A DNA stretch of 47,716 bases from Methanobacteriota archaeon. Its GTDB lineage: Archaea > Thermoplasmatota > Poseidoniia > Poseidoniales > Thalassarchaeaceae. The number at the start of each line of letters is the position of its first letter. Positions within the stretch are counted from its first letter, which is position 1. The notes beneath the pieces were generated by a model that searched no databases, had not been told where the DNA came from, and saw only the letters and a program-made list of their open reading frames with translations. The position numbers and the translations under genes were made by a program. The stretch spans positions 1-47,716 of the forward strand of contig JABIKU010000008.1 in assembly GCA_018654845.1 (NCBI GenBank), written 5' to 3'. This document shows, piece by piece, positions 1 to 47,716 of this stretch.

Positions 1-617
1 ACATCGGTAAATGTTGAGTAGTAATCTGAGGTTGGCTTGTAGCAATATCCGGTTCCACCGGCGTAGTTCCCCTCGTACATTTCCCAGTTTTCGGTAGACA
101 TCTGTAACTCGCCAACGTCGCTGCGGTAACAGTATGCCCATGATTTGCCGTAAGTGGAAGTATCAGTGTAAGTGTACCCCAGCATATCTTCGGAACCCAT
201 GTACAGGTAGTAGGCGTAGGATTCTGAGTAAAGGTAGGAACCCGGAGTTGAATGATTCCAAGTTAGTTTGGCGCTTACTCCATACCCTGCAGGTGGATCA
301 ATGATGAACATGTCATTGCTAAGGTCATCGGCGTAGCCATAGGCTGGCGCACCAAGATGGTCACCATAGTAAACATTCGTTTCATCAACACCCGTCCAAT
401 CGAAATCCCCCGTTAGGTTAATCGCTGTAGCGTACGTATTACCTGAATCGGTTCCACGACAAGCATCGTTCCCTAAACACGGAACAGGCGGAGCCTCAAA
501 GGCAACCCGTTCATCAGACAATTCTGACCTTTCAGATGGTAGGTCTGCTAATGGCACAAAGACCGAGGCAATCATCAATAGGGCTAGACAAACAGAGCGG
601 AGGGTGTTGCTTTGCAT
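1..617 (-). CDS. Secreted protein, N-terminal part (cut by window edge)
   Basis: An open frame reads leftward from an ATG at 617 to the window edge without a stop, giving about 205 codons; the C-terminus lies outside the window. The first 20-25 residues form a signal peptide: a short polar start, then a hydrophobic stretch (LALLMIASVFVPLA). A segment near residue 50 (NDACRGTDSG) resembles the NDAGTGGDAG motif that opens each N-terminal domain of the next gene on the same strand, so both may carry PPC-like exported beta-domains. The visible part is rich in Tyr, Ser, Asp and Gly, as in archaeal surface proteins. The function is not recognised. Coding status is well supported by the signal peptide and long open frame. 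Confidence 0.8.
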   Translation of the reverse strand, partial: MQSNTLRSVCLALLMIASVFVPLADLPSERSELSDERVAFEAPPVPCLGNDACRGTDSGNTYATAINLTGDFDWTGVDETNVYYGDHLGAPAYGYADDLSNDMFIIDPPAGYGVSAKLTWNHSTPGSYLYSESYAYYLYMGSEDMLGYTYTDTSTYGKSWAYCYRSDVGELQMSTENWEMYEGNYAGGTGYCYKPTSDYYSTFTD

Positions 618-709
618 AGGGTTCACTGCTCCTCATCAGACGATGAAAGGGATATAACCATGTCGTAGAATGCTCATCCCTCAGCCTGAAGAAGCAAGTG
701 TGAGAATAC

Positions 710-717
710 CTATAAAA
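710..717 (-). promoter_or_regulatory. Probable TATA (box A) element
   Basis: Read on the minus strand this is TTTTATAG, a good match to an archaeal box A. It lies about 95 bp upstream of the ATG at 617, which would leave a leader of roughly 70 nt if transcription starts about 26 bp downstream. This is inferred from sequence only. Confidence 0.4.
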
Positions 718-861
718 TCATAAAAATACCATAGATTGCACACGTATTACGGAATTTTCATTCCAGTATACGGAAATTCAGTCAATAAAGCATCAAAGTA
801 AGTTTGAATTCTGATGCATGCATTTTTCAAGGTCAAATAGAATATTATGACGAAAACTAAC

Positions 862-3800
862 TCAGTCCAAACCAGGTGGTGGTGGAGGCACGTCACCCGC
901 ATTATCATACTGCTGAGGGGGCTGTTTTGTAAGTTCAGATTTTGGTTCAAATCCAGGTGGTGGAAGTGGAGGAGGAGTTGGGCTAATTACAGGCTCCAAT
1001 CCAGGTGGTGGTGGTGGTGGTGCAGTTTCGTCAGAATCCATTCCAAAATCTATTTCTTCGTCGGCAGAAATATCATCATATTCACTAATATCATCATCTT
1101 GATCGAGATAGATAATATCTGAGTTTTCATCTTTCTTTTTTGACGACATGAAAATAGCTCCTCCGATTCCTCCTAAGATTATCAATAGGGTTCCAATTAC
1201 CATAATCGGATGCAAACTTATTTTATCTCCAATTGACAAAGGGTTAGCATTATCTCCCAAACCATCATTGTTTCGATCTTGCCACTCATTAGGGTCTAGA
1301 GGGAATGCATCGGAATTGTCAAGGATTCCGTCTCCATCGTCATCCTCGTCCATCGTATTACAGGATTCATCCCCATCAATGTCATCAGGAATTGAATTGT
1401 CTGCGAGTGCATCAGTGCCGCAAATCGCCTCGATATTGTCATACCAACCATCACCGTCATCATCGAAATCAGCATTGTTACCAGTACCATCCCCATCGGT
1501 ATCGTATTGCTCGGTTACATCGAACTGGAATGCATCGTCCCAATCGAGGACGCCGTCATTGTCATCATCTTCATCGGTAGAGTCACAGAACATATCTCCA
1601 TCGTAATCGACAGGTATTGAGTTAGCATCGAGAGAATCTGTACCACAATTTGGCTCATCTGCATCTAGCCAGCCATCCCCATCATCATCAGCATCGTTAT
1701 TATTTCCGATACCATCACCATCGGTATCATCCCATTCAGCATCATCAAAGGGGAAATCATCAGATAAATCAGGAACTCCATCGTTGTCGTTATCGGTGTC
1801 GACAATATTGCAAATGTGATCACCGTCAGCATCGTCAGGCATCGAAACAGGATCCATTTGATCGGATCCACACTCGACCTCATCGACATCGAGCCAACCA
1901 TCATTATCGTCATCAGGATCTGAATTGTCTCCAAGGTCGTCTCCGTCGTTATCTGCCCATTCATATACATTCAATGGGAATAAATCGTAGTCATCGCCGA
2001 CATTATCGCCATCATCATCCATGTCGGCATTATTTCCAGTGCCATCATCATCAGTATCGAACCATTCTAATGGATCCTCGGGGAAAACATCGGCTGCATT
2101 ATCGTAGCCATCGCCGTCGATATCTGGGTCGAGCGCATCGCAAATACCATCGGAATCCATATCTGCAGGCAGGTCGTACCAATCGAGAGGATCTGAGCCA
2201 CAATTTATTTCAGTGTCATCAGTATAAGCATCGCCATCATCATTCGTATCGGCATTATTCCCTATGCCATCATTATCACTATCGAGCCATTCTTGGTCGT
2301 TATGAGGGAAATCATCGGAATCATCTGGCCAACCATCGTCATCGTCATCAGCATCAATTGCATCACAGTCCCCATCACCATCAGTATCGATTGGAGTGTC
2401 GAATCTATCGAGCGGATTCGTTCCACAGAGATTTTCCGTCGTGTCGTTCCAACCATCGTTATCATCGTCTTCATCGGCATTATCACCGATGCCGTCATTA
2501 TCGTAATCTGCCCATTCAGCCGAATTGTAAGGAAAAGGATCATTTCCATCATCTACCCCATCATTATCATCATCTTGGTCAAGCGCATCACAAGTTCCGT
2601 CACCGTCAAAGTCATCGGGTACACTATTGGCATCATCTGGATCAGAGCCACAATCTGTCTCATTCGTATCCCAATGGCCATCACCATCAGAGTCGAGAGA
2701 AAAAAACCACCAAGACATTCCATAATAGCCCTCACCTGAGGTTGCACGAACTTGAACTAAAACATCCATCCCCTCTACAATCATTCCAGGATAAGTACCG
2801 GAACCGTTTGAGGTGACGTGTTCTGGATTATTGGTGCTTGAATAATCAATCGTATTAGTCTGATTGTCCGCTAGAATGACTTGGAAATCTACTTCTGTAG
2901 AATTAAACCATACCGAAACTGCAACTCCATAGCCCAAAGGCACAGTTGTCTGATAGTTATCATTAAGATCATTATTTAATGACCCCCATCCAGTGTAGCT
3001 ATTATTTGCTGAAACCGTGTTTATCGTCAAATTAGTGGGATTCAGGTAGTCATTAGAGGCATCGCCGCCAGTTCCTGCATCATTCTGATTATATGCAGGT
3101 AGTCCTGATGTCGAGAAAAGTTCGAGAGTTAAATTATACCATCCAGGTGCACTTGAACCCCAATCATCAACCTGCAAATAAACAATAGTGCCACCCACAT
3201 TTGTGCCATTACTCGCAACATTTTCAGGTTGCGAACCAGTAAATGCAATATCAATTTGAGTGCCATTTGAATCATATAACCACATGTCAAAATCAGCAGA
3301 GCTAAGATGAATCATCTCAATCATTATACCATGATTTTGTGGAATAGACATAGCAAACCAGTCTATATCATTAACAGATGAAAGATTTGCCTGATAAGTA
3401 GTATTAGTTGCAGTAATATTGAGTGCATTAGCCATTGTACCTGGTGCATCTTGGCAACTTCCTGCATCATTATTGGTACAATTTCCGCCGCCGCCGCCGC
3501 CGCCACCGCTGCCAGTAGAGAATATCCAAATTTGCATAGTGTATTGACCAGTTCCACTACCTGACCAATATTGTACGCGAATATAGACTTGTGTTCCACC
3601 GACTGATGTTCCATTCGATGTGACATCATCAATGCTCGATGATGAAAAACTATCATCGATAGTATTACCTGTAGCATTATAGAGGTACAAATCAAAATCA
3701 AAACCACTAGGAGAGGTTAATTGGACAGCGATTCCGGTATTTGCAGACATATTGATGCCATAGTAATCATCGGAATCGCTAGATGATACATTGCCATAAT

Positions 3801-3951
3801 AAGTTCCATTCGTAGCTGTCAAATTCGCTGCAGTAGAAGTCGTACTTCCCGCATCCCCGCCAGTTCCAGCATCATTTCCTAAGGCAGGAATCGCGAATGA
3901 CGAAACTACCAACATTGTAACAATCAATCTTGCACCCATGCGAGAGTTCAT
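862..3951 (-). CDS. Membrane-anchored surface protein with PPC-like domains, Asp-rich Ca-binding repeats and poly-Pro tail
   Basis: This 1029-residue protein has a signal peptide (about 1-25) and three N-terminal beta-domains. Each is introduced by an NDAG-type motif and carries FDxxLY-type cores, as in bacterial pre-peptidase C-terminal (PPC) domains. A linker of eight glycines follows the first domain. Residues about 420-900 are thrombospondin type-3-like DxDxDG repeats, which bind calcium in known families. One transmembrane helix lies at about 917-935, followed by Lys residues and a 90-residue acidic cytoplasmic tail. The tail has three proline motifs ending PPG(L/F), at about 978-985, 993-1001 and 1022-1028. 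The likely role is a calcium-stabilised stalk or adhesin on the cell surface; no catalytic domain is visible. Topology is confident and function is not. Confidence 0.88.
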   Translation of the reverse strand: MNSRMGARLIVTMLVVSSFAIPALGNDAGTGGDAGSTTSTAANLTATNGTYYGNVSSSDSDDYYGINMSANTGIAVQLTSPSGFDFDLYLYNATGNTIDDSFSSSSIDDVTSNGTSVGGTQVYIRVQYWSGSGTGQYTMQIWIFSTGSGGGGGGGGNCTNNDAGSCQDAPGTMANALNITATNTTYQANLSSVNDIDWFAMSIPQNHGIMIEMIHLSSADFDMWLYDSNGTQIDIAFTGSQPENVASNGTNVGGTIVYLQVDDWGSSAPGWYNLTLELFSTSGLPAYNQNDAGTGGDASNDYLNPTNLTINTVSANNSYTGWGSLNNDLNDNYQTTVPLGYGVAVSVWFNSTEVDFQVILADNQTNTIDYSSTNNPEHVTSNGSGTYPGMIVEGMDVLVQVRATSGEGYYGMSWWFFSLDSDGDGHWDTNETDCGSDPDDANSVPDDFDGDGTCDALDQDDDNDGVDDGNDPFPYNSAEWADYDNDGIGDNADEDDDNDGWNDTTENLCGTNPLDRFDTPIDTDGDGDCDAIDADDDDDGWPDDSDDFPHNDQEWLDSDNDGIGNNADTNDDGDAYTDDTEINCGSDPLDWYDLPADMDSDGICDALDPDIDGDGYDNAADVFPEDPLEWFDTDDDGTGNNADMDDDGDNVGDDYDLFPLNVYEWADNDGDDLGDNSDPDDDNDGWLDVDEVECGSDQMDPVSMPDDADGDHICNIVDTDNDNDGVPDLSDDFPFDDAEWDDTDGDGIGNNNDADDDGDGWLDADEPNCGTDSLDANSIPVDYDGDMFCDSTDEDDDNDGVLDWDDAFQFDVTEQYDTDGDGTGNNADFDDDGDGWYDNIEAICGTDALADNSIPDDIDGDESCNTMDEDDDGDGILDNSDAFPLDPNEWQDRNNDGLGDNANPLSIGDKISLHPIMVIGTLLIILGGIGGAIFMSSKKKDENSDIIYLDQDDDISEYDDISADEEIDFGMDSDETAPPPPPPGLEPVISPTPPPLPPPGFEPKSELTKQPPQQYDNAGDVPPPPPGLD
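1245..2700 (-). repeat. Coding repeat array: TSP3-like Asp/Asn/Gly units
   Basis: These degenerate repeats lie inside the surface-protein gene. The protein unit runs roughly Glu-x-x-Cys-Gly-(Ser/Thr), then a Pro-Asp-Asp turn, a second Cys in a DGDxxCD segment, and DxDxDG loops ending in a Phe-Pro...Glu-Trp spacer. Six Cys-Gly-(Ser/Thr) starts can be counted, and one unit between the third and fourth has an extra Phe-Pro/Glu-Trp segment. At DNA level the array is rich in cat/gat trinucleotides. That explains the long His-rich reading frame on the opposite strand. Confidence 0.85.
3485..3508 (-). repeat. Trinucleotide run coding a poly-Gly linker
   Basis: A run of CCG-type triplets (plus-strand reading) encodes eight consecutive Gly residues between the first and second extracellular domains of the surface protein. 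Gain or loss of triplets would change linker length without a frameshift. Confidence 0.8.
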
Positions 3952-4047
3952 GCATGGTCGAGGGTGGTTAGGAATAAGAACCTATCAAAAAGTCGTTTGG
4001 AAACAGACAACCCCTCACAAGTGAAAGATTTCGGAGTACTTCAACCA

Positions 4048-4899
4048 TCATGAGTATTGGTAAAAACCACTGCCAGATTTTCGACCTAATTTCCCCTGTG
4101 CAACCATATCGATTAACAGTTGTGCCGGAGCATATTTTTCTTCTCCAAATCCTTCGTAAAGGACATTCATGATGTGTAAAACCGTATCATTTCCAATCAA
4201 ATCAGATAGTGCTAACGGACCGATGGGATGATTCATTCCCAATTTCATAATGCCATCGATAGCTTCTGGCTCAGCTACTCCTTCTTGAAGTATCAAAATT
4301 GCTTCATTTATCATCGGGCAAAGAATTCTGTTGCTTACAAAACCCGGCGAATCGTTGCATGAAAGAGCAGTTTTACCCATTTTTTCTGCTACTTCAACAA
4401 CGGCTGAATTAGTATCTTCACTAGTGTCGCTGCCGTTGATGATTTCGACTAAACGCATAATTGGAACTGGATTCATGAAATGCATTCCAATGACTTTGTC
4501 GGTACGGCCGGTGACTTCTGCAATTGCATCGATGCTGATACTACTAGTATTCGTTGCAAGAATTGATTCGGGTTTGCAAATTGCGTCAAGTTCAGAAAAA
4601 GTTGAATGTTTTAGCGCTAAAATTTCGGGAATTGCTTCTACGACGAGATCTGCATCCGCTGCTGCTTCTTTTTCTATTGCTGTACACACACGTGCGAGCG
4701 CTGAATTTGCTTCATCTTGGCTCATGCGCTCCTTGGCGACGAGTTTGCCCAAAGAGTGCTCTATTGCCGCCATACCATTGTCAACATATTCTTGTTTGAT
4801 GTCGATCATAGTCACATCGTAACCAGCGCAGGCAGCTACTTGTGCGATTCCATTACCCATTTGCCCTGCACCGATTACAGCGATATGCTGAATTGCCAT
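4048..4899 (-). CDS. 3-hydroxybutyryl-CoA dehydrogenase (3-hydroxyacyl-CoA dehydrogenase family)
   Basis: The 283-residue protein has the family's usual length for the single-function form. It opens with a Rossmann nucleotide-binding motif (GAGQMG, residues 10-15). It carries the substrate-domain signature GMHFMNPVPIMRLVEII, holding the catalytic His and the Glu that pairs with it, and later the NDSPGFVSNR segment typical of the family. It oxidises (S)-3-hydroxyacyl-CoA to 3-oxoacyl-CoA with NAD(P), a step of beta-oxidation or of butyrate and poly-hydroxyalkanoate metabolism. No enoyl-CoA hydratase domain is fused. It is flanked by two large surface-protein genes on the same strand but is separated from each by about 80-95 bp, so it is probably its own unit. 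An acyl-CoA dehydrogenase at 11600-12814 may act in the same pathway. Confidence 0.93.
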   Translation of the reverse strand: MAIQHIAVIGAGQMGNGIAQVAACAGYDVTMIDIKQEYVDNGMAAIEHSLGKLVAKERMSQDEANSALARVCTAIEKEAAADADLVVEAIPEILALKHSTFSELDAICKPESILATNTSSISIDAIAEVTGRTDKVIGMHFMNPVPIMRLVEIINGSDTSEDTNSAVVEVAEKMGKTALSCNDSPGFVSNRILCPMINEAILILQEGVAEPEAIDGIMKLGMNHPIGPLALSDLIGNDTVLHIMNVLYEGFGEEKYAPAQLLIDMVAQGKLGRKSGSGFYQYS

Positions 4900-4980
4900 G
4901 ATGCGGCGAAATGTCGATGGGAAATTAGTCTATCTCTCATCCGTGGTCAACTGATGGCAGTGTGAAAAATTCAAATTATT

Positions 4981-7900
4981 TCAATCGAGATCGATTGTAT
5001 CATCGTCTTTCGGCTTATCTGCGATAGTGTAAATCGACTCATTGCGAGCCTTCCATGCTTTCAATTCTTCCATTTCAGGGAAATCTTCTTCATTCACCGC
5101 ATCCCAATCCAATGGCTCAATCGATTCTAAATCTCCAGCGGTCGAACTACCTAATTGATCGTCGGATGATTTCGAATTCGCAAGAATATCGCTTAATTCA
5201 TCAAGAGAATCTTCTATCGATTTTTCATCTCGTTTTCTCCGGCGACGCTTCAATGATACAGAAACCATAGCCGGGGTAATAATCAGCAACAAGCCAAGAC
5301 CTAATGCACCGAGGAATTGCCACAGCATTGGGCCTGAATTTTTTGCATCGTCTATTGCCCAGTCGACCCATTCTTGGTTTAGGACTTCAATTGAATGTGA
5401 ATTTTGATTATTGACCTGATCTGAGCTTACCCCCTGAATCAAGTGCATACCAGGTACTTCTGGGACGCTTAGTAACAATTCGAATTCGCCAGATGAATCA
5501 CAGAGGAAAGTTTGGCTGTCAATATCGCTCCAAATCTTTACTCCAACTCCACTTTCGCATTCTCCAGAAAGTACCTTTTCAGTTTCTAATGGAGATGTTC
5601 GATTTATGGTTTCGTAGAAACTGAGGATAGGAGGGGTGGTATCTCGTATAATCGAAAGTGAAAACGAATCAATTTTATCGAGAGCGTGAATTTCGATGAC
5701 AAAGTCGTTAGTACCCTCGAACAAATCAAATTGCAATTGAACAAATTCAAGCCCGGCTGGTACCAAATACTTGTCAGAATCGTCCCCAACACGCCACCAC
5801 CACAATTCTTGGACTGGGCCTCTTCGCCCCACCGCTTCAACAGAATCTTCAGTAGTAATTCCACCATCCCACGGTGCGGTGACCGAAGTTTGATAAATTG
5901 AAGCGTTAAGTGTTAATATGCGACATTCTAAGAAATGATTTTCGTTGAACTGCCCCTCAGTAATATCCCAAGCAGCGATACAGAATTCATGCGTGCCAGT
6001 CTCGTTCAAATCGAAGAAATGACCGCCGGCTGAACCATTCCATTCGGCTAATTCGATACCGTTGTGAGTGAATCTGAGATGCACACTTTCATCGGCAGTC
6101 CATGACAATCCTTGCCGGTGATCAGACAATTCTGTTGCAGAGGCGGGTGATAATTCCCATTCAACACTAGGAGTGGTTTGATCCAATAACAATTCCCAAG
6201 ACTGCGAAGCAATATTTCCTGCCCAGTCTGTCAAATTGAATCTCATTTCATATATTCCATTGAGAATCTCAGTAAAATTCAGAGAAATATCAGGACCAAA
6301 ATCCCCGTCTGCACCCCACGGAGTGTCTTCAGAAGTAGCAGGAGGATCAAAATTAGGCAAGAGATTAGTGCCACATTGTTGGTATGCGACCTCATTATAT
6401 TGAGTAAGTAATGAAAAGCACCAAGTCCGAACATCGCCTTCAGTTCCAAAGTATACATAACCATCCGATAAATTGTTTCCAATCGCCATCTGTTCTAATG
6501 AAATCGGCATCTCCAAAGGATCCAAATCCGCATCAATGAATTCCAAGTGCCCAAATCCATTCATTCGAATATAGGATGACTGATTATCAAAGATTACACG
6601 ATTAGCAATACTCGCATTATTTCCAGCCCTGTCAGTCACACTAACTTCAAACAGATTATTACCCCAATTATAATAATGTGGATCCCATGAATCAGAGCCG
6701 GGTTGAGCCACCATTATTTGAGTCAAATTAAATTGATAATAACCCTCACCATTTTCATCTATTAGAATAGGAATATCATCATGGTAAACAATCAAATTTG
6801 GTTCAGAAATAATCGTGTAATTCAAGACTTGTTGTTGAGTAAATTCAGGGATACCAAATAAAGCTAATAATGGCGTTGTAATATCGTAATTGACAGATAA
6901 CCAATCCTCATCGACAAGCCCAGAACGATCCGTCAGGTTTAATTTGTATTCATGCCACTGCTCCACTGCAGGAACGGTTGAGTTAATCCAAACCTCTCTG
7001 AAAGAAAGATTCTCAGGCATTGCAAAATGATTGCCTGAATTCCAAATGGAAGTCAGGTTATGAAAATTCAAATCTGTATCAATAGCCTCGACCAAATCAG
7101 CATTTGGAATCGTCGTCAAATTGTTCTTTGGTGACCAATTCAAATCATCTAAAGCAAAGCCAATTCCTGTATCGAGAGCATGGATTTCCACAGGTAAAAT
7201 TTGATTGCTATGGGTCAAATTTTCAGGCACAATAAAATCAACCTCTGGAGCGAGTTCAGCAAGGACATATTCGTATGGTAATTTGAGGCTAATTCCACCG
7301 ACCAATTCGATCTCGACATGGCCCATCCAAATGCCTGCTGATTCTGGCCTCAAGAAAGCTAAATTGACCTGAATTGCACTCTGCGGAACCTCACCAGCTA
7401 GAGTTAAGGAACCATTAGGCCAAATAGAATTGATTTCTGTTGTAGACAAGGTCATTTGATTAGTAATATTCAACTCATTCCCCCCTATCATATCAATATC
7501 AATCCAAAATTGAACTGTAACAGATGGAACCGACCAACCTAGTACTGCAATAGCATAAAATCCATCATCGGGCGAATCAATATTTATCGATTCTGACGAA
7601 GTGCTGGAAATAGAGCGGCGTATCTCTTCGCTCGACTCAAATTCACCATTCTCATTATCATCTCTGAACAAATATAAATCCAAATCAGCATCATCATGTG
7701 CATTCATCGAAATCGATAATTCTGAGACCTCGTCGAGAGTGAAATTCTTCCACCAAGATGCTGACATTTTATCACCAGAATTATCTTGGTAAGCAGTCTC
7801 ATTTTCAAGATAAATCGGTTGAGTCCAGCCATAAGCGCGTACGGATTCAACCTCCATTGGAACTGTAGAAACGACGTGGACAGCATCTACGCCTTCCCCC

Positions 7901-10900
7901 TCTGACCAGTCGGTCACATAGCGCTGGAAACCCCCTTCTTCGGCAGCAACATAACCCACTGATACGTTCAGAGGATTATCATTAGTACTAACCCCGTGCA
8001 AGGCTGTATGAAGGATCATTTGGTGTGTACCAGCCAGAGCGGGAACTGTGAAAACTTCGCGACTAGTTCCTGTATAAGTCCCCCAACTATGTCTTCCACT
8101 TCCAACATGATTATTCGTGGATCGAGAAGTGATTGAGAAAGTCGAATCACCATATGCATCCGGATCATCAGCAGCGTAGCCGTGTGGCGTTTCGTCAAGC
8201 CAAAGTACATCGATATCGGTATATGGATTGTCATCCCAATCCACATCGAGAATAACTGTCCCACCAGTCGCCCATTCGGCTGGCCAATCGACAGTTAAAA
8301 AGCGCCAATCTCCACTCTCGGCACGCCAATTCCACCGCGTAGCACCACTAATCCATTCCTCATCATATAGGGTTTGATTACTGACATTACCATCGAGTGG
8401 TTTTGGAGTGATTGTAAAGGGTCCAGACCAAGGGACATTTGTGACTACAGGCAGTGTCCAATTTCGGTGTGGAACCTGTGCCACACTGCCATTTTCATCG
8501 ATTAGATATGATTTGACTAAAACCCCGTGTTGATGAAGGCCAGATTCTGCATCCATAGGCACATCGATTTGCATTTGAATCGTATCAGTACTATTTGCAT
8601 CCGAAACAATTGTCGAAGGCAAACTTAGCCAATCATCTGAACCCGAACCGAATGCAGTCCAATCTATTTCGATGCTGACTGGATCATCTGAATTTTCCCC
8701 ATAATCATTCCAAACACCGAGGAATAATCCATCTCTTGCATCCTCGAAAGGATTCCCGACTCGAACCTCAGCATTCGGTCCGTTCGACCACCAATAGGTG
8801 ACTTCGTCGAACTCTCCACTTTCAGTCCAGTCATCCGAATCGACCATCGAGTCATTGTCGAAATCTTCAACGTAAATTCCATCACCATCATTGTCAGTCC
8901 ACCTGTAAATTTCCAAGTAAACTCGTTCTTCTGAATTACGATTCATATCACCATCGAAGGCGGCATAATCAATTGTTGCACGAGCCCGTAATTGTCGTGT
9001 ATCTTCGGGTAAGGCAAATGTCGTATTAGGAAGATGAAGTGGAATTAACAAATCAGGTCTATCGCCCTGATGTCCGTCCCAAGTGTCATTCTCACCATTC
9101 TCCGAGCCGTTTCCTAGGCTCATCCAAGTACGCGTTTGATGCATTATTGGATTGAAATTTGTCGGTGTAAATGAAAGTAATATATCCGATTCACCCGAAT
9201 TGTAAAAATCTAAATCAACAGATTGAGTTTCACCAGGGAACATATAATTGATATTCGCATCTCGGTGTTCCCCTTGAAAAGTTCCACTATTCCATTGGGC
9301 TGGACTCATCGACCAAGTTCCATTATCTCCCTCGAGCGTGTTTACAGCTCTCGATGCATTGAACCAGCCACCACCTTGGACGAATGGTTCGTATCCTCGG
9401 TCGTCAGCTGTTGAAAGAACAAAATTACGGAATTCTTGTGATTTTGGTATTTCTCCGTGATTTTTAACCCAAGCTTCGGCAACGACGGCTAATAATCCAG
9501 CAGTGATTGGAGTTGCCAAACTCGTCCCTCCCCAAGTTGCATAAGCCGAATTTGCATTATTGCGTAAATTCAGAGGATAATCACCTGTCGCAGACCAGCC
9601 GACTGAAACTATGTCAGGATCCATTCGTCCAATCGCATTGGGGCCGCGATTAGACCAAGGCGCATTTTGCCCCCACGAACCGCTGGAACGGCTACTGAAC
9701 GCGCCTACTGAGAAAACTCCGTTTGCAGCACCAGGTACTTTCGTCGTTCCAAATCCATGGCCTCCATTTCCAATAGCAACCGAATATGTGGTTTGATTAT
9801 TGTATACACGAGTCAGCCAATCGAGATAGAGTGAATAGCCATCGGCTCCAGCATCATCGATTGATGAATATCCAAAAGAGAAAGAACCAATATTAGGTTG
9901 ATCAAAAGCAGTTTGGGGTTTGCCATCATTTCCTTCTGCTATCCAACGCCAACCATCAAGTGCATGACCACCAGAATAATGATTGCCAATCGAAGCGATT
10001 GTTGCATTCGGAGCCATGCCCATAACCTTGCCACTTGCTATCTTTCCTTGAGCAGCAACAGCACTCGCACAAAGCGTACCATGACTCCCTGATTCAAGCA
10101 TAAATAGCACGAGGTCACCCGAACCAGCAATCCGGTTTGAATAGCCGTGTCGAGCGGAGTATGTAGGTGCATATGGCACTCCATTTCGACCATCGGACAC
10201 CCAGTAAACTAATCCACCGGAAATGTCCCACAGTCCATCGTTATCAGTATCGTAACCGGTGGTTTCAGAACCGGGTTTTATCGCTTTCTCGCCAGTGAAA
10301 TTTCCATCGACATCCATGTCAGCATAAACGGTTCTGTAAACTCCTGTATATTCATCATCAACTACCAAAATTGGAACGTCGGTACCGACCTTTGAACGCA
10401 GATTAGAATCTGGGTGCTCACCTAAGTGATACTCGCCCGAAATAGAAGTAGGAAGCCCGGAAATATTGTGACCAGAATTGTCCAAAACTCCATTCGAATC
10501 ATTATCAAAATCTACGGTTGAAGTATCTGCATACCAGGTATTTCGAGTAGGATATGCATCACCATTAACCAACCAATAATACATCGAATTATGGTCGAAC
10601 ATCATTGGCCAATCGCTCCAATCTGAGCGTGAATCGGTAACCCTAGCTTGAGTTCCGTTAAGATCTGGGTGCCCAAAATCAACCCCCGTATCGGCGATGG
10701 CAACAACAATTCCTTCGCCCGTAAAACCACGCTCCCACGCATCATTTGCACCATGAATTTCTCCGGTTCGCACACTTTCTGGTTGCATGCCATCAGGCAT
10801 CTCGAATGGTGTAGTATCGAATGGTTCGGGGCTATTTTCTGCATCAAGAATCGCAATAACCCCGGCAACTCCAACCAATTTAACAAGGAAAGAAGAATCA

Positions 10901-11304
10901 AGCCAAAATGTACGATGATCAATTTCACCATTAGATGGGTCGGTTACCTCCAATATTTGTCCACCTTTTGCAGGTGCTTGTTCTTCTTTCGCACCGATTT
11001 TGTATTGCCAATCATCAAGTTCAGCCAGTGACCATGTAATCACTGTCACTCGAACTTTTTCCACCCCGAATGCAACGCGTTCTTCTAAGGTAGGCTCGAG
11101 CCAAGGATTGCCTAATTCAGGTACATTCTGCTGGGCTGAATCAAACTGATTACCAGCAGGTTGTGAAGGGAAATCATCATTTTTTGAACCGTTATCAAAA
11201 AAAATATTTGTATTCCTTTCAGCAAACTGAGCAGAAGTTACCGCTATCGATAGAGATGAGGATAGCATCAGAAAAACTAAAATCGATGAAATCCGCTTAT
11301 TCAC
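4981..11304 (-). CDS. Giant membrane-anchored subtilisin-like (S8) serine protease
   Basis: The 2107-residue protein has a signal peptide (about 1-25), a propeptide-like region, and an S8 catalytic domain with all key residues. They are Asp205 (ADTGVDFGHPD), His408 (SGSHGTLCAS), the oxyanion Asn near 513 (AIGNGG) and Ser595 (WGGTSLATP). The Asp-to-His spacing is about 200 residues, against roughly 35-60 in common subtilases. The insertion includes two Asp-rich calcium-loop-like segments (DFDNDSNG, DTDNDGLWD). About 1400 residues of beta-sandwich and Ig-like repeats follow. A transmembrane helix lies at about 1995-2014, with an Arg/Lys cluster (KRRRRKR) and an acidic cytoplasmic tail. It is probably displayed on the cell surface to digest exogenous protein. 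The beta-region functions are unknown. Confidence 0.94.
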   Translation of the reverse strand: MNKRISSILVFLMLSSSLSIAVTSAQFAERNTNIFFDNGSKNDDFPSQPAGNQFDSAQQNVPELGNPWLEPTLEERVAFGVEKVRVTVITWSLAELDDWQYKIGAKEEQAPAKGGQILEVTDPSNGEIDHRTFWLDSSFLVKLVGVAGVIAILDAENSPEPFDTTPFEMPDGMQPESVRTGEIHGANDAWERGFTGEGIVVAIADTGVDFGHPDLNGTQARVTDSRSDWSDWPMMFDHNSMYYWLVNGDAYPTRNTWYADTSTVDFDNDSNGVLDNSGHNISGLPTSISGEYHLGEHPDSNLRSKVGTDVPILVVDDEYTGVYRTVYADMDVDGNFTGEKAIKPGSETTGYDTDNDGLWDISGGLVYWVSDGRNGVPYAPTYSARHGYSNRIAGSGDLVLFMLESGSHGTLCASAVAAQGKIASGKVMGMAPNATIASIGNHYSGGHALDGWRWIAEGNDGKPQTAFDQPNIGSFSFGYSSIDDAGADGYSLYLDWLTRVYNNQTTYSVAIGNGGHGFGTTKVPGAANGVFSVGAFSSRSSGSWGQNAPWSNRGPNAIGRMDPDIVSVGWSATGDYPLNLRNNANSAYATWGGTSLATPITAGLLAVVAEAWVKNHGEIPKSQEFRNFVLSTADDRGYEPFVQGGGWFNASRAVNTLEGDNGTWSMSPAQWNSGTFQGEHRDANINYMFPGETQSVDLDFYNSGESDILLSFTPTNFNPIMHQTRTWMSLGNGSENGENDTWDGHQGDRPDLLIPLHLPNTTFALPEDTRQLRARATIDYAAFDGDMNRNSEERVYLEIYRWTDNDGDGIYVEDFDNDSMVDSDDWTESGEFDEVTYWWSNGPNAEVRVGNPFEDARDGLFLGVWNDYGENSDDPVSIEIDWTAFGSGSDDWLSLPSTIVSDANSTDTIQMQIDVPMDAESGLHQHGVLVKSYLIDENGSVAQVPHRNWTLPVVTNVPWSGPFTITPKPLDGNVSNQTLYDEEWISGATRWNWRAESGDWRFLTVDWPAEWATGGTVILDVDWDDNPYTDIDVLWLDETPHGYAADDPDAYGDSTFSITSRSTNNHVGSGRHSWGTYTGTSREVFTVPALAGTHQMILHTALHGVSTNDNPLNVSVGYVAAEEGGFQRYVTDWSEGEGVDAVHVVSTVPMEVESVRAYGWTQPIYLENETAYQDNSGDKMSASWWKNFTLDEVSELSISMNAHDDADLDLYLFRDDNENGEFESSEEIRRSISSTSSESINIDSPDDGFYAIAVLGWSVPSVTVQFWIDIDMIGGNELNITNQMTLSTTEINSIWPNGSLTLAGEVPQSAIQVNLAFLRPESAGIWMGHVEIELVGGISLKLPYEYVLAELAPEVDFIVPENLTHSNQILPVEIHALDTGIGFALDDLNWSPKNNLTTIPNADLVEAIDTDLNFHNLTSIWNSGNHFAMPENLSFREVWINSTVPAVEQWHEYKLNLTDRSGLVDEDWLSVNYDITTPLLALFGIPEFTQQQVLNYTIISEPNLIVYHDDIPILIDENGEGYYQFNLTQIMVAQPGSDSWDPHYYNWGNNLFEVSVTDRAGNNASIANRVIFDNQSSYIRMNGFGHLEFIDADLDPLEMPISLEQMAIGNNLSDGYVYFGTEGDVRTWCFSLLTQYNEVAYQQCGTNLLPNFDPPATSEDTPWGADGDFGPDISLNFTEILNGIYEMRFNLTDWAGNIASQSWELLLDQTTPSVEWELSPASATELSDHRQGLSWTADESVHLRFTHNGIELAEWNGSAGGHFFDLNETGTHEFCIAAWDITEGQFNENHFLECRILTLNASIYQTSVTAPWDGGITTEDSVEAVGRRGPVQELWWWRVGDDSDKYLVPAGLEFVQLQFDLFEGTNDFVIEIHALDKIDSFSLSIIRDTTPPILSFYETINRTSPLETEKVLSGECESGVGVKIWSDIDSQTFLCDSSGEFELLLSVPEVPGMHLIQGVSSDQVNNQNSHSIEVLNQEWVDWAIDDAKNSGPMLWQFLGALGLGLLLIITPAMVSVSLKRRRRKRDEKSIEDSLDELSDILANSKSSDDQLGSSTAGDLESIEPLDWDAVNEEDFPEMEELKAWKARNESIYTIADKPKDDDTIDLD

Positions 11305-11424
11305 ATTTGTTACGGATATTGTCGAGACCTTGTATCTGCCGGCATCGCGATTTCAAAATGATGTGAATATTCACTCATCTTAACAGTCAATATCAAATGG
11401 AAAATGCCGCACGAAAGGCTGGAC

Positions 11425-11500
11425 AGTCCCGTAGTGTAGTGGTCCATCATCTCAGGTTTTGGTCCTGAGGACCCTGGTTCGAATCCGGGCGGGACTACCA
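11425..11500 (+). tRNA. tRNA-Gln (anticodon UUG)
   Basis: A full cloverleaf can be folded. Acceptor AGTCCCG (11425-11431) pairs with CGGGACT (11490-11496). The anticodon stem closes a loop TTTTGGT with anticodon TTG, and the T-arm contains GGTTCGAATCC. The discriminator base is A and the terminal CCA (11498-11500) is encoded. No intron is seen. It is the only plus-strand gene in this part of the window. Confidence 0.95.
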
Positions 11501-11599
11501 CCCATTGGCATATTTCATTTTGCTCGATTAATCAAAATCGTGGTGTTTGCCCCTATGAGTAATAACGAACTGGTATGGTCAAAAAATGAAATTAGAGTA

Positions 11600-12814
11600 T
11601 TATTCTTCAATTTTTTCTGGACTTCGAGAAAGGTCTCTGGTGATGTTTTTCTGGTGAGATTCTAAAGTCCCTCCACCAATTTCAAGCAGCTTTGCATCTC
11701 GCCATAATCGCTCTACTGTGTACTCGCCCACATAGCCATATCCACCCATTACCTGTATGGCTCGATCAGCGATGTTCTTAGCTGCAGTAGTCCCAAATAA
11801 TTTGACTCCATCCGTATCGAGCCGATTGCCCGATTTTTTCAAATCAGTATTTCGGGCTGTATCATAAACATAAGCTCGCATGGCTCGATATTCGGCCCAA
11901 GATTCTCCAATATGTCTCTGAATTTGTCCGAAATCACGAATCTCGCTACCAAATGCCTCTCGCTCGCTTGCATATCGATTCATAGCAGCCAGCGAGCGTC
12001 GTGCAATTCCCAGCCCCATCGCCGCTAAACCAATGCGCTCAATTTCGAGATTTCGCATCATGTGAATCATCGAATCGCCGACACTTCCAACTACATTTTC
12101 GGATGGAACTATACAGTCATCGAAGACTAGTTCTGCTGTGTTACTCGCCCGCATCCCAGTCTTATCGTAGATTTTCTGACCAACCGCGAATCCAGTCATT
12201 CCCTTCTCGACGAGGAAGGTTGTAACTTCAGCCCGGCCCTTCGAATCGGTGCCGGTTCTAGCATACAACCAACATATATCAGCAGGTGTTCCATCCTCGT
12301 CAATCGCCCCGTTTGTAATCCACATTTTTCGGCCATTTATGACCCATTGGCCGTCTTCACGCTGTTTAGCAGTCGTCTGCATGCCTAACACATCCGTGCC
12401 GTATCCTGGCTCGCTCATCGCCATGCAGCCTACCCATTCACCGCTGCAAACTTTAGGTAATATGCGGGCTTTTTGCGCTTCGTTACCATTGTGAGCGAGG
12501 TTATTGACCATCAATTGAGCATGGGCGAGATATGCTAAGCACAACCCAGGATCAGAGTAACTCAACTCTTCGTTGACAATCGCCACCGCCGTCGCATCCA
12601 TTCCACTTCCACCATATTCTTCAGGAACTGAAATGCCGAGTAAACCATACTCTCCGAGTTTACGAAATAGGTCTAGATTAAATTTTTCTTCTCGATCATA
12701 TTCAAGGGCTTGAGGCTCGACCTCTTCTGCAACAAAATCTCGAATCATCGAGCGGAGCATTGTATGTTCTTCGGTCGGATTCGCCAAATCTATGCTCTGC
12801 CAATCATCACTCAT
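11600..12814 (-). CDS. Acyl-CoA dehydrogenase (isovaleryl/long-chain-type active site)
   Basis: The 404-residue flavoprotein has typical family length and motifs: the FAD/substrate segment MAMSEPGYGTDV, WITNG, and an Arg-rich C-terminal helix. The usual medium/short-chain catalytic Glu position (EGT) is replaced by Gly in IGGGTLESH. A Glu is instead present in the LEIERIGLA helix (about residue 259), where isovaleryl- and long-chain-type dehydrogenases hold their base. The enzyme would oxidise an acyl-CoA to the 2-enoyl-CoA and pass electrons to ETF. It could serve branched-chain amino acid or fatty acid breakdown. The ATG at 12814 fits the family N-terminus. It lies 70 bp downstream of the alpha/beta hydrolase gene on the same strand. 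Confidence 0.94.
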   Translation of the reverse strand: MSDDWQSIDLANPTEEHTMLRSMIRDFVAEEVEPQALEYDREEKFNLDLFRKLGEYGLLGISVPEEYGGSGMDATAVAIVNEELSYSDPGLCLAYLAHAQLMVNNLAHNGNEAQKARILPKVCSGEWVGCMAMSEPGYGTDVLGMQTTAKQREDGQWVINGRKMWITNGAIDEDGTPADICWLYARTGTDSKGRAEVTTFLVEKGMTGFAVGQKIYDKTGMRASNTAELVFDDCIVPSENVVGSVGDSMIHMMRNLEIERIGLAAMGLGIARRSLAAMNRYASEREAFGSEIRDFGQIQRHIGESWAEYRAMRAYVYDTARNTDLKKSGNRLDTDGVKLFGTTAAKNIADRAIQVMGGYGYVGEYTVERLWRDAKLLEIGGGTLESHQKNITRDLSRSPEKIEE

Positions 12815-12884
12815 GCCTATGGCATGGGTGGTTAACCTATGAGCGATTCTGCTTTACAGAAAAAAATAAGACTACTTTCATTAT

Positions 12885-13793
12885 TCACTTTTCCAGCGAA
12901 TTTAATAGAAAATTCTTTGCAAATTTATGAGCATGTGCACGCCCTTCAGGATGTCCTTTGGCGTGGCAGCCAACATTTTGTGCAATCATGAATGCTGAAT
13001 ATCGCTCCATCGGTTCATTCATCGGTAAACGCATCCCTGGTTCAATTTCTGCTGACATATTGCCATCAGCATCAATTTCAACAGTGCGATAATCCAAAAT
13101 GATTGCATCTGCTAACCATTCTAATGGTTTTTCTGAATCAAAGGAATGGTGTGCTCCTTCTATTTCTTCAACTTCGATATTGACGCCGTGTGGAGAAACG
13201 ATTTTTATGAAATCATAAACGAACTTAATCGGCGTCCAATCATCGATTGTACCGTGCATAATCTGAATTGGTGCACTTGACCAATCTTGAATTTCAGGAC
13301 GAATATGCGCCCCGGGATAGAATGGTAAATGTGCAGCAAACCTCAATCCACTAGGTGAGAGGGCTGCTGCAATTGGTTCCCAAGCTGCATAGAGTGAAAC
13401 GGTCCCCCCTAGACTCCAACCGGTAATTGCAGTGCGAGTTTCATCGATTTGAGGATGATTTGCAAGCCAATTCAGAGCATTGAATGCATCCGCAGTCATC
13501 ATCGCATGAGTCACCCGAATCTGATCAGTGACAACATTCTCGACTTCTCGAGATTCGAAGCAGTCTATCTGAAAAACTGCCAATCCTGCTTCGACCCAAA
13601 TTGCCACATGGTCATCGTGATGATCAGCCCAACCCTTGCTTCCGTGCAATGCAACAACACAGGCAAAAGGGCCTTGGCCTGAAGGAAGGTGAAGTCTTCC
13701 GAAAACCTGGTGTTTAGGTGCGGCATCTAAGTGATTGAGAATGTGGTAAAGTTCGAAAGGACTTGAAGAATTGAAAAAAATCTTTTCACTCAT
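12885..13793 (-). CDS. Alpha/beta hydrolase, dienelactone-hydrolase-like
   Basis: In this 302-residue protein the nucleophile elbow is GWSLGG with Ser127, and a candidate acid is Asp184/185 in HGTIDDWTP. The catalytic His is in EGAHHSF (about 215-216). The fold order matches the dienelactone hydrolase branch, but that enzyme uses Cys as nucleophile, so this protein is more likely an esterase or peptidase-like hydrolase of unknown substrate. It has no signal peptide. It starts only 8 bp after the dsbB stop on the same strand, suggesting co-transcription with asnS-dsbB. A C-terminal extension after the His (about 80 residues) contains CHAKGHPEGRAHAHKF, a His/Cys-rich segment that could bind metal but is untested. 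Confidence 0.8.
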   Translation of the reverse strand: MSEKIFFNSSSPFELYHILNHLDAAPKHQVFGRLHLPSGQGPFACVVALHGSKGWADHHDDHVAIWVEAGLAVFQIDCFESREVENVVTDQIRVTHAMMTADAFNALNWLANHPQIDETRTAITGWSLGGTVSLYAAWEPIAAALSPSGLRFAAHLPFYPGAHIRPEIQDWSSAPIQIMHGTIDDWTPIKFVYDFIKIVSPHGVNIEVEEIEGAHHSFDSEKPLEWLADAIILDYRTVEIDADGNMSAEIEPGMRLPMNEPMERYSAFMIAQNVGCHAKGHPEGRAHAHKFAKNFLLNSLEK

Positions 13794-13801
13794 ACTATCG
13801 C

Positions 13802-14359
13802 CTATTCATTCTCATCATCATAGTAAACATCCTCGACAAAGAGGAGGAGGGCGAATATCAACAAAAATCCAGCAAATGCCATCATTGGAATTGTCATGAA
13901 TCCAAATACATCGAGATAACGTGTTGTGCATGGATTCATCGGGTCGCAACTCGTTGAATGAATATTGAAAACTTGAATTCTGATGTGATAAAGAGAGATT
14001 AATCCACCGATTCCTGAGAGCAGTAATCCATAAAATTTGATGCCATAATCAGAGCGAATAAATCCAGCCATCAAAATAAATGCTAGTGGATACATAAAAA
14101 TTCGTTGAAACCAGCAATATCGACATGGGACGAGGTGAGCGATTTCAGACAAATATAGGCTTCCTAACATGCAAAATGCTGCGATATATGCTGCGAACAT
14201 CAATGCATTACGATTGTGGGAAGATCGCAGATCCGCCAACATTTTAGCTGATCCGGGTGAAAAATTTGCAGCAATTATCAAACCGATTAGCCCGATGCCA
14301 GAAATAAATGAGAGAATCGAAAGATAACCAAAAATTGTACTTACGGTTGCTAATCCCAT
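13802..14359 (-). CDS. dsbB: Disulfide bond formation protein DsbB/BdbC family
   Basis: The 185-residue membrane protein has four to five hydrophobic segments. It has the DsbB signature VPCRYCWFQRIFMYPL with CxxC at Cys79 and Cys82, and a second redox pair Cys138/Cys144 (CDPMNPC) in the following extracytoplasmic loop. This is the arrangement by which DsbB passes electrons from a DsbA-type thioredoxin to quinone. It lies 15 bp downstream of asnS and 8 bp upstream of an alpha/beta hydrolase. Its likely partners here are the CxxC proteins at 20885-21577 and 23088-24011. It coexists with a VKOR-type oxidase 7 kb away. Confidence 0.88.
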   Translation of the reverse strand: MGLATVSTIFGYLSILSFISGIGLIGLIIAANFSPGSAKMLADLRSSHNRNALMFAAYIAAFCMLGSLYLSEIAHLVPCRYCWFQRIFMYPLAFILMAGFIRSDYGIKFYGLLLSGIGGLISLYHIRIQVFNIHSTSCDPMNPCTTRYLDVFGFMTIPMMAFAGFLLIFALLLFVEDVYYDDENE

Positions 14360-14374
14360 AATTTCACATCATTC

Positions 14375-15712
14375 TCAAGGAGTCACTCGGCGACTATCTC
14401 GTGGGAAAGGAATAGTCTCTCTGATATGATCAGCCCCGGTTAACCAAGTCACTACTCTGTCAACACCCATACCGAATCCGCCGTGTGGTACACCACCATA
14501 TCGGCGGATATCGATGTAAAATTCGTAGGCATCTCGCGGTGTTCCTTCTTCATCAATTCGTTCGAGGATTTCTTTTTCTGACCATGTTCTTTCGCCACCA
14601 CCGATGATTTCACCATAACCTTCTGGCGCTAATAAATCGTGACAAAGCACATATTTTGGATCTTCAGGATCAGGGCGGTGATAGAATGGTTTGGCTATTC
14701 TAGGGTAATGAGTTAAGAAATGTGGGACCTCAAAATCAGCGGTCAGAACCTTTTCCTTTGAATAATCTAAATCTTGACCCCACTCGACGTCAACACCCAT
14801 TCCTTGCAAGGTTTCAACCGCCTCATCGTAGCGCATTCGTGGATATGGATTGTCTGCATATTGTGCAACTAAATCGAGGTCGCGGCCGACCTCGGTAAGT
14901 TCTTCTTCTCGCTCATCGAGAAGAGTGCGAGCAATGTGTCGAACAACACCTTCACCGTGCTCCATAATATCTGCATTGGACGCCCAAGCCATTTCCATTT
15001 CTGCATGCCAAAATTCAGTTAAATGGCGGCGAGTGCGTGATTTTTCTGCTCGGAATGAAGGAGCCATTGTGTAAAGTCGCTCTAATGCAGGCATTGCTGC
15101 CTCAGCGTAAAGCTGCCATGATTGAGTTAGGTAGGCTTTGCGACCGAAATAGGGTACCTCGAACAGAGTGCTGCCACCTTCTACGGCTCCAGCAACGAAG
15201 TTAGGTGCTTGATATTCAACGAAATCGAGGTCGCGGAAATAGGAATGGACTGCCCCGAATACGGTCGAACGCATTTTCAGCATCGTCGTCATTCGGCCGG
15301 TGCGAAGGTACAGATGACGGTTGTCGAGAAGGAATTCTGTTTCTCCACCATCGGCTTCGGCCATCGCAGATTCAGTAATTGGGAAAGGGCGCTCAGGATT
15401 TACACCACCTACGATTTCACAAGATGTCACTTGAATTTCATAGCCATGTTCGCGATCAGTAGATTGGACAGTTCCACGAATGATGACACTGGATTCAATT
15501 AATGCGGTTTTCATCGCTTCAAATGCCTCGTCACCAATAGTATCTCGCTTAACAACGCACTGAACATTACCGGTTGAATCGCGTAAGACAATGAAACGGA
15601 TCTTATTTGAGCCGCGGGACCGATGTATCCACCCCATCAACTCGACTTCTTTACCGTTGTAATTACCGGCAAGAACATCTCCAATCCACGTATCTTTTGC
15701 CAAGTGTGTCAC
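14375..15712 (-). CDS. asnS: Asparaginyl-tRNA synthetase
   Basis: The 445-residue class IIb synthetase has an N-terminal OB-fold anticodon-binding domain (GWIHRSRGSNKIRFIVLRD, near residues 28-46). The catalytic domain contains EGGSTLFEVPYFGRKAYL, motif 2 (FRAEKSRTRRHLTEFWHAE) and motif 3 (GFGMGVDRVVTWLTG). The WHAEMEMAW and DHIRETIPFPRD segments fit AsnRS better than archaeal AspRS, since AsnRS has this EMAW motif. It charges tRNA-Asn with Asn, so the organism may not depend on GatCAB-type amidation for Asn. It heads a probable asnS-dsbB-hydrolase unit. The upstream 190 bp is AT-rich and holds no other gene until tRNA-Lys. Confidence 0.9.
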   Translation of the reverse strand: MTHLAKDTWIGDVLAGNYNGKEVELMGWIHRSRGSNKIRFIVLRDSTGNVQCVVKRDTIGDEAFEAMKTALIESSVIIRGTVQSTDREHGYEIQVTSCEIVGGVNPERPFPITESAMAEADGGETEFLLDNRHLYLRTGRMTTMLKMRSTVFGAVHSYFRDLDFVEYQAPNFVAGAVEGGSTLFEVPYFGRKAYLTQSWQLYAEAAMPALERLYTMAPSFRAEKSRTRRHLTEFWHAEMEMAWASNADIMEHGEGVVRHIARTLLDEREEELTEVGRDLDLVAQYADNPYPRMRYDEAVETLQGMGVDVEWGQDLDYSKEKVLTADFEVPHFLTHYPRIAKPFYHRPDPEDPKYVLCHDLLAPEGYGEIIGGGERTWSEKEILERIDEEGTPRDAYEFYIDIRRYGGVPHGGFGMGVDRVVTWLTGADHIRETIPFPRDSRRVTP

Positions 15713-15906
15713 TCTCCGTACTCATGCGCTACGCCACTAACATATCAAAGTCAGCCTTTGGCTGTGCCTCAAATGAAAATTAATTGGAGTAGTCTTCGAC
15801 ACATTATTATTTCATTGATTTATGAGAATATACTATGAAAAATAATGATTTATTCCTGAAAATCGTGTCTATAAATCACTCAGCCAATCGGCCGAGTGGT
15901 ATATTT

Positions 15907-15983
15907 TGGCGGGTCTGACGGGGTTCGAACCCGCGACCGCCCGGTTAAGAGCCGGGTGCTCTACCTGACTAAGCTACAGACCC
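15907..15983 (-). tRNA. tRNA-Lys (anticodon CUU)
   Basis: On the minus strand acceptor GGGTCTG pairs with CAGACCC. The anticodon stem CCCGG/CCGGG closes the loop CTCTTAA with anticodon CTT, and the T-arm contains GGGTTCGAACCCC. The discriminator is G, followed by encoded CCA (15909-15907). No intron is visible. Confidence 0.95.
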
Positions 15984-16005
15984 AGCCCGCCGACTTGGCA
16001 CCCCT

Positions 16006-16013
16006 CTTTAATC
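16006..16013 (-). promoter_or_regulatory. Possible box A for tRNA-Lys
   Basis: Minus-strand TTAAAGAG is centred about 26 bp upstream of the tRNA-Lys 5' end, the expected distance for an archaeal TATA element. The match to consensus is only moderate. Confidence 0.3.
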
Positions 16014-16032
16014 GGAACGGTCGAGATAATGC

Positions 16033-16761
16033 TCAAGTGAGTCTACCATTCTCATTAACAAGAGTTAGAACGCCTCCGCTCGAAGCGAGGATAACTGCGT
16101 CACAGATGCCAACAAAAAGGCCAACTTCGACTACACCAGCGATACTCAATATTTTTGTTTCCAATGATGAAGGAGTGCTTATTGAATCTCCAAATTTACA
16201 GTCCAAAATGTAGCCACCATTGTCTGTAATAAATGGTTCAACTCCACCACGTCGAGAAACTTTGCCGGGGCAAATTTCTGCGACTCGATCTGCTGTTCGA
16301 CGCCACTCAAAAGGAAGAACTTCGATTGGTAAATCAAACGCACCAAGCGTCGAAACTTGTTTTCGATCATCAGCGACTACTACCATACCATTGCTTGACT
16401 GTGCAACAATTTTTTCTCGTGTTAAAGCACCTCCGCCTCCTTTGATAAGAGCAAAATTGCCATCAAATTCATCCGCTCCATCAATGACTAGATCTAGCCC
16501 ACCAGTTTCAGCAAGTGAAACTAACGGGATGCCTACCTGATCTGCTAGAATACGTGTTGCTTCACTGGTCGGCACACCGACTACTTCGAGACCTTCTTCA
16601 GCAATTCGTCGGCCAATCTCAATCACAGTATATTTGACTGTTGAGCCGGTTCCAAGGCCGAGTTTCATTCCGTTACGAATAAAATCACAAGCGGCAATCC
16701 CGGCCTCGCGCTTCAACTCCTCAACCTCAGACACAGATGAGGCCAAACGTGGGACAAACAT
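16033..16761 (-). CDS. rpiA: Ribose-5-phosphate isomerase A
   Basis: The 242-residue protein interconverts ribose 5-phosphate and ribulose 5-phosphate for nucleotide precursor supply. Family motifs are clear: the phosphate-binding GLGTGST (residues 35-41), the active-site DGADEFDG (Asp94, Asp97, Glu98), KGGGGALTREK (Lys107, Glu116) and a C-terminal VEVGLFVGICD segment. The length matches the archaeal and bacterial RpiA family. The ATG at 16761 leaves a 15-20 residue N-terminal extension; a slightly later start is possible. It is divergent from the RNase P RNA gene, with about 180 bp between them. Confidence 0.95.
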   Translation of the reverse strand: MFVPRLASSVSEVEELKREAGIAACDFIRNGMKLGLGTGSTVKYTVIEIGRRIAEEGLEVVGVPTSEATRILADQVGIPLVSLAETGGLDLVIDGADEFDGNFALIKGGGGALTREKIVAQSSNGMVVVADDRKQVSTLGAFDLPIEVLPFEWRRTADRVAEICPGKVSRRGGVEPFITDNGGYILDCKFGDSISTPSSLETKILSIAGVVEVGLFVGICDAVILASSGGVLTLVNENGRLT

Positions 16762-16943
16762 GATGCTTACCCTGTGAAAGAACGTCTAAGATACCAGATT
16801 TATGACGAATAAAGGTAAACTGAAAGTAGTATAACGAGATATTTTGTAGGGTTGAAAGTTGTATTACAAGCACATGAAAATGAGTCTAAAATGGTCGGAG
16901 AGCCTACCGTTGGGTTCTTCAGCACCGAGTATAGCGGTAATAT

Positions 16944-17242
16944 GAGGGAGCAGGAGGGTCACTGACAGTGTACGACACTGAGGAAAGTCCCCTCTCCAAG
17001 ATGGAAGCGGCCCGATTTACGTCGGGGGTCCGGGAGGGCCGGCTCTGCAACAGAAACGAACCACATCAGTCGAGTACGGTGAACCCGAAGGGGCGAGGTT
17101 GTCTGAATCGTGGCTGGAACGAGCACCCCCGCTGGAGCAAGTCCAAGCAGTCCCGTAGCTCATCGGTAGGGACAGGTAGGATGCTAAGTTGAATGTGACC
17201 AGCTGAAAGGTGAACAGAAAGGGGCTTACTCCCTGCACCCTC
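16944..17242 (+). ncRNA. rnpB: RNase P RNA (archaeal type A-like)
   Basis: This is the catalytic RNA that matures tRNA 5' ends. The universal 5' core GAGGAAAGTCC is at 16980-16990 and the 3' core ACAGAAAGGGGCTTAC at 17214-17229. Helix P1 can be drawn between GAGGG (16944-16948) and CCCTC (17238-17242), then an A-A mismatch, then GCAGG (16950-16954) with CCTGC (17232-17236). About 299 nt is normal for the type A form. Other conserved-region sequence is seen near 17041-17060 (GGCTCTGCAACAGAAACG). Short open frames on both strands here are chance. The exact ends are set by P1 and could extend a few bases. Confidence 0.93.
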
Positions 17243-17284
17243 GCTTAATTTGATTGCGTCAGCGTTGAAAATGAAACTTCGGAG

Positions 17285-20200
17285 TCATTCTACAATCGCA
17301 TCTAAGACTGCCGAGACTTCAAGCGCTCCTGAATCATCATAGTCTAACCAAGACCCTTTGCCCATTAGCCTCGAAGCAACTTCACGCTGAGCCACAATAA
17401 TTGATGGTAGTAGAATCGAACTTGTCAGCAGTGCGAGAATCAGTAAAGACATCATTAGAGTGAAGAAATTCTGCAGACCAGGGATCGCCACGAAAAGTCC
17501 CGCAGCAAGGCCAGCACAAGTAGTTGCAGTCGTCTCGAAAATAGTCTGACCCGTTCGTGCAACAGCCTTGACGATACCAGCAGGAGTTTCGCCTTCGTCC
17601 TTAATTCGGTCAATAATATGAATCGAATCATCAACCCCAATTCCGAAAACGATTGTACCTACCATAGCGGTGAACACATTGACATTCACCGAACCTCCTT
17701 TCATCAGAAGGGGTTGCCAGAGCACTACAACTGCAACGGCTGTCATTGTGAAAAATGCAAGTCGAGGAGAGCGGAATAAAATCGCCATCGTGAATAAGAG
17801 AATTATCATAGTTGCAATCGTAGTTTCACTCTGAGCCTCATGAATTCCAGCGTTTATATCAATTGATACAGGGAGACCACCCGTAAGTAGAGAATTGTAA
17901 ACACCATCGATTCCAAGTGCAGTGCATGTCCAAGCAGTAGTACATTTTTCATCGCCAGCAAGAATATCATCAATAGCATCTCTGTACACAGTTGCATTAC
18001 CTAAATTGATGTAAGGTTGGTTTGCATAAACTAGAGTTTTTGTTTCGCCGCTTCCCTCATCTTTGTTCATCAGCATCGAGCGAACTTCGGGAGAAAGGGT
18101 ATCGAAAGCGATGTTCACCATATCGTTCCTACTGGTTGACGCATATGCCCAACAATCCGGCCTCAGCGGGTCACTCGAATGCTCCCAACACTCATCATGA
18201 AGAATCTCCCAAAGGCTTCTATCATATATTTCGACACCTGAAAGATTGAGATCAACATGTATTGCTTTCAGGATATTGACCAGACTTATTGTCGATGTTT
18301 CAGGAACGTTATCGATATGAATTTGAATCTCTTCAATAGAATCGAGGATTGGTAAATCACGTATCGGAGCGGTATCATTGTGTGAACCACGATCGGTTGC
18401 ATCGATGATGAACATGTTAGTTTGACCGCCCTCGAAAACTATACTATATTCACGAAGAGCTTCGTAAGAGGATAAACCAGGGGGAACTTCATCAGAGGAC
18501 CCGGTAATTTCTTGTCCTAAGGTTTCTGAAAGAATACTGATTCCAAAAATTGTAACAACTGAAGTAACGATTAGAACTAGTAGAGTTGTTTTCACAGGAA
18601 TCTCACCAATTTTATCCCAAAGTTTGTCGAATGCTTTTGTTTGTCCCTTACGGTACTTGAAAATTTCAACAAGAGCTGGAACCATTAACATCGAAAGAAT
18701 AAATGTCGTCATTATTCCTATAACTAGTGTAATTCCAACCGTCCTCATCGGTGCAATTGGCACCAACATCGGCCACATCAATACGCTAAATCCGATAATC
18801 GTTGTAAGGGCAGAAAGGAAAATTGCGTGGCCAGTGGTCATCACCGCTCGAACAGTTGCAGTCAAGCTGATGAGTGGATCCCAAGGGTCGATATCTTCAG
18901 TCTTCAGACCGTCTCGATTAGCCATCCAGGCTTTTTCGAGTCTTTCTTCGATTAATTCAACACGATTTTCTTCAATTCGATTCGTCAGATGCAACGAGTA
19001 ATCAACGCCCAGTCCGACAAGAATCGGCCCCGCGGAGATAATCATCGGTGTCAGCATAATATCCGCAATCACTGTCATTCCGAAAGTAATAGCTAAACTC
19101 ATCGCAATTGGTAATCCACAGATGACGATAACTTTTGGATTTCGGTGGAGAATCAACATTGTCAGCAAAACGAGAACCCCACTTATCGGTAACATTGTAT
19201 CAACGAGTTCAAGGTAAATTGCATCGGACACATCATGCAAAACAGGAGTGAGTCCAGTTATGGTTATCGCTTGACGGTCGGGAATAACATCAAGGCGTTC
19301 TGAATCCATTGTCGAGACTGGATTATTGTATGTCCGATGGCATAATTCGCAATCGGATAGGCTTGATTCGTCATATATTAACCGTTGAGCATAACGAATG
19401 AAAGCTCGATGATCCTGAATTTGCCCACTAGGATTCTCATCTGTTATTCCTTTCGGGTCATCTCTTGACGGAACATCGGTTCCTTCCATCTCGAAGATCA
19501 TGCCCATGACAATTGCACCGGTATCCCAAACTCCATCTCCATTGGTATCTCGCACAAAACTAGAGAGAAGAGAATTAGTTTGGTCGACCAAATTATCGAC
19601 TCGATTCTGGTCGTCTGGAATTGAATATCCTTCGTATGGGTTTAACTGAGCCAATGCACACTCGTCCTGTTGACCTGTTGGTAATCCATATTTTTCAACA
19701 GCACAATTAAAACGATAACTTGATGAATTCGCTTCTTTGAGAATTTGCGCCGGAGAAAGAATCCAAATTATTCCATCCTGAGTTCCCCGGTCATTTTTTT
19801 GTTCGTCCAAACCGGATTGATAGCCACCATTACCACTATTTTCATCATCCCCTTCAAGCCAAGACATCTGTTGTAAAATATTCACATCAGTAATATTTTC
19901 ATTACCGTGCTCAGCGCCGGTTGCAGCGTTATTTGTTTGAACATAAAGAATGAAAATATCCGTCGCCCAAGGTGCTTCCCTGACCCGTAACAATAATTCG
20001 GTCGAATCAGCTCCATCAGGTAAATAAATTTCAACATCACCGTTAATCTGATGCTCGAAATCAAGTGCATCACGACCAATTATCGCGGTAGTAAGTAATA
20101 GCAAGGCAATGATGAATCCAGGACTACGTAGAACAGCGGAATAAGCTAATTCAGCAGTCCGCACCGATACTGCTTCTGCAGTTTCACCTAAATCTTCTAG

Positions 20201-20383
20201 CAGTTGTGCTCCCGTATCGAAAGCATCGCCAATTGGGCTATTCAATACCTTATTACGAGTGGAGATAACAGTATCCCGAAATGGACCTAAACGTTCGTAG
20301 AATCTCTCCCAGAAGATGACTTCGTCATCCTGGTCGAGGGCGACGCGTAACACGTCATCGCTATCGACTTCGCCTTCGGTCAC
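17285..20383 (-). CDS. RND/MMPL-family membrane transporter-like protein
   Basis: The 1032-residue protein has the duplicated RND plan: a first helix near 88-105, a large extracytoplasmic loop, a five-helix block, then the same order again. Each half carries the sterol-sensing/RND signature, GLGVDYSLHL near residue 455 and GIGVDDSIHI near 911, with Asp residues typical of proton relay. It has a 60-residue cytosolic N-terminus. The first loop contains a calcium-loop-like DTNGDGVWD segment near 276 and paired Cys (CELC). MMPL and HpnN relatives move lipids or hydrophobic molecules; the substrate here is unknown. Its 3' end faces the RNase P RNA, about 40 bp away. A second, shorter paralog lies at 28454-31003. 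Confidence 0.9.
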   Translation of the reverse strand: MTEGEVDSDDVLRVALDQDDEVIFWERFYERLGPFRDTVISTRNKVLNSPIGDAFDTGAQLLEDLGETAEAVSVRTAELAYSAVLRSPGFIIALLLLTTAIIGRDALDFEHQINGDVEIYLPDGADSTELLLRVREAPWATDIFILYVQTNNAATGAEHGNENITDVNILQQMSWLEGDDENSGNGGYQSGLDEQKNDRGTQDGIIWILSPAQILKEANSSSYRFNCAVEKYGLPTGQQDECALAQLNPYEGYSIPDDQNRVDNLVDQTNSLLSSFVRDTNGDGVWDTGAIVMGMIFEMEGTDVPSRDDPKGITDENPSGQIQDHRAFIRYAQRLIYDESSLSDCELCHRTYNNPVSTMDSERLDVIPDRQAITITGLTPVLHDVSDAIYLELVDTMLPISGVLVLLTMLILHRNPKVIVICGLPIAMSLAITFGMTVIADIMLTPMIISAGPILVGLGVDYSLHLTNRIEENRVELIEERLEKAWMANRDGLKTEDIDPWDPLISLTATVRAVMTTGHAIFLSALTTIIGFSVLMWPMLVPIAPMRTVGITLVIGIMTTFILSMLMVPALVEIFKYRKGQTKAFDKLWDKIGEIPVKTTLLVLIVTSVVTIFGISILSETLGQEITGSSDEVPPGLSSYEALREYSIVFEGGQTNMFIIDATDRGSHNDTAPIRDLPILDSIEEIQIHIDNVPETSTISLVNILKAIHVDLNLSGVEIYDRSLWEILHDECWEHSSDPLRPDCWAYASTSRNDMVNIAFDTLSPEVRSMLMNKDEGSGETKTLVYANQPYINLGNATVYRDAIDDILAGDEKCTTAWTCTALGIDGVYNSLLTGGLPVSIDINAGIHEAQSETTIATMIILLFTMAILFRSPRLAFFTMTAVAVVVLWQPLLMKGGSVNVNVFTAMVGTIVFGIGVDDSIHIIDRIKDEGETPAGIVKAVARTGQTIFETTATTCAGLAAGLFVAIPGLQNFFTLMMSLLILALLTSSILLPSIIVAQREVASRLMGKGSWLDYDDSGALEVSAVLDAIVE

Positions 20384-20455
20384 AGAAGGGTGCCCTCACG
20401 GGAGCCACATGAAACAATCGCATCGGCTCCACGTGAGAGGCTGTTCTGTTCAGAT

Positions 20456-20716
20456 TCAGTTTTCTTCGAACTGGCTGATCGTAGTGACTGCTTGATCGCC
20501 ATCGAGTACGCGACGCAAAGCTGCAATACTGATTATTAGAGGCACATATGCTGTACCGTCAGCAGTCGTATACGAGTGACAGTTTGTTACCGCCTCTGTG
20601 TGCAGACTAAGCTTCAGTGCTCCTCCTGCACGACTTCGACGAGCCCAACCGATTAGGGTTGTGCTCGCCTCATTTTCTTGTTCGTTGTTTTTTGTTTGGG
20701 TTTTTGATTTACTCAT
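20456..20716 (-). CDS. Small conserved-looking protein of unknown function
   Basis: I do not recognise this 86-residue protein. The start chosen is the ATG at 20716 because a strong ribosome binding site (GGAGG, 20725-20729) lies 8 nt upstream. A longer frame upstream has no such site. The N-terminal 25 residues are Lys/Asn/Gln/Glu-rich and probably disordered. The rest looks like a compact domain with GWARRSRAGGALKLSL, then YVPLIISIAALRRVLDG and QAVTTISQF, suggesting two or three strands and a helix. There is no signal peptide, helix or Cys motif. The basic patch would suit nucleic acid binding, but that is a guess. It is divergent from the thioredoxin-VKOR pair. Confidence 0.7.
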   Translation of the reverse strand: MSKSKTQTKNNEQENEASTTLIGWARRSRAGGALKLSLHTEAVTNCHSYTTADGTAYVPLIISIAALRRVLDGDQAVTTISQFEEN

Positions 20717-20884
20717 TTTTATTTCCTCCAAGGCATTGTTGACTCGAACACTCAGATATGAATTAAGTCCAGAGGGTAATTAGAATGTAAAAAGTGAAAA
20801 TAATACTTCAGCCTAAGGCTGTTTAGACTGAACGGACTAGCGAACTGCTGAAAGTGAATGAGGTTGCCGTACAGGTTGAGATAC

Positions 20885-21577
20885 ATGGCTAGACGACGTG
20901 CAACAACCATTCAGAAAGGTAAGGATGAGGATGTTCGATTGATGGCTGCTTTAGCAGCTGTCGGAGTAATAAGTATCGTATTATTTTCTGTATTTATTAT
21001 TTCACCTCCTGCTACGATTGGCCCGAATGAAGGTGAACTCGCGCCTGATTTTGTCGCTAGCGCATACAATGGCGGCGGATGGGATGAATTCCGCCTAACT
21101 GATCAATTCGATCGAGAATGGACTGCTGGTGAAGATGGAAAATTCATCTTAATTCAATTCATGGATTCAGATTGCCCACACTGTTGGCGAGAAGCTGAGA
21201 CGATGAGTGAACTTCACTCACAATGGGGTGGAAAAGTCACCTTCATTTCCATCGCGGTCGAATTGAGCATACAAGGCCACAGTAGTGACCGCGATGAAAT
21301 CAAAGCTTTCCGTGATAAAACAAATTATGGAACCGATTCAAATGATGGAAACGGTTGCAATTCGGGAGGTAGCAACTGTGTCGAAAGACCGGGAACCGCC
21401 CATGCATGGAATTATGTTGATGACTATAATTCGAATATCATACGTGATTATGGAGTTACAGGAACTCCATTCATAGTATTGTTACAGCCGGACGGATACG
21501 TATCATGGAATCAGGGGCAAAGTGGCGGTTTGATGAATATTGAACAAGCGCTTCAAACCTATGTGGAGGGAAATTGA
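20885..21577 (+). CDS. Membrane-tethered thioredoxin-like protein (TlpA/DsbA-like)
   Basis: The ATG at 20885 gives 230 residues; an ATG at 20858 would add nine. A basic N-terminus and one transmembrane helix (about 20-40) anchor the protein. A thioredoxin fold follows with redox CPHC at 97-100 and the cis-Pro segment GVTGTPFIVLL near the C-terminus. An extra loop (GNGCNSGGSNC) could form a second disulfide. Facing outward, it would oxidise or reduce thiols of exported proteins. The stop overlaps the VKOR start (TGATG), and VKOR enzymes are known to reoxidise such partners, so the two are most likely a disulfide-forming pair. Confidence 0.85.
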   Translation: MARRRATTIQKGKDEDVRLMAALAAVGVISIVLFSVFIISPPATIGPNEGELAPDFVASAYNGGGWDEFRLTDQFDREWTAGEDGKFILIQFMDSDCPHCWREAETMSELHSQWGGKVTFISIAVELSIQGHSSDRDEIKAFRDKTNYGTDSNDGNGCNSGGSNCVERPGTAHAWNYVDDYNSNIIRDYGVTGTPFIVLLQPDGYVSWNQGQSGGLMNIEQALQTYVEGN

Positions 21578-22152
21578 TGAATACAGAATTTCTTTCAGAA
21601 CCAATTTTTCTAGTTGTTTTAGCTGGATTGTTATCGTCTTCGTTTTTATCCATTAATGCAAAAAAACAGTCCGGCTCCGAGCGCTCTAATGCCCTAGTCA
21701 TCAGTGCACTCGCGTTTTCTTTAACTGGCATTCTCACATCAGCAATTACCTATGCGATTTACAATTCTATGATTTCAAAAGGTTACTCTCCACTCTGCAG
21801 TTCCAATGGTTTTATCGGCTGTGCAGATGTTATCGGTGACCCTTCGTTTAATACATTGCTAACCCTACCATGGGGCTTGATTGGGATATCTGGTTTTGGC
21901 CTTCTACTCTACTTGATTTTGTCAATACGAATGGATCCACACGCACGCTGGGTTTCTAATCACCTCGATTATTCCTGGTACGCATCGATTATCGGCATGG
22001 TTATTGTCGTCTTCCTTGTCATTGTAGAATTGGCTTTTGTCGACGGTGCGCCACACATATGTGCCTACTGCACCGTCGCCCATCTTTCTATGATAGGATT
22101 CTTAGTATCCGCACACATGCTTCGAGAACACAAGGCAAGCGGCGATTGGTGA
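21577..22152 (+). CDS. Vitamin K epoxide reductase (VKOR) family disulfide oxidase
   Basis: The ATG at 21577 overlaps the previous stop by one base and has a GGAGGG site 6-7 nt upstream. The 191-residue protein has four to five membrane helices. It has the VKOR cysteine plan: a loop pair Cys74/Cys82, eight residues apart as in VKOR, and the active-site CxxC in ICAYCTVAH (Cys162, Cys165). The conserved Ser/Thr and the His after CxxC are also present. The protein would pass electrons from the neighbouring thioredoxin-like protein to quinone. It provides the same chemistry as DsbB at 13802-14359, an apparent redundancy. Confidence 0.88.
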   Translation: MNTEFLSEPIFLVVLAGLLSSSFLSINAKKQSGSERSNALVISALAFSLTGILTSAITYAIYNSMISKGYSPLCSSNGFIGCADVIGDPSFNTLLTLPWGLIGISGFGLLLYLILSIRMDPHARWVSNHLDYSWYASIIGMVIVVFLVIVELAFVDGAPHICAYCTVAHLSMIGFLVSAHMLREHKASGDW

Positions 22153-22174
22153 ATTTTTCAAGGAGGGAAGTGGA

Positions 22175-23110
22175 TTGGAATTAGTTACTGGAGGAGCAGG
22201 TTTCATCGGCTCACATCTAGTCGATGTTTTGGTTGCACAAGGAAAATCCGTTCGAGTTTTCGATAATCTCAGCTCGGGACGTGAAGAATTTCTTGCTCAT
22301 CATGGAGATTCTGTAGAGATTATTCAGGCCGACTTACTAAATTATGATGATGTAAAGGCCGCAATGGCCGGTATAGAGACTGTTCATCATTTGGCTGCAA
22401 ATCCAGATATTCGACTTGGCACAGAAGTTACAGACACCGATTTGCGCCAAGGCACCATCGCCACATACAATGTCTTGGAGGCGATGAGAGTTTCTGGCGT
22501 CAAGCGTATTTCATTCGCCAGCTCAAGCGCGATTTATGGCGAAGCAGATGTTATGCCAACACCAGAAACCTATGGACCAGTTAAGCCAATTTCACTATAT
22601 GGCGCCTCAAAATTATCTTCTGAAGCACTAATTTCTGCATGGTGCGGAACTTTTGGCGCCAAATCTTGGCTGCATCGCTTTGCAAATATTGTTGGCAGTC
22701 GTGGCACTCATGGCGTAATTTTCGATTTCATTCACAAATTGAAAGCTGACCCTACTCGACTCGAAGTGTTGGGTGATGGACGTCAAGAAAAATCTTACAT
22801 GTCAGCTGAAGATTGTGTTCGAGCGATGGTTCATCTCGTCGACGGTGTTGATGAAGATGTCAATCTATACAATCTTGGTACCGGCGATACTTGCTCGGTT
22901 CGTCGTATCGCCGAAATCGTTGTTGAAGAATCTGGATTTGAAAATGTTTCAATAGAATATACCGGAGGCAAACGTGGATGGGCGGGCGATGTACCAAAGA
23001 CATCTCTCGATGTAGAATATCTATTCTCAACCGGATTTGTTCCATCGATGCAATCTGAAGCTGCAATTCGATACACAGCACGAGCACTTATCGACGAGAT
23101 TGGGCTCTAA
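22175..23110 (+). CDS. NAD-dependent sugar-nucleotide epimerase/dehydratase (GalE-like, extended SDR)
   Basis: The 311-residue protein has the Rossmann motif TGGAGFIGSH near the N-terminus. The catalytic set is Ser-Ser in FASSSAIYG and YGASKLSSE (Tyr and Lys of the YxxxK motif). It carries GRQEKSYMSAEDC, found in UDP-glucose 4-epimerase-like proteins. It likely makes sugar precursors for surface glycans; the exact substrate cannot be told. TTG at 22175 is the start, because AGGAGGG at 22161-22167 lies 7 nt upstream and no ATG or GTG fits better. It follows the VKOR gene by 22 bp. The last 23 bases overlap the 3' end of the convergent gene. Confidence 0.9.
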   Translation: MELVTGGAGFIGSHLVDVLVAQGKSVRVFDNLSSGREEFLAHHGDSVEIIQADLLNYDDVKAAMAGIETVHHLAANPDIRLGTEVTDTDLRQGTIATYNVLEAMRVSGVKRISFASSSAIYGEADVMPTPETYGPVKPISLYGASKLSSEALISAWCGTFGAKSWLHRFANIVGSRGTHGVIFDFIHKLKADPTRLEVLGDGRQEKSYMSAEDCVRAMVHLVDGVDEDVNLYNLGTGDTCSVRRIAEIVVEESGFENVSIEYTGGKRGWAGDVPKTSLDVEYLFSTGFVPSMQSEAAIRYTARALIDEIGL

Positions 23111-24011
23111 GTGCTAACGCGCTGAGAATCAATATTAGACTCAGTGGAAACCACAAAGGTATGCGAGAGGAAGCATTTGATTGATCTTCAAGTGTGAGAG
23201 AAGTTGCACCTAGTATACTCGCCTCATCACTTGGTTGAATTAATTCATGAACACCAACAATTGTCAATTCATCTTGAAATTCAAAATCTATTTGAAAAGT
23301 AATAATCATCTTGAAATCGGATTGTTGCGAAGCAATTCTACTAGAATGTAAGCCGTAATTAAAAGATATAACATCTGAACTTAGTGGCGCTTCTGCATAA
23401 CCTACAATAACATCGTGATGTTCGGTAATTCCATTCAATGCTTGTTCAGAAAAAATCGTTGAATCACGTAATATGAAAACAGAAATTTGAGAATTTTCTT
23501 CATAATTAGCCTCACTCAATTCTACTTCAATTTGAATTGTTTCTTGTTCGTCTGAAGAAACACCAGAATAAGTTGAAATGGAAAGAATACTATCTGAATT
23601 TCGTGAACTTTCAGCCGACAATAGTGCAAGATCGAGGTCTGCTTGGGAAACCGCACCGACAATTTCGTTATCTCCATCGAACCAAAATGACGGTGCGAGG
23701 GGATTTGAATTTGCGACGCGAGAGAGGCGATGTGTAGTAACAGGGTTGCCAAGAGGATCTTCGAAGGTATCGTGGAGAGCGATTCGAGTAATTCTAGACC
23801 CGCGGGCATCGGCCCAATCGGGGAGCCAAGGATCAATCGTTGCACAGATATCACACCACGTTGCAGTGAATTGTTCCATGATTATCGTGTGACCGCCTTG
23901 AGAACTGTGGTTAGGTTGAATTGAATCATCCTGTTGAGCAGAAAATGCTGGAGTTGATATCAGAAGAATAGCGACTGCGAGTGTTGGCAGAGACGACGCA
24001 TTTCCAATCAT
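23088..24011 (-). CDS. Exported Omp28-like protein with thioredoxin-fold CxxC
   Basis: The 307-residue protein has a signal peptide (about 1-24, ending in PAFSAQQ). A thioredoxin-like segment follows with CDIC at Cys53-Cys56 in a EQFTATWCDICATIDPW context, like the Omp28/thioredoxin domain of other exported proteins. A beta-rich domain follows, and a C-terminal transmembrane helix (about 285-303) ends in basic residues. It is probably an anchored redox or folding factor and could be a client or partner of the VKOR or DsbB systems. It converges on the epimerase and shares 23 bp with it. The ATG at 24011 begins about 55 bp from the divergent rlmE start. Confidence 0.75.
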   Translation of the reverse strand: MIGNASSLPTLAVAILLISTPAFSAQQDDSIQPNHSSQGGHTIIMEQFTATWCDICATIDPWLPDWADARGSRITRIALHDTFEDPLGNPVTTHRLSRVANSNPLAPSFWFDGDNEIVGAVSQADLDLALLSAESSRNSDSILSISTYSGVSSDEQETIQIEVELSEANYEENSQISVFILRDSTIFSEQALNGITEHHDVIVGYAEAPLSSDVISFNYGLHSSRIASQQSDFKMIITFQIDFEFQDELTIVGVHELIQPSDEASILGATSLTLEDQSNASSRIPLWFPLSLILILSALALRAQSRR

Positions 24012-24066
24012 TATTCGTGCCTAGCCGGCTTCCCTTCATAACCCAACGGCTTGACGAGAGGTTTGT

Positions 24067-24810
24067 ATGAGTAAGCGCTGGTATCAAGAGAATCGCCGCG
24101 ATCCTTGGCGCCGACAGGCGAAGTCGAAGGGTTATCGAGCACGATCTGCGTTCAAACTCAAGCAAATTCAGGATCGTTTCGAAATATTGCGGAAAGGTGA
24201 CACTGTACTAGATGTGGGTTGCCATCCAGGAGGATGGACTCAAGTCGCCGTCGAGGAAGTTGGGCAATCCGGCTTCGTACTCGGTCTCGACTTGCTCAGC
24301 ACCTCACCTGTTCAAGGAGCTCAAATTATCATTGGTGATATCAAATCAGAATCGACCATCGAAGAAATTGATAGGATGCTCGATGGCCGGATGCTGAATG
24401 TATTAATCAGCGACATTTCACCGAGGTTGACGGGAAGATACGATACAGATCAAGCAATATCGCTAGAATTATCGACGATGGTATTAGATGCTGCAATGCC
24501 AATATTAGCCCCTGGTGGAACCTTTGTGACAAAAATATTCCAAGGCGTAGGAATTGAAGGGCTAATCAATGCAGCCAAACAAAGATTCAGTGATGTCCGT
24601 AGATACGCACCTACCGCTTCGAGAAGTTCGTCCTCTGAAACCTATTTGATTTGTAGAAATAAATTACCAATTCCACACAAAGATGCACGTGGAAAGACTG
24701 CATTTGAACAAATCACGGAGCATTTAGCGAATTTAGACATCGTAATTCATGTTGATGACCCCCCGGTTGAATCAAAAATAGGTATTCGCCGACATAAAAA
24801 GAAAGAATGA
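24067..24810 (+). CDS. rlmE: 23S rRNA 2'-O-ribose methyltransferase, RlmE/FtsJ family
   Basis: The 247-residue protein has the full K-D-K-E catalytic tetrad: Lys30 (ARSAFKL), Asp116 (ISDISPRLTG), Lys156 (FVTKIFQG) and Glu191 (SSETYLIC). The S-adenosylmethionine loop is DVGCHPGGW (49-57), where bacterial members usually have GAAPGGW. It methylates a uridine 2'-hydroxyl in the A-loop of 23S rRNA, based on its bacterial relatives. The C-terminal 45 residues form a basic extension without a recognised domain; some archaeal members carry a TRAM domain there. The ATG at 24067 fits the family start. Confidence 0.92.
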   Translation: MSKRWYQENRRDPWRRQAKSKGYRARSAFKLKQIQDRFEILRKGDTVLDVGCHPGGWTQVAVEEVGQSGFVLGLDLLSTSPVQGAQIIIGDIKSESTIEEIDRMLDGRMLNVLISDISPRLTGRYDTDQAISLELSTMVLDAAMPILAPGGTFVTKIFQGVGIEGLINAAKQRFSDVRRYAPTASRSSSSETYLICRNKLPIPHKDARGKTAFEQITEHLANLDIVIHVDDPPVESKIGIRRHKKKE

Positions 24811-24892
24811 ATCCGTTCACTTTCAGAAACCCCTAAGGGAACCTTCACTTTTACTCACGCCTCTTAGTGCGTATCATATACTAGGTACTTGA

Positions 24893-25285
24893 GTGATTAC
24901 GAGGAATATGACGAAAAGAACAATATTAGAATTAGAAATTCTCAATGATGCCAAGAATGATGAAAAACCAATCAGTAGAAGAACGAAAAGAAGGATAAAA
25001 GTTGACAGATTGAAGGAAGATCGACCAGTTTCGAGGATTGAAATCACCATTTTACGTCGCTATCCACCGAGAATGGTTTCGAACAGAAAATGGACTGGAC
25101 GTGTGGCTGCTGCCTGTGGCAGAGACGAATCTGGAGTAGTGGGTCTCGTGCTTTGGGATGAGCAAATCGACTGGGTTGCAACCGGGGACCGAGTACGAAT
25201 TGAAAATGGATGGTGTAAACGTCGAATGGGAGAGCGAGTGATCTCGACTGGACGTTCGGGTAAGCTAACTGTATTGAGCGAGTGA
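24893..25285 (+). CDS. Small OB-fold-like protein, putative nucleic acid binder
   Basis: This 130-residue reading starts at GTG 24893; the ATG at 24908 (125 residues) has GAGG close upstream and may be the true start. The N-terminal 45 residues are very basic. The C-terminal half has the strand pattern of an OB fold as in archaeal RPA-like proteins: TGRVAAACGRDE, GVVGLVLWDEQIDWVATGDRVRIENGW. It probably binds single-stranded nucleic acid; no catalytic residues are seen. Upstream of it is an AT-rich stretch (cgtatcatata near 24870-24880) that may hold a promoter. It lies 80 bp after rlmE, possibly independent. Confidence 0.65.
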   Translation: MITRNMTKRTILELEILNDAKNDEKPISRRTKRRIKVDRLKEDRPVSRIEITILRRYPPRMVSNRKWTGRVAAACGRDESGVVGLVLWDEQIDWVATGDRVRIENGWCKRRMGERVISTGRSGKLTVLSE

Positions 25286-25343
25286 GTCCAAATATTCAGT
25301 ATGAAAAAATAATTGTAGTTAGAAATTCCATTGGCCATTAAAG

Positions 25344-25463
25344 GTTTAAAGAAATTTTAAGCAAAGGGGTCGAAATGTGGTGCTGCGTGGCTATCACTAA
25401 CCGATGTAATCGGTCAACGCTAAAAAGGGGTGGTTGCTCGCCCGACTCGTCCGAGGAAGAAAT
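25344..25463 (+). promoter_or_regulatory. Putative promoter and structured leader of the Zn mini-protein/aEF-1beta unit
   Basis: A TTTAAAG box near 25344-25350 could be the TATA element. That would place the transcript start near 25372 and leave a leader of about 90 nt. Inside it is a perfect hairpin, ACCGAT (25400-25405), GTA loop, ATCGGT (25409-25414). The stretch from 25286 to 25463 holds no other gene. Confidence 0.3.
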
Positions 25464-25631
25464 ATGGTAGCCAGAGCAGAAGTTTGTACAGCATCCGGCG
25501 TACCACTCGTCGAAGATAAGAGCACAGCATTTCCTTGCCCAGATTGTGGAAACTCAATTGGACGGAGTGCACAATGTCGTGTTCAAGCAGTACCATACAT
25601 TTGCACTGATTGCGGATTTCAAGGTCCTTGA
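25464..25631 (+). CDS. Small Zn-ribbon RNA-binding-type protein next to aEF-1beta (HVO_2753-like)
   Basis: The ATG at 25464 (GAGG site at 25453-25456) gives 55 residues. The family has four CxxC(G) motifs forming two zinc sites, and it classically precedes the aEF-1beta gene in archaea, as here. The second and fourth motifs are intact (Cys25/Cys28 and Cys47/Cys50, CPDCG and CTDCG). The first is Cys8..Ser11 and the third Ser35..Cys38, so each lacks one ligand. If motifs one and three share a site, that site is half lost. The family role is poorly known; RNA or ribosome association is proposed. It ends 15 bp before aEF-1beta. Confidence 0.87.
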   Translation: MVARAEVCTASGVPLVEDKSTAFPCPDCGNSIGRSAQCRVQAVPYICTDCGFQGP

Positions 25632-25646
25632 ATAGAGGTGAAATTT

Positions 25647-25913
25647 ATGGGTCATGTTGTTGTTAAGTATAAGGTCACTATTGATACTCTTGAAGACGGA
25701 GTTCCTGATTACCAAGGAATTTCAGATAAGATTGGAGCATTGCCAGAAGTCCAAGCTATTGAGATAAAACCTCTTGCATTTGGTATGATGTTCATAGAAG
25801 TTCAAGTTGTTCTAGGTGAAGGTGAAGGAATTGTCGATGAATTTGAGAATCGAGTCCGCGCACTCGACTCCCTAATCGGTCAAATCGAAGCTTTAGAAAT
25901 GGGCCGTCTGTGA
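25647..25913 (+). CDS. ef1b: Translation elongation factor aEF-1beta
   Basis: The ATG at 25647 has GAGG 8 nt upstream, giving 88 residues, the usual length of archaeal EF-1beta (the GDP/GTP exchange domain of eukaryotic eEF1B). The start VVVKYKVTIDT, the central IEIKPLAFGMMFIEVQVV and the C-terminal ALDSLIGQIEALEMGRL match the family. It resets aEF-1alpha by releasing GDP. Co-transcription with the upstream Zn mini-protein is very likely (15 bp gap). A longer reading from a GTG at 25638 is less likely. Confidence 0.93.
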   Translation: MGHVVVKYKVTIDTLEDGVPDYQGISDKIGALPEVQAIEIKPLAFGMMFIEVQVVLGEGEGIVDEFENRVRALDSLIGQIEALEMGRL

Positions 25914-25997
25914 ACTTCGAGCGTTTTCTTACCTGAACAAATCTTGCTCAGCATTGATTAACAGTTGGCTGCTCCTCAAATCGTGGAGGGAGAGAAT

Positions 25998-26666
25998 GTG
26001 CAAAGCGGAGCACCGAGTTGGCTTCTTTCAAGGAAATTCTCACTTGCTTGCCTATTACTTGCAACCTCACTTGGGATTTGCGCTACCATGGAAGATAACC
26101 CGCTGCAACCTCTTGACAATTTGATTTACGATTTCTTCTTCCTACATGGCTCATCTGATTTTGCAAGATTCTCTCGATTGGTACTCTCAACTCCAGGGCA
26201 TTTTGAAACTGCAGTATTAGGGGGAATTATTGGAACAATCATTTTGTACAGATCAAGCCAGCGTCCCTCTATTTTTGCTTTTATTCTCCCATTGATGCTT
26301 ACGGGAGTTGTCTCCTCATCCCTCAAAGAACTAGTCAGTCGAATTCGTCCTCACACCTCAGTTGGAATGGGAGACTATGCTTGGCCGAGTGGCCATTCGA
26401 TGCTTGCTACAGTATTATGGGGTTTGATATGCTTTATCATCATCAGAAATTACGCTACGAAGAGTACTGGGAATAGCATGATTATCAAAATGGCTGAAAC
26501 CAGAAATGCAACTCGAATCTGGTTCGCAATCGTCATTTTCACCGGTTCTGCACGTATGCTTGCAGGAGTACATTGGTTCACCGATGTGATTGGAGGCATT
26601 GCTATAGGTATCCTAATCCTTCAGGCTGCATTGAAGATGGAAGAACATCTTGGCATTGATGGATGA
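25998..26666 (+). CDS. PAP2-family membrane phosphatase
   Basis: The GTG at 25998 is preferred because GGAGGG (25985-25990) lies 7 nt upstream, giving 222 residues; a TTG at 25965 has no such site. The protein has about six membrane helices and all three PAP2 motifs: KELVSRIRP (KxxxxxxRP form), PSGHS, and SARMLAGVHWFTDV (SRxxxxxHxxxD form with Ala after Ser). It would dephosphorylate a lipid phosphate such as undecaprenyl/dolichyl diphosphate or phosphatidate. In archaea a polyprenyl diphosphate carrier for surface glycans is plausible. It converges on truD with a 1-base gap. Confidence 0.9.
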   Translation: MQSGAPSWLLSRKFSLACLLLATSLGICATMEDNPLQPLDNLIYDFFFLHGSSDFARFSRLVLSTPGHFETAVLGGIIGTIILYRSSQRPSIFAFILPLMLTGVVSSSLKELVSRIRPHTSVGMGDYAWPSGHSMLATVLWGLICFIIIRNYATKSTGNSMIIKMAETRNATRIWFAIVIFTGSARMLAGVHWFTDVIGGIAIGILILQAALKMEEHLGIDG

Positions 26667-26667
26667 A

Positions 26668-28065
26668 TTAGTAATGATCTAACGGAGAACGCATGAATTC
26701 TCGCATCAAAACAGTTGCATAAGTTCCTGGTGGCAAGGTAAATTTCATTCTCAAATTCGCACCTTCAGGATGCCATCGATCTCCATCCTTTGGTCCTTCT
26801 TCCCAACGCTTTGAAAGTGTAGTATCGAATAATTCTGGAACTTCTTCTACACTAAATTCTCTGAAAGTAACCGTAGTTGGACGGCGGGTTCCACTAGTTG
26901 TCAGACGAGGAATTTCCTTCACTTGCCAATCTACCTCATGAACATCTGTAGTTACCATCGCTTGCGCTTCGATTTCACCAATTTTACCCGAAGCTAATTT
27001 TGCATCTCTCCCTGGTAATGGTCCAGTGACAGATAATCTGCCTAAACGACAATTTCTTTTACATCGTTCGAGATTAGTTTCGCTAACCTCGGCCATCTTC
27101 CCAACATCGATGCGGCCATTCGCATGCACAGGGGCAACAAGGTCACCTATTTCTGGATCTGCCAATCCAATACCAGCAGTTAGTCTCCCAGCCACTGCGT
27201 GATTAAAAACCAGTGATTGAAGAGAATGTACTGTGAGAAGTTGAAGTGAAGGTGGCATCGTCTTGTAGGCTTTGACCCAATTATCGGGTTTTCCTGCAAG
27301 ACTTTCAAGCATGCTTCGTTCAAAACCAAGATGGGCAGGAATTATTTCAAGACATTTTTCTGGGTTTTGAGTTTCCCGCCACATTGTCCTTAGCGCATCG
27401 GTTTCCTCACCATCGTTTAATCCCGCCATACCCAAATATAGATTGACTGCTTTCTCAAAATCTCCTGCGACTACTGCTCGGCCAACCTCGGGAGTAACTG
27501 GCCTTGTCGAACCAAATCGCTGAGGACCTATCCAATTTGGAAAGAAATCACGGCCTAGCCTTTGTGCCATATCATCGAGAATTTTATGGACTATTCGCAT
27601 TGCTTCTTTTCCATCCAAAGGATTACCTTGCTTATCGACACAACCTCTTACGGTTATTGCAAATCGGTTTCCATCGTGATCTGACATTCCTACTTTCTGG
27701 TGCGTTCTCCCGAGAACTTCCAATATTGAATCAGGAATGTTTACTGCTTCGACCTTTTTCTGGTGAGCATCGATTACCAATATTTGGGTTGTAATCGCTC
27801 GTTTGTCCTTCAAACCTGACGCAAATATTCTATTTCGATTAATCCCACACGCTCTAGCTAATCGTTTTAGATATCGATTTGTTTCCCAATTTGTAAGAAT
27901 TGCACGAACCACTGTGAAACGACCTTTCGGGTCAAGAGCGGGCGTGGCTGCAACCTCTTCGACCCGAAAATCTTCAATGCGAGTTTTTAGCATACCGCCA
28001 ATTCCATCAGACGGAACAGCACCTTCTCCAAATCCGAGGTATTCCTCGATTGAATTCAAGTCCAT
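26668..28065 (-). CDS. truD: tRNA pseudouridine synthase TruD
   Basis: The 465-residue protein is within the range of archaeal TruD. The catalytic Asp87 is in FASGLKDKRA, and the N-terminal GIGGMLKTRIEDFRVEE and NWIGPQRFGSTRP segments are family hallmarks. It converts U13 of tRNA-Glu and others to pseudouridine. A TRUD insertion domain spans roughly 180-360. It is 13 bp downstream of rpoL and probably shares its transcript. The C-terminus LPPGTYATVLMREFMR is conserved in the family. Confidence 0.95.
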   Translation of the reverse strand: MDLNSIEEYLGFGEGAVPSDGIGGMLKTRIEDFRVEEVAATPALDPKGRFTVVRAILTNWETNRYLKRLARACGINRNRIFASGLKDKRAITTQILVIDAHQKKVEAVNIPDSILEVLGRTHQKVGMSDHDGNRFAITVRGCVDKQGNPLDGKEAMRIVHKILDDMAQRLGRDFFPNWIGPQRFGSTRPVTPEVGRAVVAGDFEKAVNLYLGMAGLNDGEETDALRTMWRETQNPEKCLEIIPAHLGFERSMLESLAGKPDNWVKAYKTMPPSLQLLTVHSLQSLVFNHAVAGRLTAGIGLADPEIGDLVAPVHANGRIDVGKMAEVSETNLERCKRNCRLGRLSVTGPLPGRDAKLASGKIGEIEAQAMVTTDVHEVDWQVKEIPRLTTSGTRRPTTVTFREFSVEEVPELFDTTLSKRWEEGPKDGDRWHPEGANLRMKFTLPPGTYATVLMREFMRSPLDHY

Positions 28066-28078
28066 ACGGACACCGAAC

Positions 28079-28336
28079 TCACAATTTTAATCCAGAAAAT
28101 TCCGAGATAATATCGGAGCAAAGGGAGCGGAAAGTCTTCTCAGCATTCTTGCCTTTAACACAACGAACATATAGCTCTGGCTCATCTAAATCAGGATGCT
28201 TCTGGAAGTAATTGGCATACTCGACATCTGCACTATCGTTCAACCTTGAACGGAATAGTTGCAGGGTAGTGTGGTTTTCACCGATGACTCGTACACGAAG
28301 TTCGGCCCCTTCGTTTTTTAGCACCTTGATTGGCAT
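28079..28336 (-). CDS. rpoL: DNA-directed RNA polymerase subunit L (Rpo11)
   Basis: The 85-residue protein is the archaeal counterpart of eukaryotic Rpb11. The GENHTTLQLFRSRLN motif is diagnostic of the alpha-like dimerisation domain, and the later VEYANYFQKHPDLDEPELYVR fits the family. It pairs with subunit D to nucleate polymerase assembly. It starts the rpoL-truD unit; about 120 bp upstream, containing the next promoter, separates it from the divergent MMPL gene. Confidence 0.95.
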   Translation of the reverse strand: MPIKVLKNEGAELRVRVIGENHTTLQLFRSRLNDSADVEYANYFQKHPDLDEPELYVRCVKGKNAEKTFRSLCSDIISEFSGLKL

Positions 28337-28453
28337 AAGACGACCGGCCGACTCGCCACCCCTTTTTGAGGGCTTTCATTATTCACTAGGACACTACGTG
28401 TCCAATTAGCGGTCTAACTTTAACACCAGCAGTTAATCCGGAAGGTGATGGCG

Positions 28454-31003
28454 ATGAGTGACTCGGGTCAAGAAAGGCTAGCTGAAACCTTCGGCAAAGC
28501 TGCTCCTGCAATACTAATTGTCAGCCTTCTTCTCACCGTAATCACAGCCTCAGTTTTGCTACCACTACCGAGTTTCACTACCGAAATCGCCTCTTTCGCC
28601 CCAGAAAGCGAAGGAGATTCAGTTGAAATTGAAATGAATACCGTGATGACGACTTCGCCAAAAAAGATCTACGTTCAAGTTCGCCCCAATCAAGAGCAGG
28701 CTAATATTTTCGAAATTGCAGCCTTGCAACAGTTGGCTGATGATCTTGCTCATATCGAATCGTTATATGGTTTCGATATAAATTCTCAAATCAATATCGC
28801 CGACATCATCAATCGAGTTCTCGAAGAACGTGATGAACAGTCGAGAACCCTTGCAGATTTCGATGATTGGGATGATTTAATCAACGCAATCGTCGAAGAT
28901 GATGAAGATTGTAGCGATGCTGCAGGTAATGACCAAGCTATTGCTTCTGCTTCCTTTGCTTCATCTGCATTATTACATTCGGATTTTGAATTCGAGCACG
29001 TCTGCGAGTGGATTGAAACTCGAACAGGAGACTCAACACCGCGTGCATCAAGCACGATGTGGGTCATTGAAGTCAGTGGGGATTTGAGTAATCAAGAAAG
29101 GCAAGATTTAGCTGTTAACATTCGAGTGTTACTCAGCAATAAAATAGGGGGAAGTGAATCGTCTCTGCTAAATTATGGTGTTATTTCTGATGATTTGATT
29201 AGTTATGACATCAATGAATCAACCCTAGACAATATGGCTTGGCTTCTCGTTCTAGCAATTTTCGTTGTCGTTATTGTTCTCGCAATTGCTTTCCGTTCAT
29301 TCATGATGGTCGCCGCACCCTTACTCGGACTTTCAGCTGCTTTGATTTGGACTTACGGAACCATAACGATTCTTGGACGACCTTTTTCGATACTTGAAGT
29401 CGCCGTTGCACCAGTCGTCCTTGGGCTTGGTATCGACTATGCAATCCATCTTCAAAGAGGATATGAAGCAGCGAAATCTACTGCAAAAAGTCCCGCTCAC
29501 GCTTGGGTACGCTCTTTTTCGATTCTTCGAGTCGCCCTAACTCTAGCTGTGGTAACAACTGTTTCCGCTTTCCTTGCGAGTTCATTCTCACCCCTCCCAC
29601 CGCTTCGAACATTCGGACTTACCCTAGCTCTCGGCGTCGTTTCGGCCTTCCTCGCAAGCACAATCACAGTCGGTGCTTTACACGTCGTCGTCGAGAAAAC
29701 CACAGGAGCCTCGCCTCGACGTGGGCTCGAATTGACTCAACTGGCTCATCGAGTGACAAATTTTCAACGATATAATACTGCTCGAATACTTCTCATCGTC
29801 GCTATATTGACGACGAGTTCTGTAATGGTCGCTGTCAATAGACTCGATACAAGTTTTGAATTAACTGATTTCCTCTCAGAAAATGAAATGGAAATCATGT
29901 CGGTTCGTGGTGACATTTACGATTCATATGATGCTGCAGCATGGAAATCCGTGACATTATTGATCGAACCGAGTAATGGAGAAGAATCTCTAGTCGGCGA
30001 AAGAGACCTATTGCGAGGTTTGGAATTCTTTGACCATCGTATCGCGGGAATCCCTGAAGTCGTGAACCCTTCGGATACGAATTCAAAACGGCCATCTTAT
30101 GATGGATTATACCCTATTTTGCGTGATGCGATTGAAATTGACCCGGGTTTTGGTCAACTGCATCACCTTGGAATATTTGAAGGAGACTTAGGAGTTGTTG
30201 ACGGTTTTGAAGAAGGAGATGTCGCTGCAGCTGTAGCCTCATTATTACAAAACGACACTATCGGAGAACCTCTGCGCGGTCAAACATGGGCTGAACGAAC
30301 TTCGATGTACGCAGCCCTTACTGATGATGACGAATCACTTAGATATCTCAAGGTCAGAGTCGATGTCGTCCTCCAAACGAGTGAAGAAACATCGAATGTG
30401 GCAAGAGAGTTTGAACGTCAAGCTTTGATGTTGGAAATGGACGGATTAATTGGTGGTGATGTCCATATCACTGGAGATGTAATCGTTATCCACAGCATTT
30501 TTTCAGGTCTAGTAATTTCACAAGTTGAGTCGACGGCGATTAGCTTACTAGTCTCGATCGCAGTTCTTTTCGTTTTGACCAGACGTCTCGGCCAATCCCT
30601 AGTGGTTATTCTACCAGTTGGTCTTGCAGGAGCATGGGTGGTCGGTTCAATGGCAATTTTAGGGATGACGTGGAATGTTTTGACGATAATGATTACAGCA
30701 CTAACTATCGGTCTAGGCATCGATTATTCTATCCATGTTTGGAGAAGTTTCGAAGCAAATCGATTAAGTGGAATGGGGACTTGGTCAGCAATGCAAAATA
30801 TGTACGAAACTACGGGAACCGCTTTGCTGATGTCAGCAGGAACGACAATTTGTGGATTCTTGGTCTTACTATTATCACCAATTCCTGTGATTCAAGACTT
30901 TGGGGTCGTCAGCGCAATCTCAGTTTCTTTTTCACTAATTCTTGCATTATTTGTCCTACCTGGATTACTCGCTGCTGAAGTAAGAACTGGTAATTCCGAG
31001 TAA
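28454..31003 (+). CDS. RND/MMPL-family membrane protein
   Basis: ATG 28454 has an AGGTG site about 6 nt upstream and gives 849 residues; in-frame GTG and ATG starts lie 6-9 bp earlier. The duplicated RND architecture is clear: a first helix near 18-35, a loop to about 255, five helices with LGLGIDYAIHLQRGYE, a second loop, then five helices with LTIGLGIDYSIHVWRSFE. The Asp-Tyr pair in each half is the usual proton-relay feature. It is a shorter relative of the 17285-20383 protein, with a smaller first loop containing paired Cys (near 150 and 180). The substrate is unknown. Its end is 15 bp from a convergent gene. Confidence 0.9.
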   Translation: MSDSGQERLAETFGKAAPAILIVSLLLTVITASVLLPLPSFTTEIASFAPESEGDSVEIEMNTVMTTSPKKIYVQVRPNQEQANIFEIAALQQLADDLAHIESLYGFDINSQINIADIINRVLEERDEQSRTLADFDDWDDLINAIVEDDEDCSDAAGNDQAIASASFASSALLHSDFEFEHVCEWIETRTGDSTPRASSTMWVIEVSGDLSNQERQDLAVNIRVLLSNKIGGSESSLLNYGVISDDLISYDINESTLDNMAWLLVLAIFVVVIVLAIAFRSFMMVAAPLLGLSAALIWTYGTITILGRPFSILEVAVAPVVLGLGIDYAIHLQRGYEAAKSTAKSPAHAWVRSFSILRVALTLAVVTTVSAFLASSFSPLPPLRTFGLTLALGVVSAFLASTITVGALHVVVEKTTGASPRRGLELTQLAHRVTNFQRYNTARILLIVAILTTSSVMVAVNRLDTSFELTDFLSENEMEIMSVRGDIYDSYDAAAWKSVTLLIEPSNGEESLVGERDLLRGLEFFDHRIAGIPEVVNPSDTNSKRPSYDGLYPILRDAIEIDPGFGQLHHLGIFEGDLGVVDGFEEGDVAAAVASLLQNDTIGEPLRGQTWAERTSMYAALTDDDESLRYLKVRVDVVLQTSEETSNVAREFERQALMLEMDGLIGGDVHITGDVIVIHSIFSGLVISQVESTAISLLVSIAVLFVLTRRLGQSLVVILPVGLAGAWVVGSMAILGMTWNVLTIMITALTIGLGIDYSIHVWRSFEANRLSGMGTWSAMQNMYETTGTALLMSAGTTICGFLVLLLSPIPVIQDFGVVSAISVSFSLILALFVLPGLLAAEVRTGNSE

Positions 31004-31018
31004 TCCTGAAATATGGAA

Positions 31019-31807
31019 TTATTTGGTCTCAATTATCGCAGTGACATCATACATATCGAGGCCTTGCTCTCTAGCGACCAATGCTAACGCCATCCACAAA
31101 GTTACAGGCCCGAGAGAACGACGCTTACGCTGTGCACGCCGAACAACTTCACGGTTCACTAACCCAGAGGAAGCAGCAATATGATTAATCAGGGCTGGAA
31201 TATTTATCTCTGCCCGATCTGGTGGTCGATCAGTTGGTCCATCTCGCTTATTTCGAGTTGAGTTTTCTGGTTCAGAAATTTTTACTATTACTTCACGTGA
31301 TGGGGCGATTTCAATCATTTCCTCTTTCTGAATAAATTGTGCCTTGATTTTCTGAGGTTCATCCACCTGTTTAGAGTCATTGGATTCTTGACGCTGTGTT
31401 TCTTCTCTGATTCGACTAACATTGACAACCTCTTCAGCAACGACAAAATCAGGTGGATACAGAACTCTTCTAACGATAGGCTGCCAACCAAGAGCAGGAG
31501 GAATCAACACAACGCCCGAATTTGGTTTAATGCGACCATCTTCTTCTACCAACCAACCCTGGTCGCATAATTTTTCGAGAACGCTGAGTGCGTCCTCGGG
31601 AGTTAACCACTGCAATTCAAGTGACCATAAACGAACGAGGTCGTAACGATTCGTCAATCCTAGAGGAAAATCCGCAAAACTGACGTGAAGAAGCCGTCGA
31701 ACTTCCTCATCTTGGCCTGTTGTCACTGACTCACCGAGCCGCGATAGTTTGCGTTTATGCTTGAGACTTCCCCTCAAAATCTCTGAACATCTAAACAGTT
31801 GATTCAA
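31019..31807 (-). CDS. DUF2240-like archaeal protein, possible winged-helix
   Basis: The 262-residue reading from a TTG at 31807 may be too long: a GTG at 31726 is an alternative start. The segments FPLGLTNRYDLVRLWSLELQWLTPEDALSVLEKLCDQGWL, with a helical pattern like a winged helix, and a C-terminal helical bundle (LINHIAASSGLVNREVVRRAQRKRR) resemble the archaeal DUF2240 family. A low-complexity charged linker (about residues 140-190) joins the halves. The family has no assigned function; a nucleic acid-binding regulator is a guess. It is divergent from the HEAT-repeat gene with about 30 bp between the starts. Confidence 0.6.
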   Translation of the reverse strand: MNQLFRCSEILRGSLKHKRKLSRLGESVTTGQDEEVRRLLHVSFADFPLGLTNRYDLVRLWSLELQWLTPEDALSVLEKLCDQGWLVEEDGRIKPNSGVVLIPPALGWQPIVRRVLYPPDFVVAEEVVNVSRIREETQRQESNDSKQVDEPQKIKAQFIQKEEMIEIAPSREVIVKISEPENSTRNKRDGPTDRPPDRAEINIPALINHIAASSGLVNREVVRRAQRKRRSLGPVTLWMALALVAREQGLDMYDVTAIIETK

Positions 31808-31839
31808 GAAAGACGGAGTTATCCGCCCGCTCGTTCACT

Positions 31840-33123
31840 ATGTCAAGGGGATACATCGCACGCGACCCTCGAACCGGAAAACCGATTCGTAAAGGCCGAT
31901 CTGCGAAGGATTTGGATATCCGCTCACTATATCCAATTGAAGGAGTTTGGGCACGGATTCCAGTTTACGATATTTTGAAACTTGCTTCCGGTGAAATTCA
32001 GAACCTCGAACTTTCTTTGACTAATGGAGGTGGGTTCGCTCGACGCGATGATGGAATCAAAGCTCTCCATCGCGTCTACGAAAATTTGATTCCTCGGGCG
32101 CACGAAATTCTACTTGATGCTCTCGATGATGATGATGCATCAATTCGTATTGCTGCACTTGAAGTTTCACCTATATTTGCTCTAAAACAACATACGAATT
32201 TGATCCCTTGTCTATCAGATCGCTTGCTTGACGATAGCGATGACGTGCGTGCGATGGCAAGACGTTGCCTGAAATTGATGGCTCCTGTTTTCCCATCTGG
32301 GTGCGAAGAATTATTGCGCAGAGAATTACATGATACAAGAAAAGAACACCGTAATAACGCCTTCGAATCACTCCGTGAAACTGCCAAAGCATGGCCTGAA
32401 GTGGGTTGTTTACACATCGATGAATTGCTTCGAGAAGACGAACTTGATCTAAGACGTCGTAGTTCTAAAATTCTTAGAACAATCGCTACCAAAGGCGGCG
32501 CAGAAGGATGGGATTTAATCGGCTGGGCATTAGAAGATATCGATGCCCAAGTCAGACGTAATGGAGCTCAATGTTTGACGACATTAGCAAATTCTGAACC
32601 GAGCATTGCAATGATTTTGGTGGAGGGGGCGATTATGGATGACGATATCAAAGTTAGAAAATCAGTTATTCGCGCCCTCAAAAAACTCGACATGGAAAAT
32701 CCGCGTGTCACATCGATGATTCTAGACGGCGCACGAAGTCGAGATTACGAATTACGAAAGGCTTGTGTCGAACAACTTTCTATCATTATGTCCGGGGATG
32801 CACTAAGAGAAGCTGCAGGAGAACTCTTGCGACATGAAACTGCACCTGATCTACGTCAACGTCTGGGGGCCTTAGCGAGAGATGTCGAGCTTGATGGTAG
32901 CGAGGATGAGAAGAATAAGTATCTCGCTGCTGTCGATGTTGTCAAAGATGACATTATCGAAGAGGAGATGTTTCCAAAGAATGCGATTCCTGTAAATTTG
33001 GAGAAGGATTCAGATTCAGAAATCGACTATGAAAATATTCCACCACCACGTAGTGGTCTGGCCAAGCCGAAGGGTGAACATGAAATAGAGAAGGCAGGTC
33101 GGCGAGAACCTGAGGACTTATGA
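31840..33123 (+). CDS. HEAT-repeat protein
   Basis: The 427-residue protein has about eight helical HEAT-like repeats over residues 90-350, with recurring blocks such as DDDASIRIAALEVSP, DDVRAMARRCLKLM, DLRRRSSKILRTIA and DIKVRKSVIRALKKL. The N-terminus carries a SRGYIARDPRTGKPIRKG segment rich in basic residues. The C-terminal 70 residues are acidic and probably disordered, ending in proline and basic stretches. No enzymatic motif is seen; it is likely a scaffold or adaptor. Its stop overlaps the next gene's start by 4 bases (ATGA), so the pair should be translationally coupled. Confidence 0.82.
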   Translation: MSRGYIARDPRTGKPIRKGRSAKDLDIRSLYPIEGVWARIPVYDILKLASGEIQNLELSLTNGGGFARRDDGIKALHRVYENLIPRAHEILLDALDDDDASIRIAALEVSPIFALKQHTNLIPCLSDRLLDDSDDVRAMARRCLKLMAPVFPSGCEELLRRELHDTRKEHRNNAFESLRETAKAWPEVGCLHIDELLREDELDLRRRSSKILRTIATKGGAEGWDLIGWALEDIDAQVRRNGAQCLTTLANSEPSIAMILVEGAIMDDDIKVRKSVIRALKKLDMENPRVTSMILDGARSRDYELRKACVEQLSIIMSGDALREAAGELLRHETAPDLRQRLGALARDVELDGSEDEKNKYLAAVDVVKDDIIEEEMFPKNAIPVNLEKDSDSEIDYENIPPPRSGLAKPKGEHEIEKAGRREPEDL

Positions 33124-33407
33124 TGAGCGAGCAGTTTGACGATAAACTCGAACAGTTTGAGCGATTATGGGCAGGAATTACCCCAAAGGGTGTGAACCGT
33201 CAAAAATCGCTAAAATTCCAGCAATATATGCGCCAGCACGTCCTCCAGAAGTTCCACAAAAAGTCGCCAGATCAGTTTGCTTCGGCAGACAAAGGCCACT
33301 TTAATCACAATTTCTCTTCGAAGGATCAGTACATCACCAAGGAAAATTGTAGGAAGTACTGGATGGGTGAGCTGCAGAAGGAAATCCGCGAATCGGAGAC
33401 CTTCTGA
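33120..33407 (+). CDS. Small unknown protein coupled to HEAT-repeat gene
   Basis: This is a 95-residue acidic-then-basic protein, not recognised. The start is ATG 33120 (GAGG at 33112-33115) overlapping the previous stop; an ATG at 33123 would drop one residue. It has an amphipathic N-terminus (DDKLEQFERLWAGI) and conserved-looking aromatic and basic residues (KFQQYMRQHVLQKFHKK, RKYWMGELQKEIRE). There is no Cys pair, signal or membrane helix. The next gene, a DEAD-box helicase, starts 10 bp later, so all three are probably one operon linked to RNA handling. The role is inferred from context only. Confidence 0.7.
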   Translation: MMSEQFDDKLEQFERLWAGITPKGVNRQKSLKFQQYMRQHVLQKFHKKSPDQFASADKGHFNHNFSSKDQYITKENCRKYWMGELQKEIRESETF

Positions 33408-33416
33408 GGCGATTAA

Positions 33417-34832
33417 ATGTCAACCGGTTTCGCAGATTGGAATTTAGAAAAACCAATTGCAGATGCAATCGTTAAACTCGGTTGGAAAAAACCGACTGAA
33501 ATCCAAATTGAAGCAATTCCGATTGCTCGAAGAGGAACCGATGTTGTTGGTCAAGCTAAAACCGGTTCAGGAAAAACCGCAGCATTTGGGATTCCGATTA
33601 TCGAGAAGTGTGAATCTAACGGAATCCCACAAGCAATCATCCTCTGCCCAACTCGCGAATTAGCGGTTCAGGTATCTGAAGAAATCTCACTCCTTCAAGG
33701 GGAGAAAGGACTCGCGATCCAAACCGTTTACGGAGGTACGGACTTAGAAAAGCAAGCTGCTCGCCTCGCAAAAGGTGCTGATATCATCGTTGGTACACCC
33801 GGACGTGTAATTGACATGACCAAACGTGGTCATCTAAATCTGAAGCAAATCGCGTTCTTTTGTTTAGATGAAGCAGATAGGATGCTCGACATGGGATTCT
33901 TTCCCGACATCTTGTGGGTTTTCGAAAATATGCCAAACCGAAAGCAAACTTTGCTTTTCAGTGCAACATTCCCACAAGAAATTATCGATGCAGCTGACGA
34001 ATTTATGTCAGAAGCAGTTCATGTAATGAGCGACGATTTAGAAGTTGATATTCCAGAAATCGAACTCAATGCAATTCGTATCGGCCGAGCCAACAAATTA
34101 TGGGTTCTCGGCCGAATCATCGCCAACATGGACGAAAATGGTCAAATGCTTGTATTCTCTAATACCAAGCGCATGGTTGATGTCTTAGTTGAGCGCTTGA
34201 GCAAATTCCGCATGAAATCAGTTGGACTTCATGGAGATATTCCTCAAAATAAGCGAGAGAGAATTCTAAATAATTTCAAGGAAGGAAAAGAACGGATTCT
34301 CATCGCAACAGATGTCGCAGCTCGTGGAATCGATGTTGATGGAATTACAGTCGTCGTCAATTATGATTTACCAGATGATACTGAATCATTCGTCCACAGA
34401 ATAGGTAGAACTGGACGAATGGGTCGTTCGGGAGAAGCTTGGAGTTTCGTATCAAAAGAAGACCGTGGCGCTTTGGAAAAGATCGCTTCGACATGGAATC
34501 TGACAATACCATATGTCGAGGTCCCAGCTCTACCAAAAGGTATGGATCGAGACCCAGTTCGGAAACGAGATGATTGGGATGAGGTTTCCGACTCATTTGG
34601 AATGGTTCGAGTGAACCTCTCGATTGGCAAAGCCGAATCGACAAAGCGTGCTTTGAGTGATTGGATTATTTCTCAAGCCAAAATTCAAGAAATTGTTCTT
34701 GGTGAAATTACTCAAGATGAAAAGTCTTCGCAAGTTGAAATACATGTCCAAAAGGTCGCATATGTTATGGATGTCATCAAAGCAAGAGATTACAACGGTC
34801 GCAAACTGAAGCCTGTAATCGTCGATGCTTGA
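33417..34832 (+). CDS. DEAD-box ATP-dependent RNA helicase (CsdA/DeaD-like)
   Basis: The 471-residue protein has all helicase motifs: Q-motif near 23-31 (KKPTEIQIE), Walker A AKTGSGKT (47-54), PTRELAVQ, TPGR, DEAD box (151-154), SAT, then the second domain with HGDIPQNKRERIL, ATDVAARGID and HRIGRTGRMG. Residues 390-471 resemble the DbpA-type RNA-binding domain (FGMVRVNLSIGKAESTKRALSDWI), which targets rRNA in relatives. It likely remodels structured RNA during ribosome assembly or cold adaptation. The preceding HEAT and small genes, and the following Zn-TusA gene 9 bp after its stop, suggest one transcript. Confidence 0.93.
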   Translation: MSTGFADWNLEKPIADAIVKLGWKKPTEIQIEAIPIARRGTDVVGQAKTGSGKTAAFGIPIIEKCESNGIPQAIILCPTRELAVQVSEEISLLQGEKGLAIQTVYGGTDLEKQAARLAKGADIIVGTPGRVIDMTKRGHLNLKQIAFFCLDEADRMLDMGFFPDILWVFENMPNRKQTLLFSATFPQEIIDAADEFMSEAVHVMSDDLEVDIPEIELNAIRIGRANKLWVLGRIIANMDENGQMLVFSNTKRMVDVLVERLSKFRMKSVGLHGDIPQNKRERILNNFKEGKERILIATDVAARGIDVDGITVVVNYDLPDDTESFVHRIGRTGRMGRSGEAWSFVSKEDRGALEKIASTWNLTIPYVEVPALPKGMDRDPVRKRDDWDEVSDSFGMVRVNLSIGKAESTKRALSDWIISQAKIQEIVLGEITQDEKSSQVEIHVQKVAYVMDVIKARDYNGRKLKPVIVDA

Positions 34833-34841
34833 GGAAGATAG

Positions 34842-35312
34842 ATGTCAAAATTTGAGTCAAAATCAAATCTTACCTGCCCTGTCTGCAAAACTTCAGAAAA
34901 ACTCAATATGCCGACCGATCAATGTATCATAGTTCATAATTGCATCAATTGTAATGAAATATTACAGCCGAAAAACGGTGATTGCTGCGTTTTCTGCTCA
35001 TATGGAGATGTACCTTGCCCGCCAATCCAACTTGCTGGTAATTCGAGTGCATCAAATGATAAACGACAAGACCTTGCAATAATTTCTCTTGATTTACTAG
35101 GTTTCTTTTGTCCAATACCTGTACATGAAACTAGAAAAAAACTTCACAATGTTCCAAAAGGAGCAATTCTTGAAGTAATTTGCGATGACCCAGAAACATT
35201 ACAAGACATCCCAATACTATGTGATAGATTGAATATTCAACTGCTAGAGATAAAAGATGAAGCCGGGGAATTGATTTTTCTCATAAAAAATCAAGCCCCT
35301 AACGTAGATTGA
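34842..35312 (+). CDS. Zn-finger/TusA-like sulfur carrier fusion
   Basis: The 156-residue protein has a Cys-rich N-terminal half: CPVC at 12-15, then Cys28, Cys34/Cys37 and GDCCVFCSYGDVPCPP (48-59). This suggests one or two zinc or Fe-S sites. Residues 75-150 are a TusA/SirA-like domain with the CPIP motif (Cys90), the sulfur-carrying Cys of that family. The TusA domain moves sulfur toward tRNA thiolation or molybdopterin synthesis in bacteria. The fusion is less usual, and the GDCCVFCSYGDVPCPPIQ segment is a recognisable motif of unknown role. It sits between a helicase and ribA. Confidence 0.78.
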   Translation: MSKFESKSNLTCPVCKTSEKLNMPTDQCIIVHNCINCNEILQPKNGDCCVFCSYGDVPCPPIQLAGNSSASNDKRQDLAIISLDLLGFFCPIPVHETRKKLHNVPKGAILEVICDDPETLQDIPILCDRLNIQLLEIKDEAGELIFLIKNQAPNVD

Positions 35313-35343
35313 GTTCAAGAACGAATAGCCGGTGGACAAAACA

Positions 35344-35997
35344 ATGACTGTTCCAAACAAACCAATTTCACTCGCGGAACAATCTGTTCCAGCGGATGCA
35401 CGTTTGCCAACAATCTATGGTGACTTTCGCATTAGAGTATTTCACGAAGACTCTACTGGTTTCGACCATGTCGCCCTCACAATAGGAGATATGACTGGAC
35501 CCGACCCCGTTCTTGTCAGAGTTCACTCCGAATGTCTGACTGGTGACTCATTTTCGAGCACAAGATGCGATTGTGGTCCACAACTTGATGCAGCCCTGAA
35601 ACAAATAGTCGAACAGGGCTGGGGTTGCTTGGTTTACCTTCGTCAAGAAGGCCGTGGAATCGGCTTGCACGCAAAAATTCAAGCCTACAATTTACAGGAT
35701 AAAGGCGCCGATACTCTAGATGCAAATTTGATGCTTGGACATCCAGTAGATGCCCGAGACTACCGGATTGCAGCAAGTATTCTCAAAGCGATTGACATTA
35801 ATCATGTTTGTTTAATTACAAATAATCCAGATAAAGTTGACCAACTAAGAGAATTAGGCATAGAAGTGGCCGAGATGATGCCGATAATAGTTGGAGTTGG
35901 AAAAGAAAATCGGGCATATCTCGAAACTAAGGTAGAACGCATGGGCCATCAAATAGACGGGAAAGATTTGGATAGGAACGAATCGGACATTTTCTGA
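35344..35997 (+). CDS. ribA: GTP cyclohydrolase II
   Basis: ATG 35344 gives 217 residues; a GTG at 35332 adds four. Zinc ligands Cys64, Cys75 and Cys77 lie in ECLTGDSFSSTRCDCG, and the catalytic-loop motif RQEGRGIGL follows at about 100-108. It opens GTP to form the first riboflavin intermediate (2,5-diamino-6-ribosylamino-4(3H)-pyrimidinone 5'-phosphate), releasing formate and diphosphate. There is no fused dihydroxybutanone-phosphate synthase domain. Most archaea use the unrelated GTP cyclohydrolase III, so a bacterial-type RibA suggests acquisition by transfer. No FMN riboswitch is evident upstream. Confidence 0.93.
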   Translation: MTVPNKPISLAEQSVPADARLPTIYGDFRIRVFHEDSTGFDHVALTIGDMTGPDPVLVRVHSECLTGDSFSSTRCDCGPQLDAALKQIVEQGWGCLVYLRQEGRGIGLHAKIQAYNLQDKGADTLDANLMLGHPVDARDYRIAASILKAIDINHVCLITNNPDKVDQLRELGIEVAEMMPIIVGVGKENRAYLETKVERMGHQIDGKDLDRNESDIF

Positions 35998-36069
35998 ATA
36001 TCTGAGTTCTAAATATTGTATCATGCTGGATGGTTGTATCCCATCATATACAATAAAGACAATCCAAGA

Positions 36070-36145
36070 TGGGGCCGTGACCGGGAATTGAACCCGGGCC
36101 GGCGGGACCACAACCCACCGTGCTAACCTCTACACCATCACAGCC
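36070..36145 (-). tRNA. tRNA-His (anticodon GUG)
   Basis: On the minus strand acceptor GCTGTGA pairs with TCACGGC (one G-U). An extra 5' G (36145, G-1) pairs with C73, the identity element of tRNA-His. The anticodon loop TTGTGGT gives GTG. CCA is encoded (36072-36070). Confidence 0.95.
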
Positions 36146-36208
36146 GTCTTAGTAAGCCAGTCGAGAATAGAGCCGTATTTCAAGCCTCTCCGCTAGGTCC
36201 GAGTCGAG

Positions 36209-38644
36209 ATGCATGCGACCAACGCATTGAAGCGGTGTGTAAGGTCGTCGACAAATATGCAGAAGGGAAGTAGAGTTGGACTGATTCTATTTTCAATATT
36301 GCTCATCTCACCCCTAACGCCAATGACTCAAGCAGTAACGGTAATCGCCTCAGAATCAATGGATCTCGTCCCTGCTGGAGACTTCTCTGATAGTTCAGAA
36401 TGGGATATAACATCCAGTGTTGGTTTCTCCAACGATCAGGCTCAACATTCGATAGGAATGGTCGCAGACAGCGAATTATCGTTCACTCATTCTCGACCAG
36501 CAAATTTTGCTACTCAAACCAGTTGGGCAGAATCTAGTCCCACTGACTCAAATTTTAGTAAAGGAGCACCTGATTCTTATTACACATGGTCCAAAGGGCC
36601 GAATATCACAGTAGGATCTTTCGATTTCACTGGCCTTCATTCCTTTGCAATCGAGAACGTTTCTTTGGTGTTGCATTTTGAAATACCTGATGCTTTGAAT
36701 CAAGATTCTGTCCGTATTATCTTGCAAAATACCGGATCTGATAAATTAGTTAAAACATATACTCGTACATTCAATGGAGTTTTTCGGATGAATAATCCGC
36801 TTGTCATTGAACTTGATGATGAGGCAAATTGGAATTGGAATTTGGCAGAAAATGTGCAATTCACAACCGATTATATTTCGACGGGAACTTCTGATGATTC
36901 CGAGGTACGTGTCGACGCAGTAGGACTTCGAGTGAAGTATTACATGCCTTGGTATTCTTTTGAAAACGTATTCGCCAATCATGAAGTGAGCGTTTCAGAA
37001 GTTCCTGTACTAGATTTTGGACCATATGATGGGGAAACGGTAGGATTGAATGTAGATAGTTGTGGACTTTTGCCCGACCTTGCTGAATCCGAACATTTCT
37101 GGACATTCGATGTAGAAGTCCCATTCGGACAAGAGCTTGGAAGAATCCATTCATTTGGTTCAGGCAATCATACAATCGAAGTCATTCCCGATAATCTTGA
37201 TGGGGATTATTCAGTCAAACAAAATGGCGATTTACTAGATAATCGCGATATGCTACAACATGTTCGAATCAGCATTGTTGATGGATGTGTTTCTGGCGTC
37301 AGAATCGATATTAACGACCCACACATAGTCATTACTGGATCGATTAATGGCGCTACAAACGGACTCGCAGCACCCGCTAGTTCACTTCGAATTGCAGTCG
37401 GTTCCTATCTAATTCATACGATTCCGCTCGAACTTGGAGCATTCTCTATTGAGATTCCTGTTGGACACGCTCTTCCTTCTGAAGGAGAGATGATTTCTGT
37501 TGGAATTGCGACACGATTTCAATGGTCGTCCGATGGCACAGCAGAGACTACTGTCGTCCATGTGAATTCGATTTCCATAACTGGTGGTTATCATCTTGAA
37601 TACGATTACGAACCAGATTGTCTCGACCTTGTCGATTTGGTAATGGAAGAGGATGAAGGTGGAATATTGATTCCTGTTAGTTGTAATGACGATAGGACAC
37701 CCCGCTCAAATTTACAATTAAGTGCGACGAGTGGGGACGATTCGTTAATCGAAGTTAGTACGTCATATAGTTCTAGTAGCGATGCGAATTATGTTCAAAT
37801 TCAAACAGTCAACAACGCATTTGGAGAAACAATCGTCAGCGTTGAAATGCGAGATTCAGTGGGTAATATTTGGGTAGATGATTTCGTGGTGACCATAAAT
37901 CCAATTGCGGATTCGCCATCATTCGCACCACTACCTCTCACAGTTTATCTTGAATTAGGAGATACTCTAGTCTTGCCATTAGATATTTTTGATTCGGATA
38001 CATTCGATTTGACGATAACGACAAGTAAATCCTGGGCGACTGTAGATGATGCCAACAATTTGCACCTCACACCTATTGATGCGGGCTTACATACTGTGAA
38101 AATATCGGTAAATGATGGAACTTCTGAAACCTCTCAAGACCTTTCAGTTTCGGTTAGTGCATTATCTGATTTAATTACAGAATCAATCGAAATACGCAAA
38201 GATGGAGCGAGGATTGATTCTGGAAAAGATGGCGATGTTGTCGAAATTTTTGTTTACGTTAGAAATCAAGGTCGAGGCGTCGCAGACGCCATTAATGTCA
38301 GATGTTATGTCGATGACGTCTTCGTTGGCTCAGCCATCGTCGACTCAATCGCTCCCGGTGGTTTAGGAATTGCAATTTGTGATGCAGTATTACCGGGAGA
38401 AGGAAGAGACATCATCGTTAGAGCCAGTGCGGACGGAACGCAATCTATCGATGAAACAAATGAAGAAAATAACCAAGGTGAATACACAATCTATGTTTCA
38501 AGCCCATCTACTAACGCGAACAATGATTCACCAATCACCGGTCCCACTATCCTCGTCCTTGCTGTAGGAATAATAGGGATTGCACTAACTGCATTGCAAC
38601 TGAGTCCTAATAGAGTGAAGAAGCCATACGAACGACGAAAGTGA
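36209..38644 (+). CDS. Membrane-anchored surface protein with CARDB domain
   Basis: The 811-residue protein has a signal peptide; an ATG at 36257 would shorten the N-terminus to a more typical one (MQKGSRVGLILF...). The middle is beta-rich with several Asp-bearing loops and a cadherin/Ig-like stretch (ADSPSFAPLPLTVYLELGD, residues about 570-650). A CARDB-type domain (cell adhesion-related, found in bacteria and archaea) follows at about 675-770: VYVRNQGRGVADAINVRCYVDD. A membrane helix near 777-797 precedes a short basic tail. It probably takes part in surface structure or attachment. No enzymatic motif is seen. It runs away from the divergent tRNA-His. Confidence 0.8.
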   Translation: MHATNALKRCVRSSTNMQKGSRVGLILFSILLISPLTPMTQAVTVIASESMDLVPAGDFSDSSEWDITSSVGFSNDQAQHSIGMVADSELSFTHSRPANFATQTSWAESSPTDSNFSKGAPDSYYTWSKGPNITVGSFDFTGLHSFAIENVSLVLHFEIPDALNQDSVRIILQNTGSDKLVKTYTRTFNGVFRMNNPLVIELDDEANWNWNLAENVQFTTDYISTGTSDDSEVRVDAVGLRVKYYMPWYSFENVFANHEVSVSEVPVLDFGPYDGETVGLNVDSCGLLPDLAESEHFWTFDVEVPFGQELGRIHSFGSGNHTIEVIPDNLDGDYSVKQNGDLLDNRDMLQHVRISIVDGCVSGVRIDINDPHIVITGSINGATNGLAAPASSLRIAVGSYLIHTIPLELGAFSIEIPVGHALPSEGEMISVGIATRFQWSSDGTAETTVVHVNSISITGGYHLEYDYEPDCLDLVDLVMEEDEGGILIPVSCNDDRTPRSNLQLSATSGDDSLIEVSTSYSSSSDANYVQIQTVNNAFGETIVSVEMRDSVGNIWVDDFVVTINPIADSPSFAPLPLTVYLELGDTLVLPLDIFDSDTFDLTITTSKSWATVDDANNLHLTPIDAGLHTVKISVNDGTSETSQDLSVSVSALSDLITESIEIRKDGARIDSGKDGDVVEIFVYVRNQGRGVADAINVRCYVDDVFVGSAIVDSIAPGGLGIAICDAVLPGEGRDIIVRASADGTQSIDETNEENNQGEYTIYVSSPSTNANNDSPITGPTILVLAVGIIGIALTALQLSPNRVKKPYERRK

Positions 38645-38844
38645 TTACCAAAATCACTTCCCTTTGGCTGATAATCACAATATTTCAGGGAATAGTTATA
38701 CCATCTAGGAATTCAAAGTAGATTACCGCGCGCAGAACCTCTCGGGGTCGAGCGCCGTTGGTGTGTGTTTGAAATGATGAAACTTAAGATTCGTTTAGAG
38801 ACTGACGAATGGGTCTATGAAGAACATGAAATGGTTTGAAAAAA

Positions 38845-39819
38845 TCAATTCTGCTTCGACCATGTCTGTCCGTATTGTCCAGCTGGCATGAGGACATTCT
38901 TGGAAACAGCGACTTCTCCCGAGGTCATATCGCTGAGTGTATCTGTTCCAACAGAAAGGCTTGCAATTGCTACTGCTTCACCTTTGATGCTGCGCACAAC
39001 TACTGTGGTTCCTGATTCCAATCCAGCAGGTGTACTGACTAATCCCGGCCGTGCAAGCGGAGCTCCGTGAGTCATTGCTGCGACCGCTCCATCTTTGATT
39101 GTGATAGATGGTAATTTTGTCAAAACGGCTTCAACAGGAGCGATCAACTTCTTGAGACTACTATCATCATCGTGCTCTTTCCAGAGGAATACCGCATCAG
39201 CAAGTTCCTGCATTGAACATGACATACTCTCATCGAATGCTCCAGTTGTATTTCGGTGCAATTCCATCAATTCGGTTTTTGTATCCAAAAATAATCCAAT
39301 GTCACGGGCAAGAGTTCTGATGTATGTTCCCGCAACACAATCTATTTCCACGACAGCAATACGTGAAGATAACTCGCTGTCGAGAAGTTTAATCGAATTA
39401 ATCACACGTGTTCGAACTTGAACTTTAACCGCCGATTCCTTAGGTGGAACATTGTAAATTTCACCTTGAAGGTTTTCCAACAAGTTCGACAGTTCTTCAT
39501 CGCTAACATCGCGACCAAATCGTAGAACTGCAACATAGCTTTTCTCACCTGAGAGAATGATGTCGGTAATGCGGGTCGCTCGGCCACACAATAATGTCAA
39601 CAATCCTGTAGCCATCGGATCAAGGGTTCCACCGTGACCTAATCGATTTAGGCCAAGCATTTGTCTTACCCATGCAGCGAGTTGGTGACTCGTTGGTCCT
39701 CGAGGCTTACTGATTAGGAATATACCTGAATCAAGCAATTCTTCAAGTGTTCTTTCAGAAGGATCGCCTCCAAATTTTAGATTGGTCGTTGCTGTTTCAT
39801 CAAATACAATTGTTGACAT
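38845..39819 (-). CDS. cbf5: tRNA/rRNA pseudouridine synthase Cbf5
   Basis: The 324-residue archaeal Cbf5 is the catalytic subunit of H/ACA guide RNPs. Catalytic Asp67 is in GHGGTLDPMATG; SKPRGPTSHQLAAW and the C-terminal PUA-domain strand pattern (GAVAAMTHGAPLARPGL) are typical. It makes pseudouridine in rRNA and tRNA. It is the last gene of a minus-strand run, following cmk with a 2-base gap, the classic archaeal order. The 200 bp downstream hold no other gene, but see the finding on a C/D-box-like motif there. Confidence 0.94.
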   Translation of the reverse strand: MSTIVFDETATTNLKFGGDPSERTLEELLDSGIFLISKPRGPTSHQLAAWVRQMLGLNRLGHGGTLDPMATGLLTLLCGRATRITDIILSGEKSYVAVLRFGRDVSDEELSNLLENLQGEIYNVPPKESAVKVQVRTRVINSIKLLDSELSSRIAVVEIDCVAGTYIRTLARDIGLFLDTKTELMELHRNTTGAFDESMSCSMQELADAVFLWKEHDDDSSLKKLIAPVEAVLTKLPSITIKDGAVAAMTHGAPLARPGLVSTPAGLESGTTVVVRSIKGEAVAIASLSVGTDTLSDMTSGEVAVSKNVLMPAGQYGQTWSKQN

Positions 39820-39821
39820 CT

Positions 39822-40373
39822 TTAATTCTCCAATTTTTCATTTACTAATTCAAATACTTCCTCGGCCGAAAGACCAGTAGCATCGATGATTAAATTATAC
39901 GGACTCATATCATCTAAATCGATACCATATAGAATTCGGTATCTATCCTTGTCATCCGATTGACGTGTTTCAGACTCAATTAATCGGGAATCAAAATCTC
40001 CACCTTCTCGAGTTTGAATTCTTCTTGCACATTCTTCAGGAGTGACCTTAACCCAAACTCGAAGACATTCGAGTTTGAGATTTGATGCCCACCATCCGCA
40101 CAGCCTACTCTCAACAATATCTGGTCCGTCGGCTGCAGTCAAATATTCCTTGAGTAAGATATCCAAGGACCTATCTACGTCTAAATCATCTTTGCATAGT
40201 TGACTGAATTGACCAACAGAAATTCCTCTGCGATCAGCTTCATTACGAAAAATTCCACCACCGTTCACATAATCCCAATTTCTTGCGAGTGCTAGCTTTT
40301 TGACTAGCGTGGATGTTCCGCTGCCAGGTGGACCACTAACGGTGATTTTAACCAGAACCTCACCTCCATTCAT
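39822..40373 (-). CDS. cmk: Cytidylate kinase
   Basis: A P-loop GPPGSGTST near the N-terminus and the archaeal-type sequence KITVSGPPGSGTSTLVKKLALARNW identify this enzyme, which phosphorylates CMP and dCMP. I give ATG 40373, but no ribosome site precedes it; a GTG at 40388 is also possible. The strong GGAGG (40363-40367) lies 7 nt before a CTG at 40355, which would start (M)VKITVSG, the family's normal beginning (177 residues). CTG is therefore a real candidate start. It overlaps the end of the DUF106 gene and is 2 bp from cbf5. Confidence 0.9.
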   Translation of the reverse strand: MNGGEVLVKITVSGPPGSGTSTLVKKLALARNWDYVNGGGIFRNEADRRGISVGQFSQLCKDDLDVDRSLDILLKEYLTAADGPDIVESRLCGWWASNLKLECLRVWVKVTPEECARRIQTREGGDFDSRLIESETRQSDDKDRYRILYGIDLDDMSPYNLIIDATGLSAEEVFELVNEKLEN

Positions 40374-41286
40374 GTCGGCAAAATTCACACCGCAACTTAC
40401 CCTTCGGAGTTCGCTTTACGGATTCTGAATCGCAATTAGGACAGACAGTTCCAGCCTTTGGTGGTGCTACCTGTTGGTTGCCACCACGACGTTGGTGATC
40501 TTGCTTTTGCACACCAGTTTTCCTCGGTCCTGCTCGTCGTCTTTGTCCTTGTCGAGTGCGATGGTCAGCCTTTGCCTTAGCTTTCTCATCCTCCAATAAG
40601 TGAAGAAGAGGTTCGGGGACCATTTCCCCAGCTAGTATGAGTGGATGTTTTCTAAATCGAAGTAATTTCAAGTGACGATCAACAATTCTTCCCAAAGGTG
40701 CTGACATCGAAATATATGTTGCAATCCAAGCAGGGAATATCCACATGACTCGATTATCGAATCCCCACATGGAAGACCAAGGGAGGCTGACATAACCAAC
40801 ACGAAATTCAAGAACAGAATTACCCATCCATGTGAAAATCGCCATAATAAAAATAATTGTGAACAACATCGGCTTCATCATTGCGCCTTGCATTTCCATT
40901 GTTTCGGGCATCATTTCCATCTGCAATCTTTGCATTTTATCGATTCTTGCTGTATCCCTAGAAACTCGAGCATCTTGCATTTGCTTACTGATTTGCTTAC
41001 TACGATGAGTATTATGAGCTTGTTTCACTGGATCCATGAATATTGAACGAATAATTGTGTTTACAACCATAATACTCGAACCTAGGATGAAAACAGTTGG
41101 GACGAAGTAAATTTTGTGGAAGGGTAATAGCGGTTCAATAATTGATCCAGCGCCAGCAGCAGCAGCAATTCGGATACTTGGAAAAGCCATCATCACCATC
41201 ATGATGAGTAGCATTCCGAACATAGGCAGCATTGCTGAACCCATTCCTGCGGGCTGTTGATTACCAGCCGGAGCACTACTCGCCAT
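40360..41286 (-). CDS. DUF106 (YidC/Oxa1/EMC3-superfamily) membrane insertase-like protein
   Basis: ATG 41286 (GGAG at 41296-41299) gives 308 residues; the ATG at 41292 adds two. There is an N-terminal hydrophobic helix, two-helix segments near 55-75 and 140-180, and an internal basic coiled region (KQAHNTHRSKQISKQMQDARVSRD). This is the layout of the archaeal DUF106 family, related to EMC3/TMCO1, which insert membrane proteins. A C-terminal Zn ribbon (about 284-308, CPNC...CEFC) is an extra feature preceded by a basic, Gln/Arg-rich linker. It is followed by cmk and cbf5, as in the archaeal ribosomal superoperon tail. Confidence 0.87.
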   Translation of the reverse strand: MASSAPAGNQQPAGMGSAMLPMFGMLLIMMVMMAFPSIRIAAAAGAGSIIEPLLPFHKIYFVPTVFILGSSIMVVNTIIRSIFMDPVKQAHNTHRSKQISKQMQDARVSRDTARIDKMQRLQMEMMPETMEMQGAMMKPMLFTIIFIMAIFTWMGNSVLEFRVGYVSLPWSSMWGFDNRVMWIFPAWIATYISMSAPLGRIVDRHLKLLRFRKHPLILAGEMVPEPLLHLLEDEKAKAKADHRTRQGQRRRAGPRKTGVQKQDHQRRGGNQQVAPPKAGTVCPNCDSESVKRTPKGKLRCEFCRHEWR

Positions 41287-41349
41287 GGCCATTCGCTCCG
41301 CCTGCCTTCAATGAACACTTCGGTAGTCGCCTACGGCGAATTTTCTTGT

Positions 41350-44118
41350 TCACTTGAACGAAAAACTGCAGACCGGACATATCGATTGGCCAATTTCTGC
41401 TTCAGAACCACAAATTGGGCAGGAATTATTCTGCTCGATTTTTTCAACTTTTTCCATCTCAATCGAATCATGTTCAGAATTATCATCTTCTACCAATTCG
41501 TTTTCTTCCGGTTCATCGAGATTTGTCGTTTCGTCTAATGTCTCGTCACTATTTTCATCAATGATAGACGTCTCTTCGACAGTAATTTCCAATTCAGATT
41601 CAACTACTCTAGGAGCAATTTCAATCGGTTTTGTGATTGGCGAAGAGTCCTTGATACCAATTATTGCACCCGGCTCAAGCCATTCAGGAATATTCGGTTC
41701 TTCATCGACCTCATCACCGAATGTTGCACCATGGAAATCTTGCGCGTCGGAAACCTTGTACTCAGCCTCGGTATCCCCTTGAATTTCATAGACTACTTCA
41801 ACACGCTCGCCTTTCTCAATTCGACCGATTTGCCAAGTCACCTTGATTCCGTCACGAGCAGATTCTTTTGTCGTCGAGATATCTCTTTCACCACTTATGG
41901 AAGATTTAACAGAAGAACTCTCGATTGAAAATGTTCCAGGTACAATATCGTGAAGTGCAAGATCTTTCAATGCACTATCTGAATTATTGTCAAACATCAA
42001 CAAAATTTCATATCTCCCGGGTCCTCCACCAGGGAATACTTCCTTGCCAGTACTTATCTTTCTACGACGGTGAACAACCTTGATTATCGGTGGCAATTCG
42101 ACGGTTCGGGTCGCCACTGGTCCAAATCGCTCCATGCTGAAGTCTGCTCGAATTGGAGCAGCTAACAATTCATTTTGAGGAGAAGGATCAGGTGCATGAA
42201 GAGGATAACGTATGATCATGGATTTACCCGGTTGCAAACCTAGTCGTGATGAGGTCCCGACGGTGATTCTTAGCGCATGACCAGGATTGTCAGGTGAAAT
42301 CAATTTTTCTTCAAGTTGGTTACCATTAATGATTTCAACTCGGTATTGATCATCACTGAGATCTGCACCCTCGATTTCAATCTGGATTTTATGGGTTAAT
42401 GGCGGTTGGAAAATGCCAGGTATATCATCGAGAAATCTCATTACATTTATCGAAGCTGAACCGGTATTTTCAATGGTTATCACGGCTTCAATATCTGATG
42501 GCACATAAGATTTAATTCGAGAAATATCATATCGTTTCTTGATTGTTGCATCGATAATCGCAAGTTTCTGTTCACTGATATCTACTACACCGTTTGAGTG
42601 TACTGAAACACGAGGTAAAATTGAGTACTTAACTTCCTGACTGAAACTAGGTTGATCTTCAGATTCTACCCGTTTCACCATAGACTCCCAACTGCCCTCT
42701 GGTGGTATGTCTTGACGAAGGTCAGACACATCTAGAATTGGAGCTTCTCGGCCTGCTAGTCGTACGGTAGCACCTGAAAGGAGAACGATGAAAGAAGATC
42801 GATTTTCGAAAACACATTTACAATGCCAAATTCCGGGACGGTCGTCTTCTTCTGCAACAACCCGAGAAAATTGCCGACCGGAACTAGTGACATTTTCAAA
42901 CTCAGTCCGGGATACAGTTGATTCGGCAGAATAGGACACTGCGGCGATACCAGCAGGTATTTTCTCAACTCCAGAGATTCTGACAAGAGGATTTAGAATG
43001 AGAGTCTTGATCTCACCTGTTGCCATTCTACCTATATCCCAAACTATCGTTGAGCCATCGACAGAATACTCAGAAGTCTCCGTTACTTCGAAACAATCGG
43101 GAAGAGTTCGGCGTAATTCAACATCATTCAAAGGGACATTGGCGATATTCTCAATATCGATCTCAATCTTAATTTCATGAGCGTTCGGTGATAGAACCAA
43201 AGATAGGCTAGGTTCTTGATCTCGTTCTGGTTCTGTGTCAATTTTTTCTTTTAGTACCAACATCCTAGGTCCATTCGAAGAATATGGGATAACAGTCTCT
43301 TCGGTTGCATCGAGTTCTCTAACGGTTACCGAACTACCGCCTAAATCTGTAGATTCGGTTTTTGCGAGAAGAACTTCGATATCCCAAGCTCGTTGCTTTT
43401 TACTAGGATTACGAAGAATTAACTCGCCTTCAATGGTTTGTCTTCGAACAGAACCATCGGGGTTGAGAGTTGATTCTTCGATTTCACTCAATGTGGCATG
43501 AAGTTTGTCGCCAGGAATTGCATCGACTTCTGTGGCCGGTCTAAGATGAGGCGAAGAAGATGAAGAGATCGATGCACCTTGAGGAGCCATCGAATCTAAT
43601 GCACTCGTGATATCTAGAATATCTTCTTCCTCTTCAGCAGGGTCTGCTAGTTCAGAATCAAAGGAATGATCGCCCCAAATATCGTCAGATTCAGAACCGC
43701 CCCCCTCACCGAATACTGAAAGCGAATCAGAGAGTATCTGCGTTTCTTCCTCTTCCTCTGAATTACTTGGCTCAGGAGTTGTTTCTAACCCAGGGGGCAT
43801 TGGTGGTGGTGCAGATGCAGAAACTTCGGAATTGGTTGAGAACGGATTGTTAGCCAAATCTTGTGTTTGTGGTTTTTCCGTAAATCCAGGTGGTGGCGGT
43901 GGCAATTCAGAAAGTCCAGGAGGTGGCGGTGGAGGTGAGAAAATTGGTTCTTCTGACTCACCCTTTAGTTCATCGATTTCTATTTCCTCGGAAAAATCAA
44001 TTTCTTTCTCTTCGAGAATCGAAGAACTAGGCACTTTCTCGTCATCAGAATTTGAAGATGGTGGAGGAGGCATTGGGAAACCCGGCGGTGGAGGCGGCGG
44101 GGGTAATTCATCGGACAT
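41350..44118 (-). CDS. Large cytosolic proline-rich beta-domain protein with Zn ribbon
   Basis: ATG 44118 (AGGTGA 7 nt upstream) is the start, 922 residues; a TTG six bases earlier is unlikely. No signal peptide or membrane helix is visible. Residues 1-200 are acidic and disordered with proline motifs at 6-14, 62-69, 73-79 and 104-111, most ending in PPG(L/F). The rest has repeated beta-sandwich-like segments (LRNPSKKQRAWDIEVLL, VNVMRFLDDIPG, YEILLMFDNNSDSALKDL). After an acidic stretch the last 23 residues form a Zn ribbon (Cys900/903 and Cys914/917). It is unrecognised as a whole. It sits directly upstream of the DUF106-cmk-cbf5 block, where many archaea have secY and adk. Confidence 0.82.
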   Translation of the reverse strand: MSDELPPPPPPPGFPMPPPPSSNSDDEKVPSSSILEEKEIDFSEEIEIDELKGESEEPIFSPPPPPPGLSELPPPPPGFTEKPQTQDLANNPFSTNSEVSASAPPPMPPGLETTPEPSNSEEEEETQILSDSLSVFGEGGGSESDDIWGDHSFDSELADPAEEEEDILDITSALDSMAPQGASISSSSSPHLRPATEVDAIPGDKLHATLSEIEESTLNPDGSVRRQTIEGELILRNPSKKQRAWDIEVLLAKTESTDLGGSSVTVRELDATEETVIPYSSNGPRMLVLKEKIDTEPERDQEPSLSLVLSPNAHEIKIEIDIENIANVPLNDVELRRTLPDCFEVTETSEYSVDGSTIVWDIGRMATGEIKTLILNPLVRISGVEKIPAGIAAVSYSAESTVSRTEFENVTSSGRQFSRVVAEEDDRPGIWHCKCVFENRSSFIVLLSGATVRLAGREAPILDVSDLRQDIPPEGSWESMVKRVESEDQPSFSQEVKYSILPRVSVHSNGVVDISEQKLAIIDATIKKRYDISRIKSYVPSDIEAVITIENTGSASINVMRFLDDIPGIFQPPLTHKIQIEIEGADLSDDQYRVEIINGNQLEEKLISPDNPGHALRITVGTSSRLGLQPGKSMIIRYPLHAPDPSPQNELLAAPIRADFSMERFGPVATRTVELPPIIKVVHRRRKISTGKEVFPGGGPGRYEILLMFDNNSDSALKDLALHDIVPGTFSIESSSVKSSISGERDISTTKESARDGIKVTWQIGRIEKGERVEVVYEIQGDTEAEYKVSDAQDFHGATFGDEVDEEPNIPEWLEPGAIIGIKDSSPITKPIEIAPRVVESELEITVEETSIIDENSDETLDETTNLDEPEENELVEDDNSEHDSIEMEKVEKIEQNNSCPICGSEAEIGQSICPVCSFSFK

Positions 44119-44243
44119 GACCAATTCACCTTCGGAAGTAAACAGTGACGTGCCTAAGATTGGTATAACTATTGCTCGTTCGACGTTGTCGGCTACAACA
44201 TCACAAACGAATGGTTGAAATCATAATGGAGGTGCGACGAATC

Positions 44244-45086
44244 ATGAGCGCACAAGAAGGTACAGCACCCCCGGTACTCTTCGTAGTTGGTACCGCAGGT
44301 GCTGGAAAAAGTTCCTTAGTTACTGCATTTCAGAGATGGGCAAGATTCCTTGAAGTTGATGTCCTAACAATCAATCTCGATCCTGGAGCAGAAAGAGTGC
44401 ATTACGACCCTGAATTTGATGTTAGAGATTTGGTCTCACTCTCTGATGTAATGGATGAATACGACCTAGGTCCAAATGGCGCTCAAATTTTGGCAGCCGA
44501 TCTTGTCGCTTCACAAGCAGATGATGTTTTCGAAGAAATCGATGGGATATCTGGTGACATTATGGTCGTCGATACACCTGGCCAAGTTGAATTATTTGCA
44601 TTCAGAGAGGCATCAAGCCATCTTGTCGATGTGATTGGCCAGGGAAGAGCCTGCTTAGTATTCCTCTTCGACCCAATGCTATCTCAGACCCCAAGCGGTT
44701 TCGTTTCGCAAATGCTTCTCTCATCTATCGTTCACTTCAGACTCGGATTACCTACTGCTAACTTCCTCTCTAAATCTGATCTTCTAGATCCTGAAACCCT
44801 TGAAAAAATTCTAGATTGGGGAGAAAACCTCGATATTCTTGAATCGGCACTCTATGAAGAATCAGCTAATCAATCACTGAATGCTGCCCAAGGAGGGCAA
44901 CGTGCTGAATTTGCAATAGGGCAACTAAGAATGATGAAGCACGCTTCTATTCAGCCAGGACTAATTCCTCTTTCCAGTGAAATGGAAGAAGGATTAGCAG
45001 ACATTTTGACCTTCGCTCAATCAATATTCGGCGGAATGGCAGATACCAGAGATGGATTTCAGGGTGATATTGAACATGAACTCTGA
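44244..45086 (+). CDS. GPN-loop GTPase
   Basis: ATG 44244 has GGAGGTG (44228-44234) 9 nt upstream, giving 280 residues, the length of archaeal GPN proteins. The P-loop GTAGAGKS is at 16-23 and the defining Gly-Pro-Asn at 76-78 (YDLGPNGAQ). A DTPGQVELFAF switch-II segment and the specificity motif SKSDLL follow. Eukaryotic relatives (Gpn1-3) help assemble RNA polymerase. The archaeal role is likely similar but unproven. The 3' end overlaps the OTC start by 11 bases. Confidence 0.92.
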   Translation: MSAQEGTAPPVLFVVGTAGAGKSSLVTAFQRWARFLEVDVLTINLDPGAERVHYDPEFDVRDLVSLSDVMDEYDLGPNGAQILAADLVASQADDVFEEIDGISGDIMVVDTPGQVELFAFREASSHLVDVIGQGRACLVFLFDPMLSQTPSGFVSQMLLSSIVHFRLGLPTANFLSKSDLLDPETLEKILDWGENLDILESALYEESANQSLNAAQGGQRAEFAIGQLRMMKHASIQPGLIPLSSEMEEGLADILTFAQSIFGGMADTRDGFQGDIEHEL

Positions 45087-46032
45087 AATGAAAAAAGATT
45101 TGATGTCAATCGATGATTTAACCGACATGTTACCCGATTTGGTCAATTGGGCTATCGCCTTCAAGAATGATACGGAAATGGCACCAGAATTTAAGCCATT
45201 AACTGGAATGACTATTGGTTCAATTTACGAAAAACCATCCACTCGTACTCGGGTTTCATTCGAAGTAGGGGTAGGTAAATTAGGTGGTCAACCCCTTACG
45301 CTTCTATCAAAAGATATTCAAATTGGTAAGAGTGAATCGATTGCAGATACAGCTGCTGTTCTCTCACGGTTCCTAGATGGTATCACTTACCGTTGCTTCG
45401 CCCATGCTGATGTTCAAGAACTTGCACAACACGCATCAGTTCCAGTTATCAATGCCCTTTCTGATATGCACCACCCATGTCAAGCAGCTGCTGATTTAAT
45501 GACGATTGTCGAAAATAAAAATAACATAAATGGCCACATTGCTTGGGTAGGTGATGGAAATAATGTACTACATGATTTGCTTCTAGCCGGAGTTGCATTC
45601 GGTTATGATGTCAAGTATGCAACTCCTGTTGGGATGGAGCCTAATTCAGAAGTTATCAAGCGTGCTGAAAAAATAGCTGCTAGGAGTGGAGCTAAGATTA
45701 CTGCAACAAATAATCCAAATGAAGCTGTGAGCGGAGCTGGTGTGATTTACACGGATATCTTTGTCTCAATGGGTGAAGAACATATGGAAGATAAATTTAC
45801 AGCATTTGATGGATTTCAAGTCAACGAAGAACTGGTTGCAAACGCTGATTCGAATTACCTATTCATGCATTGCCTCCCAGCACACCGAGGAGAAGAGGTC
45901 ACTGATGGTGTAATCGACTCAAAAAATAGCGTAGTTTTCGACCAAGCTGAAAACCGCATGTGGGCTCAAATGTCAATCTTAACTTACCTATGCAATCCAA
46001 TAGCATGGCAAGCTTACGATGATTTAATTTGA
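45076..46032 (+). CDS. argF: Ornithine carbamoyltransferase
   Basis: ATG 45076 gives 318 residues, typical length; a longer reading from 45052 also exists. The carbamoyl-phosphate loop is STRTRVSFE (55-63); MHHPCQAAAD provides the conserved HPxQ, and MHCLPAHRGEEVTD the ornithine-binding HCLP. It makes citrulline from ornithine and carbamoyl phosphate in arginine synthesis. No other arginine gene is in the window. It overlaps the GPN gene and ends exactly where the convergent UbiA gene ends, with no gap. Confidence 0.95.
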   Translation: MNSEMKKDLMSIDDLTDMLPDLVNWAIAFKNDTEMAPEFKPLTGMTIGSIYEKPSTRTRVSFEVGVGKLGGQPLTLLSKDIQIGKSESIADTAAVLSRFLDGITYRCFAHADVQELAQHASVPVINALSDMHHPCQAAADLMTIVENKNNINGHIAWVGDGNNVLHDLLLAGVAFGYDVKYATPVGMEPNSEVIKRAEKIAARSGAKITATNNPNEAVSGAGVIYTDIFVSMGEEHMEDKFTAFDGFQVNEELVANADSNYLFMHCLPAHRGEEVTDGVIDSKNSVVFDQAENRMWAQMSILTYLCNPIAWQAYDDLI

Positions 46033-46938
46033 TTAAACCATTATTGCGCTTATCATCAAGCCAATTAAGGTAAGTTGCATTGATTTTTTGACTAGCGATT
46101 GAGCCGCATGATCCTCTAAATTTGTTAATTTTGCTTTTACCATTTGCAAAGAAATTATCCCTGGTGTAACCAATAATAGGTGAATGAGAGGGAATACTCC
46201 CAATCCAAACGGCAAGAGGATTGTAATCATCGTTACCAACATCAATGTCCAAGCAATTAATCTCGTCTTTTCTGGGCCAATTCTCATAGCAAGAGTATTT
46301 CTTCCCTTATCACCATCCATATCTTCTATATCTTTGATAATTTCACGGCCTAAATTATAGAAAAAACCAATCAAAAATACGGAGATGACCTTTGGATTTA
46401 ACCAATCAAAAACTCCTGCTGCGCCGAATAAAACGACCATTCCCACCGAGAGAGAGATTGCAATGTTTCCGGGTAATCCTCGATCTTTCAACTTCAAACT
46501 AAGATTACCTGAAGATTCATAATTAGTTAATAGGAAAATTGCGAATAACCAAATTACGACTGAAGGGTACCATTCTTCTACACCGGCACTTAATCCAGAA
46601 GCAATTTTCCCTGCAATAATCAAGCTAGCAAGTGACACCAGCATCAACATACCAGTCACAAATTTTGCTTGAGAAAGACTGATTGCACCACTAGGTAAAG
46701 GTCTATTTGGGCGATTAATTACATCAATTTTAACATCAAGAATATCGTTCAATGCATTCCATGAACACATAAAACACCAAACCGATATCGAATGAAGTAG
46801 AGTTATCTGGGCTAATGAGCCCTGCGGGATTTCTCCCAAAACCAAAACAGCTCCGAAAGCAACGCCGAAGAATCCCGTCAATGAATTTCCTGCTCGCAAT
46901 AATGTAGTCCAAGCAGAAAAGGAAAATCCACTTCCCAT
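46033..46938 (-). CDS. Digeranylgeranylglyceryl phosphate synthase (UbiA family)
   Basis: The 301-residue protein has about eight to nine membrane helices. Both Asp-rich motifs of the prenyltransferase family are present: NALNDILDVKIDVINRPNRPLPSG (about 61-84) and GREIIKDIEDMDGDKGR (about 205-221). The second matches the archaeal DGGGPS subgroup. It attaches the second geranylgeranyl chain to geranylgeranylglyceryl phosphate, a step of archaeal ether-lipid synthesis. It converges on argF with no spacer. Confidence 0.92.
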   Translation of the reverse strand: MGSGFSFSAWTTLLRAGNSLTGFFGVAFGAVLVLGEIPQGSLAQITLLHSISVWCFMCSWNALNDILDVKIDVINRPNRPLPSGAISLSQAKFVTGMLMLVSLASLIIAGKIASGLSAGVEEWYPSVVIWLFAIFLLTNYESSGNLSLKLKDRGLPGNIAISLSVGMVVLFGAAGVFDWLNPKVISVFLIGFFYNLGREIIKDIEDMDGDKGRNTLAMRIGPEKTRLIAWTLMLVTMITILLPFGLGVFPLIHLLLVTPGIISLQMVKAKLTNLEDHAAQSLVKKSMQLTLIGLMISAIMV

Positions 46939-46980
46939 GATTGCTCTGCAATCAACAAAGGACTTGAGTTCTTCCCCAAC

Positions 46981-47235
46981 TCAGGCTGTAGCAGAAGTAA
47001 TCTGTTGAGTCAATGACCAAACACAGACTGTGTAAACACTACCACGGAATTGACCACGCACATGTCCTACCTTTTCGAAGCGGCTATCTTTTGCTAAGAT
47101 ATTTCCAACTTGGTTCATCGTTGCCCCCCATCGAAATCTACTGTTCAGATGATCAAAAATCTCAACAGTATTTGCAGATTCATTATTCCCAAGATAGGTC
47201 TCAACTTCATTTCTCAATCTACCTGTACGAGACAT
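46981..47235 (-). CDS. Small winged-helix-like protein
   Basis: This 84-residue protein has an N-terminal basic segment (SRTGRLRNEVETYL) and a TVEIFDHLNSRFRWGATMNQVGNILAK section with a helix-turn-helix pattern. The following strand region (FRGSVYTVCVWSL) would suit a wing. The GAGGTG site just before the ATG lies inside the end of the upstream gene (TAATG overlap), implying coupled translation. It is probably a DNA- or RNA-binding regulator; the family is not identified. Confidence 0.68.
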   Translation of the reverse strand: MSRTGRLRNEVETYLGNNESANTVEIFDHLNSRFRWGATMNQVGNILAKDSRFEKVGHVRGQFRGSVYTVCVWSLTQQITSATA

Positions 47236-47507
47236 TATGCCACCTCAGCACGTAGTATTTTTGAGGCTAAAACGCGGGAGTGAAGCCCATTCCACGAGGT
47301 TGAACTAACAGCGATTGGGGTAGGTAATTTCGGCATTGGCACCCAGCTTGCATTTTTTATTGAACCATTATTGTTCACCAATATGCTATTCGATGACCCC
47401 ACTTGTGGTGTAGGTGTCCGAATTAAACTTGAAAATGATATAATTCGGCAAGGTTCTGGACGCTTTCTGTAAATTGTCTTAGTGTTCGCATTCTTTGTTG
47501 GGCTCAT
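47235..47507 (-). CDS. Small basic protein of unknown function
   Basis: This 90-residue frame ends in TAA overlapping the next gene's ATG by one base. No clear ribosome site precedes the ATG at 47507, and the protein (rich in Ser, Asn, Lys, Pro) matches nothing I know. Translational coupling to the winged-helix gene is the main support. It could be spurious, with the winged-helix gene having its own start. Confidence 0.45.
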   Translation of the reverse strand: MSPTKNANTKTIYRKRPEPCRIISFSSLIRTPTPQVGSSNSILVNNNGSIKNASWVPMPKLPTPIAVSSTSWNGLHSRVLASKILRAEVA

Positions 47508-47558
47508 ACCCCGATGTCAACTGTAGAGCATATGAATAAACATGAGAGAGGGGTAAAT

Positions 47559-47626
47559 GAAAGTGAAAGTGAAAGTAAAGTCGATTGGGGCTTAGGCCAT
47601 TGTTTTGATAAATGAAAGTAAAGTCG
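47559..47626 (+). repeat. Short GAAAGT repeats upstream of tRNA-Glu
   Basis: Three tandem GAAAGT hexamers (47559-47576) run into AAAGTCG. About 38 bp later GAAAGTAAAGTCG (47614-47626) repeats the end. No gene occupies 47508-47638, so the repeats lie in the tRNA-Glu upstream region. Confidence 0.6.
47603..47612 (+). promoter_or_regulatory. Possible box A for tRNA-Glu
   Basis: TTTTGATAAA-type sequence (47603-47612) lies 27-36 bp upstream of the tRNA-Glu 5' end, near the expected place for an archaeal TATA element. The match is moderate. Confidence 0.3.
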
Positions 47627-47638
47627 CAGAATCACTCC

Positions 47639-47716
47639 GCTCGTGTGGTGTAGTTCGGTCCATCATGTCGCCCTCTCGAGGCGACGACCCGGGTTCAAAT
47701 CCCGGCACGAGCACCA
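47639..47716 (+). tRNA. tRNA-Glu (anticodon CUC)
   Basis: Acceptor GCTCGTG (47639-47645) pairs with CACGAGC (47706-47712). The anticodon loop CTCTCGA gives CTC, and the T-arm contains GGGTTCAAATCCC. The discriminator is A with encoded CCA (47714-47716) at the window end. The gene appears complete. Confidence 0.93.

Follow-up and report, generated by a model that had tools for sequence, protein, structure and literature searches.

A proline-glycine-hydrophobic motif recurs on surface-protein tails, FtsY and a protein with a predicted mu-homology-domain fold in Poseidoniales archaea

Introduction

Why would an archaeal surface protein carry repeated proline blocks on the short tail that follows its membrane helix, and why would the same blocks appear on a second, cytosolic protein encoded on the same contig? 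Proline-rich docking motifs with dedicated readers have mostly been studied in eukaryotes. The question is raised by a 47,716-nucleotide stretch of DNA from a member of the order Poseidoniales, which was analysed over its whole length and is referred to here as the window. A first-pass annotation made from the letters of the window had described the blocks in both proteins and had suggested a common binding partner, with EVH1, SH3, WW and profilin-like modules as the kinds of partner known for such stretches. Here we ask whether the motif exceeds chance, where else it occurs, what kind of protein the second bearer is, and which reader could serve them all.

Results

Two proteins of the window carry the motif

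The gene at 862..3951 (minus strand) encodes a 1029-residue type I surface protein. Its translation, read by eye, runs from a signal peptide through beta domains and TSP3-like acidic repeats to one C-terminal membrane helix and a cytosolic tail; the match to PF18884 (TSP3_bac) is below the cut-off, and that to NF047638 is partial and far below the cut-off. The probable membrane helix (HPIMVIGTLLIILGGIGGAIFMS; 1144..1212, minus strand), assigned from sequence and hydropathy, is followed by KKK, and because a hydrophobic helix and this basic cluster precede the tail, the positive-inside rule would place the tail in the cytosol. The tail (...MSSKKKDENSD...DETAPPPPPPGLEPVISPTPPPLPPPGFEPKSELTKQPPQQYDNAGDVPPPPPGLD) is acidic and contains three proline blocks on the minus strand, namely PPPPPPGL(E) at 997..1020 (context PPPPPPGLEP), PPPLPPPGF(E) at 949..975 (context PPPLPPPGFEP) and, at the extreme C-terminus, PPPPPGL(D) at 868..888. 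Exact PPPPPG[LF] is found in two of the three, the middle block differing as PPPLPPPGF. The DNA and the translated open reading frame thus bear out the earlier description of three proline blocks ending in PPG(L/F) in an acidic tail after a membrane helix.

The second bearer is a cytosolic protein of about 922 residues encoded at 41350..44118 (minus strand; open reading frame 41350-44124, likely start ATG at 44118). It consists of a proline-rich N-terminal arm, a core described below, a second Ig-like region, an acidic linker and a C-terminal four-Cys zinc ribbon (CPIC...CPVC; 41368..41421, minus strand), the last recognized by four cysteines that are invariant in the ortholog alignment and by weak zinc-ribbon Pfam matches. 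On the minus strand, the arm reads PPPPPPPGF at 44077..44103, PPPPPPGL at 43912..43935 and PPPPPGF at 43882..43902, which confirms that the motif recurs in this protein, and a variant, PPPMPPGL, at 43786..43809.

The motif exceeds chance in the window and in its genome

Among the 32 window proteins taken, PPPP is found in these two only. In the surface-protein tail and the N-terminal arm of the second bearer, PPPG[LF] was observed six times. When tail and arm were shuffled, the mean was 0.016 and none of 20,000 trials reached six; with the proline runs held fixed and the other letters shuffled, it was 0.087, again with none of 20,000 trials reaching six. Because both shuffles never reached the observed count, the glycine and the hydrophobic residue belong to the motif besides the prolines. 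The proline codons in the motif places are mixed, which argues against simple repeat slippage.

PPP frequencies in archaeal proteomes are described as generally low in one published account (PMC4218817). In the DNA of the assembly to which the window belongs (1,546,747 bases in 37 contigs, 86% complete), PPPG[LF] has 13 matches, six of them within the window, versus two for the backwards control. Two matches (L001 and L013) fall in reading frames with lengths of 49 and 46 residues, probably not real genes; another (L012) is a single PPPGF in a probable secreted protein. The remaining bearers include the signal recognition particle (SRP) receptor FtsY (L011), with PPPPPPGFE, a small acidic protein (L008), with PPPPPPPGI and PPPPPGL, and a membrane protein (L009) with repeated PPPPGL.

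The motif recurs on a few kinds of protein across the order

We then considered 60 genomes of the order, 37 of them from the window's own family, including its own genome, and 23 from the other family. PPPPPG[LF] occurs at 67 places in 23 of these genomes (21/37 of the own family, 2/23 of the other), versus two places for the reversed pattern. By hand classification, genes account for 64 of the 67 places: the N-terminal arm of the 41350-44118 protein family has 35 (including 11 on contig-edge pieces from G006, G018, G027 and G030, placed there on similarity), tails that follow a membrane helix have 20, FtsY has five, the small acidic protein three and a membrane protein (L024) one; the other three lie in short frames that are probably not genes.

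The small acidic protein (L199:6131-6949, L266, L018) combines the motif with two similar C-terminal repeats. A Pfam scan of the own-genome copy at E<=0.1 gave no match; its gene adjoins that of the primase small subunit. The gene of the small acidic protein also overlaps a second gene, whose membrane-protein product matches RDD below threshold.

The TSP3-type surface-protein tails of genera g1 and g4 show the exact motif, those of g10 and g9 the related forms PPPPPPPPPGY and PPVPLGL, and the homologous tails of the other family read RGPP or KGPP. Orthologs of the 41350-44118 protein, searched by the core without use of the motif, were found in 48 of the 60 genomes, and the form of their arms drifts in the same manner, from PPPPPG[FL] in the window's clade to PPPPPGMDA in g2 and g5 and, in the other family, to PPAPPGMPPMPP or PPPPDLGG, with the form PPAPPGM. 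Since the other family reads PPAPPGM or PPPPDL in the arms and RGPP or KGPP in the tails, exact PPPPPG[LF] is a lineage feature. Of 30 ortholog loci (L114-L143), those with a recognizable core start were counted. Their arms have 285 PP ends, 90 of them with glycine next and 127 with L, F, M or I at the second position (background 16.8%), counts in which relatives are not independent, so that p-values overstate. Neither absence from orthologs nor a frequency at the level of shuffled sequence, either of which would have spoken against the motif, was found for the surface-protein tails or for the 41350-44118 family, and as read from these sequences the motif comes and goes as short linear motifs do. 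Across the 37 genomes of the own family, the association between the motif in the 41350-44118 family and the motif elsewhere is weak (9/4/7/17, p=0.036, a value that ignores relatedness and draft gaps, one arm being unreadable).

These data bear on a reading in which the proline blocks would be stiff spacers, or a translation-pausing sequence of the polyproline kind that needs aIF5A, kept by composition and not for binding. Such a role would suit the varying length and number of proline runs among orthologs and the drift to PPAPPGM and PPTPPEA in other genera, but glycine at +1 and L, F, M or I at +2 are enriched far above composition, the mixed codons speak against slippage as the source, and the motif recurs in unrelated genes. 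We regard this reading as somewhat unlikely.

FtsY is a bearer in some genomes

FtsY was found in 51 matching genomes, of which 30 were given as loci (L144-L173), and 29 sequences were read, L162 being unreadable. Five of the 29, from genera g1 and g4, carry PPPPPPGFE at the same site; the other 24 are without it. An acidic segment with tryptophan, DEWDDF for example, is kept in most of the N-terminal arms read, whether or not they have the proline motif. Next to the own-genome FtsY gene lies a gene (L201:4809-5489) for a protein with a response-regulator receiver domain, a proline-containing stretch and a C-terminal hydrophobic helix.

The second bearer contains a core with a predicted mu-homology-domain fold

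The first-pass annotation had regarded the 41350-44118 protein as unrelated to the surface protein; the shared motif stands, and the core of the protein is predicted to have the fold of a mu homology domain (MHD). With a 730-residue model (pLDDT 81.8), most Foldseek matches were integrins or other Ig-type entries, but delta-COP and AP-3 mu were among them as well. VIA placed residues 8-324 on AP2 mu2 across the whole domain with Z up to 14.5, its top row and several others being bacterial adhesin or pilin Ig domains that match other parts of the model. The 327-residue core (42559..43539, minus strand), folded alone with 47 sequences, reached pLDDT 93.9 and pTM 0.84. For this core, Foldseek placed a COPI chain first (E 2.2e-10), with AP or COPI entries in 46 of its 50 rows and integrins with poor superposition in the other four. 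Among the matches listed by VIA, 50 of 50 are AP-1, AP-2, AP-3, AP-4, COPI, SGIP1 or FCHo1, the delta chain of some COPI entries being inferred from residue numbers, and the rows listed against MHD entries show Z of 12.8-16.4 over 203-222 aligned residues, with rmsd 2.6-3.9 and 10-17% identity. On the strength of predicted structure and structural search, the core is an MHD fold, with two joined beta-sandwich subdomains over about 250 residues.

The signal in the sequence is weak. PF00928 (Adap_comp_sub) matches nine of 47 core orthologs at E<=0.5 (best E 1.5e-4), and the gathering cut-off was not reached wherever bits were shown, the one core match scoring 18.1 versus 31.6; a second match with bits (14.6, in L265) lies outside the core. 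DUF11 matches 45 of the 47 core sequences, and Alpha_adaptinC2 matches weakly in 17 of 27 longer ortholog sequences (best E 3.7e-4). A profile search of PDB sequences with the core found no MHD, and an NCBIfam scan of the whole protein gave no match at E<=0.01. Because of this weak sequence signal we name the predicted structure an MHD fold and not a member of the adaptor mu family, and refer to the protein as MHD-like.

A phylum-wide sample of 194 genomes contains the core in 64 (E<=0.001), comprising 37 of the order, ten with full-length homologues in families f11, f28 and f33, and 17 with short partial matches. No PPP occurs in the nine MHD-like frames read among the ten full-length homologues outside the order, one of the nine being cut by a contig end and the tenth homologue (L256) being without a read MHD-like frame, and the proline arm is absent from two g11 orthologs within Poseidoniales (L224, L225). 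Because the outside homologues are without PPP and these two without the arm, the core seems, as far as these sequences tell, to be older than the arm.

The core might itself read PPPPPG[LF] on the tails, on FtsY or on its own arm, which would make the protein both bearer and receptor, in the manner of a self-regulating adaptor. Short motifs with an aromatic or hydrophobic anchor are ligands of MHDs, as titles of structure entries indicate (Y-based peptides, WxxPhi, WxW, DPF), and the family has both core and motif, with the core in 48 of 60 genomes. The age of the core tells against the idea, with nine outside frames that have no PPP and two orthologs without a proline arm; we regard the core as an unlikely reader. 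When the positions of the YxxPhi tyrosine pocket of mu2 are carried over by offset from the alignment end points, key residues may differ. As a separate lead, the DEWDDF-like segments of FtsY and the [WY]xxL of a tail-end module described below resemble Y/WxxPhi signals that are read by some MHDs.

Both bearers belong to one gene neighbourhood

In the window, the MHD-like gene sits between a gene for a GPN-type GTPase (PF03029) and one for an EMC3/TMCO1-type membrane protein (40360..41292, minus strand; PF01956, E=3.9e-14), and genes for cytidylate kinase and TruB/Cbf5 lie beyond the latter. Of 48 loci of the order, with flanks of differing length that in several cases reach a contig edge, 40 showed the EMC3-type neighbour and 30 the GTPase; neither was detected at ten loci outside the order, where the flanks are short. 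Because the EMC3-type gene adjoins the MHD-like gene and FtsY bears the motif, this setting points to membrane-protein handling.

The surface-protein gene lies about 37 kb from the MHD-like gene. Among relatives of the own family, four (G001, G006, G009 and G031) have a gene for a surface protein with a Trp-rich tail end, described in the next section, on the same contig as the MHD-like gene and at a distance of 36-41 kb; in five other-family genomes (G037, G039, G040, G045 and G047) the distance, again within a single contig, is about 16 kb. The window genes between the two bearers keep the same order in G022 and G037. The gene order and spacing shared with relatives thus mark an old neighbourhood to which both bearers belong; the surface protein of the window is probably the counterpart of the proteins with the tail module, the module itself missing. 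The same recurring neighbourhood includes a HEAT-repeat protein (31840-33123) whose end carries IPPPRSGL. Two further window genes (17285-20383 and 28445-31003) encode large multi-pass proteins that resemble RND/MMPL-type transporters when read by eye.

Candidate readers do not follow the motif

Neither the GYF profile (PF02213) nor the GYF_2 profile (PF14237) exceeded its cut-off in any of the 60 genomes; these negatives are weak because no control genome exceeded either cut-off, and a diverged GYF fold could escape. Eight weak PF02213 loci (L044-L051, E 0.01-0.06), read by eye, were taken as chance, four resembling isoleucyl-tRNA synthetase and two being large secreted beta-domain proteins. 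A sub-threshold GYF_2 match (L052) lies in a frame that by eye resembles phosphoenolpyruvate synthase.

In four of the 60 genomes, which belong to the own family, WW domains exceed the Pfam cut-off (L053-L056, E 3.5e-9 to 1.8e-7), with two sites at the end of TSP3-type surface-protein tails in g5 and two in a coiled-coil protein in g8. Only two of the 23 motif-bearing genomes (G016 and G036) have such a domain, 21 are without it, and the own genome has none. The coiled-coil WW protein (L053) was rejected as a reader by its distribution: its relatives are found in 29 of 60 genomes, in g2, g3, g5, g8 and the other family but none in g1, g4, g6, g7 or g9-g11, and the motif-bearing genomes that have one are G016, G026, G036, G044 and G056 only.

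A different module, rich in tryptophan and tyrosine and about 40 residues long, ends surface-protein tails in 23 of the 60 genomes, one of these (L196) being a probable chance match. It has invariant L-P, G, Y, Y and W and a leading [WY]xxL (L174-L198 without L196). The linker before it carries acidic PPPPPG in some own-family genomes, and many other-family genomes have basic RGPP or KGPP there; in several g1 tails the module directly follows PPPPPGF. It was rejected as a universal reader because of its distribution: six of the 23 motif-bearing genomes have it, and the own genome, g4, g6 and g7 are without it. In the other family, the presence of the module and that of the MHD-like gene go together; this co-presence supports no claim, because in five genomes the genes are about 16 kb apart on one contig and shared draft gaps may explain it.

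The distribution of the motif is thus fitted by no candidate among GYF, GYF_2, WW and the Trp-rich module. That the reader is a WW domain, or a module like it, within tails of this class is very improbable: two of the four WW genomes have the domain at TSP3-type tail ends and bear the motif, and the Trp-rich module stands next to it in several g1 tails, but these modules occur in two and six, respectively, of the 23 motif-bearing genomes, neither is found in the own genome or, over the cut-off, in motif-bearing g4, g6 and g7, g8 has WW without PPPPPG[LF], and the WW likeness of the Trp-rich module is an impression. Hence the earlier interpretation divides: the motif is real, above chance and recurring, and WW, which had been named among its readers, is so far not supported, with a domain in 2/23 motif-bearing genomes.

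Discussion

Starting from what was computed (the motif with its enrichment and recurrence, the fold match to the MHD and the setting of the genes), we tentatively propose that PPPPPG[LF] is a multivalent docking motif common to the surface-protein tails, FtsY and the MHD-like protein, which would be joined via one reader, a reading that we hold to be quite possible rather than probable. More specifically, PPPPPG[LF](D/E) would be presented in several copies on disordered arms that face the cytosol, with a polyproline-II stretch ending in glycine, then a hydrophobic anchor, often followed by an acidic residue. Its bearers in the window's clade would be the tails of single-pass surface proteins, the arm of the MHD-like protein and, in some genomes, FtsY. 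One multivalent polyproline-II reader with a hydrophobic pocket, GYF-like in the manner of GIGYF, may grip these arms and thereby bring all three kinds of bearer together at the membrane. The presence of the same motif on several bearers suggests a common partner, and the motif peptides are a concrete bait set for finding it.

A broader extension, which we consider doubtful, is that Poseidoniales possess a primitive adaptor system in which an MHD-type protein would collect surface-protein tails and the SRP receptor near an EMC3-type insertase, through the proline-glycine-hydrophobic arms and their common reader. Searches of open PMC papers gave no report of an MHD adaptor for Thermoplasmatota, and nothing on WW domains in Marine Group II or on proline-rich sequences in Poseidoniales.

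Comparison with known systems

The best-matching known ligand class is the PPPG-hydrophobic class of GIGYF-type GYF domains, which the first-pass annotation did not list. As described in PMC10883280, the GYF domain of GIGYF1 binds PPPG-hydrophobic ligands with the hydrophobic residue in a pocket, its ligands including PPPGL of TNRC6C and PPPGM of SNRPB, and the motif of the window matches this published class by sequence. The two share a proline run, a glycine and a hydrophobic residue, and SNRPB, in the same description, has several copies on a disordered arm. The motif differs in being archaeal, in its acidic flank and in its longer proline run, and no GYF domain was over the cut-off in the 60 genomes. 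That it recurs on membrane-protein tails, on FtsY and on a protein with a predicted MHD fold suggests a use of the same docking logic by archaea beyond the Asgard group.

The core resembles the MHDs of AP mu subunits, delta-COP, FCHo1 and SGIP1 in a fold match over the whole domain; unlike them, the protein has a four-Cys zinc ribbon and a second Ig-like region, and it stays below the Pfam cut-off where bits were shown. According to the published description of archaeal ESCRT-linked proteins in PMC10936438, these show Ig-like similarity to adaptin appendages, in one case with a Zn ribbon. The weak Alpha_adaptinC2 matches in 17 of 27 orthologs recall them, whereas those proteins belong to ESCRT loci and the protein studied here is encoded beside an EMC3-type gene, with a core that matches the MHD. 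AP/COPI-like domains have been described from Asgard archaea (Eme et al., 2023; PMC10307638); the candidate counterpart here is in Thermoplasmatota instead. A family with this predicted fold, full-length in several families of Thermoplasmatota, would bear on the origin of the cargo-reading domain of AP and COPI and, if the adaptor role is true, would give archaea other than Asgards a cargo-handling relative of the AP/COPI medium chains.
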